From NCBI GenBank assembly GCA_034370385.1, contig JAXMKZ010000030.1:1-64000 (forward strand): a stretch of 64,000 nt of DNA, given 5' to 3'. The notes below the pieces were generated by a model. The model was not told the DNA's origin, ran no database searches, and saw only the letters and a program-made list of their open reading frames with translations. This stretch comes from Coriobacteriia bacterium. Its GTDB lineage: Bacteria; Actinomycetota; Coriobacteriia; Anaerosomatales; PHET01. Numbering within the stretch: the first letter of the stretch is position 1; every line of letters starts with the position of its first letter. This document shows, one piece after another, positions 1-64,000 of this stretch. The translations under genes were made by a program, and so were the position numbers.

Positions 1-1
1 A

Positions 2-130
2 CGGCAGCGTCGTCTCTATGAGCTCGTCTCACTCAAGGAATCGATCAGGAGAAGGGAGGTGCAGGCACCCGATTTCGACGACATCTATGATGAGTCAACG
101 AAGGTGACGTTCGACGACATTCTTACGTGA
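2..130 (+). CDS. C-terminal end of an unidentified protein (partial)
   Basis: An open frame enters from the left edge and ends at TGA 128-130, giving the last 42 residues of a protein. The piece is rich in charged residues: an Arg/Lys-rich helical stretch is followed by two acidic FDD motifs, ending in DDILT. I do not recognise the family. It lies 135 bases upstream of the Asp23-like gene on the same strand. The frame could in principle be open by chance, but its amphipathic composition and position look like a real gene end. Confidence 0.45.
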   Translation, partial: RQRRLYELVSLKESIRRREVQAPDFDDIYDESTKVTFDDILT

Positions 131-188
131 GGCAACGGGCCGTGTCTATCACTGCACGCGGTCAGGTCGCGCCAACCCCTTCATCAGA

Positions 189-194
189 TATACT
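189..194 (+). promoter_or_regulatory. possible -10 box upstream of the Asp23/fakA operon
   Basis: TATACT at 189-194 lies about 70 bases upstream of the Asp23-like start, in the only non-coding stretch at this end of the window (131-265). No good -35 is seen at the right distance, so this is only a candidate. Confidence 0.25.
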
Positions 195-265
195 CAGCCG
201 ACGAGGATTCGCTCGCCAAGCTGTGAGCTGATGAGGGTGTCTCTGACCGGGATTGGAGTGCGACG

Positions 266-616
266 ATGACGAAGTGCGCGCAGGGAGCGGTTCACATCGC
301 CAACGACGTTCTGGCGGACCTTGCAGGGTACACCGCCCTTGAGGGCTACGGCGTGGTCGGCATGGCAAGCCCCACGCTTGCAGACGGCGTCGCTCAGATT
401 CTCCCGCGGCAGAAGCTCCGCAAGGGAGTCCGCGTCGCAGGCGGTCAGAGCGGGGTCGAGATCGACCTGTACGTCGTTGTCGAGCACGGCGTGAATATCG
501 CGGAGGTATCACACAATCTTGCCCAGCGGGTGCGCTACGCGATGACGGACATGGCCGACGTCGCCGTCGCACGCATCGATGTGCACGTCCTTGGCGTGAA
601 GGTGCGGCAGTCTTAG
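266..616 (+). CDS. Asp23/Gls24-family protein
   Basis: The 116-residue product has the Asp23/Gls24 (DUF322) pattern: an N-terminal strand-helix segment, a central Val-rich segment (residues 65-75) and a C-terminal VDVHVLGVKV-type strand. The family is small, often abundant and linked to the cell envelope or stress; the molecular activity is not known. ATG at 266 has a GGAG nearby. The stop (614-616) overlaps the GTG of the next gene by one base. An Asp23 gene directly before a FakA-type kinase is a common Gram-positive arrangement, which supports both calls. Confidence 0.85.
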   Translation: MTKCAQGAVHIANDVLADLAGYTALEGYGVVGMASPTLADGVAQILPRQKLRKGVRVAGGQSGVEIDLYVVVEHGVNIAEVSHNLAQRVRYAMTDMADVAVARIDVHVLGVKVRQS

Positions 617-2241
617 TGGGCGGCGAGGGTTCGACCCCAAGCGTTCCCGACCTGATCAGCGCGGCGGCCGCAGCCCTGGCCGAGCGCGCGGACGAGGTCA
701 ACCGACTCAACGTCTTTCCGGTGCCTGACGGCGACACGGGCATCAACATGTCGCTCACCATGTCCACGGTCGTGGCTGAGGTCGGCAAGCTCGACAGCAG
801 CGCAACGCTCGCCGAGGTGTGCCACGCCGTATCTCATGGGGCTCTCATGGGTGCACGCGGCAACTCCGGGGTCATCCTGTCGCAGATTCTCAGGGGTCTG
901 TGTGAGGGGATCTCGGCTGCACCTGTACTGGATACGGAGCACATCGCTCTTGCCGCGGAGCGTTCCCGCGACGTGGCCTATCAGGCGGTGCGCAAGCCCG
1001 TTGAGGGCACTATGCTCACGGTTGTCGCCGACGCCGCACTGGCCGCTCGGGAAGCGGCCGCCAGCGCGATGGATGCGGGTGACGCCCTCGACAGCATCGT
1101 AGCGGCCGCGTATCGGTCCGTTGATCGCACTCCTGAGCTTCTACCGATACTCAAGGAAAATGGCGTCGTCGATGCAGGCGGGTTCGGACTGGCGATCCTC
1201 CTCGAAGGCTTCGTCGGCGCGCTGACCGGCAAAGGGATCACCCTTGCGGACTCGACCACCAGAACCGCAGGTGAGCTGTCTGTGGAGCCGGTTGATGACT
1301 GGGATGATGGCGAGTTCCTTTACTGCACGGAGTTCCTACTCTTCGGCGAGGACGTGGACCAGGAGGCGGTCGGGGAGTTCGTTGCCACAGTCGGCGGCAG
1401 TGAGCTCGTCGTCGGCAGCAACGGCGAGTACAAGGTTCACGTTCACACCAACGATCCGGGCGCGGTCCTATCGCACGTCACCTCGATGGGCGAGGTGGCT
1501 GAGGTGCATATCAACAACATGCGCCGCCAGACGGCTGCCCGAGACGAACTTCTGCGCCAGGATTCCTCAGCGCAACCCGTCAAGGAAGTCGGTTTCGTGG
1601 CGGTCGCGTCGGGGGGCGGACTTGCCGAGATTCTCACGTCTCTGGGTGTTGATGTTGTGGTCAACGGCGGGCAGACGATGAACCCGTCCACCGCAGATTT
1701 GGTGGACGCCATCGTGAAGACCCGCGCTGCACAGGTGATCATCCTTCCCAACAACAAGAACATCGTCATGGCTGCTCAGTCGGCAGCCACCGTCGCGGAC
1801 AGGCCGGTACACGTGCTGTCGACCACGTCGGTTCCGCAGGGATTCGCGGCGCTCATCGCGTGGGACGGCGGCGACCAGCCTGAGGCTTCCCTTGAGGAGA
1901 TGGCGCATGCCGCGTCCCTCGTGCGTACCGGCGAGGTGACGCACGCAGTCAAGGACGCCGTTGGCTCCGCCGGTCCGATCAAGGCGGGTCAGGTCATCGG
2001 CATCATCGACGATGACGACATCGCCGTCATCGGTGAGGATGTTGCCGATGTCACGCTCAGGCTCGCAGCTGCGCTGGTCGATGAGGACATCGAGACGCTC
2101 ACCTTGTTCGCCGGTGCCGATCTTGACGACGTATCCCTCACGAGTCTGGTCAACAGACTCGGCGAGTCACTTCCCGGCGTCGAGATCGAGTCGCATCGCG
2201 GCGAGCAGCCACTGTATCCGGTCATCCTGTCCGCAGAGTAG
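616..2241 (+). CDS. fakA: fatty acid kinase catalytic subunit FakA (DhaL/YloV family)
   Basis: The 541-residue protein begins with a DhaL-type ATP-binding domain (about residues 8-200). It carries the metal-binding motif DGDTG at residues 38-42, and a second domain typical of YloV/FakA proteins covers the C-terminal half. In characterised members, FakA phosphorylates fatty acids presented by the DegV-like partner FakB, giving acyl-phosphate for phospholipid synthesis. The start is GTG 616, overlapping the upstream stop by one base. The FakB-type gene follows after 15 bases, so the two subunits are probably co-translated. PlsX, which handles acyl-phosphate, is encoded about 5.4 kb downstream. 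Confidence 0.85.
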   Translation: MGGEGSTPSVPDLISAAAAALAERADEVNRLNVFPVPDGDTGINMSLTMSTVVAEVGKLDSSATLAEVCHAVSHGALMGARGNSGVILSQILRGLCEGISAAPVLDTEHIALAAERSRDVAYQAVRKPVEGTMLTVVADAALAAREAAASAMDAGDALDSIVAAAYRSVDRTPELLPILKENGVVDAGGFGLAILLEGFVGALTGKGITLADSTTRTAGELSVEPVDDWDDGEFLYCTEFLLFGEDVDQEAVGEFVATVGGSELVVGSNGEYKVHVHTNDPGAVLSHVTSMGEVAEVHINNMRRQTAARDELLRQDSSAQPVKEVGFVAVASGGGLAEILTSLGVDVVVNGGQTMNPSTADLVDAIVKTRAAQVIILPNNKNIVMAAQSAATVADRPVHVLSTTSVPQGFAALIAWDGGDQPEASLEEMAHAASLVRTGEVTHAVKDAVGSAGPIKAGQVIGIIDDDDIAVIGEDVADVTLRLAAALVDEDIETLTLFAGADLDDVSLTSLVNRLGESLPGVEIESHRGEQPLYPVILSAE

Positions 2242-2256
2242 AAAAGAGCGCACATC

Positions 2257-3111
2257 GTGGGATCAATCGGAATCGTCACCGACAGCACCTCAGACCTCTC
2301 TGCCGAAGAACTCGTCCGCCTCGACGTAACAATGGTTCCCTTGAAGGTTCTGTTCGGCGACCGGACCTACCTGGACTGGGTCGAGCTGCCTCCTGCCGAG
2401 TTCTACCCGATGCTGGCCAATGCCGAGATCCTGCCGAAGACCTCGCAGCCTTCTCCCGCGGAGTTCCTTGCTACCTACCGCGAGCTTGCCGAGCGCGGCT
2501 GTACCGAGATCGTCTCCGTCCATCTGACGAGTGCCCTGTCGGGCACGGTGGCTTCGGCCCTGATGGCTGCAGAGGAATCCCCGATCCCCGTCCACGTGGT
2601 TGACACGAAGAAGGTCAGCCATTCGCTGTCTTTGGTTGTGCGTGCCGCAGTAGAGGCACGCGACTCAGGCGCCGACGCCGAGGGAATCGTCGCGCGTGCG
2701 CAGTCGGTCTCTCAGGAGATGCGCTTCCTCTTCGTGCTGGAAACCCTCGAGTATCTCGTCAAGGGCGGTCGGGCAGGCAAAGCCCAAGGACTCGCCGCCT
2801 CACTGCTGGGAATCAAGCCGATTCTGACCGTCAACGCAGATGGCATCGTTGAACCCTACAAGAAGGTGAAGGGTCGAAAGCGGGCACTTCAGTTGATTGC
2901 CGCTGAAGTCGCACGAGATGCGGCGGCCAACGGCCGTATGCGGCTTACCGTTCTACACGCATGCCTTGATGACGAGGGGGCCGAGCTCTTGCGCGAGATC
3001 GAAGCTACCGGTGCAGACATCGAGCTCATGCCCAACGGACTCATCGGCGCAGTGATCGGAACCTATGTCGGCCAGGGCGCCATCGGGTGCGCCTACTACC
3101 CGGTGGAGTAG
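2257..3111 (+). CDS. fakB: DegV-family fatty-acid-binding protein (FakB)
   Basis: The 284-residue protein has the full DegV fold signature: an N-terminal IVTDSTSDLS segment, the central TSQPSPAEF motif, a ligand-site HLTSALSGT motif, and KGGRAGKAQG in the second half. The family binds a single fatty acid and presents it to FakA for phosphorylation. The adjacent FakA gene makes this role likely; the lipid specificity cannot be read from sequence. The start is GTG 2257. Length is normal for the family (about 280 residues). recG starts 6 bases downstream. Confidence 0.85.
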   Translation: MGSIGIVTDSTSDLSAEELVRLDVTMVPLKVLFGDRTYLDWVELPPAEFYPMLANAEILPKTSQPSPAEFLATYRELAERGCTEIVSVHLTSALSGTVASALMAAEESPIPVHVVDTKKVSHSLSLVVRAAVEARDSGADAEGIVARAQSVSQEMRFLFVLETLEYLVKGGRAGKAQGLAASLLGIKPILTVNADGIVEPYKKVKGRKRALQLIAAEVARDAAANGRMRLTVLHACLDDEGAELLREIEATGADIELMPNGLIGAVIGTYVGQGAIGCAYYPVE

Positions 3112-3117
3112 CCTTCC

Positions 3118-5220
3118 ATGTCAACGCGGCCCCCGGCACACAGCCGTGCCGACAGACTGGCGGCGTTCGACGAGCCTGCCTCGGCAGCCCGGCACGTGGA
3201 CTCCGCGCGCGCCCAGGCGCTGTCAAGACTCGACATCAACACCGTATTCGATCTGCTCGTTCACGCCCCCTTTCGCTACGTCGATCTGACGAGGGTGACG
3301 CTGGTCCGCGATGCTCGCATCGGAGGGGATTGCACCATTGTCGGCACCGTTCATGAGGTTCGCGTCAAGCGCCCGCGACCTCGTCTGGCCGTCACTGAGG
3401 TCTCCCTCACCGACGCGACCGGGACCGTGGTAGGTGTGTGGTTCAACCAGCCGTGGGTGCAGCAGAGGTTCGTGGTAGGGGAGCGGGTCGCCCTGGCCGG
3501 TCGCGTGGAACTCGACTTCGGGCTACGCACCATGAAGGCTCCTTTCGTCGAGAAGCTGGCGAAGGACTCCTCGGACGCCGACGGTCGGGTCATCCCCGTC
3601 CATCACAGCACCGAGGGTCTCACTGCTCCGTGGCTGAGGCGCCTCATCGCATCAGCCATCGATGACTTTGGCGATGTAGCCGACCCACTGCCGTCCTCCA
3701 TCCGAATGAAGCGGGGACTTCTCGGGCGGGCCGCAGCTCTGCGCGGGCTGCACTTCCCTGACTCCCTCGAGGATGCGGACCGGGCGCGCAGGCGCTTTGC
3801 CTACGACGAGCTCGTGGTCCTTCAGCTCTATATGGCCATGCGTAGGCACGCGATCACTCGTGAGGTCGCGGGAGTCGCACACACCGTGGATGGCTCGGCG
3901 CTTCGCACGCTTCGTGAGGGACTGCCGTTCTTGCTCACCGACGACCAGGATCGTTGTGTGGGCGACATCCTTGCGGACATGGCGGCGCCGCGCCCCATGA
4001 ATCGACTTCTTCTTGGCGACGTCGGCACGGGTAAGACGGTCGTCGCGGCGTGCGCTCTGGCTGCGGCTCATGACTCGGGATTCCAGGCGGCGATGATGGC
4101 GCCGACGGAGGTGCTCGCTCTCCAATATGCCGAGAAGGTCGGTCCTCTGCTCGAGGCAGCAGGTATCCCGTGGGGTGTGCTGACGGGCTCGACGGGCGCA
4201 TCTGCCCGCGCGGCGATTCTTGACCGATGCGCGGGCGGCGAGCTGTCCGTGCTGTTCGGGACGCACGCGTTGCTTGAATCGAAGGTCCAGTTCAACCGCC
4301 TGTCACTTGCGATCGTCGACGAACAGCACCGCTTTGGCGTGGGTCAGCGACTTGGCCTCAGGGGCAAGGGGGCCGCATCCGACCTGCTTGTCATGACCGC
4401 GACTCCGATCCCTCGGTCGCTGGCGCTCACCCTCTACGGCGATCTGGCGACTTCGTACCTGCGATCCCGGCCCAACGCCGCGTCCGGCGTCGTGACGAAG
4501 CGAGTCAAGCCGCATCAGGCGGCCCCCGCGCATGAGGCTGTGAGGCGGGCGGTGTCAGCCGGTCATCAGGCGTACGTCGTATGTGCGCTCGTGGATGAGA
4601 GTGAGACCGCACAAGCCAAGGCAGCAGTACGCGAGGCCGAACGTCTCAGAAGTGAGGTATTTCCCGATCTCAACGTAGGGCTTCTGACCGGTCGGATGCG
4701 GCCTGCCGAGAAGGCTGCGGTGATGAAGTCCTTCCGCAACGGAGAGATCGAGGTGCTCGTCTCAACCACGGTCATCGAGGTGGGGGTCGACGTTGCGAAC
4801 GCCACGGTCATGCTGATCGAGGACGCTGAGCGGTTCGGTCTTGCGCAACTGCATCAGCTTCGGGGCCGGGTTGGTCGGGGAGACCACTCTGGCGAGGTGT
4901 GGCTGATCACCGACCCGCGCTCCAACGAAGCCAAGGAGCGCATAGCGGCCCTCGTCGAGTCTAGCGATGGGTTCGAGCTCGCTGAGCGCGACTTGATGCT
5001 TCGTGGCGCGGGACAGGTTCTGGGTGAACGTCAGCATGGCATTCCTGACCTCAAGGTCGCCGATTTGCTCACCGACCTTGACCTGGTCGAAGCCGCTCGC
5101 TCAGACGCGTTCTCAATGGTGCTCGTCGATCCCCATATGGCCTCACCGATGCACGCGCCACTCCGCGGCGAGGTCCAGCGTACGTTCTCGGGCGCAGGGG
5201 ACTGGGTGAGCAGCGGATGA
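3118..5220 (+). CDS. recG: ATP-dependent DNA helicase RecG
   Basis: The 700-residue superfamily 2 helicase has an N-terminal OB-fold wedge domain (about residues 60-150), Walker A GDVGTGKT near residues 300-307, a DEQH box at about 401-404, the TATPIPRSLALTLYGD motif, and the C-terminal QLRGRVGRG motif. RecG regresses stalled replication forks and processes branched DNA. Length is near the usual 680-700. ATG 3118 follows fakB closely. The stop overlaps the rsmD start in an ATGA, so translation is probably coupled. Confidence 0.95.
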   Translation: MSTRPPAHSRADRLAAFDEPASAARHVDSARAQALSRLDINTVFDLLVHAPFRYVDLTRVTLVRDARIGGDCTIVGTVHEVRVKRPRPRLAVTEVSLTDATGTVVGVWFNQPWVQQRFVVGERVALAGRVELDFGLRTMKAPFVEKLAKDSSDADGRVIPVHHSTEGLTAPWLRRLIASAIDDFGDVADPLPSSIRMKRGLLGRAAALRGLHFPDSLEDADRARRRFAYDELVVLQLYMAMRRHAITREVAGVAHTVDGSALRTLREGLPFLLTDDQDRCVGDILADMAAPRPMNRLLLGDVGTGKTVVAACALAAAHDSGFQAAMMAPTEVLALQYAEKVGPLLEAAGIPWGVLTGSTGASARAAILDRCAGGELSVLFGTHALLESKVQFNRLSLAIVDEQHRFGVGQRLGLRGKGAASDLLVMTATPIPRSLALTLYGDLATSYLRSRPNAASGVVTKRVKPHQAAPAHEAVRRAVSAGHQAYVVCALVDESETAQAKAAVREAERLRSEVFPDLNVGLLTGRMRPAEKAAVMKSFRNGEIEVLVSTTVIEVGVDVANATVMLIEDAERFGLAQLHQLRGRVGRGDHSGEVWLITDPRSNEAKERIAALVESSDGFELAERDLMLRGAGQVLGERQHGIPDLKVADLLTDLDLVEAARSDAFSMVLVDPHMASPMHAPLRGEVQRTFSGAGDWVSSG

Positions 5221-5792
5221 GAGTGATCGCCGGTCGTCTTCGAGGTCGACGCCTGAAGGCCCCCAAGGGGAATCACACACGACCCACCACCGACCGGGTT
5301 CGTGAGTCGCTCTTCTCCGTGCTCGCCTCACTCGCGGGGCCCGAGATCGGAGGGGGCCCGTGCCTTGATGCATTCGCCGGGTCGGGCGCCCTCGGTATCG
5401 AGGCACTCTCGCGTGGAGCCGGTCCGACCACCTTCGTCGAGACCGACCGCGCTGCCTTGTCGGTGCTTGACGATAACCTCGACTCGCTCTCGTTGCGCGG
5501 TGAGTCCAGGGTGCTCAAAGGGAGTGTGTTCTCGCTGGCGAAGTGCGGCATCGGCGGTCCGTTCTCGTTGATTCTGCTGGACCCTCCGTATACACTCGAC
5601 GCTGCTCAGGTTCGGTCACTGCTTTCAGACCTTTTGAGTACTGGAGCAGTGGAACCTGGGGCACTCGTGTCATGGGAGCACGCCAGCTCCACTGAGGTGG
5701 AGTGGCCCGAGGGGTTCGAGTCAGTCGCTCAGAAGCGTTACGGCACCATAGGCATATCGGTAGCGCGGCACATGGAGGGGCGGGGATCATGA
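5217..5792 (+). CDS. rsmD: 16S rRNA (guanine966-N2)-methyltransferase RsmD
   Basis: The 191-residue protein has the RsmD start (RVIAGRLRGRRL), a SAM-binding motif DAFAGSGALGIEAL at about residues 51-64, and the N-methyltransferase motif DPPY at residues 122-125. The family methylates G966 of 16S rRNA during 30S assembly. The start ATG 5217 overlaps the recG stop and its own stop overlaps the coaD start. The recG-rsmD-coaD order is widespread in Gram-positives. Confidence 0.93.
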   Translation: MRVIAGRLRGRRLKAPKGNHTRPTTDRVRESLFSVLASLAGPEIGGGPCLDAFAGSGALGIEALSRGAGPTTFVETDRAALSVLDDNLDSLSLRGESRVLKGSVFSLAKCGIGGPFSLILLDPPYTLDAAQVRSLLSDLLSTGAVEPGALVSWEHASSTEVEWPEGFESVAQKRYGTIGISVARHMEGRGS

Positions 5793-6280
5793 AGCGCGGC
5801 GTCGTGCCCGGCACGTTCGATCCCGTCACCTCAGGGCACTTGGACATCATCGAAAGGGCGGCGGCCATCTTTGACGATCTCATCGTTGGGGTCGCCTCAT
5901 CACCGGAGAAGAATGGTGGCCCGCTGTTCAACGTCGACGAACGCGTACAGCTGCTTGTTGAGGCCGTCGCGCATCTCGACAACGTGTCAGTCCGCCCTTT
6001 TGATACCCTATTGGTGAACTTCGCAGAAGAAGTCGGTGCGTCGGTGATTGTGAAGGGGCTACGCGCCGTCACGGATTTCGAACGCGAGTTCCAGATGGCG
6101 GCGCTGAACTGGCGTCTTGATGCAGACGTGGAAACCATGTTCATCATGGCCGTGCCGGAGTACATGTTCTTGAGTTCGTCTGCGGTCAAGGAGATTGCGA
6201 AACACGGCGGAACCGTCCGTGGGCTTGTGCCCGGGCATGTCGCCACAGCGTTGGAACGAGCACAGAACCCAGCCTCATAG
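5789..6280 (+). CDS. coaD: phosphopantetheine adenylyltransferase
   Basis: This 163-residue nucleotidyltransferase catalyses the penultimate step of coenzyme A synthesis (4'-phosphopantetheine plus ATP to dephospho-CoA). It shows GTFDPVTSGHLDII with the T-x-G-H signature at residues 14-17, and the C-terminal LSSSAVKEIA motif. The frame is open upstream to 5702, but ATG 5789 is chosen because it gives the family's normal N-terminus, overlaps the rsmD stop as ATGA, and follows a GGAGGGG ribosome site. Confidence 0.94.
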   Translation: MKRGVVPGTFDPVTSGHLDIIERAAAIFDDLIVGVASSPEKNGGPLFNVDERVQLLVEAVAHLDNVSVRPFDTLLVNFAEEVGASVIVKGLRAVTDFEREFQMAALNWRLDADVETMFIMAVPEYMFLSSSAVKEIAKHGGTVRGLVPGHVATALERAQNPAS

Positions 6281-6292
6281 GGAGGACGTTCG

Positions 6293-6751
6293 ATGGACAT
6301 CATGGCCCTTATCGACCGGATCGAGGAGATCGTCGACGGTGCTAAGAACGTACCGCTGACAAGCAACAAGATGGTCGATCCGGACGCCGTGTACGAGATC
6401 GTCGACGAGATCCGTGCGCAGTTCCCCGACGAGCTCAAGCAGGCACGCTGGATCGTCAAGGAGCGCCAGGAGATGCTCGAGGAGGCGGAGAAGGAGGCCA
6501 ATCGCATCCTCGAAGAGGCGCAAGGACGCGCTCAGTCGATCGCGAGCGAGCAAGAGATCGTCCGGCTCGCCGAGCAGCAGGCCGCTGACATCATGGACAA
6601 CGCTCGCGCTCAAGAACGCGAGATCCGACTTGGCGCAGAGGACTACGCAGACGAGATGCTCGCGAATCTGGAGGTCAACCTCGGCAAGCTTCTCACCGCC
6701 GTCCAGCGCGGCCGGGACCGCCTCCAGGGCAAGGTATCGCAGCGCCAGTAG
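6293..6751 (+). CDS. coiled-coil protein, SepIVA/DivIVA-like (positional assignment)
   Basis: The 152-residue product is almost entirely helical and highly charged, with long Glu/Lys/Arg/Ala heptad-like runs (about residues 45-125) and no membrane segment. Its N-terminus (DIMALIDRIEEIVDGA) resembles DivIVA/SepIVA-type or F-type ATPase b-subunit-like coiled coils. In mycobacteria the septal factor SepIVA is encoded next to a DUF177 gene, as here, so a cell-division scaffold is a reasonable guess; no sequence comparison was run. An AGGGAGG ribosome site precedes ATG 6293. The gene sits 12 bases after coaD and 15 bases before the DUF177 gene. Confidence 0.65.
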   Translation: MDIMALIDRIEEIVDGAKNVPLTSNKMVDPDAVYEIVDEIRAQFPDELKQARWIVKERQEMLEEAEKEANRILEEAQGRAQSIASEQEIVRLAEQQAADIMDNARAQEREIRLGAEDYADEMLANLEVNLGKLLTAVQRGRDRLQGKVSQRQ

Positions 6752-6766
6752 GCGCTCACCGGCCCT

Positions 6767-7306
6767 ATGACAGCGTTCCTCGTCGACATCAGCGACATTC
6801 TCGACACGGCCGGACTGTCTGAGGACATCGAGGGCGAACTAGCCGTAGGCGAGATCCGTGTTGGCGACGAGCGATTCGTCCTCGTCGAGCCCGCCAGGGT
6901 GATGGCCACGCTCAGCAACGCGGGTTCCGGGTTTGTCGCCACGGGAACCGTCGTCGCTCTGGTCAATGCCACGTGCTCTCGGTGTCTGTGCGAGTTTGCC
7001 ACACGGATCGAGGCTGAGATCGAGGCCTTCTTCGTCCCCGTGGGCGAAGAGGTCGGCGAGGACGACGAGGGCACCGTATCCGAGGACGACACCGTCGATC
7101 TGGGGCCTGCCCTCCTCGCTGCCCTCATCGTGGAAGCTCCGTTCGCGCCTGTTCACGATGAAGAATGCCACGGTCTGTGCGCCCACTGCGGAGCTGACTT
7201 GAACGTGGATTCGTGTGGGTGTGGACAGGTCCCCGATGCCGATCATCCGTTCGCGTCGCTTGCTGCCCTTGTCGAGGACCCGGTTGCACCTGGCACCGGC
7301 GAGTAA
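6767..7306 (+). CDS. DUF177/YceD-family protein
   Basis: The 179-residue protein shows the DUF177 core: the GTV..LVNATCSRCL segment around residues 58-70, an acidic middle (residues 85-105), and a Cys-rich end with CHGLCAHCGADLN followed by CGC. The paired cysteines suggest metal binding. YceD-family proteins are almost always encoded just before rpmF and are linked to ribosomal RNA metabolism in bacteria and plastids; the mechanism is unknown. ATG 6767 lies 15 bases after the coiled-coil gene. Confidence 0.88.
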   Translation: MTAFLVDISDILDTAGLSEDIEGELAVGEIRVGDERFVLVEPARVMATLSNAGSGFVATGTVVALVNATCSRCLCEFATRIEAEIEAFFVPVGEEVGEDDEGTVSEDDTVDLGPALLAALIVEAPFAPVHDEECHGLCAHCGADLNVDSCGCGQVPDADHPFASLAALVEDPVAPGTGE

Positions 7307-7315
7307 AATGGGGTT

Positions 7316-7345
7316 TTGCACTCGTTGCCGTGGGCGTGGTATTGT
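7316..7345 (+). promoter_or_regulatory. candidate promoter for rpmF-plsX
   Basis: TTGCAC (7316-7321) and TATTGT (7340-7345) are separated by 18 bases, in the 131-base gap between the DUF177 gene and rpmF. The calculated transcript start near 7352 would give an 85-base leader. Confidence 0.35.
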
Positions 7346-7437
7346 TTCGCCTCGTGCGGTCAGGCGTTCTGGCCCCCGAAGGTGAATGGATACGGGTAGC
7401 GAAGTTCGCAACCCTCACGGAGAGAGAGATCGAGACG

Positions 7438-7614
7438 ATGGCTGTTCCCAAGCGTAAGACCGGTCGCGCCCGCACCAACTCACGGCGCTCGAGTCACAAG
7501 CTCACCGCTGCAACCGTCAGCGTGTGCCCCCAGTGCCAGCAGGCCAAGTTGCCTCACCACGTCTGCTCTGGCTGCGGCTACTACAACGGCAAGGAGATCA
7601 TCGACACCGAGTAG
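7438..7614 (+). CDS. rpmF: 50S ribosomal protein L32
   Basis: The 58-residue basic protein begins MAVPKRKTGRART and contains two CxxC pairs (CPQCQQ and CSGCGYY), the zinc-binding form of L32. The frame is open further upstream, but ATG 7438 gives the universal L32 N-terminus and normal length. The cysteines mark the zinc-containing (C+) paralogue type. It lies between the DUF177 gene and plsX, a highly conserved neighbourhood linking translation to fatty-acid synthesis. Confidence 0.96.
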   Translation: MAVPKRKTGRARTNSRRSSHKLTAATVSVCPQCQQAKLPHHVCSGCGYYNGKEIIDTE

Positions 7615-7675
7615 GTGTCGTCACTGATTGTGTACGACCGTCCGCCTTTCTGGCACAAGGATCGGAGCCCGGTCG

Positions 7676-8668
7676 ATGTCCACCCATCAACCCATGATCG
7701 CCGTCGACGTTGTCGGCGGCGATTTCGCGCCCGCTGAGATCATCGCGGGCATTGAGCTGTCGCTTCGGGAAACCAAGGGGGTCGGCATCATAGCCGTCGG
7801 CCCCGTCGACATCGTCGAACCCCTGGCGGCCGCGCACGAGCGCATCGTGGCCGTCGTGGCGACTGAAGCCATAGACATGCACGACCATCCTGCAAGCGCG
7901 GTCCGGGCGAAGAAGGACTCGTCGATCGTCGTTGCGGCTCGTCTGGTCAAGGAGGGTCGCGCCGACGCGTTCTTCTCTGCGGGATCGACCGGCGCCGTCA
8001 TGGCCGCAGCGACGCTTGTCGTGGGTCGACTCCCCGGCGTTCATCGGCCCGCGATTGCGACGGTCTTGCCGACGGTGGGCCTTCCCTGCGTGCTCCTGGA
8101 TGCAGGTGCCAACGCAGACTGCAAGGCAGAGAACCTGCTTCAGTTCGCCCACATGGGATCCGCGTACGCCACGACGGTTCTGTCTGTCGACGCGCCGAGG
8201 GTCGCACTTCTCAACATCGGCGAGGAGCCCACTAAGGGTTCGGTGCTCACCCAAGAGGCCTTCGCGCTGCTGTCTGAGGGCTGTCCGGGCTTCATCGGGA
8301 ACGTCGAGGGACGTGATGTCCTCGAAGGCGTGGCTGACGTCATCGTGACTGACGGGTTCACCGGGAACGTCGCACTGAAGCTTCTGGAGGGTACCAGCAG
8401 CGTTCTGCTGCGTCAGGTCAAGGAGGCCATGACCTCGTCTGTCATCACTACCTTGGCGGCCGCCACGATGAAGCCCGCGCTCCTTCGCCTCAAGGCACGA
8501 TTGGATCCTGACACCTACGGGGGCGCTCCTCTGCTCGGTGTCAATGGGGTGTGCATCATCGGTCATGGCGCGTCGAGTGCCAAGGCCGTCGCAAACGCCA
8601 TCCGCGTCGGAGATACGGCTGTTCGCGGGGGCCTTACCTCGCGCATCGCGAACGCGTTGGTACGCTGA
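7676..8668 (+). CDS. plsX: phosphate acyltransferase PlsX
   Basis: The 330-residue enzyme has the N-terminal signature IAVDVVGGDFAP, then SAGSTGAVMAA, LLDAGANADCKAENLLQFA and ADVIVTDGFTGNVALK blocks typical of PlsX. It interconverts acyl-ACP and acyl-phosphate, supplying PlsY. ATG 7676 is chosen because GGAG lies 9 bases upstream; ATG 7694 is a possible alternative, and the frame is open to 7628. It heads the fab gene run, and with FakA/FakB it connects fatty-acid uptake to synthesis. Confidence 0.94.
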   Translation: MSTHQPMIAVDVVGGDFAPAEIIAGIELSLRETKGVGIIAVGPVDIVEPLAAAHERIVAVVATEAIDMHDHPASAVRAKKDSSIVVAARLVKEGRADAFFSAGSTGAVMAAATLVVGRLPGVHRPAIATVLPTVGLPCVLLDAGANADCKAENLLQFAHMGSAYATTVLSVDAPRVALLNIGEEPTKGSVLTQEAFALLSEGCPGFIGNVEGRDVLEGVADVIVTDGFTGNVALKLLEGTSSVLLRQVKEAMTSSVITTLAAATMKPALLRLKARLDPDTYGGAPLLGVNGVCIIGHGASSAKAVANAIRVGDTAVRGGLTSRIANALVR

Positions 8669-8679
8669 GAAAGCGTTCG

Positions 8680-8708
8680 TGGACATGGTGTCAAGCGTTG
8701 GGTACTAT
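8680..8708 (+). promoter_or_regulatory. candidate promoter for fabH and the fab operon
   Basis: TGGACA (8680-8685, five of six matches to the -35 consensus) and TACTAT (8703-8708) are 17 bases apart, in the 97-base gap between plsX and fabH. It would allow the fab genes to be transcribed separately from plsX. Confidence 0.5.
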
Positions 8709-8765
8709 TCCTCGACCGGGCGGGCGCGCACCACGCGCTCGCATGCCTAACCACCATGGAGCACA

Positions 8766-9776
8766 ATGCAGCGGTTCGCCCAGATCATCGGTGTCGGAGG
8801 CTATCTGCCGACGCACGTGGTAACCAACGCAGACCTTGAACAGCTCGTGGACACGTCTGACGAATGGATCGTCTCTCGCACGGGCATTCGCGAACGTCGC
8901 TTCGTGGCAGAAGGGGAGACCACTTCCGATCTCGCCGAACGAGCTGCACGCGTGGCGATGGACCGGGCGGGCGTAGGAGCCGACGACGTGGACCTGCTGT
9001 TGGTGGGCACATCCAGTCCCGACCACATCATGCCCTCCACCGCCTGCCGAACTCAGCACAAACTCGGCCTCGCGTGTCCGGCTGTTGACCTGATGGCCGC
9101 GTGCTCAAGCTTCATCTATGCGCTTCAGTACGGTGCTGCGGCCATAGAGTCCGGGCGAGCAGACACCGTTCTCGTCGTCGGCGCCGAAGCGCTGACTCGT
9201 CTCATCGACTTCACCGATAGATCCACCTGTGTGCTCTTCGGTGACGGTGCCGGCGCCGTCGTGCTGCGGGCCGGTGATGTGAGCGGTGTCGAAGCGATCG
9301 TGCTGGGTGCCGACGGTTCAGGAGGCGATCACCTGGTGGTTCCCGCGGGTGGAGCGACGTATCCGGTGACTGCTGCGGCCGTCGATTCACACGACCACTT
9401 CCTGAAGATGAATGGTAGCGAGGTTTTCAAGTTCGCCGTCCGCGTCATTCCGCGAGCAACTCAGGAGGCCCTGACGGCATCCGGGCATTCGGTGGCCGAC
9501 CTTCGTTGGCTCGTTCCTCATCAAGCCAATGAGCGCATCATCACCACCGTTGAGGAGAGGCTCGGTATCGAAGATGAGCGGGTCTACCTCAACCTCGCGG
9601 CCACGGGCAATACCTCGGCAGCATCGATACCCTTGGCTTTGGACGACCTGTATACTAGCGGGCGACTCGCGCCCGGCGACCTGCTCGCACTCGTAGGATT
9701 CGGCGCGGGGCTCACCTGGGGGGCCGCCGTCGTGACATGGACTATGGCTCCGCCCGAGAAGGAGGCATTGTCCTAA
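8766..9776 (+). CDS. fabH: 3-oxoacyl-ACP synthase III (KASIII)
   Basis: The 336-residue condensing enzyme starts fatty-acid chains from acyl-CoA and malonyl-ACP. The catalytic triad is visible: Cys113 in MAACSSF, His252 in VPHQANERI and Asn282 in ATGNTSAAS. Length and motif spacing fit FabH. The primer preference (acetyl or branched) cannot be read by eye. The stop TAA overlaps the ATG of fabK by one base. Confidence 0.95.
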   Translation: MQRFAQIIGVGGYLPTHVVTNADLEQLVDTSDEWIVSRTGIRERRFVAEGETTSDLAERAARVAMDRAGVGADDVDLLLVGTSSPDHIMPSTACRTQHKLGLACPAVDLMAACSSFIYALQYGAAAIESGRADTVLVVGAEALTRLIDFTDRSTCVLFGDGAGAVVLRAGDVSGVEAIVLGADGSGGDHLVVPAGGATYPVTAAAVDSHDHFLKMNGSEVFKFAVRVIPRATQEALTASGHSVADLRWLVPHQANERIITTVEERLGIEDERVYLNLAATGNTSAASIPLALDDLYTSGRLAPGDLLALVGFGAGLTWGAAVVTWTMAPPEKEALS

Positions 9777-10723
9777 TGGCGTTGCGCACCAGACTCACGA
9801 AGCTTCTCGGCATCGATCACCCCATCATCCAGGGCGGTATGGCTTGGACGGCTACCGCCGAGCTTGCGGCTGCCGTGTCCAACGCCGGCGGTCTGGGCAT
9901 CATCGGCGCGGGCCACATGCCCACCGAGTTGCTCCAAGAGCAACTCCGCTCGGCCAAGGCCCTCACCGATCGGCCCTTCGGCGTCAACCTCATGCTGATG
10001 ACGCCGCACATCGACGATCTGGTACAGCTGGTTCTCGATGAGCACGTCCCTGTCGTCACAACCGGAGCCGGCAACCCGGGCAAGTACATGGCGGCACTCA
10101 AGGAACAGGGCATCAAGGTTATGCCTATCGCCCCATCGGTCGCGCTTGCGAGACGCATGGAGTCCATCGGTGCGGACGCGATCATCGGTGAAGGCATGGA
10201 GGCCGGTGGCCACATCGGCGAACTCACGACATTCGTCCTCATCCCGCAGCTCGCGGATGCCGTGCAGGTACCCGTCATAGCCGCGGGGGGCATTGCTGAT
10301 GGCAGGGGCATCGCGGCTGCCTTCGCTCTGGGCGCTGAGGCGGTGCAGGTCGGAACGCGCTTCATGTGCGCGACGGAGTGCACTATCCACCCCGCAGTCA
10401 AAGAGCAGGTCATCAAGGCCAAGGACCGCGATACGGTAGTCACCGGCAGGTCCACAGGCCATCCGGTGCGCGTGCTCAAGAACAAGCTCGCTCGCGAGAT
10501 CGCCGTCCTCGACCGGGACAACAAGGTCGACGAGATCGAAGCGCTCGGCTCCGGCAAACTCGCGCTGGCGATGCGCCAGGGTGACATCGAGATGGGTTCA
10601 CTCATGGCGGGGCAGGCCGCTGCCATGGTCTGCTCCATCCAGCCCGCCGCCGAGATTGTCTTAGAGATGCTCGCTGAGGCCGAAGCGGTTCTGGGCAGCC
10701 TACCTCGCGGGGCCGCATCGTGA
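9776..10723 (+). CDS. fabK: enoyl-ACP reductase II (FMN-dependent, FabK)
   Basis: The 315-residue TIM-barrel flavoprotein has the FabK/nitronate-monooxygenase signature HPIIQGGMAW near the N-terminus, the glycine-rich GEGMEAGGHIGE motif around residue 140, and VIAAGGIADGRGIAAAFALGAEAVQVGTRF in the second half (only partly quoted here as a recognisable block). It sits inside the fab operon between fabH and fabD and no FabI/FabL is present in the window, so it is the likely enoyl reductase. ATG 9776 is preferred because GGAGG lies at 9761-9765. Confidence 0.9.
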   Translation: MALRTRLTKLLGIDHPIIQGGMAWTATAELAAAVSNAGGLGIIGAGHMPTELLQEQLRSAKALTDRPFGVNLMLMTPHIDDLVQLVLDEHVPVVTTGAGNPGKYMAALKEQGIKVMPIAPSVALARRMESIGADAIIGEGMEAGGHIGELTTFVLIPQLADAVQVPVIAAGGIADGRGIAAAFALGAEAVQVGTRFMCATECTIHPAVKEQVIKAKDRDTVVTGRSTGHPVRVLKNKLAREIAVLDRDNKVDEIEALGSGKLALAMRQGDIEMGSLMAGQAAAMVCSIQPAAEIVLEMLAEAEAVLGSLPRGAAS

Positions 10724-11649
10724 CGATTCAACCCCGAACGATGATCGTCTTTCCCGGACAGGGCTCCCAGCATGCCGGCATGCTTGACGCCGCCCCGGAA
10801 ACCGACGGCTTCGAGCGCCTACTTGATGCAGCAGAAGCTCTGAGCGATATCGAGCTGGGAGCCATCTCTGTTCTGGGTTCGGACGAGGACCTTTCTGATA
10901 CGCGCGTGGCCCAGCCTCTTCTCTATCTGACCGATTGGGCATGGGGCACCGCCCTGCTTGACAGTGGACTGCAGCCGGACGGCGCCGCAGGACACTCCCT
11001 GGGTGAGCTCGCGGCGCTGGCGATAGCCGGCGTCTATTCCGTCGAGGCAGGCCTTGAGCTGGTTGTGGAACGCAGCAAGCTGATGGCAACTCAGACCGCC
11101 GGTGATCTAGGGTCCATGGCCGCTGTGATCGGGCTCGACGCAAGCACGGTGAGTGCCTGTCTCAACGGTATCGATTCTGTCTGGGTCGCCAACGATAACT
11201 CGGATAGTCAGATCGTCATCTCGGGCCTTGATGCTTCGGTAGAGGCCGCATCGCTCGTGCTTTCTGAAGCGGGAGCCCGACGCATCATCCCGCTCAAGGT
11301 GTCAGGCGCTTTCCATACCCCGCTGATGGAGCCCGCGGCGCACGCGTTCGCCGAGACCCTGAGGGGAGCCGACTTCTCAGACGCCGTGTTTCCTGTCTAC
11401 CAGAACGCCGACCCGCGTCCGACCACTGACGCAGAGACCATTCGTGAGCGCCTCATCCGACAGATGACCTCCCCGGTGATGTGGACGGACACGATGGCGC
11501 AGATGACCGCGGACGGACCCATTCATCTGATCGAAGCCGGCCCGGGCAACGTGCTCACCGGCCTCGCCAAGCGCATAGAGTCGGTACGCGCCCGTGCCGT
11601 AGAATCGGTGGGAATAGAGACGGTCATCGAGGAGGCGGCGCGTTCATGA
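10720..11649 (+). CDS. fabD: malonyl-CoA:ACP transacylase
   Basis: The 309-residue enzyme charges ACP with malonate. It has FPGQGSQ at the N-terminus, the nucleophile Ser93 in GHSLGE, and His199 in GAFHTPLM. The start GTG 10720 overlaps the fabK stop as GTGA, and its own stop overlaps the fabG start as ATGA, so fabK-fabD-fabG are probably translationally coupled. Confidence 0.95.
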   Translation: MTIQPRTMIVFPGQGSQHAGMLDAAPETDGFERLLDAAEALSDIELGAISVLGSDEDLSDTRVAQPLLYLTDWAWGTALLDSGLQPDGAAGHSLGELAALAIAGVYSVEAGLELVVERSKLMATQTAGDLGSMAAVIGLDASTVSACLNGIDSVWVANDNSDSQIVISGLDASVEAASLVLSEAGARRIIPLKVSGAFHTPLMEPAAHAFAETLRGADFSDAVFPVYQNADPRPTTDAETIRERLIRQMTSPVMWTDTMAQMTADGPIHLIEAGPGNVLTGLAKRIESVRARAVESVGIETVIEEAARS

Positions 11650-12395
11650 GCGATCTTTCCGGCAAGGCCGCCCTGGTCACCGGGGCATCCCGTGGCATCG
11701 GTGCAGCGATCGCAGTCGAGCTTGCGGCGCGTGGCGCGGTCGTCGTCGTCAACTACGCCGGGTCTCGTGAAGCAGCCGAGTCTGTAGTTGCCGAGATCAT
11801 CACCGCTGGCGGCCAAGCGCTGGCCTTTCGGGCCGACGTGACCGATCCCGTTGAGGCTCAGTCACTGGTGGATGCGACGGTGGCCGAGTTCGGTGCGCTT
11901 GATATCGTCGTCAACAATGCGGGGATAACCCGCGACGGATTGTTGGTACGCATGTCTGATGACGACTGGCGTGCGGTCATCGATACGAACCTCACCGGGG
12001 TCTTCTCGGTGACCCGGGCCGCTGCCAAAGTGATGATGAAGCAGCGCTCTGGCTCGATCGTCTCGGTCACGTCAGTCATCGGCCTTGTGGGCAACGCGGG
12101 ACAGGCGAACTACGCCGCCGCCAAGGCGGGCGTCATCGGACTCACGAAATCCGTCGCCAAGGAGCTCGCGGGTAGAGGCGTACGCGCCAACGCGGTCGCA
12201 CCGGGATTCATCGAGACCGACATGACCCGCGCACTGCCCGAGGCCGTATGCGAAGCCGCTCGGGCTCAGATCGCCCTCAAGCGCTTCGGAAGCGTCGGCG
12301 ATGTCGCGCGTGCGGTAGCCTTCCTTGCAGGAGATGATGCTGCCTATATCACCGGACAGGTTCTCGCCGTGGACGGCGGTATGACATTCTCGTAG
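11646..12395 (+). CDS. fabG: 3-oxoacyl-ACP reductase
   Basis: The 249-residue short-chain dehydrogenase carries the TGASRGIG cofactor motif near residue 12, NNAG, a catalytic Ser near 141, and Tyr156/Lys160 in YAAAK. It ends in YITGQVLAVDGGM, typical of FabG. It performs the NADPH-dependent reduction step of chain elongation. The operon position between fabD and acpP confirms the assignment over other members of this large family. Confidence 0.95.
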   Translation: MSDLSGKAALVTGASRGIGAAIAVELAARGAVVVVNYAGSREAAESVVAEIITAGGQALAFRADVTDPVEAQSLVDATVAEFGALDIVVNNAGITRDGLLVRMSDDDWRAVIDTNLTGVFSVTRAAAKVMMKQRSGSIVSVTSVIGLVGNAGQANYAAAKAGVIGLTKSVAKELAGRGVRANAVAPGFIETDMTRALPEAVCEAARAQIALKRFGSVGDVARAVAFLAGDDAAYITGQVLAVDGGMTFS

Positions 12396-12403
12396 CCATT
12401 CAA

Positions 12404-12419
12404 GGCGTCACGCGACGCC
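12404..12419 (+). other. small hairpin between fabG and acpP
   Basis: GGCGTC and GACGCC form a perfect 6-bp stem with an ACGC loop. No T-run follows, so it is more likely an RNA processing or stabilising element than a terminator. A strong GGAGGGAGG ribosome site for acpP follows at 12445-12453. Confidence 0.4.
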
Positions 12420-12462
12420 GCGGAGCACGGTTGGATGACGATGTGGAGGGAGGTGTGTGAGC

Positions 12463-12699
12463 ATGGAGCACGATGAGATCATGAGCAAAGTCAAGGCCGT
12501 CATCGTCGAACAGCTCAATGTCGATGACGACCTCGTGACCGAGGATGCATCCTTCGTCGATGATCTGAGCGCTGACTCTCTCGACATTGTCGAGCTGGTC
12601 ATGGCCCTCGAGGAGGAGTTTGGCATCTCCATCCCCGACGAGGAGGCGGAGAACATCAAGACCGTCGGCGATGCTATCGCCTACATCGAGAAGGTGTAG
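12463..12699 (+). CDS. acpP: acyl carrier protein
   Basis: The 78-residue acidic protein has the phosphopantetheine attachment motif DSL with Ser39. It carries growing acyl chains for the neighbouring Fab enzymes. GTG 12457 is in frame, but ATG 12463 is preferred because it lies 9 bases from GGAGG (12449-12453). The very strong ribosome site fits a highly expressed protein. Confidence 0.96.
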
Positions 12700-12717
12700 G
12701 TTCCTTCACTGATCTAA

Positions 12718-12755
12718 CGGCTCGGCGGCCCTGTGTGGTCGGTGCCGCCGAGCCG
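12718..12755 (+). terminator. strong 12-bp hairpin after acpP
   Basis: CGGCTCGGCGGC (12718-12729) is perfectly complementary to GCCGCCGAGCCG (12744-12755), with a 14-base loop. No T-run follows. It begins 18 bases after the acpP stop and lies before the next gene in the same operon, so it may act as a partial terminator or as a 3' stabiliser that keeps acpP mRNA in excess. Confidence 0.65.
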
Positions 12756-12789
12756 ATATGACCGTCTCTCGGCGAAAGGCCTTGCGCTC

Positions 12790-13755
12790 GTGGATATGCC
12801 CACCCTGACAATCGGCACGGCCACCTCGAGACTTCCCATAGTCCAGGGCGGTATGGCGGTTCGGATCTCCTTGTCGCCCTTGGCTGGGGCCGTTGCGGCT
12901 GCGGGTGGAATCGGGCTGATCGCCGGCAGTGGACTGTCCCACAACGAACTCGTATCTGAGATTCGCAACGCGCGTGCGCTTGCCGACGGTGGTGTCATCG
13001 GTGTGAACATCATGGTGGCCATCACCAAGTTCAAGGAACGTATGCGCGCAGCTATGTCCGAGGGAGTGGACCTCGTCGTTGCAGGAGCCGGGTTCTCACG
13101 CGACGTGTTCGCCTGGGGACGCGAGTTCGACGTCCCGGTCGTGCCGATCGTCGGCAGCGCTCGGGTGGCCAAGCTCGCGGAACGCTTCGGTGCCTCCGCT
13201 GTCGTGGTCGAGGGTTTCGAGGCTGGAGGGCATCTGGGCACCGACCGATTGATGCTCGATCTGCTTCCCGAGATTGTGGCCGCAGTGCAGATTCCCGTGA
13301 TCGCCGCCGGAGGCGTGGTCACGGGCGCCGACATCAAGACGGCGCTTGACAGGGGAGCTGCTGGCGTTCAGATGGGCAGCCGGTTTGCCGCCACCGTCGA
13401 GTCTTCCGCACCCGAGGCCTTCAAGCAGATGTACGTCGATGCAACCGATGACGACATCGTCATCGTGAAGAGCCCGGTCGGTCTGCCCGGGCGCGCCTTG
13501 AAGAACCCCTTCTGGCACCGCACTCAGGCCGAGGACTACCCTGAGATCGAACGCTGCCGCGCCTGTCTCAAGGAGTGTCACAAGGAGTACTGCATCGTCA
13601 ACGAGCTGGAGATGGCCCAACGTGGTGACGTGGAGCAAGGTCTGGTGTTCTCGGGATCTGCCGCCGCGCGCATACACGATGTTCCCACCGTCGGTGAGTT
13701 GATGAGCAGACTCGAGAGCGAATGGCAGGCTGCTCAGGGAGGACCGACATCATGA
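12790..13755 (+). CDS. FabK-like flavin oxidoreductase with C-terminal Cys4 cluster
   Basis: This is a 321-residue nitronate monooxygenase/FabK-family TIM-barrel protein: LPIVQGGMAVRISL at the start, VVVEGFEAGGHLG in the middle, then VIAAGGVVTGADIKTAL. Unlike the FabK at 9776 it has a Cys cluster near the end, Cys256, Cys259, Cys263 and Cys268 (C-x2-C-x3-C-x4-C), which could bind a metal or Fe-S centre. Its place between acpP and fabF suggests a role in fatty-acid synthesis, perhaps a second enoyl reductase, but nitroalkane oxidation or another flavin reaction is possible. The start is uncertain: GTG 12790 has AAAGG 10 bases upstream, and ATG 12796 is the alternative. The stop overlaps fabF. 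Confidence 0.82.
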   Translation: MDMPTLTIGTATSRLPIVQGGMAVRISLSPLAGAVAAAGGIGLIAGSGLSHNELVSEIRNARALADGGVIGVNIMVAITKFKERMRAAMSEGVDLVVAGAGFSRDVFAWGREFDVPVVPIVGSARVAKLAERFGASAVVVEGFEAGGHLGTDRLMLDLLPEIVAAVQIPVIAAGGVVTGADIKTALDRGAAGVQMGSRFAATVESSAPEAFKQMYVDATDDDIVIVKSPVGLPGRALKNPFWHRTQAEDYPEIERCRACLKECHKEYCIVNELEMAQRGDVEQGLVFSGSAAARIHDVPTVGELMSRLESEWQAAQGGPTS

Positions 13756-14981
13756 GGCGTGTCGCCGTCACCGGTATGGGTGTCGTCTCCTGCACGGGAG
13801 TCGGCGTGGACGCTATGTGGGACTCCCTGGCCAACGGGCGCAGCGGAATAACTCCTATAGAGCACTTCGATGCGTCTGCCTACACCACTCGATTCGCCGG
13901 CTCAGTGAACGGTTTCGACCCTTCCGGGGTGATCGATTCCAAGGAAGCCAGGCGCATGTCTCGCTTCCAGCAGTTCGCGATGGTCGCCGCTGACGAGGCG
14001 ATGCGCGAGGCCGGGCTCACCGAGATCGACGACGAGCTGGCGCTGCGTGTCGGTGTGATAGTCGGTTCGGGAATCGGCGGCGTTTCCTCCATGGAGGAGC
14101 AGACCACCGTCCTGTCTGAGCGCGGACCCGGGCGCATCAGCCCGTTTCTCGTGCCGATGATGATCGTCGACCTTGCCGCCGGGCACATCTCCATTCGCTA
14201 CGGTCTCAAGGGCATCAACTACGCCGTGGTGTCCGCATGCGCCACCGGCAACCACGCGCTGGGAGAGGCCTTCGAAGTCATTCGGCGCGGAGATGCAGAT
14301 ATCGTCGTCTCGGGCGGCTTCGATGCTGGTGTCACGCCGTTGGGCGTTGCCGGCTTCGCGTCCGCTCGTGCACTGTCCACCCGCAACGATGACCCGCAGG
14401 CCGCCTCGCGGCCATGGAGTGCCTCGCGCGATGGATTCGTCATGGCGGAAGGCGGCGCGATACTGGTGCTTGAGGAGTGGGAACACGCCGTTGCCCGCGG
14501 TGCTCGAATCAGAGCCGAGCTGGTGGGCTACGGGGCGACAGCGGACGCATACCACGTGACTGCTCCCGCTCCCGACGGATCCGGTGCCAGGCGTTCGATG
14601 CTCTTGGCCCTGGAGAAGGCCGGACTCACACCTGATGACGTCGACTATATCAATGCCCACGGCACTTCCACGCCGGTGGGCGACCTCGCTGAGACCAACG
14701 CGATCAAGAGCGTTTTCGGCGACACCGCGCCCCTCGTGTCCAGCACCAAATCCATGATGGGTCACATGCTCGGGGGAGCGGGTGCCGTCGAGGCAATCGC
14801 CTGCATACTTGCGATGGAGAATGGGCTCGTGCCTCCGACCATCAACCTGGACGACCCTGATCCGGAGTGCGATCTCGACTATGTTCCTCTCGTGGCCCGA
14901 CAGGCCGATCTGCACGTGGCCATGAGCAACTCGTTCGGATTCGGCGGCCACAACGCCACCCTCGTCTTCGCACGCACGTAG
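13752..14981 (+). CDS. fabF: 3-oxoacyl-ACP synthase II
   Basis: The 409-residue condensing enzyme has the Cys-His-His triad of KASII: Cys163 in SACATGNH, His303 in NAHGTSTP and His338 in MGHMLGGAG, plus the C-terminal FGFGGHNATL. It elongates acyl-ACP with malonyl-ACP. ATG 13752 gives the standard N-terminus (RRVAVTGMGVVS) and overlaps the upstream stop as ATGA. It is the last fatty-acid gene of the run and is followed by rnc. Confidence 0.96.
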   Translation: MRRVAVTGMGVVSCTGVGVDAMWDSLANGRSGITPIEHFDASAYTTRFAGSVNGFDPSGVIDSKEARRMSRFQQFAMVAADEAMREAGLTEIDDELALRVGVIVGSGIGGVSSMEEQTTVLSERGPGRISPFLVPMMIVDLAAGHISIRYGLKGINYAVVSACATGNHALGEAFEVIRRGDADIVVSGGFDAGVTPLGVAGFASARALSTRNDDPQAASRPWSASRDGFVMAEGGAILVLEEWEHAVARGARIRAELVGYGATADAYHVTAPAPDGSGARRSMLLALEKAGLTPDDVDYINAHGTSTPVGDLAETNAIKSVFGDTAPLVSSTKSMMGHMLGGAGAVEAIACILAMENGLVPPTINLDDPDPECDLDYVPLVARQADLHVAMSNSFGFGGHNATLVFART

Positions 14982-14993
14982 GACCGGCGCGCG

Positions 14994-15716
14994 ATGGCCA
15001 CCGCGGGCAAGCCCGTCGATTCAGTTGAAGCTCGACTCGCGAGAGCGGAGGCGATAACCGGCCACGTTTTCGCTGATCGGGCTTTGCTCCAACAGGCGAT
15101 TACGCACCCCTCCGCCTCTGAGGATCGCGACCCGTCTGCCTACTACGAGCGACTTGAGTTTCTCGGGGATGCCGTGGTCGGGATGCTGGTGGCTGAAGAG
15201 GTCTATCGACGCTTTCCCGAGATGGACGAGGGCGGTATGACCCGCATCCGCGTGTCGGTGGTCGCCGGAACGGTGCTCGCGTCCGTAGCATCACGTCTCG
15301 GCCTTGCCGACGTCTTGATTCTGGGCCACAGCGAGGTCGGGACTGCGGGGCGCGGACTCACCTCCGCGCTCGAGAACTCGTTTGAGGCGCTCACCGCCGC
15401 GCTCTACGTCGATGACGGTATCGAGACCGCTCGCGCGTGGGTTCTGGATTCGCTCGGACCGCTGATCAGCTCCGACGCCGCCCACACTCCCGAGAATCCC
15501 AAGTCGCGCCTTCAGGAGTTGTTGCAGGCCGACGGCGTTGCCCCCTTGTACCGCATCACCCGCACTGACGGCCCGCCCCACGATCGGAGTTTCGTTGCGA
15601 TCGTGGAAGTGGCGGGAACCGTCCGCGGTTCGGGATCGGGACGCTCGAAGAAGGATGCCGAGGCTGCTGCGGCTGCTGATGCACTCAGGGCGATGGATCC
15701 GGATCTGACCCCCTGA
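14994..15716 (+). CDS. rnc: ribonuclease III
   Basis: The 240-residue enzyme has the catalytic signature ERLEFLGDAVVG near residues 52-63, followed by the acidic helix of the RNase III domain, and a C-terminal double-stranded RNA-binding domain (about residues 165-235) with the NPKSRLQELLQ start. It processes rRNA precursors and structured mRNAs. The acpP-fabF-rnc-smc order is conserved in many bacteria. Confidence 0.95.
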   Translation: MATAGKPVDSVEARLARAEAITGHVFADRALLQQAITHPSASEDRDPSAYYERLEFLGDAVVGMLVAEEVYRRFPEMDEGGMTRIRVSVVAGTVLASVASRLGLADVLILGHSEVGTAGRGLTSALENSFEALTAALYVDDGIETARAWVLDSLGPLISSDAAHTPENPKSRLQELLQADGVAPLYRITRTDGPPHDRSFVAIVEVAGTVRGSGSGRSKKDAEAAAAADALRAMDPDLTP

Positions 15717-15740
15717 CGCGGCACCTCGTCGTGATACACT
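15713..15740 (+). promoter_or_regulatory. candidate promoter for smc
   Basis: CTGACG (15713-15718) and an extended -10, TGA followed by TACACT (15735-15740), are 16 bases apart. The -35 begins within the rnc stop codon region. Transcription would start about 55 bases before the smc GTG. Confidence 0.4.
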
Positions 15741-15800
15741 GTCCGCCGCCGCTCTCATGCGGCAACCCACCCGTCCGACCTGCCCTTTTCGAGGGGGAAC

Positions 15801-18800
15801 GTGCACCTCAAGTCGCTGATACTGAAGGGTTTCAAGTCCTTCGCCGACAGGAGCGTGCTCTCGCTGGAGCCAGGCGTGACGACTGTCGTCGGGCCCAACG
15901 GATCCGGCAAGTCCAACATCTCTGACGCTGTCCTGTGGGTCCTGGGTGAGCAGAGCGCCAAGACGCTGCGCGGCCAGGCCATGGAGGACGTCATCTTCGC
16001 CGGTTCGTCGGCGCGTCAGGCTGTTGGCGTCGCGGAAGTCGATCTCGTGCTGGACAACTCAGATGGGACTTTGCCTCTTGAGTTCACCGAGGTCACCATC
16101 ACCCGACGAATGTACCGCTCAGGTGAGAGCGAGTATCTGATCAACCAGTCCCCGGCTCGTCTGATGGACGTACAGGACCTGATGCACGATTCGGGCCTCG
16201 GGCGGGACACACACTCGATCATCAGCCAGGGCCGCTTGGACGAGGTACTCAACTCACGTCCAGAGGATCGCCGCGCCCTGATCGAAGAGGCTGCAGGTGT
16301 CCTGAAGCACAAGAAGCGCAAGGAGCGTGCGGTTCGCAAGCTCGCCGGTTTGGAAGCGCACCTGGAACGCGCGCGCGACATCGCCCTCGAGATCGACCGA
16401 CAGTTGAGACCGCTGGAGCGTCAGGCATCGAAGGCCACTCAGCACACGGACCTCGTCCATCGCATCCGAGATCTCGACGTTGCCCTTGCCGTCGATGACC
16501 TGCGTGGGCTTCAGGCAGAGTGGGACGAGATCTCGAAGCGTGAGAAGGAGGCTGAAGCCGACATCGACCTGTCGCGCTACCGCCTCACAGAGAAGGAGCA
16601 TGAACTCGACAAGTTCCAGTCCCTGCTCGAAGAGAAGGGACTGTTCGTCGGCGATCTCTCCGAGCAACGTCGCCGCATGCAGTCCATACTCGAACGACTG
16701 GACGCGGGGCTCCTCTTGCTTGAGGAGAAGGGCAAGAATCTCATCTCGCGGTTGTCAGAACTGCGCGCCAAACTCCACCAGGCGGAGACACGGGCGGCCT
16801 CACGCGGGGGCGAACTGGAGGCTCTGACCGCCGATCGGCTTGAGACCGACGCGAGGTTGCGCGGGTTCTACACTCAGCTCAGTGAGCTGCGCAAAGAGTC
16901 CGAGCGCGTGCGCAAGGCTCGTACGGCCGCTGATGATGAACTGGCCCGTCTGTCCGCCGAGGTGAGGCGCTCGCGCAAGCTTCTCGATGATGATCGCCTT
17001 GCACTCTCCAAGGCGGAGCAGGCTGTCTCGTCTTCAGGGTTGGAGATCGAACTTCTGGAACGGCGCCAGTCCCAGGTGCACGAGAGCCGTCAGGCTGGAC
17101 AGGCGACGCTGTCCGCGCGCCGATCGCGTCTAGACAATCTCGACTCACTCACCGCGCGAGTCAAACGTGACATGGCTTTGGCCGACTCAGATGTCGACAA
17201 GCGAGTGCGCGTTCTTGACTCGCGCCGCCGTGAACTGGATGCCCAGCGAGAGGCCCTGACGTCTGCCCGTGCCGAGGCACGCGGGCTGGAAGAGGTCGAT
17301 CGCGCGTTCGCTGCAGCCTCTCCGGCACTTGCATGGGCGATCTCCAAGCGTGACGAGCTACCTGGTGTCATCGGGCCTGTCGCCGAGGCGCTCCGCACCT
17401 CAGACCGCTTTGAGGGACTGGTGGAGCGGCTGCTCGGGGCTGACCTGTTCGGCCTTCTGGTTCAAGACGCGGCTTCAGCTGCGGCCGTGGCGACTTCGGT
17501 TGCGTCGAACGCAGCGGGCGAGATCGCCCTTCTGCCCGTCGCGGACATGCGTTCTCATCACTCGAGCACTGTTGCAGCGGGCACGAGGCTCTTCGACCAC
17601 CTGGACTGTGACGAACAGGCCAGACCGGCTCTGGAGGCCCTTCTCGGCGACGTCATGTTGGTCGACTCGATTGAGGATGCGCTGGCCGCTTCAGCCGCCG
17701 ACACCACGGGTTCTCGCTTCACCACGCTCTCCGGGGCCGTCGTGTGGCCGTCGGGAAAACTGACGCTGGGTACCCAGGTCGCAGACACCGAGGGAGTCCT
17801 CGCCCGCAAGCGCCGTATCAACTCGCTCCACGAGGATATGGGTGCCCTGACCGCGCGTCTCGGCGAAGCGGAGGCCGCGCAGGCGGAGGCCGAGGATGCG
17901 TTGGCCCTCGCGCAACAGGACGCTCTCGAGTTGTCTCAGAAGTTGGCCGCCCTCTTGGGTGAACATGACTCCCTGCTTGAGGAAGTCGGCCGGCTTGAGG
18001 AGCAGCTGACGGTTCTCGACGCTGAGTCTGAGTCTATCTCCAACCGCGCGCACCTCATCAACGAACGCTCGTCCAAGGACCAGCCACTCGTCCAGCAGCT
18101 GACGGATTCTATCGCCGCTTGTGAAGCGAACATCGAATCCCTGGAGGAAGAGTCCGCTGCCGCCCGCGAGGTGCGAGATGTTCGGTTCAGGGAGGAAAGC
18201 GCGGTCGCCGAACGCCTCTCGGCGTGCCAGGTCGAGATTGCGACCGTTTCAGAGCGTGAGGTGCACCTGAAGCGTCAGCTCAAGACCATCACCGCTGAGA
18301 TCACCGAGCTTGAGGAGACGGTGATACGGTCGCGCGATACTGAGAAGGCGCTCGAGCTGCTTCGGCTGCGTATTCAACCACTTCACGATCACTATCTGGC
18401 CCTCCAAGAGTATGCGGAGTCCTGGTCACTCAAGCTCAGAGATCGGGCACGTTTCGAACAGGCCGACTCAGAATCCTTGCGTCAGACCATTCACGATGCT
18501 CAGGACGCGGTTCGTGCAGCTCAGGGTGAGATCGCCGACAAGAGCGAGGCCATCAGCGAGATCCGGGTATCCCGTGGACAGTTCGAGATCCAGGTCAACC
18601 AAGCGGTTCGCCGGATCGTCGAAGAGCTCGGCGTGCCTATCGAGACGGCTCTGGGCTCCGAACCGCTTGAGGATCGTAGGGTGACCGAGGACCAGGCTCA
18701 TGCACTGCGCAAGCGCATGGCCAACCTCGGCCCGGTCAACCCGGTAGCCGCTGAGGAGTTTGAAGCGCTGCGTTCGCGTCGCGACTTCATGACCGCGCAG

Positions 18801-19367
18801 ATCGAGGACCTCGACACCTCGCGGCGCGCTCTGGGCAAGGTCGTCGCCGCCATCGACCGGAAGATGAAAGATCGATTCCTCGAGACCTTCGAATCCGTGG
18901 ATGCTCACTTCCAGGAGATCTTCGCGATCCTCTTCCCCGGCGGTGCCGCGCAACTGGTACTGACGGAGCCGGACGACCCTGAGATGACCGGGGTCGAGGT
19001 GGCTGCGCAACCACGGGGCAAGAAGCTTGCGAAGATGTCGCTCATGTCAGGTGGCGAGAAATCACTCACGGCGCTCGCCCTTCTGTTCGCCGTCTATCGA
19101 ACGCGCCCCTGCCCGTTCTACATCCTCGACGAAGTCGAAGCGGCCCTCGACGACACCAACCTGCGGCGTTTCATCTCGTTCGTCGATTCGATGCGCACGC
19201 ACACGCAGTTCATCGTGGTGACCCACCAGCGGCGCACCATGGAGATGGCTGACGTGCTCTACGGCGTCTCGATGCAGGCGGATGGCGTCAGCAAAGTGGT
19301 CAGCCAGAAGCTCGACCGTGCCGGAAACGTCGGGGAGGTCGCAGATGAGCTCGGCGTGGTTCAGTAG
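15801..19367 (+). CDS. smc: chromosome segregation protein SMC
   Basis: The 1188-residue condensin ATPase has Walker A GPNGSGKSN at residues 31-39, long coiled coils (about 170-480 and 660-950), a hinge domain (about 510-640, with VIGPVAEAL), and the C-terminal ABC signature SGGEKSL near 1082 with Walker B YILDEVEAALDD. It compacts and segregates chromosomes with ScpA/ScpB, which are not encoded here. The start is GTG 15801 after GAGGGGGA. Its last 23 bases overlap the ftsY start. Confidence 0.96.
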   Translation: MHLKSLILKGFKSFADRSVLSLEPGVTTVVGPNGSGKSNISDAVLWVLGEQSAKTLRGQAMEDVIFAGSSARQAVGVAEVDLVLDNSDGTLPLEFTEVTITRRMYRSGESEYLINQSPARLMDVQDLMHDSGLGRDTHSIISQGRLDEVLNSRPEDRRALIEEAAGVLKHKKRKERAVRKLAGLEAHLERARDIALEIDRQLRPLERQASKATQHTDLVHRIRDLDVALAVDDLRGLQAEWDEISKREKEAEADIDLSRYRLTEKEHELDKFQSLLEEKGLFVGDLSEQRRRMQSILERLDAGLLLLEEKGKNLISRLSELRAKLHQAETRAASRGGELEALTADRLETDARLRGFYTQLSELRKESERVRKARTAADDELARLSAEVRRSRKLLDDDRLALSKAEQAVSSSGLEIELLERRQSQVHESRQAGQATLSARRSRLDNLDSLTARVKRDMALADSDVDKRVRVLDSRRRELDAQREALTSARAEARGLEEVDRAFAAASPALAWAISKRDELPGVIGPVAEALRTSDRFEGLVERLLGADLFGLLVQDAASAAAVATSVASNAAGEIALLPVADMRSHHSSTVAAGTRLFDHLDCDEQARPALEALLGDVMLVDSIEDALAASAADTTGSRFTTLSGAVVWPSGKLTLGTQVADTEGVLARKRRINSLHEDMGALTARLGEAEAAQAEAEDALALAQQDALELSQKLAALLGEHDSLLEEVGRLEEQLTVLDAESESISNRAHLINERSSKDQPLVQQLTDSIAACEANIESLEEESAAAREVRDVRFREESAVAERLSACQVEIATVSEREVHLKRQLKTITAEITELEETVIRSRDTEKALELLRLRIQPLHDHYLALQEYAESWSLKLRDRARFEQADSESLRQTIHDAQDAVRAAQGEIADKSEAISEIRVSRGQFEIQVNQAVRRIVEELGVPIETALGSEPLEDRRVTEDQAHALRKRMANLGPVNPVAAEEFEALRSRRDFMTAQIEDLDTSRRALGKVVAAIDRKMKDRFLETFESVDAHFQEIFAILFPGGAAQLVLTEPDDPEMTGVEVAAQPRGKKLAKMSLMSGGEKSLTALALLFAVYRTRPCPFYILDEVEAALDDTNLRRFISFVDSMRTHTQFIVVTHQRRTMEMADVLYGVSMQADGVSKVVSQKLDRAGNVGEVADELGVVQ

Positions 19368-20256
19368 GCTCTCTGACGGTCTCAGTCGCAGTCGCGAACG
19401 ACTGGGCGAGCAGCTCAACGTACTGCTGAGACGTGGCCCGGACCTCGATGAGGAGTTCTGGCAGGAGCTCGAAGACGCCCTCATCGGCGGAGACGTGGGC
19501 GTCACCGCCTCCACCGAGATCGTCGATACCCTGCGGGACGAGGCCGCTCGCAAGGCGCTTCCGGACGCCGCAGCGGTCATCGAGCGCCTCGTCACCCGTA
19601 TCGCCGAGGAGTTCGTCGTGGGGAGAGATCCGTTCGCCGAGCACCCGGTCACCGTCTTGATGGTCGGGGTCAACGGAACGGGCAAAACCACATCGGTGGG
19701 CAAGATCGCGAAGCAGGCCACCGATGCAGGTCTCACCGTTCTGCTGGGTAGCGCTGACACGTTCAGGGCGGCGGCGTCCGAGCAACTCGACGTCTGGGCC
19801 CAACGAGCGGGCGTTTCTGTGGTCCGCAGGGACAGGGGAGCGGATCCCGCGGCCGTGGCGTTCGACACGGTCGTACTCGCGGAACAGTCCAAGACCGACC
19901 TGACCCTCATCGACACCGCCGGTCGACTTCACACGTCAGCAGACCTCATGCGTGAGCTGCAGAAGGTACAGCGAGTCACGCGCGATCGCTCGGTAGCGCC
20001 AACAAGAACCGTCCTTGTCATGGACGCCACCACAGGCCAGAACGGTCTGGTGCAGGCCAAAGAGTTCCATGCCGCCCTAGGCGTCGACGGCATCGTCCTC
20101 ACCAAGCTTGACGGCACCGCCAAGGGCGGCGTCGCGGTCGCGATATCCCGCGAGCTGAAGATCCCGATCGTTCGCATAGGTGTCGGCGAAGCGCTTGAGG
20201 ATCTTCGACCATTCGACGCACTCACGTTTGCGCGCGCCCTGGTGTCCGGTGACTGA
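19345..20256 (+). CDS. ftsY: signal recognition particle receptor FtsY
   Basis: This 303-residue SRP GTPase has a short N-domain (four-helix bundle), P-loop GVNGTGKT near residues 108-115, DTAGRLH, and TKLDGTAKGG. It lacks the long acidic N-terminal A domain of the E. coli protein, as is usual in Gram-positives. It docks ribosome-SRP complexes at the membrane. ATG 19345 lies inside the end of smc, but GGGGAGG at 19332-19338 supports it. The frame is open upstream to 19282. Confidence 0.94.
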   Translation: MSSAWFSRLSDGLSRSRERLGEQLNVLLRRGPDLDEEFWQELEDALIGGDVGVTASTEIVDTLRDEAARKALPDAAAVIERLVTRIAEEFVVGRDPFAEHPVTVLMVGVNGTGKTTSVGKIAKQATDAGLTVLLGSADTFRAAASEQLDVWAQRAGVSVVRRDRGADPAAVAFDTVVLAEQSKTDLTLIDTAGRLHTSADLMRELQKVQRVTRDRSVAPTRTVLVMDATTGQNGLVQAKEFHAALGVDGIVLTKLDGTAKGGVAVAISRELKIPIVRIGVGEALEDLRPFDALTFARALVSGD

Positions 20257-20827
20257 GGATCTCGAATTCGGCGAGAGCGTACTATCGCCGATCAAGAAGG
20301 ACCGAAGCCAGACGCTCGGCCGATGGGTCGTCGGTCCGCTCGCTCTTGTGCTTCTCGCGTTCTCGCTGGTCTTCTACGTGTTCTACAGCCCGTCCACCAT
20401 CAATGGTGATTCGATGCTTCCGACCCTCGATAATGGCGAGCGTATCCTCACCACCAAGGGATATGACTCGCCTCAGCGCGGCGATGTTGTCAGCTTCGAG
20501 ACCCTTGATCAACGAACCAGCGAACCAGAGACCCTCATCAAGCGGGTCATAGCCGTCCCGGGGGACACGATCGAAGTGGTAGGAGACCGCCCCATCGTCA
20601 ACGGCGTTGCCGAGTCACGGACTGACGTGATCTTCGATCCCCAGGACTCCCGCCGCTTCAAGGCGTATCAGGTGCCTGCAGGAACGGTGTACGTGATGGG
20701 CGACAATCGACCGATCTCGCTCGACAGCCGCTTCATCGGCCCGATTCGCCTTTCTGCCGTGAAGGGAAGGGCTGAGTGGGTCTGGGCCCCCGTCCACAAG
20801 ATTCGCAAGATTCAGTTGCCGCGTTGA
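20249..20827 (+). CDS. lepB: signal peptidase I (first copy)
   Basis: The 192-residue membrane protease has a single hydrophobic segment (about residues 27-48), the nucleophile Ser55 in GDSMLP, the general base Lys98 in LIKRVIAVPGD, and the GDNR box. It cleaves signal peptides of exported proteins on the outer face of the membrane. GTG 20249 overlaps the ftsY stop by 8 bases. It is placed between the SRP receptor and the SRP protein genes, forming a secretion cassette. A divergent paralogue lies at 24406. Confidence 0.92.
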   Translation: MTEDLEFGESVLSPIKKDRSQTLGRWVVGPLALVLLAFSLVFYVFYSPSTINGDSMLPTLDNGERILTTKGYDSPQRGDVVSFETLDQRTSEPETLIKRVIAVPGDTIEVVGDRPIVNGVAESRTDVIFDPQDSRRFKAYQVPAGTVYVMGDNRPISLDSRFIGPIRLSAVKGRAEWVWAPVHKIRKIQLPR

Positions 20828-20889
20828 CCGCCGGAGAAGCCCGTCGTAGCGTGTAGGTCCCACCAACCGCACACCAGCAAGGACTCGTG

Positions 20890-22242
20890 ATGTTCCAGAA
20901 CCTCTCAGACCGCCTCCAGTCCATCTTCGCAGGCCTCACCAGCAAAGGAAGGCTGACCGAGGCCGATGTCGATGCCGCCATGCGCGAGATCCGTATGGCA
21001 CTGCTTGAAGCCGACGTGAACTTCAAGGTCGTCAAGGAGTTCGTGGCCAAGGTGCGCGAGCAGGCTGTCGGCGCCGACGTGATGAACTCATTGACCCCTG
21101 GACAGCAGGTGGTCAAGATCGTTCTCGAAGAGATGACCCATCTGCTGGGCGATACGGAGAGCCGATTGGTCCTGTCCGGACGCCTCCCCAACGTGATCAT
21201 GCTCGTGGGGCTTCAGGGCTCGGGCAAGACGACGGCGACCGCGAAGTTGGCCCGGCTCCTGCGCACGCAGGGGAAGCACCCGCTGATGGTGGCATGCGAC
21301 GTCTACCGCCCTGCAGCCATCGACCAACTCGAGGCCCTCGGCTCTGAGCTCGACATCCCCGTGTACCGCGGAGAGGGCCACGAGCCTGTGGCGATCGCCC
21401 GCGCGGGCGTGCGCCATGCCATCGACAAGCTCAAGGACGTCGTGCTCGTCGATACCGCAGGCAGACTCCACGTCGACGACGAGATGATGGCCGAGGCCGC
21501 CGCCATCAGGTCGGCCGTGAAGCCGGATCAGATTCTCATGGTCGTTGACGCTATGACCGGTCAGGATGCCGTCAATGTCGCCGAGGCGTTCGCTCGAAGA
21601 GTCGATTTCGACGGCATCATCATGAGCAAACTCGATGGTGATGCGCGCGGGGGAGCGGCCCTCTCCATCCGACACGTGACCGGCAAGCCGATCAAGTTCG
21701 TCTCCGAGGGCGAGAAGACCGACGCACTGACGACGTTTCACCCGGACCGCATGGCCAAGCGGATTCTGGGCATGGGCGATATGGTGTCCCTGATCGAGAA
21801 GGCTCAGGAGGTCGCCTCCGCCGAAGACGTTGATGAGGCGGCTGCCCAGCGGATGACCGCGGGGGAGTTCACTCTCGATGACTTCGTGACCCAGATCGCC
21901 AGCGTGCGCAAGATGGGCGGGCTGGGCAGCGTGCTGAAGTCGCTTCCGGGTGCCGGCAAGTTGAAGGACCTCGACGCGCAAGTCGATGAACGAGACCTCG
22001 ATCGGATAGAAGCCATCATCCGATCCATGACGCACAAGGAGCGCAGGCTGCCCAAGACCATCAACGGGTCCCGTCGGTCGCGCATCGCACGGGGTGCCGG
22101 CGTCGAGGTCTCTGACGTCAACAGGCTTCTCAAGCAGTTCGCTGAGACGCAGAAGATGATGAAGCAGTTCGCTGGCATGCAGGGCAAGGGTCGCAAGCGG
22201 ATGCGCATACCCGGCATGCCGGGTGGTTTCGGCGGGATCTGA
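20890..22242 (+). CDS. ffh: signal recognition particle protein Ffh
   Basis: The 450-residue SRP54-type GTPase has an N domain, P-loop GLQGSGKTT near residues 107-115, DTAGRLHVDD, SKLDGDARGGAAL, and a Met-rich C-terminal M domain ending in PGMPGGFGG, which binds signal sequences and SRP RNA. ATG 20890 is preferred to GTG 20887 because AAGGA ends 6 bases upstream. The SRP RNA gene is not visible in the window. Confidence 0.96.
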   Translation: MFQNLSDRLQSIFAGLTSKGRLTEADVDAAMREIRMALLEADVNFKVVKEFVAKVREQAVGADVMNSLTPGQQVVKIVLEEMTHLLGDTESRLVLSGRLPNVIMLVGLQGSGKTTATAKLARLLRTQGKHPLMVACDVYRPAAIDQLEALGSELDIPVYRGEGHEPVAIARAGVRHAIDKLKDVVLVDTAGRLHVDDEMMAEAAAIRSAVKPDQILMVVDAMTGQDAVNVAEAFARRVDFDGIIMSKLDGDARGGAALSIRHVTGKPIKFVSEGEKTDALTTFHPDRMAKRILGMGDMVSLIEKAQEVASAEDVDEAAAQRMTAGEFTLDDFVTQIASVRKMGGLGSVLKSLPGAGKLKDLDAQVDERDLDRIEAIIRSMTHKERRLPKTINGSRRSRIARGAGVEVSDVNRLLKQFAETQKMMKQFAGMQGKGRKRMRIPGMPGGFGGI

Positions 22243-22261
22243 GCGTGATATCGTCGCCTCT

Positions 22262-22291
22262 TTGACCCTTGTTGCCCGCTTGAAGTAACAT
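22262..22291 (+). promoter_or_regulatory. candidate promoter for the rpsP operon
   Basis: TTGACC (22262-22267) and TAACAT (22286-22291) are 18 bases apart in the 116-base ffh-rpsP gap. A CATACT shifted by three bases (22289-22294) is an alternative -10. Confidence 0.4.
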
Positions 22292-22358
22292 ACTCAACCG
22301 CTGTGCTCGAAAGGAGCGGCCCCATCTGTGCGGGCCGCCTTGTCCGGAGGTGAAATCG

Positions 22359-22856
22359 TTGGCAGTCAAGATCCGCTTGGCCCGTCACGGTGCCAAGAAG
22401 GCGCCGTTCTACCGTGTGGTCGTCGCTGACGGCCGCGCACGTCGTGATGGACGCTTCATCGAGGTCGTCGGTCGCTACAACCCGCGCACCGAGCCCTCTT
22501 TCGTCGAACTCGACGTCGAGAAGGTCGAAGCCTGGATCGCAAAGGGCGCCCAGCCCACCGAGGCGGTTGTGAAGATTCTGGCCATCGCCAAGGGTGAGAA
22601 GACCGCACCTGATTCCGGGTCCAAGGTCTCGAAGAAGGCCGCTGAGAAGGCGCAGGCCGAAGCAGACGCTGCGGAGAAGGCGGCTGCCGATGCCGCTGAG
22701 GCCGCAGCCGCAGCCGCCGCAGCGCCCGAGGTTGAAGAGGTCGTTGAGGAGGCCGCTGTCGAGGAAGCCCCCGCAGAGGAGCCTGCTGTCGAGGAGACCC
22801 CGGCTGAGGAGCCCGCTCCTTCGGCTGAGGATGCCGCCGACGAGCCCGCCGAGTAG
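22359..22856 (+). CDS. rpsP: 30S ribosomal protein S16 with long Ala/Glu-rich tail
   Basis: The first 80 or so residues are a normal S16 ([20 protein letters not shown] at the start). The remaining ~85 residues are a low-complexity tail, first Lys/Ala-rich then dominated by Ala, Glu and Pro, giving 165 residues in total against about 85 in E. coli. Tails of this kind occur in other actinobacterial S16 proteins. TTG 22359 is chosen because GGAGG (22346-22350) lies 8 bases upstream; the in-frame GTG at 22350 overlaps that site. Confidence 0.93.
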
Positions 22857-22867
22857 CGGCGGACTCC

Positions 22868-23119
22868 ATGGCACACTCAGGAGCCGACACCGAAGGCCTC
22901 GTCAAGTTCCTTATCGAGTCTCTTGTGGACTCGCCTGAAGCCGTTCAGATCACGGTGACCGAGAATGGGGACACCGTGCGTTTCGAGGTCGCACTTGAAG
23001 GTGACGACGTTGGCAAGGTGATCGGGCGAGGCGGGCGGATCATCAAGGCGATCCGCACGCTCGCGCGTGCTGCTGGTAGCGCCGAGGGGCGTCACGTCGA
23101 GGTCGACATCGTCGGCTGA
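22868..23119 (+). CDS. khpA: KH-domain RNA-binding protein KhpA
   Basis: This 83-residue single KH-domain protein has the RNA-binding loop GRGG within VIGRGGRIIKAIRTL. KhpA proteins (YlqC family) bind RNA with KhpB/Jag and influence cell elongation and division in other Gram-positives. It sits between rpsP and rimM, its usual position. It starts 11 bases after rpsP. Confidence 0.92.
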   Translation: MAHSGADTEGLVKFLIESLVDSPEAVQITVTENGDTVRFEVALEGDDVGKVIGRGGRIIKAIRTLARAAGSAEGRHVEVDIVG

Positions 23120-23123
23120 CGCG

Positions 23124-23657
23124 ATGGACGACGCAGGATACTCCTCGGTTGCACGCATAGTGAAGACGCACGGACTCAAGGGGGAGGTCGCGGTGATAGC
23201 TACCACCGCGACCTCTCTTTCGTTCCTTCAGGGCACCCAGGTGTGGCTTGTGCCACCGCCAAGTACCATCAGGACCGCGATCGTCAACGGTGTTCGACCC
23301 GGACCCAAGGGCCCCCTCCTCAAGCTCGCCGGCGTCGAGGATGTCGGCGCTGCCGCGCTGCTGGTCGGATGCGAACTGCTCGCAGAATCCCGTCACGTGC
23401 CTGATGAGGTCCTCTCACCCGAGTTCGATACGCCTGACTACTGCGGCTTTCGCGTCACCGATCCCCGACACGGCTTTCTCGGTACGATCACGGAGACCAT
23501 CCTCACGGGAGCGAACGACGTATGGGTCGTGAGCGGTCCCTTGGGAGAGGTGCTCATCCCCGTCATTGACGATGTCGTGGACGTCATCGATGAGGACGCA
23601 GAGACCATTGAGGTGACGCTGCTTCAGGGCCTGCTACCCGAGGGGCAAGAATCATGA
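23124..23657 (+). CDS. rimM: ribosome maturation factor RimM
   Basis: This 177-residue protein binds S19 and helps assemble the 30S head. It has the N-terminal RimM beta barrel with [13 protein letters not shown] and a C-terminal PRC-barrel domain containing [17 protein letters not shown]. The frame is open upstream, but ATG 23124, 4 bases after khpA, gives the normal N-terminus. The stop overlaps the trmD start as ATGA. Confidence 0.93.
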
Positions 23658-24409
23658 TCATCGACGCCATCACCATCTTCCCCCGCATGTTCGACGCGCC
23701 CATGTCCACGTCGATTCTCGGCATCGCGCAGGAACGCGGCCTGCTCGTCTTTCGCTCCCATGATCTGAGAGATTGGACGCACGACCGGCATCGTTCGACT
23801 GATGATGAGCCCTATGGCGGTGGACCGGGAATGGTCATGAAGCCGGAACCCCTCTTCGAGGCCGTCGAGGCGGTCAGGGCACTGGAGCAGGACCCCGGTG
23901 TCGTGGTGTTCTTCACGCCCAGCGGTCGACGCTTCGATCAGTCGATCGCTCGAGAGCTCGCGCGTGCGAAGCGCCTCGTCCTCGTGTGCGGCCGATACGA
24001 GGGCTTCGACCAACGCGCATTGGCGTTGGCGGACGTTGAGCTCTCGATCGGCGACTACGTTCTGACCGGCGGAGAGTTGCCTGCGATGGTGGTCGCGGAT
24101 GCCGTGACACGACTGCTACCCGGCGCGCTCGGCGATGATGGCAGTTCGGTGGAGGAGTCGTTCTCCGATGGCCTCCTCGAGTATCCTCACTACACTCGAC
24201 CCGCCGTCTTCCGCGGAACCAGCGTCCCCGACGTGCTGCGAAGCGGAGACCACGGGCGCATCGCCGCATGGAGGCGCGAGCAATCGATCAGACGCACCGC
24301 ACGCACCAGGCCCGACCTACTTCGCACGGCTGATCTCACCGCCGAGGAGCGGTCCCTCGCTGACTCGGAGACGATGTTCCCATCAGAAACCCGGAAGGAA
24401 GACCTGTGA
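23654..24409 (+). CDS. trmD: tRNA (guanine37-N1)-methyltransferase TrmD
   Basis: This 251-residue SPOUT methyltransferase makes m1G37 in tRNA, which prevents frameshifting. Key blocks are [13 protein letters not shown] (about residues 54-66), the trefoil-knot segments [12 protein letters not shown] and [15 protein letters not shown], and the C-terminal HYTRP motif. It begins inside the rimM stop and its own stop overlaps the next GTG. Confidence 0.96.
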
Positions 24410-25029
24410 CCGATCAACTCGAGCCGTTCGCACCGCTGCCTGATGCCGAATCAAACGCGTCGGAGGCCGCAGTGAGCCCGGACGGCCCACCGAAGACGCG
24501 GGAGACCTCCTTCGTTCGATGGATCATCGAAACCGCGCTGCTGGTTCTTCTGGCGTTCGCCCTGGCCCAGGGAATCAAGGCCTTCGTCGTTCAACCATTC
24601 GTCATTCCCACGGGCTCGATGCGTCCGACGATCATGGAGGGCAACCGCGTACTCGCCGAAAAGCTCACCTTCCGGTTTGGAAGAGGGCCTGTCGCCGGAG
24701 ACATCGTCGTCTTTGACGACCCGATGGCCCAGCATCCTCAGCTCATCAAGCGCGTCATCGCGACCGAGGGCCAGACCGTCGAGATCCGGGATGACCTGGT
24801 GTACGTGGACGGCGAGAAGCTCGATGAGCCCTACGTCCATGGGAGACCCAGCGTGGAGGGCTCCGTCCCGCTGCCCGTCGTCGTTCCTCCCGGCAACGTC
24901 TGGCTGATGGGCGACAACCGGCCTGCCAGCGGCGACAGCAGGTTCTTCGGCCCGCGTCCGGTTGAGACCGTTCGAGGACGAGCCTTCTGGACCTACTGGC
25001 CTCCCACCCAGTTCGGAGCGCTCGACTGA
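24406..25029 (+). CDS. lepB: signal peptidase I (second copy)
   Basis: The 207-residue protease has an acidic cytoplasmic N-terminus, one membrane segment (about residues 42-62), Ser71 in TGSMRP, Lys115 in [10 protein letters not shown], and [15 protein letters not shown]. It is closer to the canonical LepB pattern than the copy at 20249. GTG 24406 overlaps the trmD stop as GTGA. Having two genes suggests divided substrate sets or dosage, which cannot be resolved from sequence. Confidence 0.93.
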
Positions 25030-25034
25030 AACAC

Positions 25035-25069
25035 CCGGGCGCGGTCGACTGCTCGACTGCTCGCCCCGG
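25035..25069 (+). terminator. possible terminator after the second lepB
   Basis: CCGGGCG (25035-25041) pairs with CGCCCCGG (25062-25069), with one bulged C, and encloses a tandem CGACTGCT repeat. No T-run follows. It lies directly after the lepB stop and before the rplS promoter. Confidence 0.4.
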
Positions 25070-25078
25070 AAGAATGCG

Positions 25079-25108
25079 TTGCCCCCTGACCTGCTCCTGG
25101 TCTATACT
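25079..25108 (+). promoter_or_regulatory. candidate promoter for rplS
   Basis: TTGCCC (25079-25084) and a strong TATACT (25103-25108) are 18 bases apart in the 144-base gap before rplS. The transcript would start near 25115, leaving a leader of about 60 bases. Confidence 0.5.
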
Positions 25109-25173
25109 CTCCACTCGCGCCCACCCTCCGGTAGGCGGCTTGCCGAAATCAACGTGAGAACAGGAATTCAACG

Positions 25174-25518
25174 ATGGATATCATCCGCGCCCTTGAGCTG
25201 CAGCAGATTCGTGAGGATCTGCCGCGCTTCCAGGTAGGCGACAGTGTCAAGGTGCATTACAAGATCATCGAAGGAACTCGCGAGCGCACCCAGGTGTTCC
25301 AGGGCGTCATCACGCGTCGTCACGGCGCGTCCAACCGTGAGACCTTCACCGTCCGCAAGATCAGCTTCGGCGTCGGCGTCGAGCGCACGTTCCCCGTTCA
25401 CTCGCCGAAGATCGATAAGGTCGAGATCCTCTCGCACGGCAAGGTCCGTCGCTCGAAGCTCTACTTCCTCAGAGACAAGGTCGGCAAGGCGGCCCGTCTC
25501 AGGGAGAAGGGCTTCTAG
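25174..25518 (+). CDS. rplS: 50S ribosomal protein L19
   Basis: The 114-residue basic protein has the L19 signatures [19 protein letters not shown] and [10 protein letters not shown], with the conserved [15 protein letters not shown] block. It sits at the 30S-50S interface. Its position after trmD (here with a signal peptidase between) is the usual Gram-positive one. It has its own promoter and a downstream hairpin, so it is probably a single-gene transcript. Confidence 0.97.
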
Positions 25519-25558
25519 GCCGGAAGAACGCAGGCCCAGATCATGAACCGCATCATTG

Positions 25559-25594
25559 GAAGCGGGGCCCGAACCACTGGTTCGGCCCCGCTTC
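25559..25594 (+). terminator. rplS terminator hairpin
   Basis: GAAGCGGGGCC-C-GAACC (25559-25575) pairs with GGTTCGGCCCCGCTTC (25579-25594): a 16-bp stem with one bulged C and a 3-base loop. There is no T-run, as is common in high-GC genomes. It shows that the rnhB reading frame, open from 25556, must really start further down. Confidence 0.7.
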
Positions 25595-25630
25595 GTGCGT
25601 TCACGGTGTCGTGTCGTGCGTGACGTCTCC

Positions 25631-26404
25631 GTGTTATCAGTGGCAACAGTCAGGCGCCTCATCAGTGAGGCTCAGGACCGGCGGTTGCTTGAACTGTGCG
25701 ATGCCTACCAGGGCGATCGGCGCCCCGGGGTTCAGGCGGCGGTTGCAGCTGGCCGCGCGCGACACAACTCAGTGGCCGATGAGGCGCTCCGTCTGGAGGG
25801 CCTCTACCGTCTGGAGAACGACTTACGAGCCCGAGGTTTCGCGTCGATCGCGGGAATCGATGAGGTGGGCAGGGGCGCACTCGCCGGGCCGCTCACCGTG
25901 GGCGCCGTCATTCTCCCTGCGCGACCCCTGATCGAGGGCCTTGATGACAGCAAACGCCTGACGCCGGGCCGGCGAGAAGAAGTCGATTCGCATGTTCGCG
26001 AGATCGCAATCGCCTACACCATCGTTCACGTACCAGCCACTGAGGTCGATTCGCGTGGCCTGTCCAACGCTCTCAAGAGCGCCATGCTCGAGGCTGTACG
26101 CGGCCTTGCCGTATCTGTGGACCACGTCCTCGTCGATGGCAATCCGCTCTCGATCTTCGATGTTGAAACGGCGATCGTCGGCGGAGACCGTAAGGTCGCT
26201 ACGATAGCGGCTGCCTCGGTGATCGCCAAAGTCGAACGTGATGCGCTCATGCGCGCACACGACGAGGAGTATCCCGCGTATGGGTTCGCCTTGAACAAGG
26301 GCTACGGCACTCGCGAGCACCTCGATGCGATAGCCGTTCACGGCCCCAGCGCACTCCACCGACGCACCTTCTGTCCTGGCGGAGGTACTCAATCGCTGTT
26401 CTGA
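25631..26404 (+). CDS. rnhB: ribonuclease HII
   Basis: This roughly 257-residue enzyme removes ribonucleotides and RNA primers from DNA. It has the DEVGRG motif (Asp77 with this start), DSKRLTPGRRE, and the later acidic residue in DHVLVDGNPLS. About 65 residues precede the catalytic domain, as in other Gram-positive RnhB proteins. The start is uncertain: GTG codons at 25616, 25631 and 25640 are all possible, and none has a clear ribosome site. Confidence 0.9.
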   Translation: MLSVATVRRLISEAQDRRLLELCDAYQGDRRPGVQAAVAAGRARHNSVADEALRLEGLYRLENDLRARGFASIAGIDEVGRGALAGPLTVGAVILPARPLIEGLDDSKRLTPGRREEVDSHVREIAIAYTIVHVPATEVDSRGLSNALKSAMLEAVRGLAVSVDHVLVDGNPLSIFDVETAIVGGDRKVATIAAASVIAKVERDALMRAHDEEYPAYGFALNKGYGTREHLDAIAVHGPSALHRRTFCPGGGTQSLF

Positions 26405-26483
26405 ATGCGGTTCCCGAGCCGTAAGACCCTGCTAAGTCTTTGGCAAGAGCCTTCTGAGAGTGTGAGCTCAGGAGGTGGTCGAC

Positions 26484-26867
26484 ATGACCCAGGAATCACG
26501 CAAGCTCGGCGACAGGGGAGAGGACGCAGCCGCGGCCTACCTGGAGCGCAGCGGACTCACGATAGTGGAGCGGAACTGGCGTTGCCCCGCCGGAGAGGTG
26601 GACATCGTCGCGCTGGATGGTGAGACCCTCGTTCTGTGCGAGGTGAAGACCAGGAAGACTCCCGCAAAGGGCACGCCGGACGAAGCGGTCACACCGGCTA
26701 AGCAGCGGCGCTACGCCAGACTGGCTGCTGCTTACCTTCTTCACGCGGGATCGATCGAGACCTCGGTCCGGTTCGATGTCGTATCCATTCTGGTGGTTGC
26801 ACCCGACCGCGCCTTGCTCAGGCATCACCGAGGCGCATTCACGGCAGATCCAGACTCAGCCGCATGA
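26484..26867 (+). CDS. YraN/UPF0102-family nuclease-like protein
   Basis: The 127-residue protein has the YraN signature GDRGEDAAAAYLERSG, then the nuclease-like core EVDIVALDGETLVLCEVKTRK, where Glu, Asp and the E-x-K motif match the restriction-endonuclease fold. The cellular role is not established. ATG 26484 is chosen because AGGAGG (26470-26475) lies 8 bases upstream. Neighbouring rnhB, comM and dprA form a conserved DNA-processing group. Confidence 0.9.
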   Translation: MTQESRKLGDRGEDAAAAYLERSGLTIVERNWRCPAGEVDIVALDGETLVLCEVKTRKTPAKGTPDEAVTPAKQRRYARLAAAYLLHAGSIETSVRFDVVSILVVAPDRALLRHHRGAFTADPDSAA

Positions 26868-28354
26868 GCGGACACTGCCGCACAGCGACGGGCACCATCC
26901 GGGGGGTGGTCGCTACTCTGGTCGAAGTCGAAGTCGAAGTAGGGCCCGGTCTACCTACATTCGCCATAGTCGGTCTGCCGGACATGGCCGTTCAGGAGGC
27001 ACGCGAGCGAGTTCGGTCCGCCCTGCGCTCATCCGGATACGACGTGCCCAACGCGCGCATCGTGGTCAACTTGGCGCCGGGCCCTCTCCGCAAGCACGGT
27101 ACGGGCTTCGACCTTCCGATCGCCATGGGTGTCCTAGGGGCCACAGGCCAGATCGCCATGGAGCGTCTCCGTGACGCCTACAGCGTGGGAGAACTGTCGT
27201 TGGACGGTTCGGTTCGCTGCGTCTCGGGGATGCTCGCTCACGCGGTCGCGGCTCGCGAGGCCGGTCTTCCTTTGGTTGCCCCGACATCACTCGAGCCGGT
27301 TCAGACACTGACCGGCCTCACCGCATACGCACTCGACCATCTCAGTGATCTGCGCAGACCCGCACAGATCGCACGAGGCTCGAACCCTTCGCAGCCCTCC
27401 CGCGCTGCGAAGGGTCTACCGGACTTCGCCGAAGTATCGGGACAGGCGTTGGCGGTGCGAGCTTTGCTCACTGCCGCGGCCGGAGGACACAACGTCCTTC
27501 TCATCGGTCCTCCCGGGACCGGAAAGACGATGCTTGCGCGACGCCTTCCGACGATTCTGCCTCCCCTTGACGGAGAAGAGCGACTTCAGACCGCGCTCGT
27601 CCACTCGGTTGCGGGGCTCCCAACCGCCGGAATCCATGCAGGCGCCCGCCCCTTTCGCTCACCTCATCACACAGCGTCCACAGCCGGGCTTGTCGGCGGC
27701 GGCAGTCCCCCGGGACCCGGGGAGGCGTCGCTCGCACACAACGGTGTGCTCTTCCTCGACGAGATGCCGGAGTTCGGACCGTCCTGCTTGCAGTCACTCA
27801 GGCAGCCGATGGAAGACGGACAGGTGACCTTGGTCCGCGCGGACGGCAGACTCACCTTTCCCACACGGTTCTCCCTCGTTGGTGCAGCCAATCCGTGCCC
27901 CTGCGGATTCCTTGGTGATTCTGATCGACCCTGTCAGTGCACTCCCACAGCGGTAGCGCGCTATCAATCTCGAATCGGGGGTCCTCTCATGGACCGCATC
28001 GACATCGTCTGTTCGGTGTGGCGACCGGATCCGGGCCGAGTGCTTGATGGCGGCAGCGGCCAGACCAGCGCGCACCTGGCAGGAAGGGTGCTCGAAGCGC
28101 GCAGTCGGGCGTCCGCACGGGGAGAGACTGATGCGACCCGTTTGCGTGGGCGCGCGTTGTTCGACGCGTGCCGTCTAGCTGCCCGTACTGCGGAGTCGCT
28201 CGAGGATCTCGCACGGACCCACCATCTGTCCGGTCGGGGAATCACCCGCCTTCTGCGCGTATCCAGGACGCTCGCCGACCTCGATGATCTCGATGCCGTC
28301 GCCATGGACCACATTGCGGAGGCATTGTCGTACCGATGGACCGAGGGGACATGA
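26864..28354 (+). CDS. comM: ComM/YifB-family Mg-chelatase-like AAA ATPase
   Basis: The 496-residue protein has an N-terminal Lon-protease-like fold (about residues 1-170), Walker A GPPGTGKTMLARRLP, Walker B VLFLDEMPEFG, and a zinc-type Cys block CPCGFLGDSDRPCQC. The C-terminal Mg-chelatase domain ends in LSYRW. ComM is a hexameric helicase for branch migration in natural transformation. The gene overlaps yraN and dprA by 4 bases each. A perfect three-copy GTCGAA repeat lies at 26921-26938. Confidence 0.93.
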   Translation: MSGHCRTATGTIRGVVATLVEVEVEVGPGLPTFAIVGLPDMAVQEARERVRSALRSSGYDVPNARIVVNLAPGPLRKHGTGFDLPIAMGVLGATGQIAMERLRDAYSVGELSLDGSVRCVSGMLAHAVAAREAGLPLVAPTSLEPVQTLTGLTAYALDHLSDLRRPAQIARGSNPSQPSRAAKGLPDFAEVSGQALAVRALLTAAAGGHNVLLIGPPGTGKTMLARRLPTILPPLDGEERLQTALVHSVAGLPTAGIHAGARPFRSPHHTASTAGLVGGGSPPGPGEASLAHNGVLFLDEMPEFGPSCLQSLRQPMEDGQVTLVRADGRLTFPTRFSLVGAANPCPCGFLGDSDRPCQCTPTAVARYQSRIGGPLMDRIDIVCSVWRPDPGRVLDGGSGQTSAHLAGRVLEARSRASARGETDATRLRGRALFDACRLAARTAESLEDLARTHHLSGRGITRLLRVSRTLADLDDLDAVAMDHIAEALSYRWTEGT

Positions 28355-29220
28355 TGGGGTCCGAAGAGCGGTTCGAGCTCTCAGTCAACGACCGACAGTA
28401 TCCCCAACTCCTGAGAGAGATCGACCGTCCTCCCGAGGTTCTCTATGGCATCGGGGACCCGTCGGCCCTCAGTGCGGGCCTCGCGGTGGTCGGGGCACGA
28501 CATGCAACACCCTATGGGCTGAAGGTCGCCAGTCAGATGACCGGCTGGGCTGCCCGAGCGGGCTACACGATAATCTCCGGTGGTGCGGTCGGCTGTGACC
28601 AAGCAGCACATCGCGCCGCACTCGAGGCGGACGGAGTGACGGTGGCCGTCTTCGCAGGTGGTGCCGATGTGACGTACCCGCGGGCAGCAGCACAGCTGTT
28701 TCGGTCCATCTCGCGGGAGGGAGCCATCGTCAGCGAGATGGCCTGGGGCACCGAGCCGCAGCCTTGGCTCTTCCGCCGACGTAATCGCCTGATCGCGGGA
28801 CTGAGCGCGGCGGTTCTCGTCGTCGAAGCAGGTCTGCCCAGCGGCACGCTCTCCACGGTGGAGTACGCGCTCGCGGCCGGTCGTGAGGTACTGTCGATTC
28901 CCGGTTCGATCTTCTCGCCCAACTCGCGTGGATGCAATCGGCTTCTTCGGGAGGGGGCGACGATGATCACCGAACCCTCGGACCTGAGGGATGCGCTCAT
29001 GTCTCACCTGGGACCACCGGCCTCGGACGGGCCTTCGATGAGCCCGGATGTGAGGCACCTGCAGGACCGACTGGTTGCCGCCCTCTGCGCCGAGCCGATG
29101 CGTCCGGACGACGCCGCCCTGTTCCTCGGTCACGACATCGTGACCGTCCTTCGTCGAGTGGGCGTCCTGGAAGCACAGGGAGCCATTCGTAGGTACCCCG
29201 ATGGAAAGTATGGGCCGTGA
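28351..29220 (+). CDS. dprA: DNA-processing protein DprA
   Basis: The 289-residue protein has the Rossmann-fold core of DprA: VVGARHATPYG, SGGAVGCDQAAHRAAL and AVFAGGADVTYP, then PQPWLFRRRNRLIAGLS. A short C-terminal winged-helix-like domain follows (about residues 230-285). It loads RecA on incoming single-stranded DNA in transformation. ATG 28351 overlaps the comM stop; ATG 28354 directly after it, or 28336, are alternatives. Confidence 0.94.
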   Translation: MMGSEERFELSVNDRQYPQLLREIDRPPEVLYGIGDPSALSAGLAVVGARHATPYGLKVASQMTGWAARAGYTIISGGAVGCDQAAHRAALEADGVTVAVFAGGADVTYPRAAAQLFRSISREGAIVSEMAWGTEPQPWLFRRRNRLIAGLSAAVLVVEAGLPSGTLSTVEYALAAGREVLSIPGSIFSPNSRGCNRLLREGATMITEPSDLRDALMSHLGPPASDGPSMSPDVRHLQDRLVAALCAEPMRPDDAALFLGHDIVTVLRRVGVLEAQGAIRRYPDGKYGP

Positions 29221-29280
29221 TCGCCCTGCTGCAGGGATACAATGCGGTGCACTCGACGATTCGAAAGGACCGCCCCAGCC

Positions 29281-30633
29281 GTGAAGCCCGCACACCCTGT
29301 GACTGTGATCGGCGGCGGTCTCGCCGGATCAGAAGCAGCACTTCAACTGGCGCGACGTGGCGTGCCTGTCACGCTCATCGAGATGCGACCCGTCCGTAGC
29401 GGACCTGCGCACCATTCGGACCTGTTCGGCGAGCTCGTGTGCTCGAACTCCCTCAAGAGCGACGATCCTACTTCTGCCGCCGGAGCCCTCAAGCGTGAAC
29501 TCACGATGATGGGCTCACAGGTGCTTGAAGTCGCCCGACAGTGCGCCGTGCCCGCCGGTGGAGCACTGGCTGTGGACCGCGACATGTTCGCGGTGGCCCT
29601 GACCGCCCGAATCACCGCCGAGCCACTCATACGGATCGAACGCCGTGAGGCGTCTTCCCTGCCCGAGGGAAGGGTCATCATCGCCACCGGACCACTTACG
29701 AGCGACGCTTTGGAGCCGACTCTCATCGATCTGGTGGGCGAGGGTCGGCTCGCGTTCTACGATGCTGCGGCGCCTATCGTCGATGCCAGCTCCATCGACC
29801 GGTCGGTGGTCTTCGCCGATTCGCGCTATGGCAAGGGAGGGGGCGCCGACTATCTCAACGCCCCCATGAACCGCGACGAGTACGAGCGGTTCGTTCACGA
29901 GCTCGTTGACGCACGTAGGGCCATCGACAAGGAGTTCGACCGTCGTGAACTGTTCGCCGCGTGTCAGCCCATTGAGGAAGTGGCCCGCACGGGCCACGAC
30001 GCGATTCGTTTCGGTGCCCTCAAGCCGGTGGGTCTGACGGACCCTCGCACGGGAAACCGTCCGTGGGCAATCGTCCAGCTCAGGGCCGAGAATCGCGATC
30101 TCACCGCCTACAATCTGGTCGGGTTCCAGACCAACCTGAGGTGGGGAGAGCAGGAGAGGGTGTTTCGCCTGATCCCCGGGCTTGAGGGAGCCGAGTTTCT
30201 TCGCTTCGGCGTGATGCACCGCAACACGTTCGTCAATGCGCCCTCGCTGCTGGATGCCACCCTTGCCGTGCGCGCGAAACCTCGCGTCAGGCTCGCCGGG
30301 CAGTTGACGGGAACCGAGGGCTACCTGGAGGCCGCGGCCACCGGGCTGCTTGCCGCGCTGAACACCTGGGCCCAGATCGCCGGCCGCCCTGCCGTGACCA
30401 TGCCTCGCGAGGGGGTTCTCGGTGCGCTGGTGTCGTACGCTACAGACCCAGCGACCACGGGATACCAACCGATGCACGTCAACTACGGTTTGGTTCCGCC
30501 CTTGCCTGACCGTGTGCGTGGCAAGCGCGAGCGCTACGCTGCCTACGCTGAGCGCGCTCTGGACGCCACATCCGCACTGATCAGATCTCGATCGGATGTG
30601 TTCGACGCGCACGATGAGGGACTGCACTCGTGA
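29281..30633 (+). CDS. trmFO: methylenetetrahydrofolate-tRNA-(uracil54-C5)-methyltransferase TrmFO
   Basis: The 450-residue folate- and FAD-dependent enzyme makes ribothymidine 54 in the tRNA T loop. It begins VTVIGGGLAGSEAA (FAD-binding), then has ELVCSNSLKSDD and ALKRE, a QLRAENRD..YNLVGFQTNL block, and the C-terminal INFGL-like NYGLVPPL. GTG 29281 gives the standard N-terminus, with AAAGGA 11 bases upstream; the frame is open to ATG 29242. It is followed by xerC with a GTGA overlap. Confidence 0.94.
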   Translation: MKPAHPVTVIGGGLAGSEAALQLARRGVPVTLIEMRPVRSGPAHHSDLFGELVCSNSLKSDDPTSAAGALKRELTMMGSQVLEVARQCAVPAGGALAVDRDMFAVALTARITAEPLIRIERREASSLPEGRVIIATGPLTSDALEPTLIDLVGEGRLAFYDAAAPIVDASSIDRSVVFADSRYGKGGGADYLNAPMNRDEYERFVHELVDARRAIDKEFDRRELFAACQPIEEVARTGHDAIRFGALKPVGLTDPRTGNRPWAIVQLRAENRDLTAYNLVGFQTNLRWGEQERVFRLIPGLEGAEFLRFGVMHRNTFVNAPSLLDATLAVRAKPRVRLAGQLTGTEGYLEAAATGLLAALNTWAQIAGRPAVTMPREGVLGALVSYATDPATTGYQPMHVNYGLVPPLPDRVRGKRERYAAYAERALDATSALIRSRSDVFDAHDEGLHS

Positions 30634-31532
30634 CCACATCGGAGATTCAGGTCCACATCGATCGGTTCCTCTCTCGACTGTCGACCGAGCGCGGGCTCTC
30701 GCCGCACACCGTCAGGGCGTATGCAGCCGATCTGTCGCGCTTCTCAGAGTGGGGCGATCGCACGGGCATCGACGTGCTCACCGCAACCCACAGGCAGCTT
30801 CGGCTTTACCTGGCGGAACTGGATGCTGCGCGCTATGCCCGGTCAACGATCGCGCGGAGGCTGGCAGCGGTTCGCGCGTTCTACGCGTTTCTTGTCGATA
30901 CCGAGGTCGTCCCCTCGGATCCTTCTGCGGTGCTGGCGACCCCGAAGGTCGGGAGAAGGCTGCCTCGCGTTGTGCCATCCGACGAGCTCCAGCGTCTACT
31001 TGAGGCGCCCGACCCCTCCACTCCGTGCGGCATGCGTGACCGCGCCCTGCTCGAGCTGCTCTACGCCTGCGGCCTACGGGTCAGTGAAGTGTCCGCTCTG
31101 AGGTTGAACGACATCGACATCGGGCAATCCCAGGTGACCGTCATGGGAAAGGGATCCAAGCAGCGTATCGTTCCCGTGCACCGCATAGGCATCGGCCGAC
31201 TGAGCTCCTACCTGCAGCACGGCAGAGCCGCACTTTGCGCCAAGGATGTCCCCACAGACGCTGTGTTTCTGTCGAGCAGGGGACGGCCGCTTTCGTCGGA
31301 TGCGGTGCGCCGTGTGTTTCACCGCCACCTGGTGGCTGCAGGGGCGACTTCGGGTCTGTCACCCCATGCCATGCGTCACACGTTCGCTACGCACCTGCTC
31401 GAAGGGGGCGCCGATCTGAGGTCCATTCAGGAGCTTCTCGGTCATGTTGCCCTGTCGACCACCCAGATTTATACTCACGTCAGCATGAAGCGGTTACAGG
31501 ACGTTCATGCGTCGTCACATCCACGCGCCTGA
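30630..31532 (+). CDS. xerC: tyrosine recombinase XerC
   Basis: The 300-residue recombinase has an N-terminal SAM-like core-binding domain and a catalytic domain with Arg150 (CGLRVSE), a Lys in MGKGSKQR, His246-x-x-Arg249 (HAMRHT), His272 (LLGHVALS) and the nucleophile Tyr281. It resolves chromosome dimers at dif. The conserved trmFO-xerC-rpsB context marks a core-genome copy, not a phage or integron integrase. Confidence 0.93.
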   Translation: MTTSEIQVHIDRFLSRLSTERGLSPHTVRAYAADLSRFSEWGDRTGIDVLTATHRQLRLYLAELDAARYARSTIARRLAAVRAFYAFLVDTEVVPSDPSAVLATPKVGRRLPRVVPSDELQRLLEAPDPSTPCGMRDRALLELLYACGLRVSEVSALRLNDIDIGQSQVTVMGKGSKQRIVPVHRIGIGRLSSYLQHGRAALCAKDVPTDAVFLSSRGRPLSSDAVRRVFHRHLVAAGATSGLSPHAMRHTFATHLLEGGADLRSIQELLGHVALSTTQIYTHVSMKRLQDVHASSHPRA

Positions 31533-31566
31533 CGTACCTCCATGTTTCACCGATAGGGGCAATCGA

Positions 31567-32346
31567 ATGAAGCCGGAGCCGCGGTCGGACGTCGTTGTCC
31601 TCTGGGCGCGCTACAAGAATGAAGACGACACCCCAGCGCGTGACGCGCTCATCCTCAATTACTCGCCGCTCGTGAAGTACGTCGCGGGGCGACTGGCCGC
31701 GAGTCTGCCGCAGACGGTAGAGACCGCTGACCTCATCAGCTACGGCATCTTCGGGCTCATCGACGCGATCGAGAAGTACGATCCCTCCCGCGAGATCAAG
31801 TTCGAGACATACGCTATCGCACGCATCAAGGGCGCTATCATCGACGAGCTTCGAGCGATGGATTGGGTGCCGCGCTCGGTACGTTCCCGGGCCCGGGAGA
31901 TCGAACAGGCCTACATCAGTCTCGAGAACAACCTCAAACGGGTTCCTTCGGATGCCGAAGTCGCCTCGGAGATGAGCGTCACGGTGAAGGAGTACCAAGG
32001 AATCCTCACCAAGCTGAGCTACACCTCCGTGGTGAGTTTCGAGGAGCTGTGGGTCGGAGGCGACCGAGAAGACGGCCAAAGCGCCATCGGAGCGATTCGT
32101 GACGACTCCGCCCCCGATCCGGTGGCCATGTTTGAGAGCAGTGAGATCAAAGAGATCCTCGCGGACGCCATTCAGCGGCTCCCTGAGCGAGAGAAGACCG
32201 TGATAGCCCTGTACTACTACGAGGGTCTGACCCTCAAGGAGATCGGCGAGGTGCTCGGCGTCACCGAGTCACGCGTCAGCCAGCTGCACACCAAGGCCGT
32301 GCTTCGTTTGCGCGCACGGCTTCACGCGGCGCAGAACCTTCCGTAG
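31567..32346 (+). CDS. RNA polymerase sigma factor, FliA/WhiG type
   Basis: This 259-residue group 3 sigma factor has region 2 (LISYGIFGLIDAIEKYDP, FETYAIARIKGAIIDELRAMDWVPRSVR), region 3 (about residues 110-160), and region 4 with LTLKEIGEVLGVTESRVSQLHTKA. The DWVPRSVR motif is typical of FliA/WhiG. In Streptomyces WhiG directs sporulation; in motile bacteria FliA controls flagellar genes. No flagellar or whi partner gene is nearby, so the regulon is unknown. ATG 31567 is chosen, with AGGGG upstream; the frame is open to 31507. Confidence 0.9.
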   Translation: MKPEPRSDVVVLWARYKNEDDTPARDALILNYSPLVKYVAGRLAASLPQTVETADLISYGIFGLIDAIEKYDPSREIKFETYAIARIKGAIIDELRAMDWVPRSVRSRAREIEQAYISLENNLKRVPSDAEVASEMSVTVKEYQGILTKLSYTSVVSFEELWVGGDREDGQSAIGAIRDDSAPDPVAMFESSEIKEILADAIQRLPEREKTVIALYYYEGLTLKEIGEVLGVTESRVSQLHTKAVLRLRARLHAAQNLP

Positions 32347-32349
32347 AAT
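32321..32349 (+). promoter_or_regulatory. candidate promoter for the zinc-ribbon response regulator
   Basis: TTCACG (32321-32326) and TAGAAT (32344-32349) are 17 bases apart, overlapping the end of the sigma-factor gene. GTAGAATC is repeated ten bases later (32353-32360), so a second TAGAAT box is available. Confidence 0.35.
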
Positions 32350-32417
32350 CAAGTAGAATCCGAATGAGTCGTGCTTGGTCACGTTGCGCGGCACACCGAT
32401 GAAGTGAGGTGCTCCAC

Positions 32418-33002
32418 GTGTCGATGACGGTGCTTGTGGTTGAAGACACCGAGCTGCTGAGGCGAATGTACTCAGACAGCCTCATGCAGTCGGGGTACCG
32501 GGTCATCTCGGCTGCAGACGGGCTCGAAGCTCTGTCGATGCTTCGTACCGACACACCTGACCTCATCCTCATGGACCTCATCATGCCCAAGATGGGCGGC
32601 CTTGAAGTGATGGAGCTTCTCAGCAAGGATCCGCGACTGTCCTCGATTCCCGTCATCATCCTGTCCAATCTCGGACAAGACTCCGATATCCAGAAGGGAG
32701 TCTCGATGGGCGCCGTCGATTACCTCATCAAGAACGACGTTCGTCCGATCGATATCGCCGAGAGAGTCCATTCGGTCCTCATGGTGCGGGGCGGGCAGGA
32801 CGCGGACCTCACTCGGTATCGCATCTCGGTGCGCGACTATGAGGGCGACGCGGACAAACTGGTCGCGGACTCTGGGCTGACGCGTCGCTTCTGGTGCCCG
32901 GCTTGCGAGGTCGAACTGGCCCTCGAGATGCTCCCGGCGTCTGACCGCACGGGATGGTACGAAGCGCACTTCGTCTGCCCGATGTGCAGCAGGGAGTACT
33001 AG
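32418..33002 (+). CDS. response regulator receiver domain with C-terminal zinc ribbon
   Basis: The 194-residue protein has a receiver domain (residues 3-125) with the acidic pair Glu9/Asp10, phosphoacceptor Asp53 in LILMDLIMP, and a Lys in DYLIKND. No DNA-binding helix-turn-helix follows. Instead the C-terminus has two CxxC pairs, Cys160/Cys163 (FWCPACE) and Cys187/Cys190 (CPMCSREY), which look like a zinc ribbon. The output is unknown; protein-protein or RNA-polymerase contact is possible. No kinase is adjacent. The start GTG 32418 lies 8 bases after GAGG. It sits between the WhiG-like sigma gene and rpsB. Confidence 0.85.
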   Translation: MSMTVLVVEDTELLRRMYSDSLMQSGYRVISAADGLEALSMLRTDTPDLILMDLIMPKMGGLEVMELLSKDPRLSSIPVIILSNLGQDSDIQKGVSMGAVDYLIKNDVRPIDIAERVHSVLMVRGGQDADLTRYRISVRDYEGDADKLVADSGLTRRFWCPACEVELALEMLPASDRTGWYEAHFVCPMCSREY

Positions 33003-33010
33003 AATCGGGC

Positions 33011-33038
33011 TTTCAGTCCGTGAACAATCTGCTATAGT
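33011..33038 (+). promoter_or_regulatory. candidate promoter for rpsB-tsf
   Basis: TTTCAG (33011-33016) and TATAGT (33033-33038) are 16 bases apart, just after the response-regulator stop. A start near 33045 leaves a leader of about 109 bases before rpsB. Confidence 0.5.
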
Positions 33039-33044
33039 TCCAAG

Positions 33045-33153
33045 GCTCGTAAATTCGCACGCCCGAGGACTTCGGCGCGAGGTGCCGCGTTTCGATGCGG
33101 TCGCAGCCGGGGGATGAGTCGGGCGGAAGATCAACCAGGAAGGTAGGAGAAGT
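33045..33153 (+). promoter_or_regulatory. rpsB 5' leader
   Basis: This GC-rich, non-coding leader contains short inverted repeats, such as CCGA/TCGG around 33063-33075 and CCGC/GCGG further on. It ends in a GTAGGAGAAGT ribosome site. Leaders of this size on rpsB often carry autoregulatory structures for S2; no known motif was identified here. Confidence 0.35.
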
Positions 33154-34032
33154 ATGCCCGTCGTTACCATCAAGAGCCTCCTTGAGGCCGGTGTCCACTT
33201 CGGACACCAGACTCGCCGCTGGAACCCGAAGATGAAGCCCTACATCTTCACCGAGCGTTCCGGCATCTATATCTTCGATCTTCAAAGAACCCTGCGTGAG
33301 CTGGAGCGCTCCTATCAGTTCTCCCGCGGCGTCGGACAGCGCGGTCAGCAGATTCTGTTCGTGGGCACGAAGAAGCAGGCTCAGGAGCCCATGGTGTCCG
33401 AGGCGACTCGCGCCGGTATGCCGTACGTGACCAACCGCTGGCTTGGAGGCATGCTCACCAACTTCGTCACGATGCGCGGTCGCGTGCAGCGCATGGAGGA
33501 GCTTGAGGCGATGGTCGCCGACGGCCGAATGGCGACCTTGCCCAAAAAGGAGCAGATCGTGCGCGGCAAAGAGCTGGCGAAGCTCAAGGCCAACCTGGAC
33601 GGCGTTCGCGACATGCGCGACCTTCCCGGCGCCATCTTCGTCGTGGACACGAAGCGCGAAGACATCGCGATCAAAGAAGCCCGCCGACTGCGTATCCCGA
33701 TCATCGGGCTCGTCGACACCAACGCGGATCCGGATGAAGTCGATTATGTGATTCCCGGCAACGACGACGCGATTCGCTCAGTCGGCCTGATGTGTCGCGT
33801 GATCGCCGACGCGATCATCGACGGCCGCGGCGGCGTCCCTGACAGCCAGGACGTCATTCCCGCCGACGTGGCCGCACCTGTCGTGGTCGACGATCGCGTG
33901 GAATCCCCGGTGATCGAAGCTGCTCCTGCTGCTGAGGCGCCCGTCGTACCGGACGCGCCCGCCGAGGCACCTGCTGTCAGTGAGACGCCGGTCGAGGCAC
34001 CTGCGCAGCCTGAGGCGACCGCCGGCGAATAG
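33154..34032 (+). CDS. rpsB: 30S ribosomal protein S2 with Pro/Ala/Glu-rich tail
   Basis: The 292-residue protein has a normal S2 core (residues 1-225: LLEAGVHFGHQTRRWNPKM, RWLGGMLTNF, FVVDTKREDIAIKEA) and a tail of about 65 residues made of repeated Ala, Pro, Glu and Val (AEAPVVPDAPAEAPAVSE-like). E. coli S2 is 241 residues. The tail resembles in composition that of the S16 protein in this window. tsf follows after 73 bases. Confidence 0.95.
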   Translation: MPVVTIKSLLEAGVHFGHQTRRWNPKMKPYIFTERSGIYIFDLQRTLRELERSYQFSRGVGQRGQQILFVGTKKQAQEPMVSEATRAGMPYVTNRWLGGMLTNFVTMRGRVQRMEELEAMVADGRMATLPKKEQIVRGKELAKLKANLDGVRDMRDLPGAIFVVDTKREDIAIKEARRLRIPIIGLVDTNADPDEVDYVIPGNDDAIRSVGLMCRVIADAIIDGRGGVPDSQDVIPADVAAPVVVDDRVESPVIEAAPAAEAPVVPDAPAEAPAVSETPVEAPAQPEATAGE

Positions 34033-34105
34033 GATCCACCGCCCTGACATGATCGAGCAAGACCGAACGCTTGAACGAATCCGATACACGAAGGAGCCTC
34101 TGAAG

Positions 34106-36401
<2,296 letters not shown>

Positions 36402-36407
36402 CGCCCT

Positions 36408-37187
36408 GTGACTCGATCCGCCTTGCCCAGCACGGACTTCTTCCCTAGCGCGCGCGCAGCCGCGCTCCTCGAGCGACTCGATGTCGACTCGGTGCCGTCG
36501 CACATCGCGATCATCATGGACGGCAACGGAAGGTGGGCCACAAAGCGAGGACTGCCGCGGCTGGCCGGCCATAGAGCCGGTGCCAAAGCGGTTCGCGAGT
36601 GCATCCTCGCGGCCATCGAACTCGGCGTTGACTATCTGACTATCTACTCCTTCTCGTCTGAGAACTGGAACCGACCCCGAGACGAGGTCTCTGGGCTCAT
36701 GACCCTCTTCGTTGAGGTGCTCGAGCGCGAGCTCAGCAACTTGGAGAAGCTCGCCGTTCGTGTCCGTACCATCGGGTCCATGGACGGCGTACCCACCGAG
36801 ACAGCGCAGGTGTTCGGCCGCTGCGTCGAGCGTACGGCTGCCAACTCGGGGCTTACCCTTGTTGTGGCCCTCAACTACGGCGCACGTGGCGACATCGCTT
36901 CGGCGGTCCGTACCATCACCAAGCAGGTCGCTTCTGGCCTTGTTGAACCCGATGCCATCGATGACTCCCTGATCGCCGCGTCCCTGTCGACCGCCGGGAT
37001 TCCCGACCCGGACTTGTTGATTCGTACCAGTGGCGAGATGCGTATCTCGAACTTCCTGCTCTGGGAGATCGCCTACAGCGAGTTCTGGGTCACGACGACC
37101 CTGTGGCCTGACTTCGACCGGGATGATCTTCTCGATGCCGTAGTCGACTTTCAGTCCCGAGACCGGCGCTTCGGAGGAAGCTCATGA
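36408..37187 (+). CDS. uppS: isoprenyl diphosphate synthase (undecaprenyl type)
   Basis: The 259-residue cis-prenyltransferase has the catalytic motif IIMDGNGRWA, then SSENWNRP, and the C-terminal RTSGEMRISNFLLWE..YSEF block. It makes the C55 lipid carrier for peptidoglycan synthesis. The start is GTG 36408, 6 bases after frr. Its stop overlaps the cdsA ATG, giving a uppS-cdsA-dxr coupled run for lipid precursors. Confidence 0.95.
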   Translation: MTRSALPSTDFFPSARAAALLERLDVDSVPSHIAIIMDGNGRWATKRGLPRLAGHRAGAKAVRECILAAIELGVDYLTIYSFSSENWNRPRDEVSGLMTLFVEVLERELSNLEKLAVRVRTIGSMDGVPTETAQVFGRCVERTAANSGLTLVVALNYGARGDIASAVRTITKQVASGLVEPDAIDDSLIAASLSTAGIPDPDLLIRTSGEMRISNFLLWEIAYSEFWVTTTLWPDFDRDDLLDAVVDFQSRDRRFGGSS

Positions 37188-38053
37188 GGTCGAACGTGCT
37201 TGGATCGGTGGTCGAGGAGCCGGCAGGTATCAAGAAGGCGTCTCTGGGACCCCGGGTCATGACGGCGACCCTGTACTCGGTTTCGGTGGTTGTCGCCCTT
37301 GCAGCCGGCACGTATGTCACCGCCGTGCTGTTCGGCGTCATGGCGGGACTCGCCGCCGCTGAGTTCTACGCTATGCAGCGTCGTGAAGACCGTCTCCCGA
37401 ACGAGTTGTTCGGCGCCTTCGCCGCCGCGATCATGCCCCTCGCTGCTGCGCTGTGGGGGCTTTCGGGCACCATGTCGGTGATGACTGCCCTCATCGCCGC
37501 GTCGTTGTTGTGGCACACCCTGATCATCAGAGTCCGGACGGCTGACACCGCCGAGGCCATCTTCGGTGCGGCGTACACGGGCTTCCTTCTGAGCTACCTC
37601 GTGCTCATTCGGGATCTGAACTCGGGGTTGGTCTTGTCGCTCGCCCTCGTGCTCAGCGTGTGGCTCAGTGATGTCGGTGCGTTCTTCATCGGATCGCTCA
37701 TCGGTCGTCACAAGATGGCCCCCGTGATATCTCCGAAGAAGTCATGGGAGGGCTTCGTCGCCGGACTCGTCGCATGCGTGGCTATTTGGGCGCTCGTGCC
37801 GCTCGTATGGACGCTGATTCCTGACGTACCCGGACAAGCCCCGCCTCTGTGGCTTGCAATCGTGACGGGCGTTGGAGTGGGCGTCGCATCCGTGATCGGC
37901 GATCTTGCCGAGTCACGCATTAAGCGTGAGGCCGGGGTCAAGGACTCGGGAACGTCCCTGCCTGGCCACGGGGGCTTTCTTGATCGCCTCGACTCACTGA
38001 TTCTGGCCTGCCTTGTCGCGTATTGGATTCTCGTGTGGGGAGGGGTGTCATGA
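37184..38053 (+). CDS. cdsA: phosphatidate cytidylyltransferase
   Basis: The 289-residue integral membrane enzyme has about seven hydrophobic segments and the CdsA signature near the end (DLAESRIKREAGVKDSG, then GHGGFLDRLDSL). PKKSWEGFVAGL lies in the middle. It makes CDP-diacylglycerol from phosphatidate and CTP. It overlaps uppS and dxr by 4 bases each. Confidence 0.95.
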   Translation: MRSNVLGSVVEEPAGIKKASLGPRVMTATLYSVSVVVALAAGTYVTAVLFGVMAGLAAAEFYAMQRREDRLPNELFGAFAAAIMPLAAALWGLSGTMSVMTALIAASLLWHTLIIRVRTADTAEAIFGAAYTGFLLSYLVLIRDLNSGLVLSLALVLSVWLSDVGAFFIGSLIGRHKMAPVISPKKSWEGFVAGLVACVAIWALVPLVWTLIPDVPGQAPPLWLAIVTGVGVGVASVIGDLAESRIKREAGVKDSGTSLPGHGGFLDRLDSLILACLVAYWILVWGGVS

Positions 38054-39201
38054 GCGAACCGCTCCGCGTTGCGGTCCTCGGATCCACAGGTTCCATCGGG
38101 CGCCAAGCGATCGAGGTCGCGGCCGCTCACCCGCAACAGATCAAGATCGTCTCTCTGGCCGCCGCTTCAAGCGCCGACATGATCATCGAGCAAGCTCGCG
38201 AGCTGGGAGTCCGGACCATTGCCCTTGCGAATGAGGACGCCGCAGATCGCGTTCGTGATGCACTGCCCGGCCACGAAGTGGCGTCAGGCGCTGCGGCCGT
38301 CGCCGAACTGGCCGCACGCGATGATGTCGATGTCGTCTTGAACGCGCTGGTCGGATCGTCCGGGCTGCGTGTCACCATCGAGGCGCTCAAGGCAGGGCAC
38401 ACGCTCGCCCTTGCCAACAAGGAGTCTCTTGTCGTCGGCGGACCCCTGGTCACTGCCTTGGCCGAGCCGGACCAGTTGGTGCCGGTCGACAGCGAGCACT
38501 CGGCGATACATCAGTGCCTTGTCGGCGAAGACGAACGCGATGTCTCCCGGATCTGGTTGACGGCCAGCGGCGGGCCGTTCAGGGGCCTCAGTCGTTCTGA
38601 TCTCGTCGGGGTTACCCCGTCTCAGGCACTGGCGCATCCGACGTGGAACATGGGCCAGAAGATCTCGATCGACTCCGCCACGCTTATGAACAAGGGGCTT
38701 GAGGTGATAGAAGCGCACCATCTGTTCGGGACCCCCTACCCGGACATTCGGGTCGTCCTCCATCCGCAGAGCTGCGTACACTCCATGGTCGAGTTCACTG
38801 ACGGTAGCGTGAAGGCCCATCTTGGTGCGACGGACATGCGGATCCCTATACAGTACGCGCTGTCCATGCCGCGACGCTGGGCCGGCCCCATCGAGCCCGT
38901 GGACTTTGCGTTGCTCGGCCGCCTCGACTTCGCCGATCCCGACCTCGACACGTTCCGCTGCCTGGTGCTCGCTTTCGAGGCGGGCCGAATCGGTGGCACC
39001 ATGCCCGCCGCCATGAACGCCGCCAACGAGATCGCGGTCGCATCGTTCCTTGAGGGACGCTGTGCGTTCCTCGACATAGAGCGAACGGTCGATGCGGTCA
39101 TGACCGATCACCACGTCGAGGCTCTGTCATCGGTCGAGCAGATCGAGATGGTTGACGCTTGGGCCCGTTCGGCAGCCACCAGCAGTATCGCTGCACTCTG
39201 A
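38050..39201 (+). CDS. dxr: 1-deoxy-D-xylulose 5-phosphate reductoisomerase
   Basis: The 383-residue enzyme makes MEP in the non-mevalonate isoprenoid pathway. It has the NADPH motif VLGSTGSIGRQ, LANKESLVVGG, PVDSEHSAIHQCL and TASGGPFRG, where the metal-binding acidic residues lie. ATG 38050 overlaps the cdsA stop. IspG of the same pathway is encoded two genes downstream. Confidence 0.96.
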   Translation: MSEPLRVAVLGSTGSIGRQAIEVAAAHPQQIKIVSLAAASSADMIIEQARELGVRTIALANEDAADRVRDALPGHEVASGAAAVAELAARDDVDVVLNALVGSSGLRVTIEALKAGHTLALANKESLVVGGPLVTALAEPDQLVPVDSEHSAIHQCLVGEDERDVSRIWLTASGGPFRGLSRSDLVGVTPSQALAHPTWNMGQKISIDSATLMNKGLEVIEAHHLFGTPYPDIRVVLHPQSCVHSMVEFTDGSVKAHLGATDMRIPIQYALSMPRRWAGPIEPVDFALLGRLDFADPDLDTFRCLVLAFEAGRIGGTMPAAMNAANEIAVASFLEGRCAFLDIERTVDAVMTDHHVEALSSVEQIEMVDAWARSAATSSIAAL

Positions 39202-39208
39202 GTTCCTT

Positions 39209-39229
39209 GGCCGCGGTGGCGCGGCCTTT
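39209..39229 (+). terminator. dxr terminator
   Basis: GGCCGCG (39209-39215) and CGCGGCC (39220-39226) form a perfect 7-bp stem with a 4-base loop, followed by TTT. It lies 8 bases after the dxr stop. Confidence 0.6.
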
Positions 39230-39298
39230 GCACCACACGCCTCCAATCAGTCCGCGCCGACTCGCAAGGCGTCAGCGAGAACACACGAAAGGCACCGC

Positions 39299-40558
39299 AT
39301 GAGCGATGGTTTCTCTGCGATCTTCTGGGGCGTTGTGACCTTCAGCCTCCTCGTGGTCATCCACGAGGGTGGTCACTTCATGGCGGCTCGGTTCTTCGGC
39401 GTGAAGGTCCACGAGTTCATGGTGGGGCTGCCCGGTCCGGCGATCCGGTTTCGTGGCAAGAAGACAACCTACGGCATCACCGCGATTCCCCTCGGGGGCT
39501 ACGTGCGGATCGCCGGGATGGAGCCGGGACCCGAGGATCCACAACTGGGCGCCGCACTCGCTTCAGTGACCCGTCACGGCACCGCAAACGCCTTCACCGT
39601 GGCCACCGAACTCGGTATCGATGAAGCTGATGCCGACAGGTTGCTTCTCACCCTCTCCGACTGGAGTGCCCTCGAGCAGGTCAAGGACGAGGAGTACACC
39701 TATCGCAGCACCTTCGACGCTTCGCTTGCCCAAGACGAGGGGATGCTGCTCGATCGTGCCCGCAGCGTCACGTACCGTGCGCTGAAGACTTGGCAGCGCA
39801 TCGTACTGCTCTCCATGGGTGTGGTGCTCAACCTTCTGACCGCTGTACTCGTCTTCACCATAACCCTGTCGGCCTTCGGCTTCGACCAACCAACCGGCGC
39901 TATCGGCCGAGTGGGTTCCGAGTCGGCCGCGGCACTCGCCGGGATCAAGGTGGGCGACCAGATCACCCGGGTCGGGGACGTCCAGACAACGGACTTCCAG
40001 AGTCTCGTGGCAGCTGTAGCCACGTACGAGCCGGGCGAGCAGGCGACCGTCGTCTTCGTGCGCGACGGCGACACGAAGACGACCAGCGTGGTCTTCGGCA
40101 CGAATCCGGAGACGGGGAACGCGCAACTCGGCGTATCTCCTGGGTTCGAGAAGGTGAATCCTTCGGTACTTGAAGCACTCGCGTTGTCGTTCTCCTACAT
40201 CGGTCTTACCTTCGTGGCTATCGCCGGGTTCTTCAACCCTCAGACCTTCACGGAGTCCGTGAGCCAGTCGTCAAGCGTGATCGGCGCCGCCTACATCACT
40301 GCGGATGCCGCGAAGTCGGGCCCGCTCGACTACGCTTTCATCGTCGCCGTGCTGTCTCTGTCCCTTGGAGTGATCAACATATTCCCGCTTCCGCCGCTTG
40401 ACGGAGGCAGGATCGCACTTGAGATCATCGAGAAGCTCCGAGGTCGCCCCTTGCCACGGGACCTGGCTCTCGGGATCTCAGTGGTGGGAGCGGTCCTGCT
40501 CTTTGCGCTCATCGGGTACCTTATGTTCCAAGACGTATCACGCCTCGCCGCAGGCTGA
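39299..40558 (+). CDS. rseP: site-2 membrane metalloprotease RseP/RasP
   Basis: The 419-residue protein has the zinc motif HEGGH at residues 22-26 in the first membrane segment, a PDZ domain (about residues 195-275, AALAGIKVGDQITRV), and LDGGR near the C-terminus. It cleaves membrane-bound anti-sigma factors and leftover signal peptides. Between the first membrane segment and the PDZ domain lies an insert (residues about 78-160) with a helix-turn-helix-like stretch. ATG 39299 is chosen, with GAAAGG upstream; the frame is open to 39152. The dxr-rseP-ispG order is widespread. Confidence 0.93.
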   Translation: MSDGFSAIFWGVVTFSLLVVIHEGGHFMAARFFGVKVHEFMVGLPGPAIRFRGKKTTYGITAIPLGGYVRIAGMEPGPEDPQLGAALASVTRHGTANAFTVATELGIDEADADRLLLTLSDWSALEQVKDEEYTYRSTFDASLAQDEGMLLDRARSVTYRALKTWQRIVLLSMGVVLNLLTAVLVFTITLSAFGFDQPTGAIGRVGSESAAALAGIKVGDQITRVGDVQTTDFQSLVAAVATYEPGEQATVVFVRDGDTKTTSVVFGTNPETGNAQLGVSPGFEKVNPSVLEALALSFSYIGLTFVAIAGFFNPQTFTESVSQSSSVIGAAYITADAAKSGPLDYAFIVAVLSLSLGVINIFPLPPLDGGRIALEIIEKLRGRPLPRDLALGISVVGAVLLFALIGYLMFQDVSRLAAG

Positions 40559-40574
40559 GTCTTCCGGAGGGGTC

Positions 40575-41636
40575 TTGAGGGATCGTCGCACCACGCGCCA
40601 GGTACAGGTGGGCTCCGTCGCTGTGGGGGGCGGAGCGCCCGTCGCCGTCCAGTCGATGACCTGCACTGACACGCGCGATTCCGCTGCGACCTTGGCGCAG
40701 ATCAGCAGGCTTGCGGACGCCGGCTGTGAAATCGTGCGCGTCGCGATCCCGCATGCTGACGCCCTCGACGGTTTTGCCGCAATCTGCGAGGGCAGTTCAT
40801 TGCCCGTGGTGGCAGACGTCCACTTTGATCATCGGCTCGCGGTCGAGGCGGCGCGCAGGGGTGCCGCCAAACTTCGGATAAACCCCGGCAACATCGGGGA
40901 CCTCTCCCGAGTCGACGCCGTCATCGAGGCGGCAGGCGAGGCAGGGATCCCGATTCGCATCGGGGTCAACGCCGGTTCTTTGGCCGATGAGTTCCGTGAC
41001 CTTAACGAACCGCTTGCCGTGAAACTCGCCCTGAGCGCTCAGGCGTTCTGCGCGCACTTCGTCTCACGGGGATTCGAGGACATCGTCGTCTCGGCCAAGG
41101 CCTCGAGTGTCAACGCCACGGTCGAGGCCTATCGCCGGCTGGCCGGCGAGGTTCCCTACCCGCTGCACATCGGGGTTACCGAGGCCGGAACGCTCAGTGC
41201 CGGCACGGTCAAGTCGTCCGTGGGGCTGGGGATTCTTCTGTCGGAGGGGATCGGGGACACGTTGCGCGTCTCACTCACCGCAGACCCCGTGGAAGAGGCG
41301 CGCGTCGCATGGGAGATACTTGCCGCTCTTGACCTGCGTCGCCGTGGCCCCGAACTCATCAGCTGCCCAACCTGTGGACGCTGCGAGATCGACCTTTTCT
41401 CCATCGCATCCGAGATCGAAGATCGACTCAAGGCCTCATCCAGCCCCGTCAAGGTCGCCGTCATGGGCTGTGTCGTCAACGGACCCGGTGAAGCTGCTGA
41501 GGCGGACATCGGAGTAGCTGCAGGCCGTGGGGTCGGCGTCATCTTCGCCAAAGGAGTGGCCCTGCGAAAGGTACCGGAGTCCGACATCGTTGAGGCCCTC
41601 ATGATGGAGGTCGACCGCCTGTCGTCGGGAGCGTGA
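40575..41636 (+). CDS. ispG: 4-hydroxy-3-methylbut-2-enyl diphosphate synthase IspG
   Basis: The 353-residue Fe-S enzyme of the MEP pathway has the TIM-barrel start APVAVQSMTCTDT and the cluster-binding Cys264, Cys267 (SCPTCGRC) and Cys299 (GCVVNGPGE), the last with the ligand Glu. The start is probably TTG 40575, because it restores the usual MRDRRTTRQVQVG N-terminus and GGAGG precedes it. Further in-frame coding extends back to 40398, inside rseP, and is rejected. Confidence 0.94.
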   Translation: MRDRRTTRQVQVGSVAVGGGAPVAVQSMTCTDTRDSAATLAQISRLADAGCEIVRVAIPHADALDGFAAICEGSSLPVVADVHFDHRLAVEAARRGAAKLRINPGNIGDLSRVDAVIEAAGEAGIPIRIGVNAGSLADEFRDLNEPLAVKLALSAQAFCAHFVSRGFEDIVVSAKASSVNATVEAYRRLAGEVPYPLHIGVTEAGTLSAGTVKSSVGLGILLSEGIGDTLRVSLTADPVEEARVAWEILAALDLRRRGPELISCPTCGRCEIDLFSIASEIEDRLKASSSPVKVAVMGCVVNGPGEAAEADIGVAAGRGVGVIFAKGVALRKVPESDIVEALMMEVDRLSSGA

Positions 41637-41675
41637 CGTCCCGAGAAGGCGGCGTTCGTTTCGCGCGGTTGCTGG

Positions 41676-41681
41676 TATCCT
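41676..41681 (+). promoter_or_regulatory. possible extended -10 before the Rossmann-fold gene
   Basis: TGG followed by TATCCT (41676-41681) resembles the extended -10 elements seen upstream of rimP and rpsO in this window. No convincing -35 is present. Confidence 0.3.
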
Positions 41682-41727
41682 GCTGCACACAGTCCATTCA
41701 ACGCATCCGTCCACAGGGGGATTCGCC

Positions 41728-42117
41728 ATGTCTGAGACCGTACGCGTTGCCGTCGTCGGAGGCGGCCGGGCCGGAGCACCGCTCATCGAGAAGATGCTCG
41801 AGTTGCCCTACGTCGAGTTGGTAGGAGTGGCCGACTTCGATCTGGACAGCCCCGGGGCGACCATCGCCCGTGATAGGGGGGTGTTCGTCGTCCAGCACGC
41901 GGACGTATTGGCCGCCAAGGGCGACCAGATCGACCTTATCGTCGATGTATCGGGGGATCCTGCGGTCAAACCTGCGCTGCGCGATGCGTTCATCGCCCAG
42001 GGAAACCGCGTCACGGTGATCGTTCCCGACGTGGTTGGTCGGCTCATTCTGTCGCTTGCCACCAACTCGGAGACCCTCGTGGAGACCGTCCATCCGCACG
42101 ACCGAGGCATCGGCTGA
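41728..42117 (+). CDS. free-standing Rossmann-fold nucleotide-binding protein
   Basis: The 129-residue product is a single Rossmann domain: VRVAVVGGGRAGAPLIEKML at the start (G-x-G-x-x-G dinucleotide motif), an acidic ADFD at the end of the second strand, DLIVDVSGDP, and NRVTVIVPDVVGRLI at the end. It has no catalytic domain. Similar domains are found, to my knowledge, as N-terminal modules of sensory proteins, so ligand or redox sensing is possible, but the function is unknown. An AGGGGG ribosome site precedes ATG 41728. It lies between ispG and proS. Confidence 0.82.
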   Translation: MSETVRVAVVGGGRAGAPLIEKMLELPYVELVGVADFDLDSPGATIARDRGVFVVQHADVLAAKGDQIDLIVDVSGDPAVKPALRDAFIAQGNRVTVIVPDVVGRLILSLATNSETLVETVHPHDRGIG

Positions 42118-42156
42118 CGCGGCGTTGCCCCCCTCATCACGAACGGAGCCTGGTCA

Positions 42157-43884
42157 ATGACCGTCGCACACCGCATGTCTTCTCTCTACGCCCCCACCCT
42201 CAAAGAGGATCCGGTCGAGGCCGAGCTCGCCTCGCATCGACTGCTGCTCCGTGCTGGCATGATCCGCAAAGCGGCGAGCGGCATCTATTCGTTCCTGCCC
42301 CTCGGGTGGCGCTCCATCGTCAAGATCGAGCGCATCGTGCGAGAAGAGATGGATGCGATCGGCTCGCAGGAACTCCTTCTGCCCGTGGTTCAGCCGGCGG
42401 AGCTGTGGCACGAGTCGGGGCGCTGGACGGTGTATGGTCCGGAACTCGCGCGGCTCAAAGACCGGCACGATCGCGACTTCTGCCTTGGGCCCACGCACGA
42501 GGAGATCATCACCGCACTCGTTCGCAATGAGGTGCGCTCGTATCGTGACCTTCCGCTCTCGCTCTATCAGGTCAACATCAAGTTCCGCGATGAGGTCAGG
42601 CCCCGGTTCGGCCTGCTGCGCGGCCGCGAGTTCATCATGAAGGACGCCTACTCGTTCCACGCGACGCAGGAGTCGCTCCAAGAGCACTACGATGACCAGA
42701 CACGCGCCTACGGCCGCATCTGTGACCGTCTCGACCTCAGCTATCGGCCGGTAGTGGCCGACTCCGGGCAGATCGGTGGCAGCGTCACGACGGAGTTCAT
42801 GGCCCTTGCTGAGGCAGGGGAGGCGTCTCTCGTGTACTGCGCATGCGGCTGGGCCGCCAATGTCGAGGCCGCCGATTCCGTCGTATTGCGCCATCCGTCG
42901 ACCACGGCGCCCCTTGAGATGTCCCGGCATGCGACGCCGAACATCAAGACGATCGCCGAACTCGCGTCGGCGTTCGACATCTCTGCCCACGACACCGTCA
43001 AGACGATGGCCGGCAAGTCGCCTGACGGCCGCCTTGTCTACTTCTGCGTGCCGGGAGACCGGGAGCTCAACCAGGTGAAGGCGGAGGGGGTCATGGCCGG
43101 CGTGGTACTTCTGGAGGAGGCGGACTTCGCCGGTTTCGGCATCCCAAGGGGGTCGCTCGGTCCGGTCGCGCCTCCCGAGGGAACGCTCGTCATAGCGGAT
43201 TCATCACTTCGAGACGACGTCGCTTGGGGGGTTGGCGCCAACGAAGATGGCTTCCACCTCTTCGGCGCCATGCCGGGGCGTGATTTCGAAGTAACGACGT
43301 GGGCCGACCTCGTCGTGGCCGAATCTGGTGACGGCTGCCCCGCGTGCGGCGGCATCCTTTCCTCCATACGCGGCATCGAGGTGAGTCAGGTCTTCCAACT
43401 GGGAACCAAGTACTCCGAATCCATGGGTGCGACGTTCACTGATGAGAATGGCGATGAACGTCCGTTCATCATGGGCTGCTATGGGGTAGGCGTCAGCCGC
43501 TCGCTCGCAGCCGTCATCGAACAACACAACGATGAGAACGGCATCATCTGGCCAGTCTCGATCGCACCGCTCGAGGTCGCGGTTCTCCCGCTCATGGCCG
43601 ACGGCGAGGTTGCCCAGGTCGCGACACGCCTGTGGAGCGAGCTTGCAGACGCCGGCATCGAGGTTGTGCTTGATGACCGCGACGAACGCGCAGGCGTCAA
43701 GTTCGCTGACGCGGACCTTATCGGATGGCCCTACCAGATCATCGTCGGGAAGAAGGGCTTGGCCTCGGGTGCCATCGAGGTCAAGGATCGCGCGACCCAG
43801 GAGCGCCTGAACGTGCCCATCGACGAGGTGGTGTCGTTCGTGAGCGAGCGTGTTCGCACAGAGCGGGCCCGCTTTGCGCACTAG
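42157..43884 (+). CDS. proS: prolyl-tRNA synthetase (bacterial type)
   Basis: The 575-residue class II synthetase has motif 1 (SGIYSFLPLGWRSI), motif 2 (FRDEVRPRFGLLRGREFIMKDAYS region), motif 3 (GCYGVGVSRSLAAVIEQ), a YbaK-like editing insertion between motifs 2 and 3 (about residues 220-390, with HDTVKTMAGK), and a C-terminal anticodon domain. The editing domain removes Ala-tRNA(Pro). Length is normal (E. coli 572). Confidence 0.96.
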   Translation: MTVAHRMSSLYAPTLKEDPVEAELASHRLLLRAGMIRKAASGIYSFLPLGWRSIVKIERIVREEMDAIGSQELLLPVVQPAELWHESGRWTVYGPELARLKDRHDRDFCLGPTHEEIITALVRNEVRSYRDLPLSLYQVNIKFRDEVRPRFGLLRGREFIMKDAYSFHATQESLQEHYDDQTRAYGRICDRLDLSYRPVVADSGQIGGSVTTEFMALAEAGEASLVYCACGWAANVEAADSVVLRHPSTTAPLEMSRHATPNIKTIAELASAFDISAHDTVKTMAGKSPDGRLVYFCVPGDRELNQVKAEGVMAGVVLLEEADFAGFGIPRGSLGPVAPPEGTLVIADSSLRDDVAWGVGANEDGFHLFGAMPGRDFEVTTWADLVVAESGDGCPACGGILSSIRGIEVSQVFQLGTKYSESMGATFTDENGDERPFIMGCYGVGVSRSLAAVIEQHNDENGIIWPVSIAPLEVAVLPLMADGEVAQVATRLWSELADAGIEVVLDDRDERAGVKFADADLIGWPYQIIVGKKGLASGAIEVKDRATQERLNVPIDEVVSFVSERVRTERARFAH

Positions 43885-43943
43885 GGGCCGCCTGACCTGA
43901 GGAGTCGTGTGCTCAGAGCAGGCGATTCTCGTCCGTGGCTGCT

Positions 43944-43972
43944 CTGGCATCCCCGCCAGCGTGTGGTATCAT
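43944..43972 (+). promoter_or_regulatory. promoter for the rimP-nusA-infB operon
   Basis: CTGGCA (43944-43949) and TATCAT (43967-43972) are exactly 17 bases apart. The -10 is extended by TGG directly upstream. It lies in the 171-base gap before rimP. Confidence 0.6.
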
Positions 43973-44002
43973 CACCACCGCACAGGAATCTGTCGTTTCG
44001 CG

Positions 44003-44032
44003 AGAAGTGGGCTCACGCTCGCTTCTTTTGTT
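44003..44032 (+). terminator. rimP leader hairpin, probable attenuator
   Basis: AGAAGTGGGC (44003-44012) pairs with GCTCGCTTCT (44017-44026), ten pairs with two G-U, around a TCAC loop. It is followed by a T-rich run (TTTGTT, 44027-44032). It is located between the promoter and the start of rimP, so it must be read through. Hairpin-T leaders before rimP are known in other bacteria and are thought to allow NusA-dependent control of the operon. Confidence 0.65.
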
Positions 44033-44055
44033 CTGTGGACCAGGAGGTGACCGCC

Positions 44056-44544
44056 ATGATCGCTAAGGACCTGAGCGCCAAGCTCACGATATTGCTCGAG
44101 CCGATCGCCCACGACCACGGGTTCGAACTCGTTGCAGTAGAGCAGGCCGGCGGTCGTCATACGCCCGTGATCCGGGTCCTTCTGGATCGTGAAGGCGGAG
44201 TGGACATCGACGCGATCTGCGCGGCCAATACCTGGGTCAGCGAAGCGCTCGATGAAGCGGATCCCATCTCTGGCCCCTACACCCTTGAGGTATCAACGCC
44301 GGGGGTGGATCGCCCGCTCACCAAGCTGGAGGACTACGAACGCTTCACCGGCCAGACCGCGAAGGTCAAGACCCGCCCGGATGCGTCAGTCCGGGGAGCG
44401 TGGACCGGAACCATCGTAGGCCGCGAGGGCGAATCCATCCTGCTTGACGTCGACGGCGACAGCGTCACGGTGCCATTCGATGACATTGCCAAGGCCCGCC
44501 TCAAAGGCGCGGTCAGTTTCGATCGCGGAAGGGACGACAACTAG
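44056..44544 (+). CDS. rimP: ribosome maturation factor RimP
   Basis: The 162-residue 30S assembly factor has the YhbC-family pattern: FELVAVEQAGG, VIRVLLDREGGVDIDAI, YTLEVSTPGVDRPL (the signature), and a C-terminal SH3-like barrel ending VPFDDIAKARL. ATG 44056 is chosen because AGGAGG (44042-44047) lies 8 bases upstream. nusA starts directly after the stop codon. Confidence 0.95.
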   Translation: MIAKDLSAKLTILLEPIAHDHGFELVAVEQAGGRHTPVIRVLLDREGGVDIDAICAANTWVSEALDEADPISGPYTLEVSTPGVDRPLTKLEDYERFTGQTAKVKTRPDASVRGAWTGTIVGREGESILLDVDGDSVTVPFDDIAKARLKGAVSFDRGRDDN

Positions 44545-45705
44545 ATGAGCTCCGACGTGAACGTCATGGAGGCCTTGAAGCTGCTGGCCCAAGAGAAGGG
44601 CATCGACGAGTACGACATGCTTGACAAGCTCGAGCAGTCGCTCGCGAGCACGTACCAGCGGATTCTTGACCTGGAGAATGCCACCCGAGTGACCATCGAC
44701 CGCGAGTCGGGACACATCTACGTCTACGAACGCGTGCCGGTCGGCGAGATCGACGAGGAGACCGGCGAGGCCGAGTCCTACGAAGAGCGTGACGTGACCC
44801 CTCCTGACGTCAGTCGCATCGCGGCCCAGAACGCCAAGAGCGTCATCACCTCGATCATCAGGGATGCCGAGCGTGAGCGCATCTTCGAGGAGTACGCGGA
44901 CCGCATCGGTGAGTCGGTGACCGGCACGATCCAGCAGTCGGTGTCCAGCTACACCCTCATCAAGCTTCGTGAGGGCGTCGAAGCCCTTCTGCCGCCGCAG
45001 GAGCAGCCGCCCAACGAACGCTACAACCACAACGAGCGCATCAAGGCGTACGTCACTGACGTCCGCAAGGGTCAGGGCAACGAGCCTTCGATCGTCGTGT
45101 CCCGCACGCATCCCGGCCTCATCCGTCGCCTGTTCGAGATCGAGGTTCCTGAGGTCTACGACGGAATCGTCGAGATCAAGAGCGTCGCCCGCGAGCCGGG
45201 TGCTCGCAGCAAGGTGGCCGTATCGAGCCGAGAGCCCGGACTGGACCCTGTCGGAGCTTGCGTGGGCCCCAAGGGAAGCCGTGTGCGCATGGTCGTCGGC
45301 GAGCTTCGTGGCGAGCGTATCGACGTCGTTCCATGGAATGAGGTCCCCACGGTCTTCGTAGCCAGCGCCCTGTCGCCTGCGAAGGTCGACCGCGTCATCG
45401 TTGACGAGGATTCTCACACCGCTACCGTCATCGTGCCCAATGATCAGCTCTCGCTGGCCATCGGCAAAGAGGGCCAGAATGCTCGACTCGCTGCCAAGCT
45501 CACGGGGTGGCGTATCGACATCAAGAGCTCGGCCATCGCACTTGAGCAGGGACTGACCCAGAACACCTCATCATCCGCGGAGCCTGCTGAGGACTTCGAT
45601 GGTCGATGCTGTGCTGTTACGTCTACCGGCGTGCGCTGCCGCAACCGTGCTCTTGAAGGCGGATACCACTGCGGCTTGCACGAGAAGGAGGCCGCCTCCG
45701 AGTGA
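44545..45705 (+). CDS. nusA: transcription factor NusA with C-terminal zinc-finger-like tail
   Basis: The 386-residue protein has the N-terminal polymerase-binding domain (1-130), an S1 domain (about 135-200), and two KH domains (about 205-340, GACVGPKGSRVRMV and LAIGKEGQNARLAAKLTGW). After a Ser/Glu linker it ends in a cysteine module, Cys355 (or 356)-x9-Cys365-x10-Cys376-x2-His379, not part of classical NusA. The C-H pattern resembles small zinc modules found in many bacterial proteins. NusA controls pausing, termination and antitermination. The ylxR start overlaps the stop. Confidence 0.94.
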   Translation: MSSDVNVMEALKLLAQEKGIDEYDMLDKLEQSLASTYQRILDLENATRVTIDRESGHIYVYERVPVGEIDEETGEAESYEERDVTPPDVSRIAAQNAKSVITSIIRDAERERIFEEYADRIGESVTGTIQQSVSSYTLIKLREGVEALLPPQEQPPNERYNHNERIKAYVTDVRKGQGNEPSIVVSRTHPGLIRRLFEIEVPEVYDGIVEIKSVAREPGARSKVAVSSREPGLDPVGACVGPKGSRVRMVVGELRGERIDVVPWNEVPTVFVASALSPAKVDRVIVDEDSHTATVIVPNDQLSLAIGKEGQNARLAAKLTGWRIDIKSSAIALEQGLTQNTSSSAEPAEDFDGRCCAVTSTGVRCRNRALEGGYHCGLHEKEAASE

Positions 45706-46001
45706 TGAAGCCGCGCAAGACTCCCACGCGCACCTGCACGGGTTGCGGCTTGTCATCGGACAAGCGTGGTTTCGTGCGTATCGTGCGGACTCCCGATGGC
45801 CATGTCGAGTTGGATCCGACAGGAAAGGCCAACGGCAGGGGAGCGTACCTGTGCGCGGACCCGGACTGCTACGAGAAGGCGACTAAGCGGCGTCGATTCG
45901 ATTCGGCGCTCCGGGTGCGACTGCAAGACGATGACTATGCACGACTGAGACGAGACTTCGACGAACTGCTTTCGAAGCAGGACGCGAACCAGGGAGAGTG
46001 A
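45702..46001 (+). CDS. ylxR: YlxR-family RNA-binding protein
   Basis: This 99-residue DUF448 protein has the TCTGCG Cys pair near the N-terminus and the GRGAYLC signature, in which the Cys residues and basic surface suggest nucleic-acid binding. It is found between nusA and infB in most Gram-positives. The start GTG 45702 overlaps nusA and lies 10 bases after AAGGAGG. The usual next gene ylxQ (L7Ae-like) is absent. Confidence 0.92.
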   Translation: MMKPRKTPTRTCTGCGLSSDKRGFVRIVRTPDGHVELDPTGKANGRGAYLCADPDCYEKATKRRRFDSALRVRLQDDDYARLRRDFDELLSKQDANQGE

Positions 46002-46011
46002 CTGAGAACAG

Positions 46012-48537
46012 ATGCCGAGCATGAGAGTCCACGAGCTCGCAAAGGAGTTCGGGATGACGAGCAAGGAGCTGCTGGATCGGCTCCAAGCCATGAAGATTCC
46101 CGCCAAGAACCACGCATCGACCCTGGTGGAAGCCTACGTCGACAAGATCCGGAAGGAGCTTGGCCCGGAGATTGCCGAGCGCCAGTCCCAGATCGAAGCG
46201 GAGCGCAAGGCCGAGGAAGAGGCTGTGGCGTCTCGCAAGGCTGAAGAAGAGGCCGCGCGCAAGGCTGAAGAAGAGGCTCGCCGCAAAGCCGAGGAGACCG
46301 AACGCAAAGCCCGCGAAGAGGAGCGTAAGAGCCGCGAGGAAGAGCAGCGTCGCCTCGAGGAAGACGCTCGCTCCCGCGCAGCCGCCGAGGAGGCCTCGCG
46401 CATCGAAGCTGACACGGCTGATGCGCGCGCTCAGATGGAGGTTCAGGCTGCCGAGATCATCGAGCCTGTCGCGGTCGAGCCAGTCGTCGAAGAGGCCGGT
46501 CTCGACACGAGGACTCCGCTGGAGATCGCTATCGATGCTGAGAAGAGCCGCCTTGAAGGCGAGCGTGCAGCTGAACTCGAGAAGGTGGAAGAGGAGCGCT
46601 ACCGGCGCATGGCCGTCGAGGCCGAGCAGCTGCAGCGCGACAAGGTGATCGAGGAGGCCAAGGCAGCCGTTGCAGCCGCAGCCGCTGATACCGGTCGACG
46701 CAAGAAGAAGAAGCACAAGAAGACCGGTGAGGAAGCAGAAGAAGCACGCCTGCATGAGGAGGCCACCCACGTGGACCTGCCGTGCGGTGGCGACTCTGTC
46801 ACCGTGACAGAGGGTGCCACGGTCGGCGAGTTTGCGGAGCTTCTTGATGTCCCGGCAAACGACATCATCAAGCGACTGTTCTTGCTTGGTACGCCGCTCA
46901 CCGTCAATCAGCCGATGATGCGCGACGTTCTCGAGATCATCGGCGAAGACCTCGGCCGCGAGGTCAGGGTGGTCAAGCCTGAGGAGGAAGCTGGCTGGAC
47001 CTTCGACGACAATGCCGAGGATCTGTTGCCGCGCTCGCCGGTGGTCACCGTCATGGGTCACGTCGACCACGGTAAGACCTCGCTGCTCGACGCGATCCGC
47101 GAGACCGGCGTTGCGGACACTGAGGCCGGTGGTATCACGCAGCACATCGGAGCTTCGGTTGTGGAGAAGAACGGCCGACGAATCACGTTCATCGATACGC
47201 CGGGTCACGAGGCCTTCACGGCCATGCGTGCGCGTGGCGCCAACATCACTGACGTCGTCATCCTCGTGGTCGCCGCAGACGATGGCGTCATGCCGCAGAC
47301 TATCGAGGCCATTCACCACGCCAAGGCAGCAGGTGTGCCGATCATCGTCGCGGTGAACAAGATCGACAAGGATGGTGCGAACCCGGAGCAGGTCAAGCAG
47401 ATGCTGACCGAGCACGAGATCGTTCCCGAGGAGTGGGGCGGCACCACCATCTTCGTCGAGGTGTCTGCGAAGAAGAGGCTCAACATCGACGGGCTGCTCG
47501 AGATGATTCTCCTGCAGGCCGATGTGCTCGAACTCACCGCTAATCCTAACGCGCACGCTTCCGGCGTCGTGATCGAGGCGAACCTCGACAAGGGACGTGG
47601 ACCTGTTGCGACGGTTCTCGTGCGACGCGGCACGCTGCGGGTCGGCGATACTCTCGTCGCAGGAACCGCTTACGGTCGCGTACGTGCGCTGTTCAACCCG
47701 CTCGGCCTGAACGTCGCTGAGGCTGGCCCCGCGGAGCCCGTCGAGGTGCTTGGTCTTGCCAGCGTCCCGTCAGCGGGAGACGAGTTCCGCGTGTTCGCCG
47801 ACGAGCGTGACGCGCGCAACCTGGCTGAGGATCGAGCGCTCAAGCGGCGCCTGGTCGCGCAGGCGGCAACCAAGAAGCACGTCACACTCGACGACCTGTT
47901 CGCGCGCATCGAAGAGGGCCAGCTCAAGGACCTCAACCTCGTGGTCAAGGCGGATGTGCAGGGGTCCATCGAGGCACTCAAGGACGCGCTGGACAAGATG
48001 GATCAGACGGAAGTCCGCATCAACGTCATCCATGGCGCGGTTGGCGGGATCACCGAGTCAGACGTGATGCTCGCCGACGCATCCGATGCCATCATCATCG
48101 GCTTCAACGTGCGCCCGGAGCCCAAAGGCAAGGCCCTTGCGGAGCGCGAAGGCGTCGACATCCGGCTGTACCGGGTCATCTACCAGGCGATCGAGGAGAT
48201 CAACGCCGCACGCGTGGGCATGCTGGCCCCCGATATCGTCGAGAAGGATACCGCGCGCATCGAAGTGCGGGAGCTGTTCCGAGTTCCCAAGGCAGGCGTC
48301 ATCGCCGGATGCTACGTTCAGGACGGTGAGGTCTCGAGGGACGACCAGGTCCGCATCGTCAGAGACGGTACCGTGGTGCTCGAGGGCAAGATGGCATCGC
48401 TTCGACGCTTCAAAGAGGACGTCAAGTCAGTCAAGGCGGGCTACGAGTGCGGTATCGGCATCGAGAACTTCCAGGACCTCAAGGAGGGTGACATCATCGA
48501 GAGCTTCCGCACGATCGAAGTCGCCCGCGAGGCTTAA
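46012..48537 (+). CDS. infB: translation initiation factor IF-2
   Basis: The 841-residue GTPase has an N-terminal IF2_N domain ([12 protein letters not shown], residues 4-52), a highly charged Glu/Arg/Lys helical linker (about 60-250), a second IF2_N-like unit ([17 protein letters not shown]), G1 GHVDHGKT near residues 349-356, [13 protein letters not shown], and the C-terminal IF2 domains. It places initiator tRNA on the ribosome. Internal start sites giving shorter forms are possible. Confidence 0.96.
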
Positions 48538-48555
48538 GGACCAGGAGGTGCTCAG

Positions 48556-48942
48556 GTGAGCCGCGAATCGTTCGCAAGACGCACGGACGAGCAGGTGCGC
48601 GAGGTGGTCGCTTCGATTCTGGCGACCGAGATCTCGGATCCGCGCGTCGCGCTCGTGACGGTGACAGGGGCCAAAGTCAGCCCTGACAAAAGCGTTGCGA
48701 GCGTCTATGTCAGCGGCGATCCCGACCGCTACGACGACGTTTTGGCCGGGCTGGAGTCCGCCAAGGGGCGAGTACGCACGCTTCTGGGCAAGACGCTCGG
48801 CTGGCGCGTCACTCCTGAGCTGCGCTTCTTCATAGATGACAGCGTCGACACGGGCGAGCGCATGGCCCGGGCTCTCACGAATGTCCCGCCGACCCTCGTG
48901 GACGGGCACGGAGCCGAGCCGAGCGTCCCCGAGGACGAGTAG
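48556..48942 (+). CDS. rbfA: ribosome-binding factor A
   Basis: The 128-residue protein is a KH-like 30S assembly factor. It has the EISDPRVALVTVTGAKVSPDKS region and RVTPELRFFIDDSVDTGERM typical of RbfA. The start GTG 48556 follows AGGAGG at 48544-48549. It is in its conserved place after infB. Confidence 0.95.
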   Translation: MSRESFARRTDEQVREVVASILATEISDPRVALVTVTGAKVSPDKSVASVYVSGDPDRYDDVLAGLESAKGRVRTLLGKTLGWRVTPELRFFIDDSVDTGERMARALTNVPPTLVDGHGAEPSVPEDE

Positions 48943-48952
48943 GGTCCGAAAC

Positions 48953-49915
48953 ATGATTCCGTATCACCGAGCCGCGGTCACCCTTCGCAAGGCGTCATCG
49001 GTCATCGTGTGCGGGCACGTGCGACCTGATGGCGATGCAGTTGGCTCGGTGCTCGGTATGACACTCGCCCTCAGAGCGGCGGGCATTCCTGCGGTACCGA
49101 CCCTGGCTGACGATCGCCCCGCTCCGAGTACCTACGCGTTTCTGCCTGGCTACTCGCTCTATGTCGCCGCAGCGGATCTCGCGACACCTGATGTGTTCGT
49201 AGCTCTCGATACCCCGGTCGCAGAACGACTCGGCGAGGCCAGACCGCTGATGGAGTCTGCCGGTTCAGTGGTCGTGTTCGACCACCATCCCGGCGCTGTG
49301 CACTACGGTGCGCACTGCGTCTGTGACCCCGCCATGGCCGCAACGGGTCAGATCGTCTGGGAGTTTCTGCAAGCCCTCGAAGTCACCCCCACCGTCGAGA
49401 TCGCGCTGCCGCTCTACGTAGCCCTGCTCACCGATACCGGGCGCTTCTCGTACGACAACACGTCTGCTGAGGCGTTTCGCGCCGCCGCGCAGATGCTGGA
49501 GGCGGGAGTCGATGCTGCCCAAGTCGCTCGACTCGTGTATCAGGAGCGCACCGCCGGCTCACTCGAACTTGAGGCGCGGGCCCTTTCCCGGTTGACGCTT
49601 GCCAACAACGGTCGCGTCGCCTGGACCTTCTTGACCGACGAGGACTTCGTCGAGACAGGCGCTCTGCCCGAGGAGGGCGAGCACCTTCCCGACGCCATCA
49701 GAGTGCTGGGCGGAGTCGACGTCGTGATGCTCCTCAGACAGCGCGGAAGCGAAGTCCGGGGGAATCTGCGGGCAAAGACCGGCGCCGACGTCGGAGTCAT
49801 CGCCCAAGGCTTCGGTGGGGGCGGTCACCGTGCCGCTGCGGGCTTCACCGTAGCCCCCGGAGCCGTCCCCGACGTAGCGCTGCAGGTCCTCGCCAAGCTG
49901 CCCGGCGGTGAGTGA
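48953..49915 (+). CDS. nrnA: DHH-family nanoRNase/pAp phosphatase NrnA
   Basis: The 320-residue phosphoesterase has the DHH-family metal motifs: GHVRPDGDAVGS near residue 20, FVALDTP, FDHHPGAVHYG, LLTDTGRFSYDN, and the C-terminal DHHA1 motif GGGGHRAAAGF. NrnA degrades 2-5 nucleotide RNAs and dephosphorylates pAp. ATG 48953 gives the normal start; the frame is open upstream. It precedes truB, as in many Gram-positives. Confidence 0.93.
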   Translation: MIPYHRAAVTLRKASSVIVCGHVRPDGDAVGSVLGMTLALRAAGIPAVPTLADDRPAPSTYAFLPGYSLYVAAADLATPDVFVALDTPVAERLGEARPLMESAGSVVVFDHHPGAVHYGAHCVCDPAMAATGQIVWEFLQALEVTPTVEIALPLYVALLTDTGRFSYDNTSAEAFRAAAQMLEAGVDAAQVARLVYQERTAGSLELEARALSRLTLANNGRVAWTFLTDEDFVETGALPEEGEHLPDAIRVLGGVDVVMLLRQRGSEVRGNLRAKTGADVGVIAQGFGGGGHRAAAGFTVAPGAVPDVALQVLAKLPGGE

Positions 49916-49918
49916 CGG

Positions 49919-50830
49919 GTGCCGCCCCGCGGTGCGAGCGGTTTGTCGGGCATCCTGCTGGTCGACAAGCCGCTTGGTCCCACGAGTCATGACATTGTCG
50001 CAGCGGTCCGCCGCCTGACGGGCGAGCGCCGCGTCGGCCACGCGGGAACTCTCGACCCGCTGGCCACAGGACTGCTTGTGGTGCTCGTAGGACCCTACAC
50101 CCGACTAGAGCCGTATCTGTCCTGTGCTCACAAGTCCTACCGGGCCTCTATCGCTCTGGGCACCCAGACCGACACTGACGATGCTGAGGGTTCAGTCATC
50201 ATGTCCTCCGTGATTCCTGATCGTTTGCGCAGCTCAACGCATGCGGCTGAGATTCTGTCGGAGCTCGAGGGACCCCAGCTGCAGGAGCCGCCGGCGTTCT
50301 CGGCCATAAAGGTGCACGGGCAGACGGCACACAAGGCCGCGCGCGCAGGACAGCCCTTGACGATGGCTCCTCGCCCCGTCGAGATCTTTCGCGCTGAGTT
50401 CGTGGAGCTGCAGCCGGACCCCTTGGTATGGGTCGCGGACTTCGAGGTGTCCAAGGGCACCTACATCCGCGCCCTCGCGCGTGACATCGGTCGACGAAAC
50501 GGTACGGGAGCACACCTGTGCGGCCTCAGGCGCACTGCCTCCGGAGCCTTCGACCTCGCTCAGGCCCACTCCATGGAAGAGATCGAAGAGGCGAGTGGTC
50601 GGGGTTGCATCGCCAGCCTGTTCGCCGACGCATGTGCGGGCCTTGAGCTGCCGCTGGTCGAGGCCACCGTTGAAGAGGTCGCTCACGGTCGACCGCTCGT
50701 AAGACCAGACGGGCAGCCGGGTCGTTTCGCGGTGACTGTCGCGGGACGGCTGGGCGGCGTGTACCATCGCGAAGGCAACCTGCTCAAAGCCGACGTCGTC
50801 TTCCCCGAACCGCTCAGGGGTACCACGTGA
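49919..50830 (+). CDS. truB: tRNA pseudouridine55 synthase TruB
   Basis: The 303-residue enzyme has GILLVDKPLGPTSHD, the catalytic Asp46 in HAGTLDPLATG, EGPQLQEPPAFSAIKVHG and YIRALARDIG. It makes pseudouridine 55 in the tRNA T arm; TrmFO (encoded at 29281) modifies the neighbouring U54. The start is GTG 49919, 3 bases after nrnA. The stop overlaps ribF. Confidence 0.95.
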   Translation: MPPRGASGLSGILLVDKPLGPTSHDIVAAVRRLTGERRVGHAGTLDPLATGLLVVLVGPYTRLEPYLSCAHKSYRASIALGTQTDTDDAEGSVIMSSVIPDRLRSSTHAAEILSELEGPQLQEPPAFSAIKVHGQTAHKAARAGQPLTMAPRPVEIFRAEFVELQPDPLVWVADFEVSKGTYIRALARDIGRRNGTGAHLCGLRRTASGAFDLAQAHSMEEIEEASGRGCIASLFADACAGLELPLVEATVEEVAHGRPLVRPDGQPGRFAVTVAGRLGGVYHREGNLLKADVVFPEPLRGTT

Positions 50831-52128
50831 TGAAACGTGTGATCCACTTTCCCCATGACCGTCATCTTGGTGCAGCAGTCGTGGCACTCGGGGCGTTCGA
50901 CGGCGTGCACGTCGGACACCGCGCTCTTCTCGGCGCTGCGGCCGACCATGCCCACCGTCTCGGCGTGACCTCCATCGCCGTGACTTTCGATCGAGATCCC
51001 GACGAGATACTGCATCCCTATGCCGCTTCACCCCGTCTGCTCACTGCCGCTGAGCGTTTCGACCGCATACTTCAAGCGGGAGTCGATGCGGTGGTCGTGG
51101 TCCCCTTCACCGACGCGACCGCCGCTCTTCAACCGGAGGCATTCCTCGACGACATCATCTGCGGGTGCTGTGACCCCGTCGCCGTTCGTGTTGGAGAGGG
51201 GTTTCGCTTCGGAGCTGGGGGGGCAGGGGACATCGACACCCTGTACGTCTGGGGTGTGGAACACAACATCGACGTCAAGCCGCACCCACTGATCATGGTC
51301 GACGGCGCGACGGTCTCCTCGACGCGGATCCGCGCCCTTGTCGCTCACGGCGATGTGGCCTCGGCGGCGGCATTGCTTGATGCGCCGCACCGCGTTCTGG
51401 GCGAGGTTCATCACGGGCGCGGTCTCGGCGCGGACCTGGGCTTCGCCACCGCAAACGTGAACCCTGACACGGGACTCGCGATTCCGGCTGACGGAGTCTA
51501 TGCCGGACGCGTTCTCCTCCAAGACGGCTCGAGTTGGCCCGCAGCCATCTCCGTAGGAACTCCCCCCAGTTTCCCTGAGGCACGAGACTATCTCGAGGCA
51601 CACCTCATCGGATTTGCCGGAGACCTCTATGAGCAACGCATCGTCATCGAGTTTCTCGATCGCCTACGTGACCAGAAGGCGTTCCCGAGCGAACGAGAGT
51701 TGTCGGCTGCGATCGCTCACGACATAGAGAGCGCGCTGCTGGTGCAGGGAGACGCTGCGCCGGTCACTGATCTCGCGCCATCAGACGAGCTACTGGTGGA
51801 TGATCCCCGGGCCCTTGAGGAGGCAACGGCGGCGGTCTCCCGCATCTCAGGTGAACCCGACTACGGAGACTATGACGACTCGTGGGTGGCGGTGTTCGGT
51901 CCCCACCGAATGTCGACGCTGTTCACCGACGGCGGAGTCGGAGCAGCGCTCGTCACCGGACCTCTGCGCGCAGCGGGAATCCCGTTCGTCTGGGATCCCT
52001 TCCCCCCGGATGCGTCACAGAGCGCTCGCCCGGATTTCAACTGGCTGCGCGAGTTCACCTTGCTGGTGCCCGCCGATTCTGCCGATGAGGCGCGCTCACT
52101 TCTGCTCGGTGGCGCACGTCGCCTCTGA
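50827..52128 (+). CDS. ribF: riboflavin kinase/FAD synthetase with DUF2007-like extension
   Basis: The first ~300 residues are a normal RibF: an FAD synthetase domain with [16 protein letters not shown] and [15 protein letters not shown], and a riboflavin kinase domain with [15 protein letters not shown]. The total is 433 residues, about 120 more than usual. After an acidic linker, residues 353-430 form an extra domain ([39 protein letters not shown]) that resembles DUF2007. It makes FMN and FAD, used by the FabK proteins and TrmFO. GTG 50827 or ATG 50830 starts the gene. Confidence 0.9.
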
Positions 52129-52187
52129 GGTCGATGCGGGGCACGCCGTGGCACCGCACGCACGCGGCGCCCCCTGAGATTCATCCG

Positions 52188-52215
52188 CTTCCAACGAGTC
52201 CCCCTGTGGTATACT
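52188..52215 (+). promoter_or_regulatory. candidate promoter for rpsO
   Basis: CTTCCA (52188-52193, weak) and TATACT (52210-52215) are 16 bases apart; the -10 is extended by TGG. Transcription would start near 52222. Confidence 0.5.
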
Positions 52216-52221
52216 TCCTCG

Positions 52222-52313
52222 GCTATCGACCATACCCTGGCCTGAGAGGCACGCGACCACCTTCGCGGCGATCCCGGACCAGGGCGGACAATGTGTGGAA
52301 AGGTGGACTACGT
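52222..52313 (+). promoter_or_regulatory. rpsO 5' leader
   Basis: The roughly 90-base leader contains CCCTGG (52235-52240) complementary to CCAGGG (52279-52284), which can close a large stem-loop just before the ribosome site GGAAAGGTGG. S15 leaders in many bacteria bind S15 for feedback control; this could be such an element but matches no motif I can name with certainty. Confidence 0.4.
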
Positions 52314-52583
52314 ATGCCGCTCGAGAAGGACGTCAAGGCGCAGATAATCGCCGAGTACAAGCGCGGCGAAGCCGATACCGGCTCCGCCGATGTTCAGATC
52401 GCACTGCTCACGCAGCGCATCCGGGATCTCACTGAGCACCTGAAGATGCATCAGAAGGACCACCACACGCGCCGGGGGCTTCTCAAGCTCGTCGGCCAGC
52501 GCCGTCGCCTTCTGGGCTATGTCAAGAAGAATGACATCGGGCGCTACCGCGAACTCATCGCACAACTCGGTATTCGCGGGTAA
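52314..52583 (+). CDS. rpsO: 30S ribosomal protein S15
   Basis: The 89-residue protein has [36 protein letters not shown] and [14 protein letters not shown], the full S15 pattern with the exact family length. It binds the central domain of 16S rRNA. The frame is open to 52134, but ATG 52314 gives the standard N-terminus. A terminator-like hairpin and pnp follow, as in most bacteria. Confidence 0.97.
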
Positions 52584-52602
52584 ACACCCAACACGGGAGT
52601 AT

Positions 52603-52629
52603 CGAAGGCGGGGTGCATCCCCGCCTTCG
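52603..52629 (+). terminator. rpsO-pnp intergenic hairpin
   Basis: CGAAGGCGGGG (52603-52613) and CCCCGCCTTCG (52619-52629) form a perfect 11-bp stem with a 5-base loop. No T-run follows, so readthrough into pnp is likely. In E. coli this intergenic region carries both a terminator and an RNase III site. Confidence 0.7.
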
Positions 52630-52691
52630 TCATGAACTGGCCGCACGCATGGGGCGTTGCGGTCATCGAGGCAGAGGGAAGAAGAGAGAAC

Positions 52692-54857
52692 ATGACCAAG
52701 ACAGTTGAAACGTTTGAGCTCTACGGCAAGGAGTACGTCCTCGAGACCGGGGAGTTGGCCAAGCAGGCAGGTGGCGCCGTTCTCGTTCGTCAGGACGACA
52801 CCGTCGTCCTCGTCACCGCGACCGCTTCAAGGCATCCGAAGGACCTGGACTTCTTCCCTCTCACGGTGGATTTCGAGGAGCGCATGTACGCTGCGGGCAA
52901 GCTGCCCGGCGGTTTCATCAAGCGCGAGTCCCGTCCCTCTGAGAAGGCCACCCTCACCGCGCGCATGATCGACCGTCCCTTGCGCTCTGCTTTTGCGGAC
53001 GGTTTCCGCAACGAGGTCCAGGTCATCGCGACGGTTCTGTCCGCCGATCAGGTGCACCAGCCCGACGTGATCTCGATCATGGGCGCGTCGGCTGCTCTTA
53101 TGGCTGCCGGCATCCCGTTTGAGGGTCCGCTTGCGGGCGTCAGGGTGTGCCGCAACCCCGAGACCGGCGAGTTCCTCGTGAACCCGACTTTCGATGAGTC
53201 TGAGAATTCGGATCTCGACCTCGTGGTTGCAGGCTCGAAAGACGCCGTGTACATGCTTGAGGCTGGTGCCCAGGAGGTTTCCGAAGAAGACATGCTCGCC
53301 GCGCTCATGTTTGCGCAGGAGGCGATCGGCGCGTTCTGCGAGGTGCAGGAACGATTCCTCGCCAAGCTTGAGATCAAGCAGATGGAGGTCAAGCTCTCAG
53401 TCATCGATCCTGCCATCGTTGAGCGTGTGTTCTCCGCTGGAGCCGACACCATGCGCGCCGCCCTTCATAACCCCGACAAGCACGCCCGCATGGACGCCGT
53501 CCAGGCTGTCAAGGACGAGCTTCTTGCCACGTTCGACGAGGTCGAGCTTGCCGCATCGGGCAAGGACATCAAGGCGGCCCTCAAGCAGCTTGAGAAGAAG
53601 ACCATGCGCGCCATGGTCCTCGAAGAAGGGGAGCGGGCCGACGGCCGCAAGGTCACTGAGATCCGCCAGATCAGCAACGTCGCCGGCTATCTGCCGCGCG
53701 CCCACGGCTCCGGACTGTTCACCCGCGGACAGACTCAGGTGCTGTCGGTACTGACACTCGGCATGCTCAACGAGTGGCAGCGCCTCGACACCATCGACGT
53801 GTCGGAGGGCAAGCGCTACATCCACCACTACAACTTCCCGCCGTTCTCCACCGGCGAGACCGGGTTCATGCGTGGCCCGAAGCGCCGTGATATCGGACAC
53901 GGCGCCTTGGCCGAGCGCGCACTTTTGCCGGTCATCCCCGAGGAGAACGATTTTCCGTACACGATCCGCATCGTCTCTGAGGTTCTTGAGAGCAACGGCT
54001 CGTCTTCGATGGGTTCGGTGTGCGGCTCGACGTTGGCCCTCATGGACGCGGGTGTTCCCATCGCCGCCCCGGTCTCGGGTATCGCCATGGGTCTGATCAA
54101 GGAGGGCGACGACGTCGCCATCCTCTCTGACATCCAGGGTCTTGAGGACTTCCTCGGCGACATGGACTTCAAGGTCGCAGGGACACCTAACGGCATCACC
54201 GCCATGCAGATGGACAACAAGGCCAAGGGCCTGTCAGTGGACATCTTGCGCAGGGCGCTTCTGCAGGCGAAAGAGGGTCGCTTGTTCATCCTGGGGAAGA
54301 TGCTCGAGGTGATTGGTGAGTCTCGTGCCGAGATGAGCCAGTTCGCGCCGCGCATCATCACCATCAAGATCCCGTCAGACAAGATCCGTGAGGTCATCGG
54401 ATCGGGCGGCAAGGTCGTCCGCGGCATCCAGGAAGAGACCGGCGCCCAGATCGACATTCAGGAAGACGGCACCATCTACGTCGCATCCCGTGACCTGGGC
54501 GGCGAGGAAGCGGTCCGCCGCATTCAGGCCATCGTCAAGGACGTCGAGGTCGGCGAGGAGTACCACGGTCGAGTCGTCTCGATCCAGGCGTTCGGCGCCT
54601 TCATTGAGCTCATCCCCGGCAAGGACGGACTCCTGCATATCAGTCGCGTTGCGCAAGGCCGCGTGGGCAAGGTCGAGGACGTCTTGAACATCGGTGACGA
54701 AGTCAACGTCAAGGTCATCGACATCGATGACCGCGGCAAGGTCAGTCTCGACCGCCTTGACAAGCCGCCGGCGCCTGAAGGGTCTGCCGACTCCGCGCCG
54801 TCCGGCGACCGCGGCCCACGCCGCGATGGCGACGACCGCCGCCCGCGCCGTCGCTAG
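52692..54857 (+). CDS. pnp: polyribonucleotide nucleotidyltransferase (PNPase)
   Basis: The 721-residue exoribonuclease has two RNase PH domains (about 1-220 and 310-550; FIKRESRPSEK, GSSSMGSVCGSTLALMDAG), a KH domain (IPSDKIREVIGSGGKVV) and an S1 domain (GRVVSIQAFGAFIEL), followed by an Arg/Asp/Pro-rich tail of about 35 residues. It degrades RNA 3' to 5' using phosphate. ATG 52692 is chosen over 52632, which lies by the upstream hairpin. Confidence 0.96.
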   Translation: MTKTVETFELYGKEYVLETGELAKQAGGAVLVRQDDTVVLVTATASRHPKDLDFFPLTVDFEERMYAAGKLPGGFIKRESRPSEKATLTARMIDRPLRSAFADGFRNEVQVIATVLSADQVHQPDVISIMGASAALMAAGIPFEGPLAGVRVCRNPETGEFLVNPTFDESENSDLDLVVAGSKDAVYMLEAGAQEVSEEDMLAALMFAQEAIGAFCEVQERFLAKLEIKQMEVKLSVIDPAIVERVFSAGADTMRAALHNPDKHARMDAVQAVKDELLATFDEVELAASGKDIKAALKQLEKKTMRAMVLEEGERADGRKVTEIRQISNVAGYLPRAHGSGLFTRGQTQVLSVLTLGMLNEWQRLDTIDVSEGKRYIHHYNFPPFSTGETGFMRGPKRRDIGHGALAERALLPVIPEENDFPYTIRIVSEVLESNGSSSMGSVCGSTLALMDAGVPIAAPVSGIAMGLIKEGDDVAILSDIQGLEDFLGDMDFKVAGTPNGITAMQMDNKAKGLSVDILRRALLQAKEGRLFILGKMLEVIGESRAEMSQFAPRIITIKIPSDKIREVIGSGGKVVRGIQEETGAQIDIQEDGTIYVASRDLGGEEAVRRIQAIVKDVEVGEEYHGRVVSIQAFGAFIELIPGKDGLLHISRVAQGRVGKVEDVLNIGDEVNVKVIDIDDRGKVSLDRLDKPPAPEGSADSAPSGDRGPRRDGDDRRPRRR

Positions 54858-54886
54858 GCGCCGTCGCGCACACTGAAGCTACTCAG

Positions 54887-54911
54887 ACGGCCCCCCTCAG
54901 ACGGGGGCCGT
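54887..54911 (+). terminator. pnp terminator
   Basis: ACGGCCCCC (54887-54895) and GGGGGCCGT (54903-54911) form a perfect 9-bp stem with a 7-base loop, followed by the pyrimidine-rich TCCGCTTCTTCG. It lies 29 bases after the pnp stop. Confidence 0.7.
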
Positions 54912-54991
54912 TCCGCTTCTTCGCACGCGTGTCAGGCGCATCGGGTACTCTGATTCACAGTGGCTTTACGCACTTACGAGGGAGTTGACGC

Positions 54992-56254
54992 ATGTTCTAT
55001 CGCAAGACGGTGCTCGATAACGGCATCACCGTCATGTCCGAGCCGATGGACTCAGTCCGCTCAGTGGCTCTCGGCATCTGGTTCGCGGTCGGCAGTCGCG
55101 ATGAGAGCCCCGCGGAGGCGGGGATGTCCCACTTCATGGAGCACATGATGTTCAAGGGCACCCCCAAGCGCACGGCGAAGGCCATCTCTGAGGAGTTCGA
55201 CGGCATGGGCGCTGAGTTCAACGCGTTCACCTGGAAAGAGGGCACCGCCTACTACGCCCGGTTCGTCGACGAGCGCCTCGACGTCGCGTTCGACCTTCTC
55301 GGCGACATGATCAGCAATGCGAGTCTCTCTGACGAATCAGCTGACCTCGAGCGCAACGTGGTCATCGAGGAGATCTCGCGTCGTGATGACGATCCCGGTG
55401 ACCACGTGCACGAGTTGTTCGAAGAGCTCATCTGGCCGGATCATCCGCTCGGCGCCTCGACCCTCGGCACGCGCGAAACGGTATCCGGATTCTCTCACGC
55501 CGATTTCGCCGCTTTTCGAACGCGTCACTACCTCACCGGCAACACGCTCGTGGTCGCTGCCGGGAGCATCGACCACGACGCTCTTGTGACCTCCGCTCGA
55601 GACAATCTCCAACTTGCGGCAGGGCCTCGCGGCATCCGGAAGCGACCCACTGCCCTAGCCGGCCCCCGTGCGCGCGTTCTTCACAAGGACACTGAGCAGT
55701 CGCACATCGTCATCGGCACCGAGACGTTCGGGTCCAATCACCCTGACCGCTTCGCTCTGAGCATGCTTAACGGCATCCTCGGCGGGGGCATGGCCTCGCG
55801 GTTGTTTCATGAGATCCGCGAGAAGCGGGGATTGGCGTACGCCGTCGGCTCCTCGCCGCAGTTGTTCCAGGGAGCCGGTGTCTTCTCGGTGTACGCCGGT
55901 ACCCAGCCGAAGAACACCACCGAGGTGATCCGCATCGTCCGCTCCGAGATCGCCAAGGTGATCGTGGACGGCGTGACTGAGGAGGAGCTGGAGCGCGTCC
56001 GTGAGGGTGCCAAGGGCCGCAGGGCGCTCAGCATGGAGTCCACCACGGGCCGCATGATGCGCCTTGGCGAGGCGGCCACCACCGAATCCGAGATCCTCTC
56101 CCTCGACGAGATCATGGCGCGGCTTGACGCTGTGAGCCTGGCTGACATCAAGCGAGTGGCAGGCGAGGCCCTTGACAGGCCCTACGCGCTCGCCGTCATC
56201 GGTCCCGTCGATGCCGACGAAGTGACAGCGCTACTCGAGGAGCCGGTTCTATGA
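54992..56254 (+). CDS. M16-family zinc peptidase (MlpA/PqqL-like)
   Basis: The 420-residue protein has the inverted zinc motif HFMEH at residues 47-51 and a downstream Glu in the NVVIEEISRRDDDP helix, followed by the second M16 domain with GGGMASRLFHEIREKRGLAYAVG. It resembles B. subtilis MlpA (YmxG), a processing-protease-like protein encoded next to pnp; its substrates are unknown. It probably acts in the cytoplasm, as no signal peptide is seen. The stop overlaps dapB. Confidence 0.93.
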   Translation: MFYRKTVLDNGITVMSEPMDSVRSVALGIWFAVGSRDESPAEAGMSHFMEHMMFKGTPKRTAKAISEEFDGMGAEFNAFTWKEGTAYYARFVDERLDVAFDLLGDMISNASLSDESADLERNVVIEEISRRDDDPGDHVHELFEELIWPDHPLGASTLGTRETVSGFSHADFAAFRTRHYLTGNTLVVAAGSIDHDALVTSARDNLQLAAGPRGIRKRPTALAGPRARVLHKDTEQSHIVIGTETFGSNHPDRFALSMLNGILGGGMASRLFHEIREKRGLAYAVGSSPQLFQGAGVFSVYAGTQPKNTTEVIRIVRSEIAKVIVDGVTEEELERVREGAKGRRALSMESTTGRMMRLGEAATTESEILSLDEIMARLDAVSLADIKRVAGEALDRPYALAVIGPVDADEVTALLEEPVL

Positions 56255-57030
56255 TTCGCGTCATGGTTGCAGGCGCCGGGGGGCGCATGGGTTCTGAAGT
56301 GGTCCACGCAGTGGCTGCAGCCGAAGGCATGCAGCTCGTGGCTGCTGTCGACCCAACCGTTACGGGGTGTCTGCTCGAAGGCGGCGTGAAGTGCATACCA
56401 GACCTTGCCTCCGCCATCGCCGAGTTCTCCCCGGATGTCATGGTCGACTTCACCCACCCCAGTTCTGTCGAGGCGAACCTGCGCATCGCGTTGACCCACG
56501 GCGTGCACTGCGTGGTTGGAACCACGGGATTGACCAACGAGACCTTGGATGACATCGCCTCGGCCGCAGTCGACGGTGCCTGCTTGTTCTACGCGCCCAA
56601 CTTCGCCATCGGTGCGGTACTGATGATGTCGTTCGCCCAGAGGGCGGCAAAGTACCTGCCTCACGCCGAGATCGTCGAGCTGCACCACGATCAGAAGGCC
56701 GACGCGCCCTCAGGAACCGCGGTGCGAACGGCTGCACTGATCGCTTCGGCACGCAGCGAGCGGCCCGAGACACCCGGCGCCGAGACCGAGCTGCCCGGAA
56801 TGCAAGGTGCTCGGGGCGCCACGGTCGACGGCGTTCATGTCCATTCGATTCGGCTATCTGGACTGGTGGCTCATCAAGAGGTCATCTTCGGTGGACCCGG
56901 TCAGACGCTCACGATTCGCCATGACTCCCTGGACCGCACCAGCTTCATGCCCGGAGTCATCTTGGCCATCAGAGAGGTCGGATCACGCTCCGGACTGGTG
57001 GTCGGACTCGAGAATCTGATGGGCGAATGA
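56251..57030 (+). CDS. dapB: 4-hydroxy-tetrahydrodipicolinate reductase
   Basis: The 259-residue enzyme of the lysine/diaminopimelate pathway has the nucleotide motif VAGAGGRMGSEV and the substrate-site EIVELHHDQKADAPSGTA. It also has the NFAIGAVLMM segment. DAP is needed for peptidoglycan crosslinks. It is coupled to the M16 gene by ATGA and lies 1 base before the lysC start. Confidence 0.95.
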   Translation: MIRVMVAGAGGRMGSEVVHAVAAAEGMQLVAAVDPTVTGCLLEGGVKCIPDLASAIAEFSPDVMVDFTHPSSVEANLRIALTHGVHCVVGTTGLTNETLDDIASAAVDGACLFYAPNFAIGAVLMMSFAQRAAKYLPHAEIVELHHDQKADAPSGTAVRTAALIASARSERPETPGAETELPGMQGARGATVDGVHVHSIRLSGLVAHQEVIFGGPGQTLTIRHDSLDRTSFMPGVILAIREVGSRSGLVVGLENLMGE

Positions 57031-57031
57031 G

Positions 57032-58276
57032 GTGACCGCTGCGCCGCAGGGGGAGCGTTCGGTCGTGGTCATGAAGTTCGGCGGGACCTCGGTTTCGACA
57101 TCAGAGGGCAGACTGGCCGTTTCGCGACGCGTTTGTGCAGCTCTTGCGCTCGGACGTAGACCCGTCGTCGTTGTAAGCGCCATGGGCCGCAAGGGTGACC
57201 CGTACGCCACCGATACCCTGCTCTCCCTCATAGCGGACCTGCCGACCGACCTACGAGAACGTGACCTGTTGACCAGCGTCGGAGAGGTCATCAGCGCCGT
57301 CGTCGTCGCACATGAGCTCCGTTCGACCGGCATCGATGCCATCGCCCTGACCGGGCCCGAGGCAGGAATACTCACCGACGGGATTCATGACCGCGCATCC
57401 ATCACCGAGCTGCACACCGGTCCGATCGAATCACTGCTGTCACGCGGCGCCGTGCCCGTCGTCTGCGGTTTCCAGGGCATGAGCGCGTCGGGAGCGATCA
57501 CCACCCTCGGTCGCGGTGGAAGCGACACCACCGCATGCGCCTTGGGGGTGGCTCTGGGCGCCGAGGAGGTCGAGATCTACACTGACGTCGACGGCGTGAT
57601 GACCGCCGACCCCCGCACCTGCCAGGCTGCGACCGTCCTTGAAGTGATCCGCGCCGACGAACTGTTCCAGATGGCGCGCGCCGGGAGTCGGGTCGTGCAC
57701 ACACCTGCCGCCGAGATGGCCCTGGCTAGCGGGCTGGCGGTACGCGTCCGCAGTACCTACTCAGATCACCCCGGCACCCGTGTGTCGGATATCGGCGCCC
57801 TACGACCAGATGTCGTCGCAACCGCCGTCACGTGCGCCACCGATATCGTACGCCTGCGCGTGGATCTGCTCGCCGATGAGGGCTCCGATGCCAACATGCG
57901 AGCCCAGGCTCGCGTGTACCGGGCGCTTGCGGATGCCAGCGTCTCGCTCGATATGTTCACACCCGTCGGGCACGCACTCGTGTTCACTGTCTCGGCGGAA
58001 GCGCTCGGACGGGCCAAACGGGCCGTTGACGCCTTGAGACTGCCCTGTGAACTCACGCCCGACCTCGCTAAGGTGACAGTGGTCGGAGCGGGTATGCATG
58101 GAGTCCCCGGTGTCGTGGCCCGCGCGATCGAGTGCCTGTCGAACGCCGGAGTCAGTGTGCTCCAGACCGCCGACTCACACACCACGATCTCCGTGCTGAT
58201 TCCCGGGGGAGACGCGCGCACTGCGGTGAGTGCCCTTCACGACGGATTCAACTTGAGCACCGACGCGACGACCTAG
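57032..58276 (+). CDS. lysC: aspartate kinase
   Basis: The 414-residue enzyme has VMKFGGTSV at the N-terminus, the TLGRGGSDTTAC catalytic block, YTDVDGVMTADPR, and two C-terminal ACT domains (about residues 265-410) that usually bind lysine and/or threonine for feedback control. It begins the aspartate family pathway. The start is GTG 57032. Its stop codon TAG lies on the palindrome CTAG shared with the stop of the opposite-strand regulator. Confidence 0.95.
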   Translation: MTAAPQGERSVVVMKFGGTSVSTSEGRLAVSRRVCAALALGRRPVVVVSAMGRKGDPYATDTLLSLIADLPTDLRERDLLTSVGEVISAVVVAHELRSTGIDAIALTGPEAGILTDGIHDRASITELHTGPIESLLSRGAVPVVCGFQGMSASGAITTLGRGGSDTTACALGVALGAEEVEIYTDVDGVMTADPRTCQAATVLEVIRADELFQMARAGSRVVHTPAAEMALASGLAVRVRSTYSDHPGTRVSDIGALRPDVVATAVTCATDIVRLRVDLLADEGSDANMRAQARVYRALADASVSLDMFTPVGHALVFTVSAEALGRAKRAVDALRLPCELTPDLAKVTVVGAGMHGVPGVVARAIECLSNAGVSVLQTADSHTTISVLIPGGDARTAVSALHDGFNLSTDATT

Positions 58277-58701
58277 CCAGCAGCACCCTGTGACAGCAGT
58301 TCCGCGACGAGCTCTCGCAGCTCCCCGTGGTCGAACGGCTTCTCGATGTAGGCGTCAGCGCCGTGGGACCGGGCTTGTTCGTGGTCCGCTGCCGCGACTG
58401 CAGTGGTCAGCATCAGGATCCTGTAGCCGGGGCCGTCGGCGGACAATCGCAAACGCTCCAGCACAGCGAACCCGTCGAGCTTGGGCATCACCACGTCAAG
58501 GACGATCACATCCGGGCAGAACTCCTCCACGGCGTTAAGCGCGTCCTCGCCGTCAACGGCCTCGCGCACTTCACAGTCGAGCGACTTGATCGACGCCTGA
58601 ATCAGCATTCGAATCAATCGGTCGTCGTCGACTACGAGCACTCTGCGGCCCCCCACGAGCACCCCCCCGGTTGGTGAATCGACACAAACCCTATTCGCCA
58701 T
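58273..58701 (-). CDS. single-domain response regulator, divergent from the hybrid kinase
   Basis: This is the only clear minus-strand gene. The 142-residue protein has a short N-terminal leader, then a receiver domain: VLVVDDDR (Asp25-27), phosphoacceptor Asp69 in VIVLDVVMP, LTTA, and the Lys of EKPF. There is no output domain. ATG at 58701 is preferred to longer starts up to 58839, because the minus strand has AGGAGG at 58717-58712, 10 bases upstream. It is convergent with lysC (4-base overlap) and divergent from the hybrid kinase, which is the likely partner. Confidence 0.88.
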   Translation of the reverse strand: MANRVCVDSPTGGVLVGGRRVLVVDDDRLIRMLIQASIKSLDCEVREAVDGEDALNAVEEFCPDVIVLDVVMPKLDGFAVLERLRLSADGPGYRILMLTTAVAAADHEQARSHGADAYIEKPFDHGELRELVAELLSQGAAG

Positions 58702-58804
58702 GGCGCATCGCCCTCCTGCCTTGTTCGCGTTGGTTGAAGGTTCGGCTCCCTCGATGTCGAAGAGGGACCACTGGACCGGAATCGCGCACAGGAAGGCACC
58801 GACC
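58702..58804. promoter_or_regulatory. divergent intergenic region of the signalling island
   Basis: This 103-base region between the oppositely oriented regulator and hybrid kinase should hold both promoters. No strong -35/-10 pair is visible. An inverted repeat TCCCTC (58747-58752)/GAGGGA (58762-58767) may be an operator or leader hairpin. Confidence 0.4.
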
Positions 58805-61156
58805 GTGACTGAGGGTGATCGCGAACTGCGTCGCTGCACTCACCTGCGAACACTGATCGCACATGCGTCTGAGGGCTTCGTCGTCATTGATGGCACGGGC
58901 AACATCCGCGTCTTGAGCGAGGCAGCGGTCGATGTCTTCGACATCGCGCGAGACGCCGCCGTGGGAGCACCGATCGAGACGCTGGGCTGCACTCAGCTGC
59001 AGGCGGCGGTTCGCAGCGCTCTGATTGACGGGCCTGACGCCCGCACACTTCGAATCACCCATCGAGGACGCCATCTCGGATGCACGGTCACGGCATACAG
59101 CGATGATCATGAATCCGGTGTGGCCGTGGTGGTCAGGGATGACAGTGAGCTGTTCGAACAGCAAGAGCGTCTCGAGGCTATCCTGTCCAGTGTGGGGGAT
59201 GGCCTCATCGTATTCACGCCCGATGACTGTGTGACCTTCGTCAATCCTGCTGCAGTCGAACTGCTCGGGGAGAGCCTTCTCGATGCAGTGGGCAACCAAG
59301 CGCCTCTGTCGGGGCTGCTCGGCCTCGAGCCGGCGGACGCTTCGCAGTGCATGCCGTGCTGGCAGACCCGCGCATGCGGCGTGGTCGAATGCCCCCAGTA
59401 CGGAAGCGAAGACCTGCGCTGCTGGTTGAAACACGGCACCCCGGGGCCGGACGGTGAGGCCTTGAGTTTCAGAGACAAGCAAGAACGCTGTGTCGGCTGC
59501 GACATCCGGGCCGTGAACGGCCCTGCGCTTGGGGACCCGGGCGCTCAGGGCACCGTCGAGATCGAGATTGCCGAACCCGAACACCGCTTCTTGGAGGTAC
59601 GAACCAGCCCGGTGACCGACCGCGATGGGCACTACCTCGGGTGCATCTCGACGCTTCACGACGTGACCGCCACCCGTGAGATCGCCATCATGAAGAACGA
59701 GTTCGTCTCCATGGTCAGCCACGAGCTACGCACACCGCTCACCTCGATCAAGGGCTACGTCGATCTGATCGTCGACGGTGAAGCCGGCGAGATCAACGAC
59801 GTCCAGCGCGAGTTCTTGCAGATCGTGCAGGAGAACTCGGACCGCCTCGTCTCCCTGATAAACGATCTACTCGATATATCGCGCATCGAGTCTGGACGAG
59901 TCCACCTCAGGATCGAGCCCCTTGAGCCCATCGACATCATCAACGGGGTCATGGGTACGTTTCGCACCTACGCCGATCAATCAGGTATCACCCTCACGGC
60001 GCGGATTCCCTCCGACCTACCGCGTGTGGCGGTCGATGGCGACCGCATCGGACAGGTCCTGATGAACCTGACGAGCAACGCGATCAAGTACTCTCCCGGC
60101 GGCGGCGAGGTCACCCTAGGGGCCTCACACGCAGGCGACTTCGTTGAGTTCCGCGTGACCGACACCGGGCTGGGAATCTCTGAGGAGGACCAACGGCAGC
60201 TGTTCAACAAGTTCTTCCGAGTCGACTCGTCACTCACGCGAGAGATCGGAGGCACAGGACTCGGGCTGTCCATCTGCAAGAGTGTCGTCGAGCTTCACGG
60301 CGGTGCCGTCAGCGTCACGAGCGTGTTGGGCGAAGGGTCGACGTTTGGTTTCAGCGTGCCCATCGCTCCATCCGAGCTGATCCGCATGCCGGCCGTCGAG
60401 GGGCCGGTCAAGACGCACGGCGGTACCGTACTCGTGATCGACCGTGACCCTGAGATCGCGAGTCTGATCGAAACGTTCCTCATCAAGCGCGGCTACGACG
60501 TCATGAAGGCCCACACGGCACGCGAAGCGCTCGCGGCAGCGGCAGACACCAAGCCGTCATTGATCACCCTTGACGTCCTGCTTGACGATCACGACGGCTT
60601 CGACCTGCTCCAGCATCTGAAGGAGGATCCGGCCACAGCCGATGTGCCCGTAGTCGTACTCTCGATCGTCACCGACGAGGGCAAGAGCCTCCGGTTGGGT
60701 GCGGCGGACTATCTGGAGAAGCCCATCGACAAGTCCCGGCTCATCAAGCTCGTCGATGACTTGGTAGGTGCGAAGGCGTCGCCGGTGATCCTCGTGGTCG
60801 ACGACGACCGACACATCGCGGACTCCCTCGCGCACACCCTGAGGGCTCGTGGGTTCGCCGTGGCTCAGGCCTACAACGGGCAGGAGGCGATGCAGGCGGT
60901 TGAGGCCACGCCCCCCGATCTCATCCTTCTCGACTTGAAGATGCCGGTCATGGACGGTTACGAGGTCATTCAGTCGGTCAAGGGGAATGCGGAGACGCGC
61001 CACATCCCCATCGTGGTCATGACCGCGCACCGCATCGACCACGACAAGACCGACATCCTCAAGCTTGCCGCGGAACACGTGTCTAAGCCCTTCGAACCCG
61101 AGACGTTGGCGATGCGAGTGGCCGCCGTGCTCGGTGCAGATGAGGAGCTGGCATGA
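58805..61156 (+). CDS. cytosolic hybrid histidine kinase, PAS-PAS(Cys7)-HisKA-HATPase-REC-REC
   Basis: The 783-residue protein has no membrane segment. In order: PAS 1 (about 16-120); PAS 2 (about 126-290) interrupted by a cysteine module with Cys182, 185, 191, 196, 206, 229 and 232; HisKA with His306 (SHELRTP); an ATPase domain with N box NLTSNAIKYS, DTGLGIS and GGTGLGLS; REC1 with Asp590; REC2 with Asp710. The cysteines suggest a metal, Fe-S or redox centre in the sensor. GTG 58805 is chosen because AGGAAGG lies 8 bases before it; ATG 58700 and 58754 are in frame but have no ribosome site, and 58700 overlaps the divergent start. The stop overlaps the next regulator. Confidence 0.9.
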   Translation: MTEGDRELRRCTHLRTLIAHASEGFVVIDGTGNIRVLSEAAVDVFDIARDAAVGAPIETLGCTQLQAAVRSALIDGPDARTLRITHRGRHLGCTVTAYSDDHESGVAVVVRDDSELFEQQERLEAILSSVGDGLIVFTPDDCVTFVNPAAVELLGESLLDAVGNQAPLSGLLGLEPADASQCMPCWQTRACGVVECPQYGSEDLRCWLKHGTPGPDGEALSFRDKQERCVGCDIRAVNGPALGDPGAQGTVEIEIAEPEHRFLEVRTSPVTDRDGHYLGCISTLHDVTATREIAIMKNEFVSMVSHELRTPLTSIKGYVDLIVDGEAGEINDVQREFLQIVQENSDRLVSLINDLLDISRIESGRVHLRIEPLEPIDIINGVMGTFRTYADQSGITLTARIPSDLPRVAVDGDRIGQVLMNLTSNAIKYSPGGGEVTLGASHAGDFVEFRVTDTGLGISEEDQRQLFNKFFRVDSSLTREIGGTGLGLSICKSVVELHGGAVSVTSVLGEGSTFGFSVPIAPSELIRMPAVEGPVKTHGGTVLVIDRDPEIASLIETFLIKRGYDVMKAHTAREALAAAADTKPSLITLDVLLDDHDGFDLLQHLKEDPATADVPVVVLSIVTDEGKSLRLGAADYLEKPIDKSRLIKLVDDLVGAKASPVILVVDDDRHIADSLAHTLRARGFAVAQAYNGQEAMQAVEATPPDLILLDLKMPVMDGYEVIQSVKGNAETRHIPIVVMTAHRIDHDKTDILKLAAEHVSKPFEPETLAMRVAAVLGADEELA

Positions 61157-61521
61157 GCCTCATCCTCGTGGTAGATGACGAGCCGCATATTCGGCGGCTT
61201 GTTGCGTTTGCGCTCGAGAAGAGGGGGCACGAGGTTCTGGAAGCCAAGGACGGGCCTACCGGAATATCCCTTGCCACCGAGCGGCTCCCGGACGTGATTC
61301 TGATGGACGTGATGATGCCAGTGATGACCGGCCTTGAGGCAGTTGACCTGCTGAAGTCCGATTCTCGGACGGCCTCGATCCCGGTCGTCTTCTTGTCAGC
61401 TCGCAGCCAGGAGTACGAGCAGAACGAAGGACTCAGGGTCGGCGCGGTGAAGTACATCTGCAAACCATTCACGCCTAGCGTACTCGGACAGACCGTCGCT
61501 GACATCCTCAGCGACCGATAG
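61153..61521 (+). CDS. single-domain response regulator
   Basis: The 122-residue protein is a bare receiver domain: VVDDEP (Asp8/Asp9), phosphoacceptor Asp52 in VILMDVMMP, FLSA and CKPF. Lacking an output domain, it probably relays phosphate or acts by binding a protein. It is translationally coupled to the hybrid kinase by an ATGA overlap. Confidence 0.93.
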   Translation: MSLILVVDDEPHIRRLVAFALEKRGHEVLEAKDGPTGISLATERLPDVILMDVMMPVMTGLEAVDLLKSDSRTASIPVVFLSARSQEYEQNEGLRVGAVKYICKPFTPSVLGQTVADILSDR

Positions 61522-61537
61522 CGACGAGGGGAGAGTC

Positions 61538-61990
61538 ATGCCGTACAAGATTCTTGCCGTGGACGATGAGCCGTCGATCGTGAGGCTCGTCACCGCAGCG
61601 CTGAGCGCCAAAGGCTACGAGGTGGTCAACGCCTTCAACGGCGAGGAGGCACTCGACAAGGTGGCGCTGGAGCATCCGGACCTGATCGTGTGCGACATCA
61701 TGATGCCGCGTATGGACGGACGCGAAGTGCAACGGCGACTGGCGGCGGACGCCAAGACACGTGACATCCCGTTCATCTTCCTGTCTGCCATCGGAGATCT
61801 GGACCAGCAGCTCCACACGCTCGAGGAGGGCGGTGCGGAGTACCTCACGAAACCATTCAAGCCGTCGGAGCTCACGGACTATGTCGCTGCACTTCTTGAC
61901 CCTGCTCGCAAGGACGAGCTCGCCCGCATGAGGCAGCAGCACGTGGGTCGCCTGCGTGCCATGACGTCGATCATGCACCGTAAGACGTGA
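61538..61990 (+). CDS. response regulator with short basic C-terminal helix
   Basis: The 150-residue protein has a receiver domain (AVDDEP; Asp53 in LIVCDIMMP; FLSA; TKPF) followed by about 30 residues rich in Arg, Met and Gln (ARMRQQHVGRLRAM), probably a helix. No DNA-binding domain is seen. It lies 16 bases after the previous regulator, so it belongs to the same transcript. The tail could be a docking or oligomerisation element. Confidence 0.92.
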   Translation: MPYKILAVDDEPSIVRLVTAALSAKGYEVVNAFNGEEALDKVALEHPDLIVCDIMMPRMDGREVQRRLAADAKTRDIPFIFLSAIGDLDQQLHTLEEGGAEYLTKPFKPSELTDYVAALLDPARKDELARMRQQHVGRLRAMTSIMHRKT

Positions 61991-62095
61991 CGCTTCGGGA
62001 ACGCACGTTACTGCCCTGTGGCACAATACGGTAGGTTTGATTGCACGATTTCGCTCGGGACGACCCGGGTGTGCCGCATGAGGGGCTGATCACAC

Positions 62096-62992
62096 ATGAC
62101 CACACCGAGATTCGGGCGGATGATCACCGCGATGGTGACGCCGTTTGACTCCGATAATGCGCTCGACCTGCCGCGAGCTGCGCAGCTCGCCGATCGGCTG
62201 CTGGCAACGGGCTCGGATTCGCTCGTCGTGTGCGGAACGACCGGCGAGAGTCCAACCGTCTTCTACGACCAGAAGATGGACCTCTTCAGCGCCGTGCTGG
62301 ACGCGGTCGATGGAAGAGCGCGCGTCATCGCCAACGCCGGCGACAACTGCACCAATGATTCGGTGGAGTTCGCGAAGAAGGTTGTCGACATCGGAGTCGA
62401 CGCGATAATGGCCGTCGTGCCCTACTACAACAAACCGCCCCAAGAAGGGCTGTATCGCCACTTCCGTGCGATAGCTGAAGCGGTAGACGTGCCCGTGATC
62501 CTTTACAACATCCCGGGTCGTTGCGTCATCAACATGGAGCCTGACACCGTCCTGAGACTGGCGCACGACTGCACCAATGTCGTTGCCCTCAAGCAGGCCA
62601 ACGCCGACCTTTCGCAGACCGCGGCGATCTTGGCAGATGCGCCCGCTGGATTCGAGGTCTTCGCAGGGGACGATGAACTCACGCTGCCGTTGATGGGACT
62701 TGGTGCCACCGGGGTCATCTCGGTGCTCAGCCACGTGTCGGGAGTACGCTTCAAGGAGATGATCGATGCCGCTGCGACGGGCGATCACACCCGTGCTCTG
62801 CGCATCCATCTCGAACTCCTCCCGCTCATGAAGACGCTCTTCCTCACCTCCAACCCCATCATGGTGAAGAAGGCCCTCGAACTCATGGGCTTCCCCGTAG
62901 GCGGCGTGCGGCTGCCGCTGGTGGAACCCACCCAACAACAGATTGAAGAGCTGATTCGGGTCATGCGTCATGTAGGCGCGCTCGAGCAGTAG
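62096..62992 (+). CDS. dapA: 4-hydroxy-tetrahydrodipicolinate synthase
   Basis: The 298-residue aldolase-family enzyme condenses pyruvate with aspartate semialdehyde. Its motifs are CGTTGESPT, YYNKPPQEGLYRHF, Tyr137 in LYNIPGR, and the Schiff-base Lys166 in VVALKQAN. ATG 62096 is at the normal position. It is separated from dapB and lysC by the signalling island, and about 105 bases of non-coding DNA precede it, enough for its own promoter, although no clear -35/-10 pair was found. Confidence 0.95.
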   Translation: MTTPRFGRMITAMVTPFDSDNALDLPRAAQLADRLLATGSDSLVVCGTTGESPTVFYDQKMDLFSAVLDAVDGRARVIANAGDNCTNDSVEFAKKVVDIGVDAIMAVVPYYNKPPQEGLYRHFRAIAEAVDVPVILYNIPGRCVINMEPDTVLRLAHDCTNVVALKQANADLSQTAAILADAPAGFEVFAGDDELTLPLMGLGATGVISVLSHVSGVRFKEMIDAAATGDHTRALRIHLELLPLMKTLFLTSNPIMVKKALELMGFPVGGVRLPLVEPTQQQIEELIRVMRHVGALEQ

Positions 62993-63031
62993 TACGGCAC
63001 CATCCACCTGAAAGGAACGCTGCCCACGCCT

Positions 63032-64000
63032 ATGGCGAAGAAGAATCCTCCTCGTGAGGCACAAAGACTGAGAGTCATCCCCTTGGGGGGGCTCGACGGA
63101 ATCGGCAAGAACATGACCGTCTTCGAGTTCGGAGGCGAAATGCTTCTGGTCGATGCGGGAATCATGTTTCCCGATGACGACACCCCTGGGGTCGACCTGA
63201 TACTGCCCGACTACGCCTACGTCGTGAAGAATCGAGAACGTCTTCGAGGAATCGTGATCACGCACGGTCACGAGGATCACACGGGGGCCCTGCCCTACCT
63301 ACTCAAAGAGCTCGATGTGCCGGTTCCCATCTTGGGCACCCAGCTTACGCTGGGGCTCGTCAAGGGCAAGCTCGACGAACACGGCATCAAGAAGCCCAAG
63401 CTGCGCGAGGTCAAGGGTGGAAGCCACGTGTCACTCGGCGTCTTCGGACTTGATTTCTTCGCCGTGAACCACTCCATACCGGACGGTGTGGGTGTGTTCA
63501 TCCGCACCCCGGTGGCCACTGTGCTGCATACCGGCGACTTCAAACTTGACCAGACCCCCATCGACGGAAGACTCACCGACTACGGAGCACTCGCCCGTTT
63601 CGGGAAGTCGGGGGTCACTCTTCTCATGAGCGACTCCACCGGCGCGGAGAGCAAGGGCTTCTGCCGCTCAGAGTCTGAAGTCGGCGCGGCACTTCGAAGC
63701 ATCACTGCGTCTGCCGCGCAGCGGGTGATCGTCGCCTCCTTCGCAAGCCACATCCACCGCCTTCAGCAGGTCTGCGACGCGGCGGTGGCATCAGGGCGAA
63801 AGGTCGTCGTTACAGGCCGCTCCATGGTCCAGAACACCAAGATCGCCCGCGACTTGGGCTACCTCACCATCGACGATGACAACATCCTCGACGCTTTCGA
63901 CTCCAACGGTCTTCCCCCCGAGAAGGTCGTGGTCCTGTGCACCGGTAGTCAGGGAGAGCCTCTTTCGGCACTTGCGCGCATGGCTAACGGCGACCATCGC
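63032..64000 (+). CDS. rnj: ribonuclease J (partial, runs off the right edge)
   Basis: The first 323 residues of a metallo-beta-lactamase/beta-CASP nuclease are present. The zinc motif is HGHEDH at residues 78-83, preceded by LRVIPLGGLDGIGKNM and followed by the FKLDQTPIDGR and STGAESKGF blocks and the VLCTGSQGEP motif near the edge. RNase J degrades and matures RNA from the 5' end. ATG 63032 is the likely start, though AAAGGA is 15 bases away. The dapA-rnj pair is also found in B. subtilis (dapA-rnjB). Confidence 0.93.
   Translation, partial: MAKKNPPREAQRLRVIPLGGLDGIGKNMTVFEFGGEMLLVDAGIMFPDDDTPGVDLILPDYAYVVKNRERLRGIVITHGHEDHTGALPYLLKELDVPVPILGTQLTLGLVKGKLDEHGIKKPKLREVKGGSHVSLGVFGLDFFAVNHSIPDGVGVFIRTPVATVLHTGDFKLDQTPIDGRLTDYGALARFGKSGVTLLMSDSTGAESKGFCRSESEVGAALRSITASAAQRVIVASFASHIHRLQQVCDAAVASGRKVVVTGRSMVQNTKIARDLGYLTIDDDNILDAFDSNGLPPEKVVVLCTGSQGEPLSALARMANGDHR

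Follow-up and report, generated by a model that had tools for sequence, protein, structure and literature searches.

A DUF2007-like domain of folate enzymes, fused to RibF in one clade of a Coriobacteriia order

Introduction

What is the long C-terminal tail of a RibF protein from a Coriobacteriia bacterium, and what could it add to an enzyme of flavin synthesis? The question arises in a stretch of 64,000 nucleotides (GenBank assembly GCA_034370385.1, contig JAXMKZ010000030.1), here called the window, in which a sequence-only reading had seen a RibF of 433 codons fused to an extra, DUF2007-like domain. RibF and the DUF2007 fold are both already known. DUF2007 is called a domain of unknown function in the accessible part of one paper (PMC3673472). 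Our literature search, with most subscription journals outside its reach, found no tested function for DUF2007 and no DUF2007 paper on FolK or RibF by title.

Results

A fused gene in an intact reading frame

The start of ribF overlaps the truB stop (Table 1), and the order ribF-rpsO is found likewise in L034, L041 and L050. The fusion of RibF to the DUF2007-like domain is real, as had been proposed. The whole protein is read from a single intact frame, the codon-position GC pattern runs on through the linker and tail, and three further assemblies (G003, G026 and G032) carry the same fusion; we therefore reject a frameshift. A sequencing error joining two separate genes could be suspected since one relative (G002) encodes the domain in an ORF of its own, right behind ribF and in frame with it, with its own ribosome-binding-like AAGGAG and GTG. 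The sequence-only reading had named such a separate gene as a sign of a frameshift; it exists, but with four assemblies fused it reflects natural fusion or fission. Moreover, the in-frame GTG codons of the window's linker have, by eye, no clear ribosome-binding-like sequence, and the RibF of the sister genome G001 ends in a similar linker, suggesting that the in-frame tail is older. Such an artefact is accordingly extremely improbable.

Table 1. Features of the ribF locus (positions in the window; residues numbered from the ATG at 50830)
Feature	Residues	Positions	Strand	Basis or remark
truB, upstream		49919..50830	+	ORF; name recognised from sequence alone
ribF + DUF2007-like domain		50827..52128	+	433 codons from GTG 50827, 432 from ATG 50830
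FAD synthetase (FMN adenylyltransferase) module	14-166	50869..51327	+	Pfam PF06574, E 3.6e-35
Riboflavin kinase module	184-302	51379..51735	+	Pfam PF01687, E 4.6e-31
Linker	303-325	51736..51804	+	AlphaFold2 full-length model; confidence <50 at 311-323
Helix with LVDDPxALEEA	326-340	51805..51849	+	Sequence comparison, model
DUF2007-like core, strand-helix-strand-strand-helix	352-432	51883..52125	+	Model, profile comparison
WDPFPP loop	388-393	51991..52008	+	Alignment
rpsO, downstream		52314..52583	+	ORF; name recognised from sequence alone

The RibF part

Both catalytic modules score far above their Pfam cut-offs (FAD_syn 121.5 bits against 27, Flavokinase 108.1 against 19.6). The NCBIfam ribF model TIGR00083 is matched at 186 with a cut-off of 184.35, and other NCBIfam RibF models give strong matches under their own cut-offs, for example NF004160 at 265.7 against 295. 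In an alignment with 34 relatives (35 RibF proteins) the GxFDGVHxGH, SSTRIR and TAN plus Glu motifs are all kept, and we take their catalytic roles to be those generally assigned to them. The kinase module has ATAN, where PTAN is the usual form, and the invariant Glu256. Judged by these profiles and motifs, residues 1-302 are an intact bifunctional riboflavin kinase / FAD synthetase. Both modules and their motifs are shared with type-I bifunctional FAD synthetases such as that of Corynebacterium ammoniagenes, whereas the RibF here has an additional C-terminal domain behind the last kinase-module helix (residues 288-308 in the AlphaFold2 full-length model). Among the 35 RibF proteins, the window's included, 31 end 0-19 residues past the position equal to residue 305; the window's extends 127 residues past it.

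The tail

In the full-length model (mean pLDDT 87.0, pTM 0.69) the tail consists of a low-confidence linker, a helix, a second low-confidence stretch at residues 341-344 and a folded domain at 352-431; with this pTM and a linker below 50, the model fixes no firm place of the domain on RibF. The domain modelled in isolation has a pLDDT of 77.9. The extra part had been placed at 51883-52128, which starts exactly at W352, but its true start is earlier, at the helix near residue 326 (51805). The LVDDPxALEEA sequence of this helix is common to most ribF-linked copies of the domain and to separate folK-linked copies, and is absent, by eye, from nine FolK proteins inspected. Within the core, W352 and L379 are each conserved in 66 of 70 aligned domains, V413 in 69 of 70 and A421 in 70 of 70, and P390 of the WDPxxP loop is found in all 69 aligned domains having a letter there.

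Relationship to DUF2007

Taken as a single sequence, the tail does not reach the Pfam family: residues 351-432 score 12 bits against DUF2007 (PF09413), with a cut-off of 25.7 (E 0.25), and neither the complete tail of 127 residues nor the full-length protein gives a PF09413 match in Pfam. At the level of the family the picture is different. Using hhalign against a DUF2007 profile (33 sequences, of which 29 come from elsewhere in the phylum and four, not borne on FolK, from the host order), the profile of 70 domains reaches 97.5% and that of the six ribF-type domains 94.2%, while shuffling the columns of the DUF2007 profile 100 times gives at most 1.3% and 1.5%, respectively, and reversed profiles give 0.2% and 0.1%. 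PF09413 is also matched by 10 of the 19 members of A1, a profile built from the host order's own domains (7.2e-5 at best; the ten do not include the window's own row), and FolK-borne copies of G014, G055 (36.2 bits), G056 and G039 exceed the Pfam cut-off. These profile comparisons clearly indicate that the tail subfamily is distantly homologous to DUF2007. Since the window's own sequence falls short of the cut-off, we call the domain DUF2007-like and not a member of the Pfam family; in this form the proposed DUF2007 likeness stands.

Fold comparison points in the same direction. The top PDB match of the domain model is 2HFV (RPA1041), in Foldseek with an E value of 0.71, which is not significant, and in VIA with Z 6.7 (3.0 A over 70 residues), below the tool's Z 8, under which a match may reflect merely a common arrangement. 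The DUF2007 profile itself finds 2HFV at 5.1e-6, as the sole structure at E <0.1; profile A2 ranks it first, but at E 0.37, and a PDB sequence search with A1 gave two chance-level matches only. Directly behind 2HFV in the fold list come ring-building domains of secretion systems (Z 5.8 to 6.0), above the ACT domains of aspartokinase and CASTOR (Z about 4.7 to 5.7). The modelled fold may thus be regarded as supportive rather than decisive for kinship with DUF2007.

With DUF2007 (PF09413; 2HFV) the domain has in common the strand-helix-strand-strand-helix core, as modelled, and the GI(P) and V..(D)..AR..L motifs. It differs in the WDPxxP loop, absent by eye from the 33 aligned DUF2007 sequences, in the leading DDPxAL helix, and in being attached to FolK, FolP or RibF; the 29 canonical DUF2007 loci of the phylum have no FolK or RibF ORF within about 1.5 kb. 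The small regulatory-type fold of ACT-domain enzymes such as aspartokinase, and of the CASTOR sensors, may be comparable, with middling scores; however, we found no sequence link between them and the domain, and other fold families score equally well.

Distribution in the host order

With profile A1 the domain is detected in 58 of the 69 genomes of the host order, and in 49 of the 51 good ones; 47 of the 58 have a single copy. A search of the class with A1 found it in 58 of 246 genomes, all in the host order and none among the 177 outside, for the up to 19 candidates scored per genome. A phylum search (296 genomes, up to 16 candidates each) gave weak matches in seven genomes outside the order (E 9e-5 to 0.007), at eight loci with no FolK or RibF ORF; four of these genomes also have PF09413 matches there and the other three are DUF2007-like by eye. 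As A1 was drawn from the host order, copies that have diverged in other groups could be mistaken for plain DUF2007. A contig scan with one strict peptide pattern gave eight loci, and a Planctomycetaceae match of 23 residues within a 71-residue ORF (L134) was taken as chance. PF09413 itself is matched in just 11 of the 69 genomes, several of these matches being the FolK copies themselves; a general DUF2007 partner protein elsewhere in the genome was rejected on this count.

FolK as the main carrier

The domain was located at 72 places, 61 of which adjoin FolK, eight are on or beside ribF and three are elsewhere (one at a contig end). FolK (HPPK) was located 59 times, in 58 of the 69 genomes. 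In 49 of these 59 the domain is fused C-terminally, five of them having an N-terminal copy as well, and in six it is encoded just upstream in another gene; three FolK proteins lack it (G003, the second FolK of G053, and G060), and that of G019, whose ORF contains masked N and has the domain in another frame than FolK, is unclear and counted apart. The window genome's own FolK (G000:C4; L033:3392-4201, - strand) carries the domain at its C-terminus, residues 167-254. The FolK-to-domain linker spans 4 to 53 residues in 50 FolK proteins. Across the order, the domain is on or just beside FolK in 14 of 16 families; in the remaining two, f10 and f16, neither FolK nor the domain was found. FolP is a further partner. 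Among the six FolK genes with an upstream copy, that of G010 is directly preceded by FolP (Pterin_bind) fused to the domain (L103:1940-3133, - strand), and G024 has the genes in the order folE-folP-domain-folK (names read from the sequence). The principal carrier of the domain is FolK, and RibF is a minor one. The sequence-only reading, correct in seeing RibF plus a DUF2007-like domain, had missed this partner.

Some carriers are unusual. FolK proteins with both N- and C-terminal copies are encoded at L100, L101, L102, L105 and L108; in that of L105 the N-terminal copy is separated from FolK by about 85 residues without a Pfam assignment, and a Pfam search of ten unusual carriers gave no name for this stretch in G055. 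In G030 (L104:1928-2800, - strand) a weak FolK-like protein is followed by the domain and a hydrophobic tail, with panB/panC-like neighbours (by eye), and another domain-bearing FolK lies elsewhere in that genome. A standalone copy of 115 residues in G015 (L095:1970-2317, - strand) adjoins neither FolK nor RibF.

RibF carriers and their history

We searched 41 genomes for RibF and obtained 35 proteins with an assessable end; G004, G005, G012 and G040 were left out because of contig ends, and G022 and G027 gave no RibF match. Four of the 35 are fused to the domain (G000, the window's genome, and G003, G026 and G032), one has it as the next gene (G002), and 30 are without it. Besides their fused copies, G026 and G032 have, between truB and ribF, an extra copy that bears a hydrophobic tail, and the RibF of G032 bears two tandem domains (L039:3315-3959 for the upstream copy and 3650-5755).

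In the RibF tree, eight proteins from families f1, f15 and f5 make up one clade (98/94, with bootstrap not settled), which holds the hosts of ribF-linked copies; G001, G007 and G017 also lie inside it and have no domain at ribF. In the domain tree, which is rough, having few columns, and left out copies with fewer than 65 aligned residues, six ribF-linked copies form one clade (99/97), while the domain fused to RibF in G026 and the second of the tandem pair in G032 group with N-terminal FolK copies (95/81). A joint alignment of full RibF and single domains (A5) was dropped, as 23 of its 25 domain rows were misplaced. The RibF of G001 (L003:1498-2481, - strand) ends in AAPMPPDLPPALIDIVDD (AAP...IVDD), resembling the window's linker, as if a domain may have been lost; the 420 bases behind its ribF stop hold no domain remnant detectable by tblastn (best E 0.11, on the other strand). 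In the simplest history, a separate domain gene would have been duplicated into the ribF operon within the RibF clade and then fused, with later losses, for instance in G001.

Discussion

The domain described here is a DUF2007-like module that belongs to folate enzymes, is restricted to one order, and was probably copied beside RibF, and fused to it, in one clade. We hold its identity and its association with these enzymes to be highly probable. What it does there is a question on which our readings are much more cautious.

We tentatively favour, at somewhat less than even probability, a role as an accessory regulatory module that would sense a small ligand on RibF and change the activity or assembly of the enzyme. 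According to this speculation, RibF gained the domain by duplication and gene fusion from a FolK-centred, ACT-like alpha+beta subfamily, and a flexible linker would tether it to the kinase module, past the last helix. The conserved WDPxxP loop would bind a small ligand, most simply a pteridine-type ring, and binding would alter activity or assembly. The substrates of FolK, FolP and RibF share pteridine-type rings (dihydropterin or isoalloxazine), and FolP uses no ATP; a ring ligand would thus be the simplest common denominator. The last helix of the kinase module, behind which the tail domain follows here, is presumably the one termed alpha1c. In the C. ammoniagenes FAD synthetase, as described in the accessible part of the report, mutations in helix alpha1c of the kinase module modulate the enzyme's quaternary structure as well as its ligand binding and its kinetics (PMC5428420).

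Several observations count against ligand sensing. Foldseek gave no significant match and ring-building domains rank above ACT domains; the RibF of G001 and the FolK of G003 and G060 do without the domain, which is therefore dispensable; and since the FolK-to-domain linkers vary so widely, a tether fits as well as an allosteric module. 'Signal transducing' is a Pfam label of DUF2007 only. Of the order's 69 genomes, 62 have an FMN riboswitch, among them the window's own, so flavin sensing at the RNA level exists anyway, and loss of this riboswitch as the reason for a protein sensor was rejected. An Rfam search of the window itself gave no matches. No THF riboswitch was found in the 69 genomes, and the control genomes were silent too. 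A broader version, in which one module acts as a common pteridine-ring sensor on FolK, FolP and RibF and would tune the two GTP-derived vitamin pathways, those of folate and flavin, or gather them at the membrane, is rather unlikely.

Alternatively, the domain could be an oligomerisation or docking module, pairing with itself or with tail-anchored neighbours and so gathering FolK and RibF in assemblies or at the membrane, with no ligand needed. This is possible, if doubtful. A hydrophobic tail stands behind the domain in eight of the 67 rows of our domain set, which includes at least one truncated duplicate (L054): in six enzyme-free proteins, the RibF of G003 and the weak FolK-like protein of G030, and some DUF2007 relatives outside the order (L208, L215) also have such tails by eye. 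The tailed copies beside the fused ones in G026 and G032, the varying fusion point (after FolK, after FolP, before FolK or after RibF) with its variable linkers, and the ring-building domains next behind 2HFV would likewise suit docking. However, the tail anchors are inferred from hydropathy alone, the conserved WDPxxP loop exceeds the needs of a plain pairing sheet, and with a single copy in 47 of 58 genomes only self-pairing could be general.

The domain could also be a neutral or stabilising appendage, a chance fusion that is harmless or aids folding and has no regulatory role. Its sporadic occurrence on RibF (four of 35) and the domain-free RibF of G001 and FolK of G003 and G060 are what one would expect of it, but the domain is kept with FolK in most families of the order, the residues W352, L379, P390, V413 and A421 are near-invariant, and there are several modes of attachment to enzymes with related substrates. 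We consider such an appendage quite improbable.

The RibF-domain architecture, the association with FolK and the restriction to one order appear undescribed within the literature searched. Through fusion and gene order they link a DUF2007 subfamily with FolK, FolP and RibF as defined partner enzymes with standard assays, which makes the role of such domains directly testable. They also suggest that one Coriobacteriia order controls or places two vitamin pathways by one module.

Accessory domains occur on other flavin enzymes. RibR of Bacillus subtilis is a flavokinase with an accessory C-terminal domain, likened here to the window's RibF by description and not by sequence; nothing in our data suggests RNA or riboswitch binding by the domain. 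Our literature search for extra domains on FolK or RibF turned up nothing related except work on plant FAD synthetases. One such enzyme, according to the accessible part of the report, is fused to an inactivated FAD pyrophosphatase (PMC9678776) and is likewise a flavin-nucleotide enzyme with an extra domain, but the enzyme and the domain are different ones, from plants, and the likeness is again one of description.

Follow-up and report, generated by a model that had tools for sequence, protein, structure and literature searches.

Two cytoplasmic PAS domains of histidine kinases offer the closest described parallels to the protein reported here. NreB of staphylococci is an oxygen sensor in which four cysteines of the PAS domain itself hold a [4Fe-4S] cluster, as established by experiment (PMC4601167), and the zinc site in the cytoplasmic PAS domain of WalK requires the PAS residue His271 (PMC6624279). 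These examples show that a cytoplasmic kinase PAS domain can hold a [4Fe-4S] cluster or zinc, albeit by means other than those considered below. Our subject is a kinase encoded in a 64,000-nucleotide stretch of Coriobacteriia DNA (contig JAXMKZ010000030.1), hereafter the window. Like NreB, it is a cytoplasmic histidine kinase with cysteines tied to a PAS domain (PMC4601167). However, whereas the cysteines of NreB lie within the PAS domain, those of the window kinase belong to an added module and their cluster is only putative; four cluster cysteines of the NreB type were not found in the core of its second PAS domain, PAS2. With WalK it shares a PAS domain that adjoins HisKA, and among the PAS structures that Foldseek retrieved with our whole model, a WalK model was the top match. 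WalK differs in binding zinc through His271, and a cysteine-rich insert is not described there (PMC6624279).

A hybrid kinase with an interrupted PAS domain

The presence of HisKA with its H-box, HATPase_c and receiver domains identifies the protein as a hybrid histidine kinase (Table 1). Translation was taken from the GTG at 58805; a start at the in-frame ATG at 58700 would lengthen the protein by 35 residues. The first-pass annotation had regarded the kinase as cytosolic, and this holds, since no 19-residue stretch is strongly hydrophobic (maximum Kyte-Doolittle mean 1.44). It had also described a cysteine-rich segment as interrupting PAS2. Indeed, Pfam splits PAS2 on either side of this segment, the N-terminal match running to about 59284 and the C-terminal one spanning 59573-59680.

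Table 1. Coordinates of the kinase, its domains and the partner genes in the window.
Feature	Position	Strand	Basis or remark
Soluble hybrid histidine kinase, 783 aa	58805..61156	+	PAS1-PAS2[two-CW insert]-HisKA-HATPase_c-REC-REC
PAS2 N-terminal part, strands A and B then helices	59165..59329	+	Pfam PAS_8/PAS; AF2 model
Insert, short two-CW module	59348..59503	+	Profile match, alignment conservation
PAS2 C-terminal part, strands G, H, I	59552..59668	+	Pfam PAS_4 75-110/110; AF2
HisKA	59690..59896	+	H-box SHELRTPL at 59717-59740
HATPase_c	60035..60364	+	
Receiver domain 1	60422..60769	+	
Receiver domain 2	60785..61135	+	
RR1, stand-alone receiver, conserved partner	61153..61521	+	Overlaps kinase stop codon
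RR2, stand-alone receiver, conserved partner	61538..61990	+	

In the confident AF2 model of PAS2 with its insert (pLDDT 84, pTM 0.78), the insert sits between the helices that follow strand B and strand G, and both halves form one PAS domain. Strands A and B and strands G to I are thus present on the two sides of the insert, as found by Pfam, AF2 and Foldseek alike. The strands of the C-terminal part occupy positions 137-142, 148-158 and 164-173 in model numbering, and a single helix joins this part to HisKA. Modelled alone, again with confidence (pLDDT 87, pTM 0.68), the module is a small cysteine-rich domain of about 60 residues with short helices only, for which Foldseek returned no similar fold (best E 7.9).

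The order of the kinase, RR1 and RR2 genes is retained in orthologous loci with and without the insert. A further stand-alone receiver gene (58273-58701, minus strand) adjoins the kinase start in divergent orientation and, unlike RR1 and RR2, was not found next to orthologous kinases. The neighbouring lysine-pathway genes lysC, dapB and dapA were rejected as a functional hint because their proximity to the kinase is not conserved.

Six conserved cysteines of a divergent two-CW domain

Seven cysteines and two CW pairs had been reported for the segment, and translation reproduces them exactly, the cysteines at residues 182, 185, 191, 196, 206, 229 and 232 (codons at 59348, 59357, 59375, 59390, 59420, 59489 and 59498) and the pairs at 185-186 and 206-207. 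The segment holds 7 of the 13 cysteines of the kinase. At least seven cysteines would fall by chance in one given 51-residue stretch with a probability of about 4e-6, and in any of all such stretches with about 3e-3. Conservation is a stronger test than such clustering by composition, and we therefore aligned 15 orthologous insert-bearing kinases, the window protein and 14 others. C185, C191, C196, C206, C229 and C232, together with W207, are invariant in all 15, while C182 is private to the window kinase, being shared by none of the other 14 carriers. The supposition that the cysteines are conserved in orthologues therefore stands for six of them and fails for C182. Outside the insert, PAS2 has only two cysteines: C142, absent from all 14 other carriers, and C280, present in seven.

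The module thus has a core of six cysteines, and every carrier possesses at least seven. In most of them the seventh lies in a GTxC motif; in five (L115-L118 and L015) it is found four residues past the second CW cysteine (CWLRCGT). The window kinase has His210 at this +4 site (CWLKHGT), where its close relatives have cysteine, and it lacks the canonical GTxC cysteine, with T212-P213-G214 in its place; C182 is an unrelated cysteine that has arisen elsewhere in the segment. The GTxC cysteine is present in free-standing copies of the domain and in signalling proteins outside the family of the window kinase. The shifts of the seventh cysteine amount to a small number of events on the tree and are no more than suggestive.

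The first-pass annotation mentioned similar CW-rich motifs in some sensory proteins, with a ligand that was not settled, and proposed a profile-HMM search of the segment. The segment alone matched the NCBIfam family two_CW_domain (NF045718) at 16.2 bits (E 0.01), below the curated cut-off of 35 bits. All 13 kinase modules in our alignment (A1) matched this profile, the best of them, from an orthologue in genome G007, scoring 41.2 bits as the sole module above the cut-off. In hhalign, the kinase modules aligned with free-standing two-CW proteins (A6) at 97.7% probability (E 2.5e-12) with their cysteines in register. The shared features include the six core cysteines in the same order, both CW motifs, the terminal CxxC and a lysine ahead of the last cysteine pair. 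Homology of the segment to the two-CW domain is therefore well supported at the level of sequence. We regard the window copy as a divergent homologue rather than as a member by the curated score, because it reaches only 16.2 bits but its orthologue 41.2; it is also without the GTxC cysteine. Compared with long-form two-CW proteins, the kinase module is about 20 residues shorter and has no LDGxNGGxNAGR glycine-rich loop.

The two-CW domain is a named but uncharacterised family, of which the short kinase form with its altered seventh site is a variant. A literature search for 'two-CW' found no account of the domain. Searches of Pfam and PHROGs with the module gave no credible match, and sequence searches of the PDB gave no match with the long form and, with the module, nothing beyond chance hits on a ubiquitin ligase. 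A weak match to tetraheme cytochrome c3 was rejected as one of cysteine composition, for the segment has no CxxCH.

A removable insert, also present in diverse signalling proteins

When the window protein alone was used to scan for close relatives, none was found. The A1 profile detected 23 loci, and the proteins that host the module there are of unrelated types and belong to several phyla. Besides Coriobacteriia kinases, they comprise HAMP-PAS-GAF kinases (L081, L083, L084), CheW proteins (L075, L076), kinases in which the module follows HAMP or lies C-terminally (L086, L087, L090), a HisKA_2-type kinase (L091) and GGDEF diguanylate cyclases (L088, L089, L092-L094). The three HAMP-PAS-GAF kinases carry the module at the same PAS position as the window kinase; they differ from it in architecture and in having eight cysteines, at both the +4 and the GTxC sites. 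Ten columns are invariant over the 24 module sequences, D203, R205 and T212 among them. In the two CheW proteins (L075:4683-5378 and L076:4698-5387, from Desulfurivibrionaceae/Desulfobulbaceae MAGs) the module lies within the CheW domain, where it might feed a metal or redox signal into the chemotaxis coupling protein. A single open frame at L061:1081-1800 contains two tandem two-CW domains, the first of them degenerate. Genomes that bear the domain have up to eight copies, whereas at E 0.01 or better it was absent from 14 well-known control genomes; none of the plasmids searched carried the module.

Free-standing copies of 100-150 residues exist, and several (L164, L173, L174, L177, L178, and also L170, L172, L175, L176) head an apparent operon. 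The genes that follow, in several families of the same order, are often Nudix, HcyBio (PF01837), MetH-like and MetV-like; the Nudix and MetV names reflect our own reading of the sequences and are to be taken as presumptive. From this operon context, the domain may have a role connected with sulphur or redox. The genome of the window encodes an HcyBio protein (G000:C51:172044-173087), and a search for a free-standing two-CW protein in it gave no match above 12.5 bits. Enzymes of the HcyBio/COG1900 group insert sulphur in homocysteine; in Methanosarcina their partner is a small ferredoxin-containing protein (PMC12068725).

Within the kinase family itself, 38 orthologues without the insert keep PAS2 intact; judged from these comparisons, the module is a removable insert. 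In one of the insert-less orthologues (L028), the insertion site directly ahead of PAS2 strand G still reads 'EAARCGERT', whose cysteine may be left over from the first one of the module. A tree built from the kinase region implies at least seven changes in the state of the insert, six of which are made unavoidable by well supported branches. Near the base of this tree sit carriers that do not belong to the class (L147, L148), and if the insert is taken as ancestral, a hand count arrives at about eight losses. Ancestral presence followed by some eight losses is the probable history; because the outgroup L147 lies on a long branch, this direction is likely and no more than that.

A putative metal centre and its alternatives

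The explanation that we favour, with modest confidence, is that the divergent two-CW insert of PAS2 forms a putative metal centre that tunes the kinase. The six invariant cysteines and His210, whose equivalent in relatives is cysteine, would most likely bind the centre. The Cys/His exchange at the +4 site is easier to reconcile with a metal ligand than with a disulphide, although it is seen in one sequence. An Fe-S cluster would be favoured over zinc in an apparently anaerobic cytosol: neither COX1 nor cytochrome bd was found in the 100%-complete genome of the window, as would be expected of an anaerobic cytosol in which an Fe-S centre could persist, and the host is a probable anaerobe. Counted by eye, terminal oxidases occur in about 4 of 14 insert carriers and in 6 of about 38 others, with no evident link to the presence of the insert. 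A change of the centre, in its redox state, assembly or loss, would act as the trigger. From there the signal would travel by way of PAS2 strands G to I and the linking helix into HisKA, and so set how phosphate flows to the receivers, two within the kinase and two encoded separately in the operon.

Structural zinc binding or thiol chemistry would be equally compatible with invariant cysteines. Were the cysteines to hold one or two zinc ions for the fold only, the module would be a docking surface or spacer that senses nothing. The small, cysteine-rich make-up of a domain of some 60 residues with only short helices, the existence of free-standing copies and the presence of His210 would all agree with this, as exchange of cysteine for histidine is common in zinc sites. 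We nevertheless consider it unlikely, since the module recurs inside sensory domains and CheW, and the kinase has outlasted its repeated loss, which points to an optional input more than to a structural element.

Slightly less likely is a metal-free thiol switch, in which disulphides, persulphides or reaction with sulphide or electrophiles would report thiol or sulphur status. The invariant terminal CxxC (229/232) speaks for such a switch, as do the free-standing relatives that head apparent homocysteine/methionine operons with the sulphur-incorporating HcyBio; the position of the seventh cysteine, however, varies and is taken by histidine here, a poor fit to a fixed disulphide partner. That the insert of the window kinase is a functionless relic on its way out, as in the 38 orthologues without it, would explain the missing GTxC cysteine, the low profile score and the many losses in the family, but it is very improbable given that the six core cysteines, W207, D203, R205 and T212 were kept while most of the surrounding PAS2 diverged.

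Beyond the window kinase and its preferred metal centre, the two-CW domain might be a general plug-in sensor of anaerobes, with Fe-S, another metal or sulphur as its input, that was inserted independently in PAS, CheW, GAF-like and HAMP-linked regions, signals the sulphur or redox state, and in its free-standing form serves homocysteine/methionine synthesis. We offer this wider proposal only tentatively. The domain is an optional part within several kinds of bacterial signalling protein, and orthologous kinases with and without the insert provide a natural experiment. At about 60 residues, with six invariant cysteines, the module is of a size that allows its ligand to be tested directly. If the metal or Fe-S centre proves true, it would supply a testable input for many signalling proteins of anaerobes.
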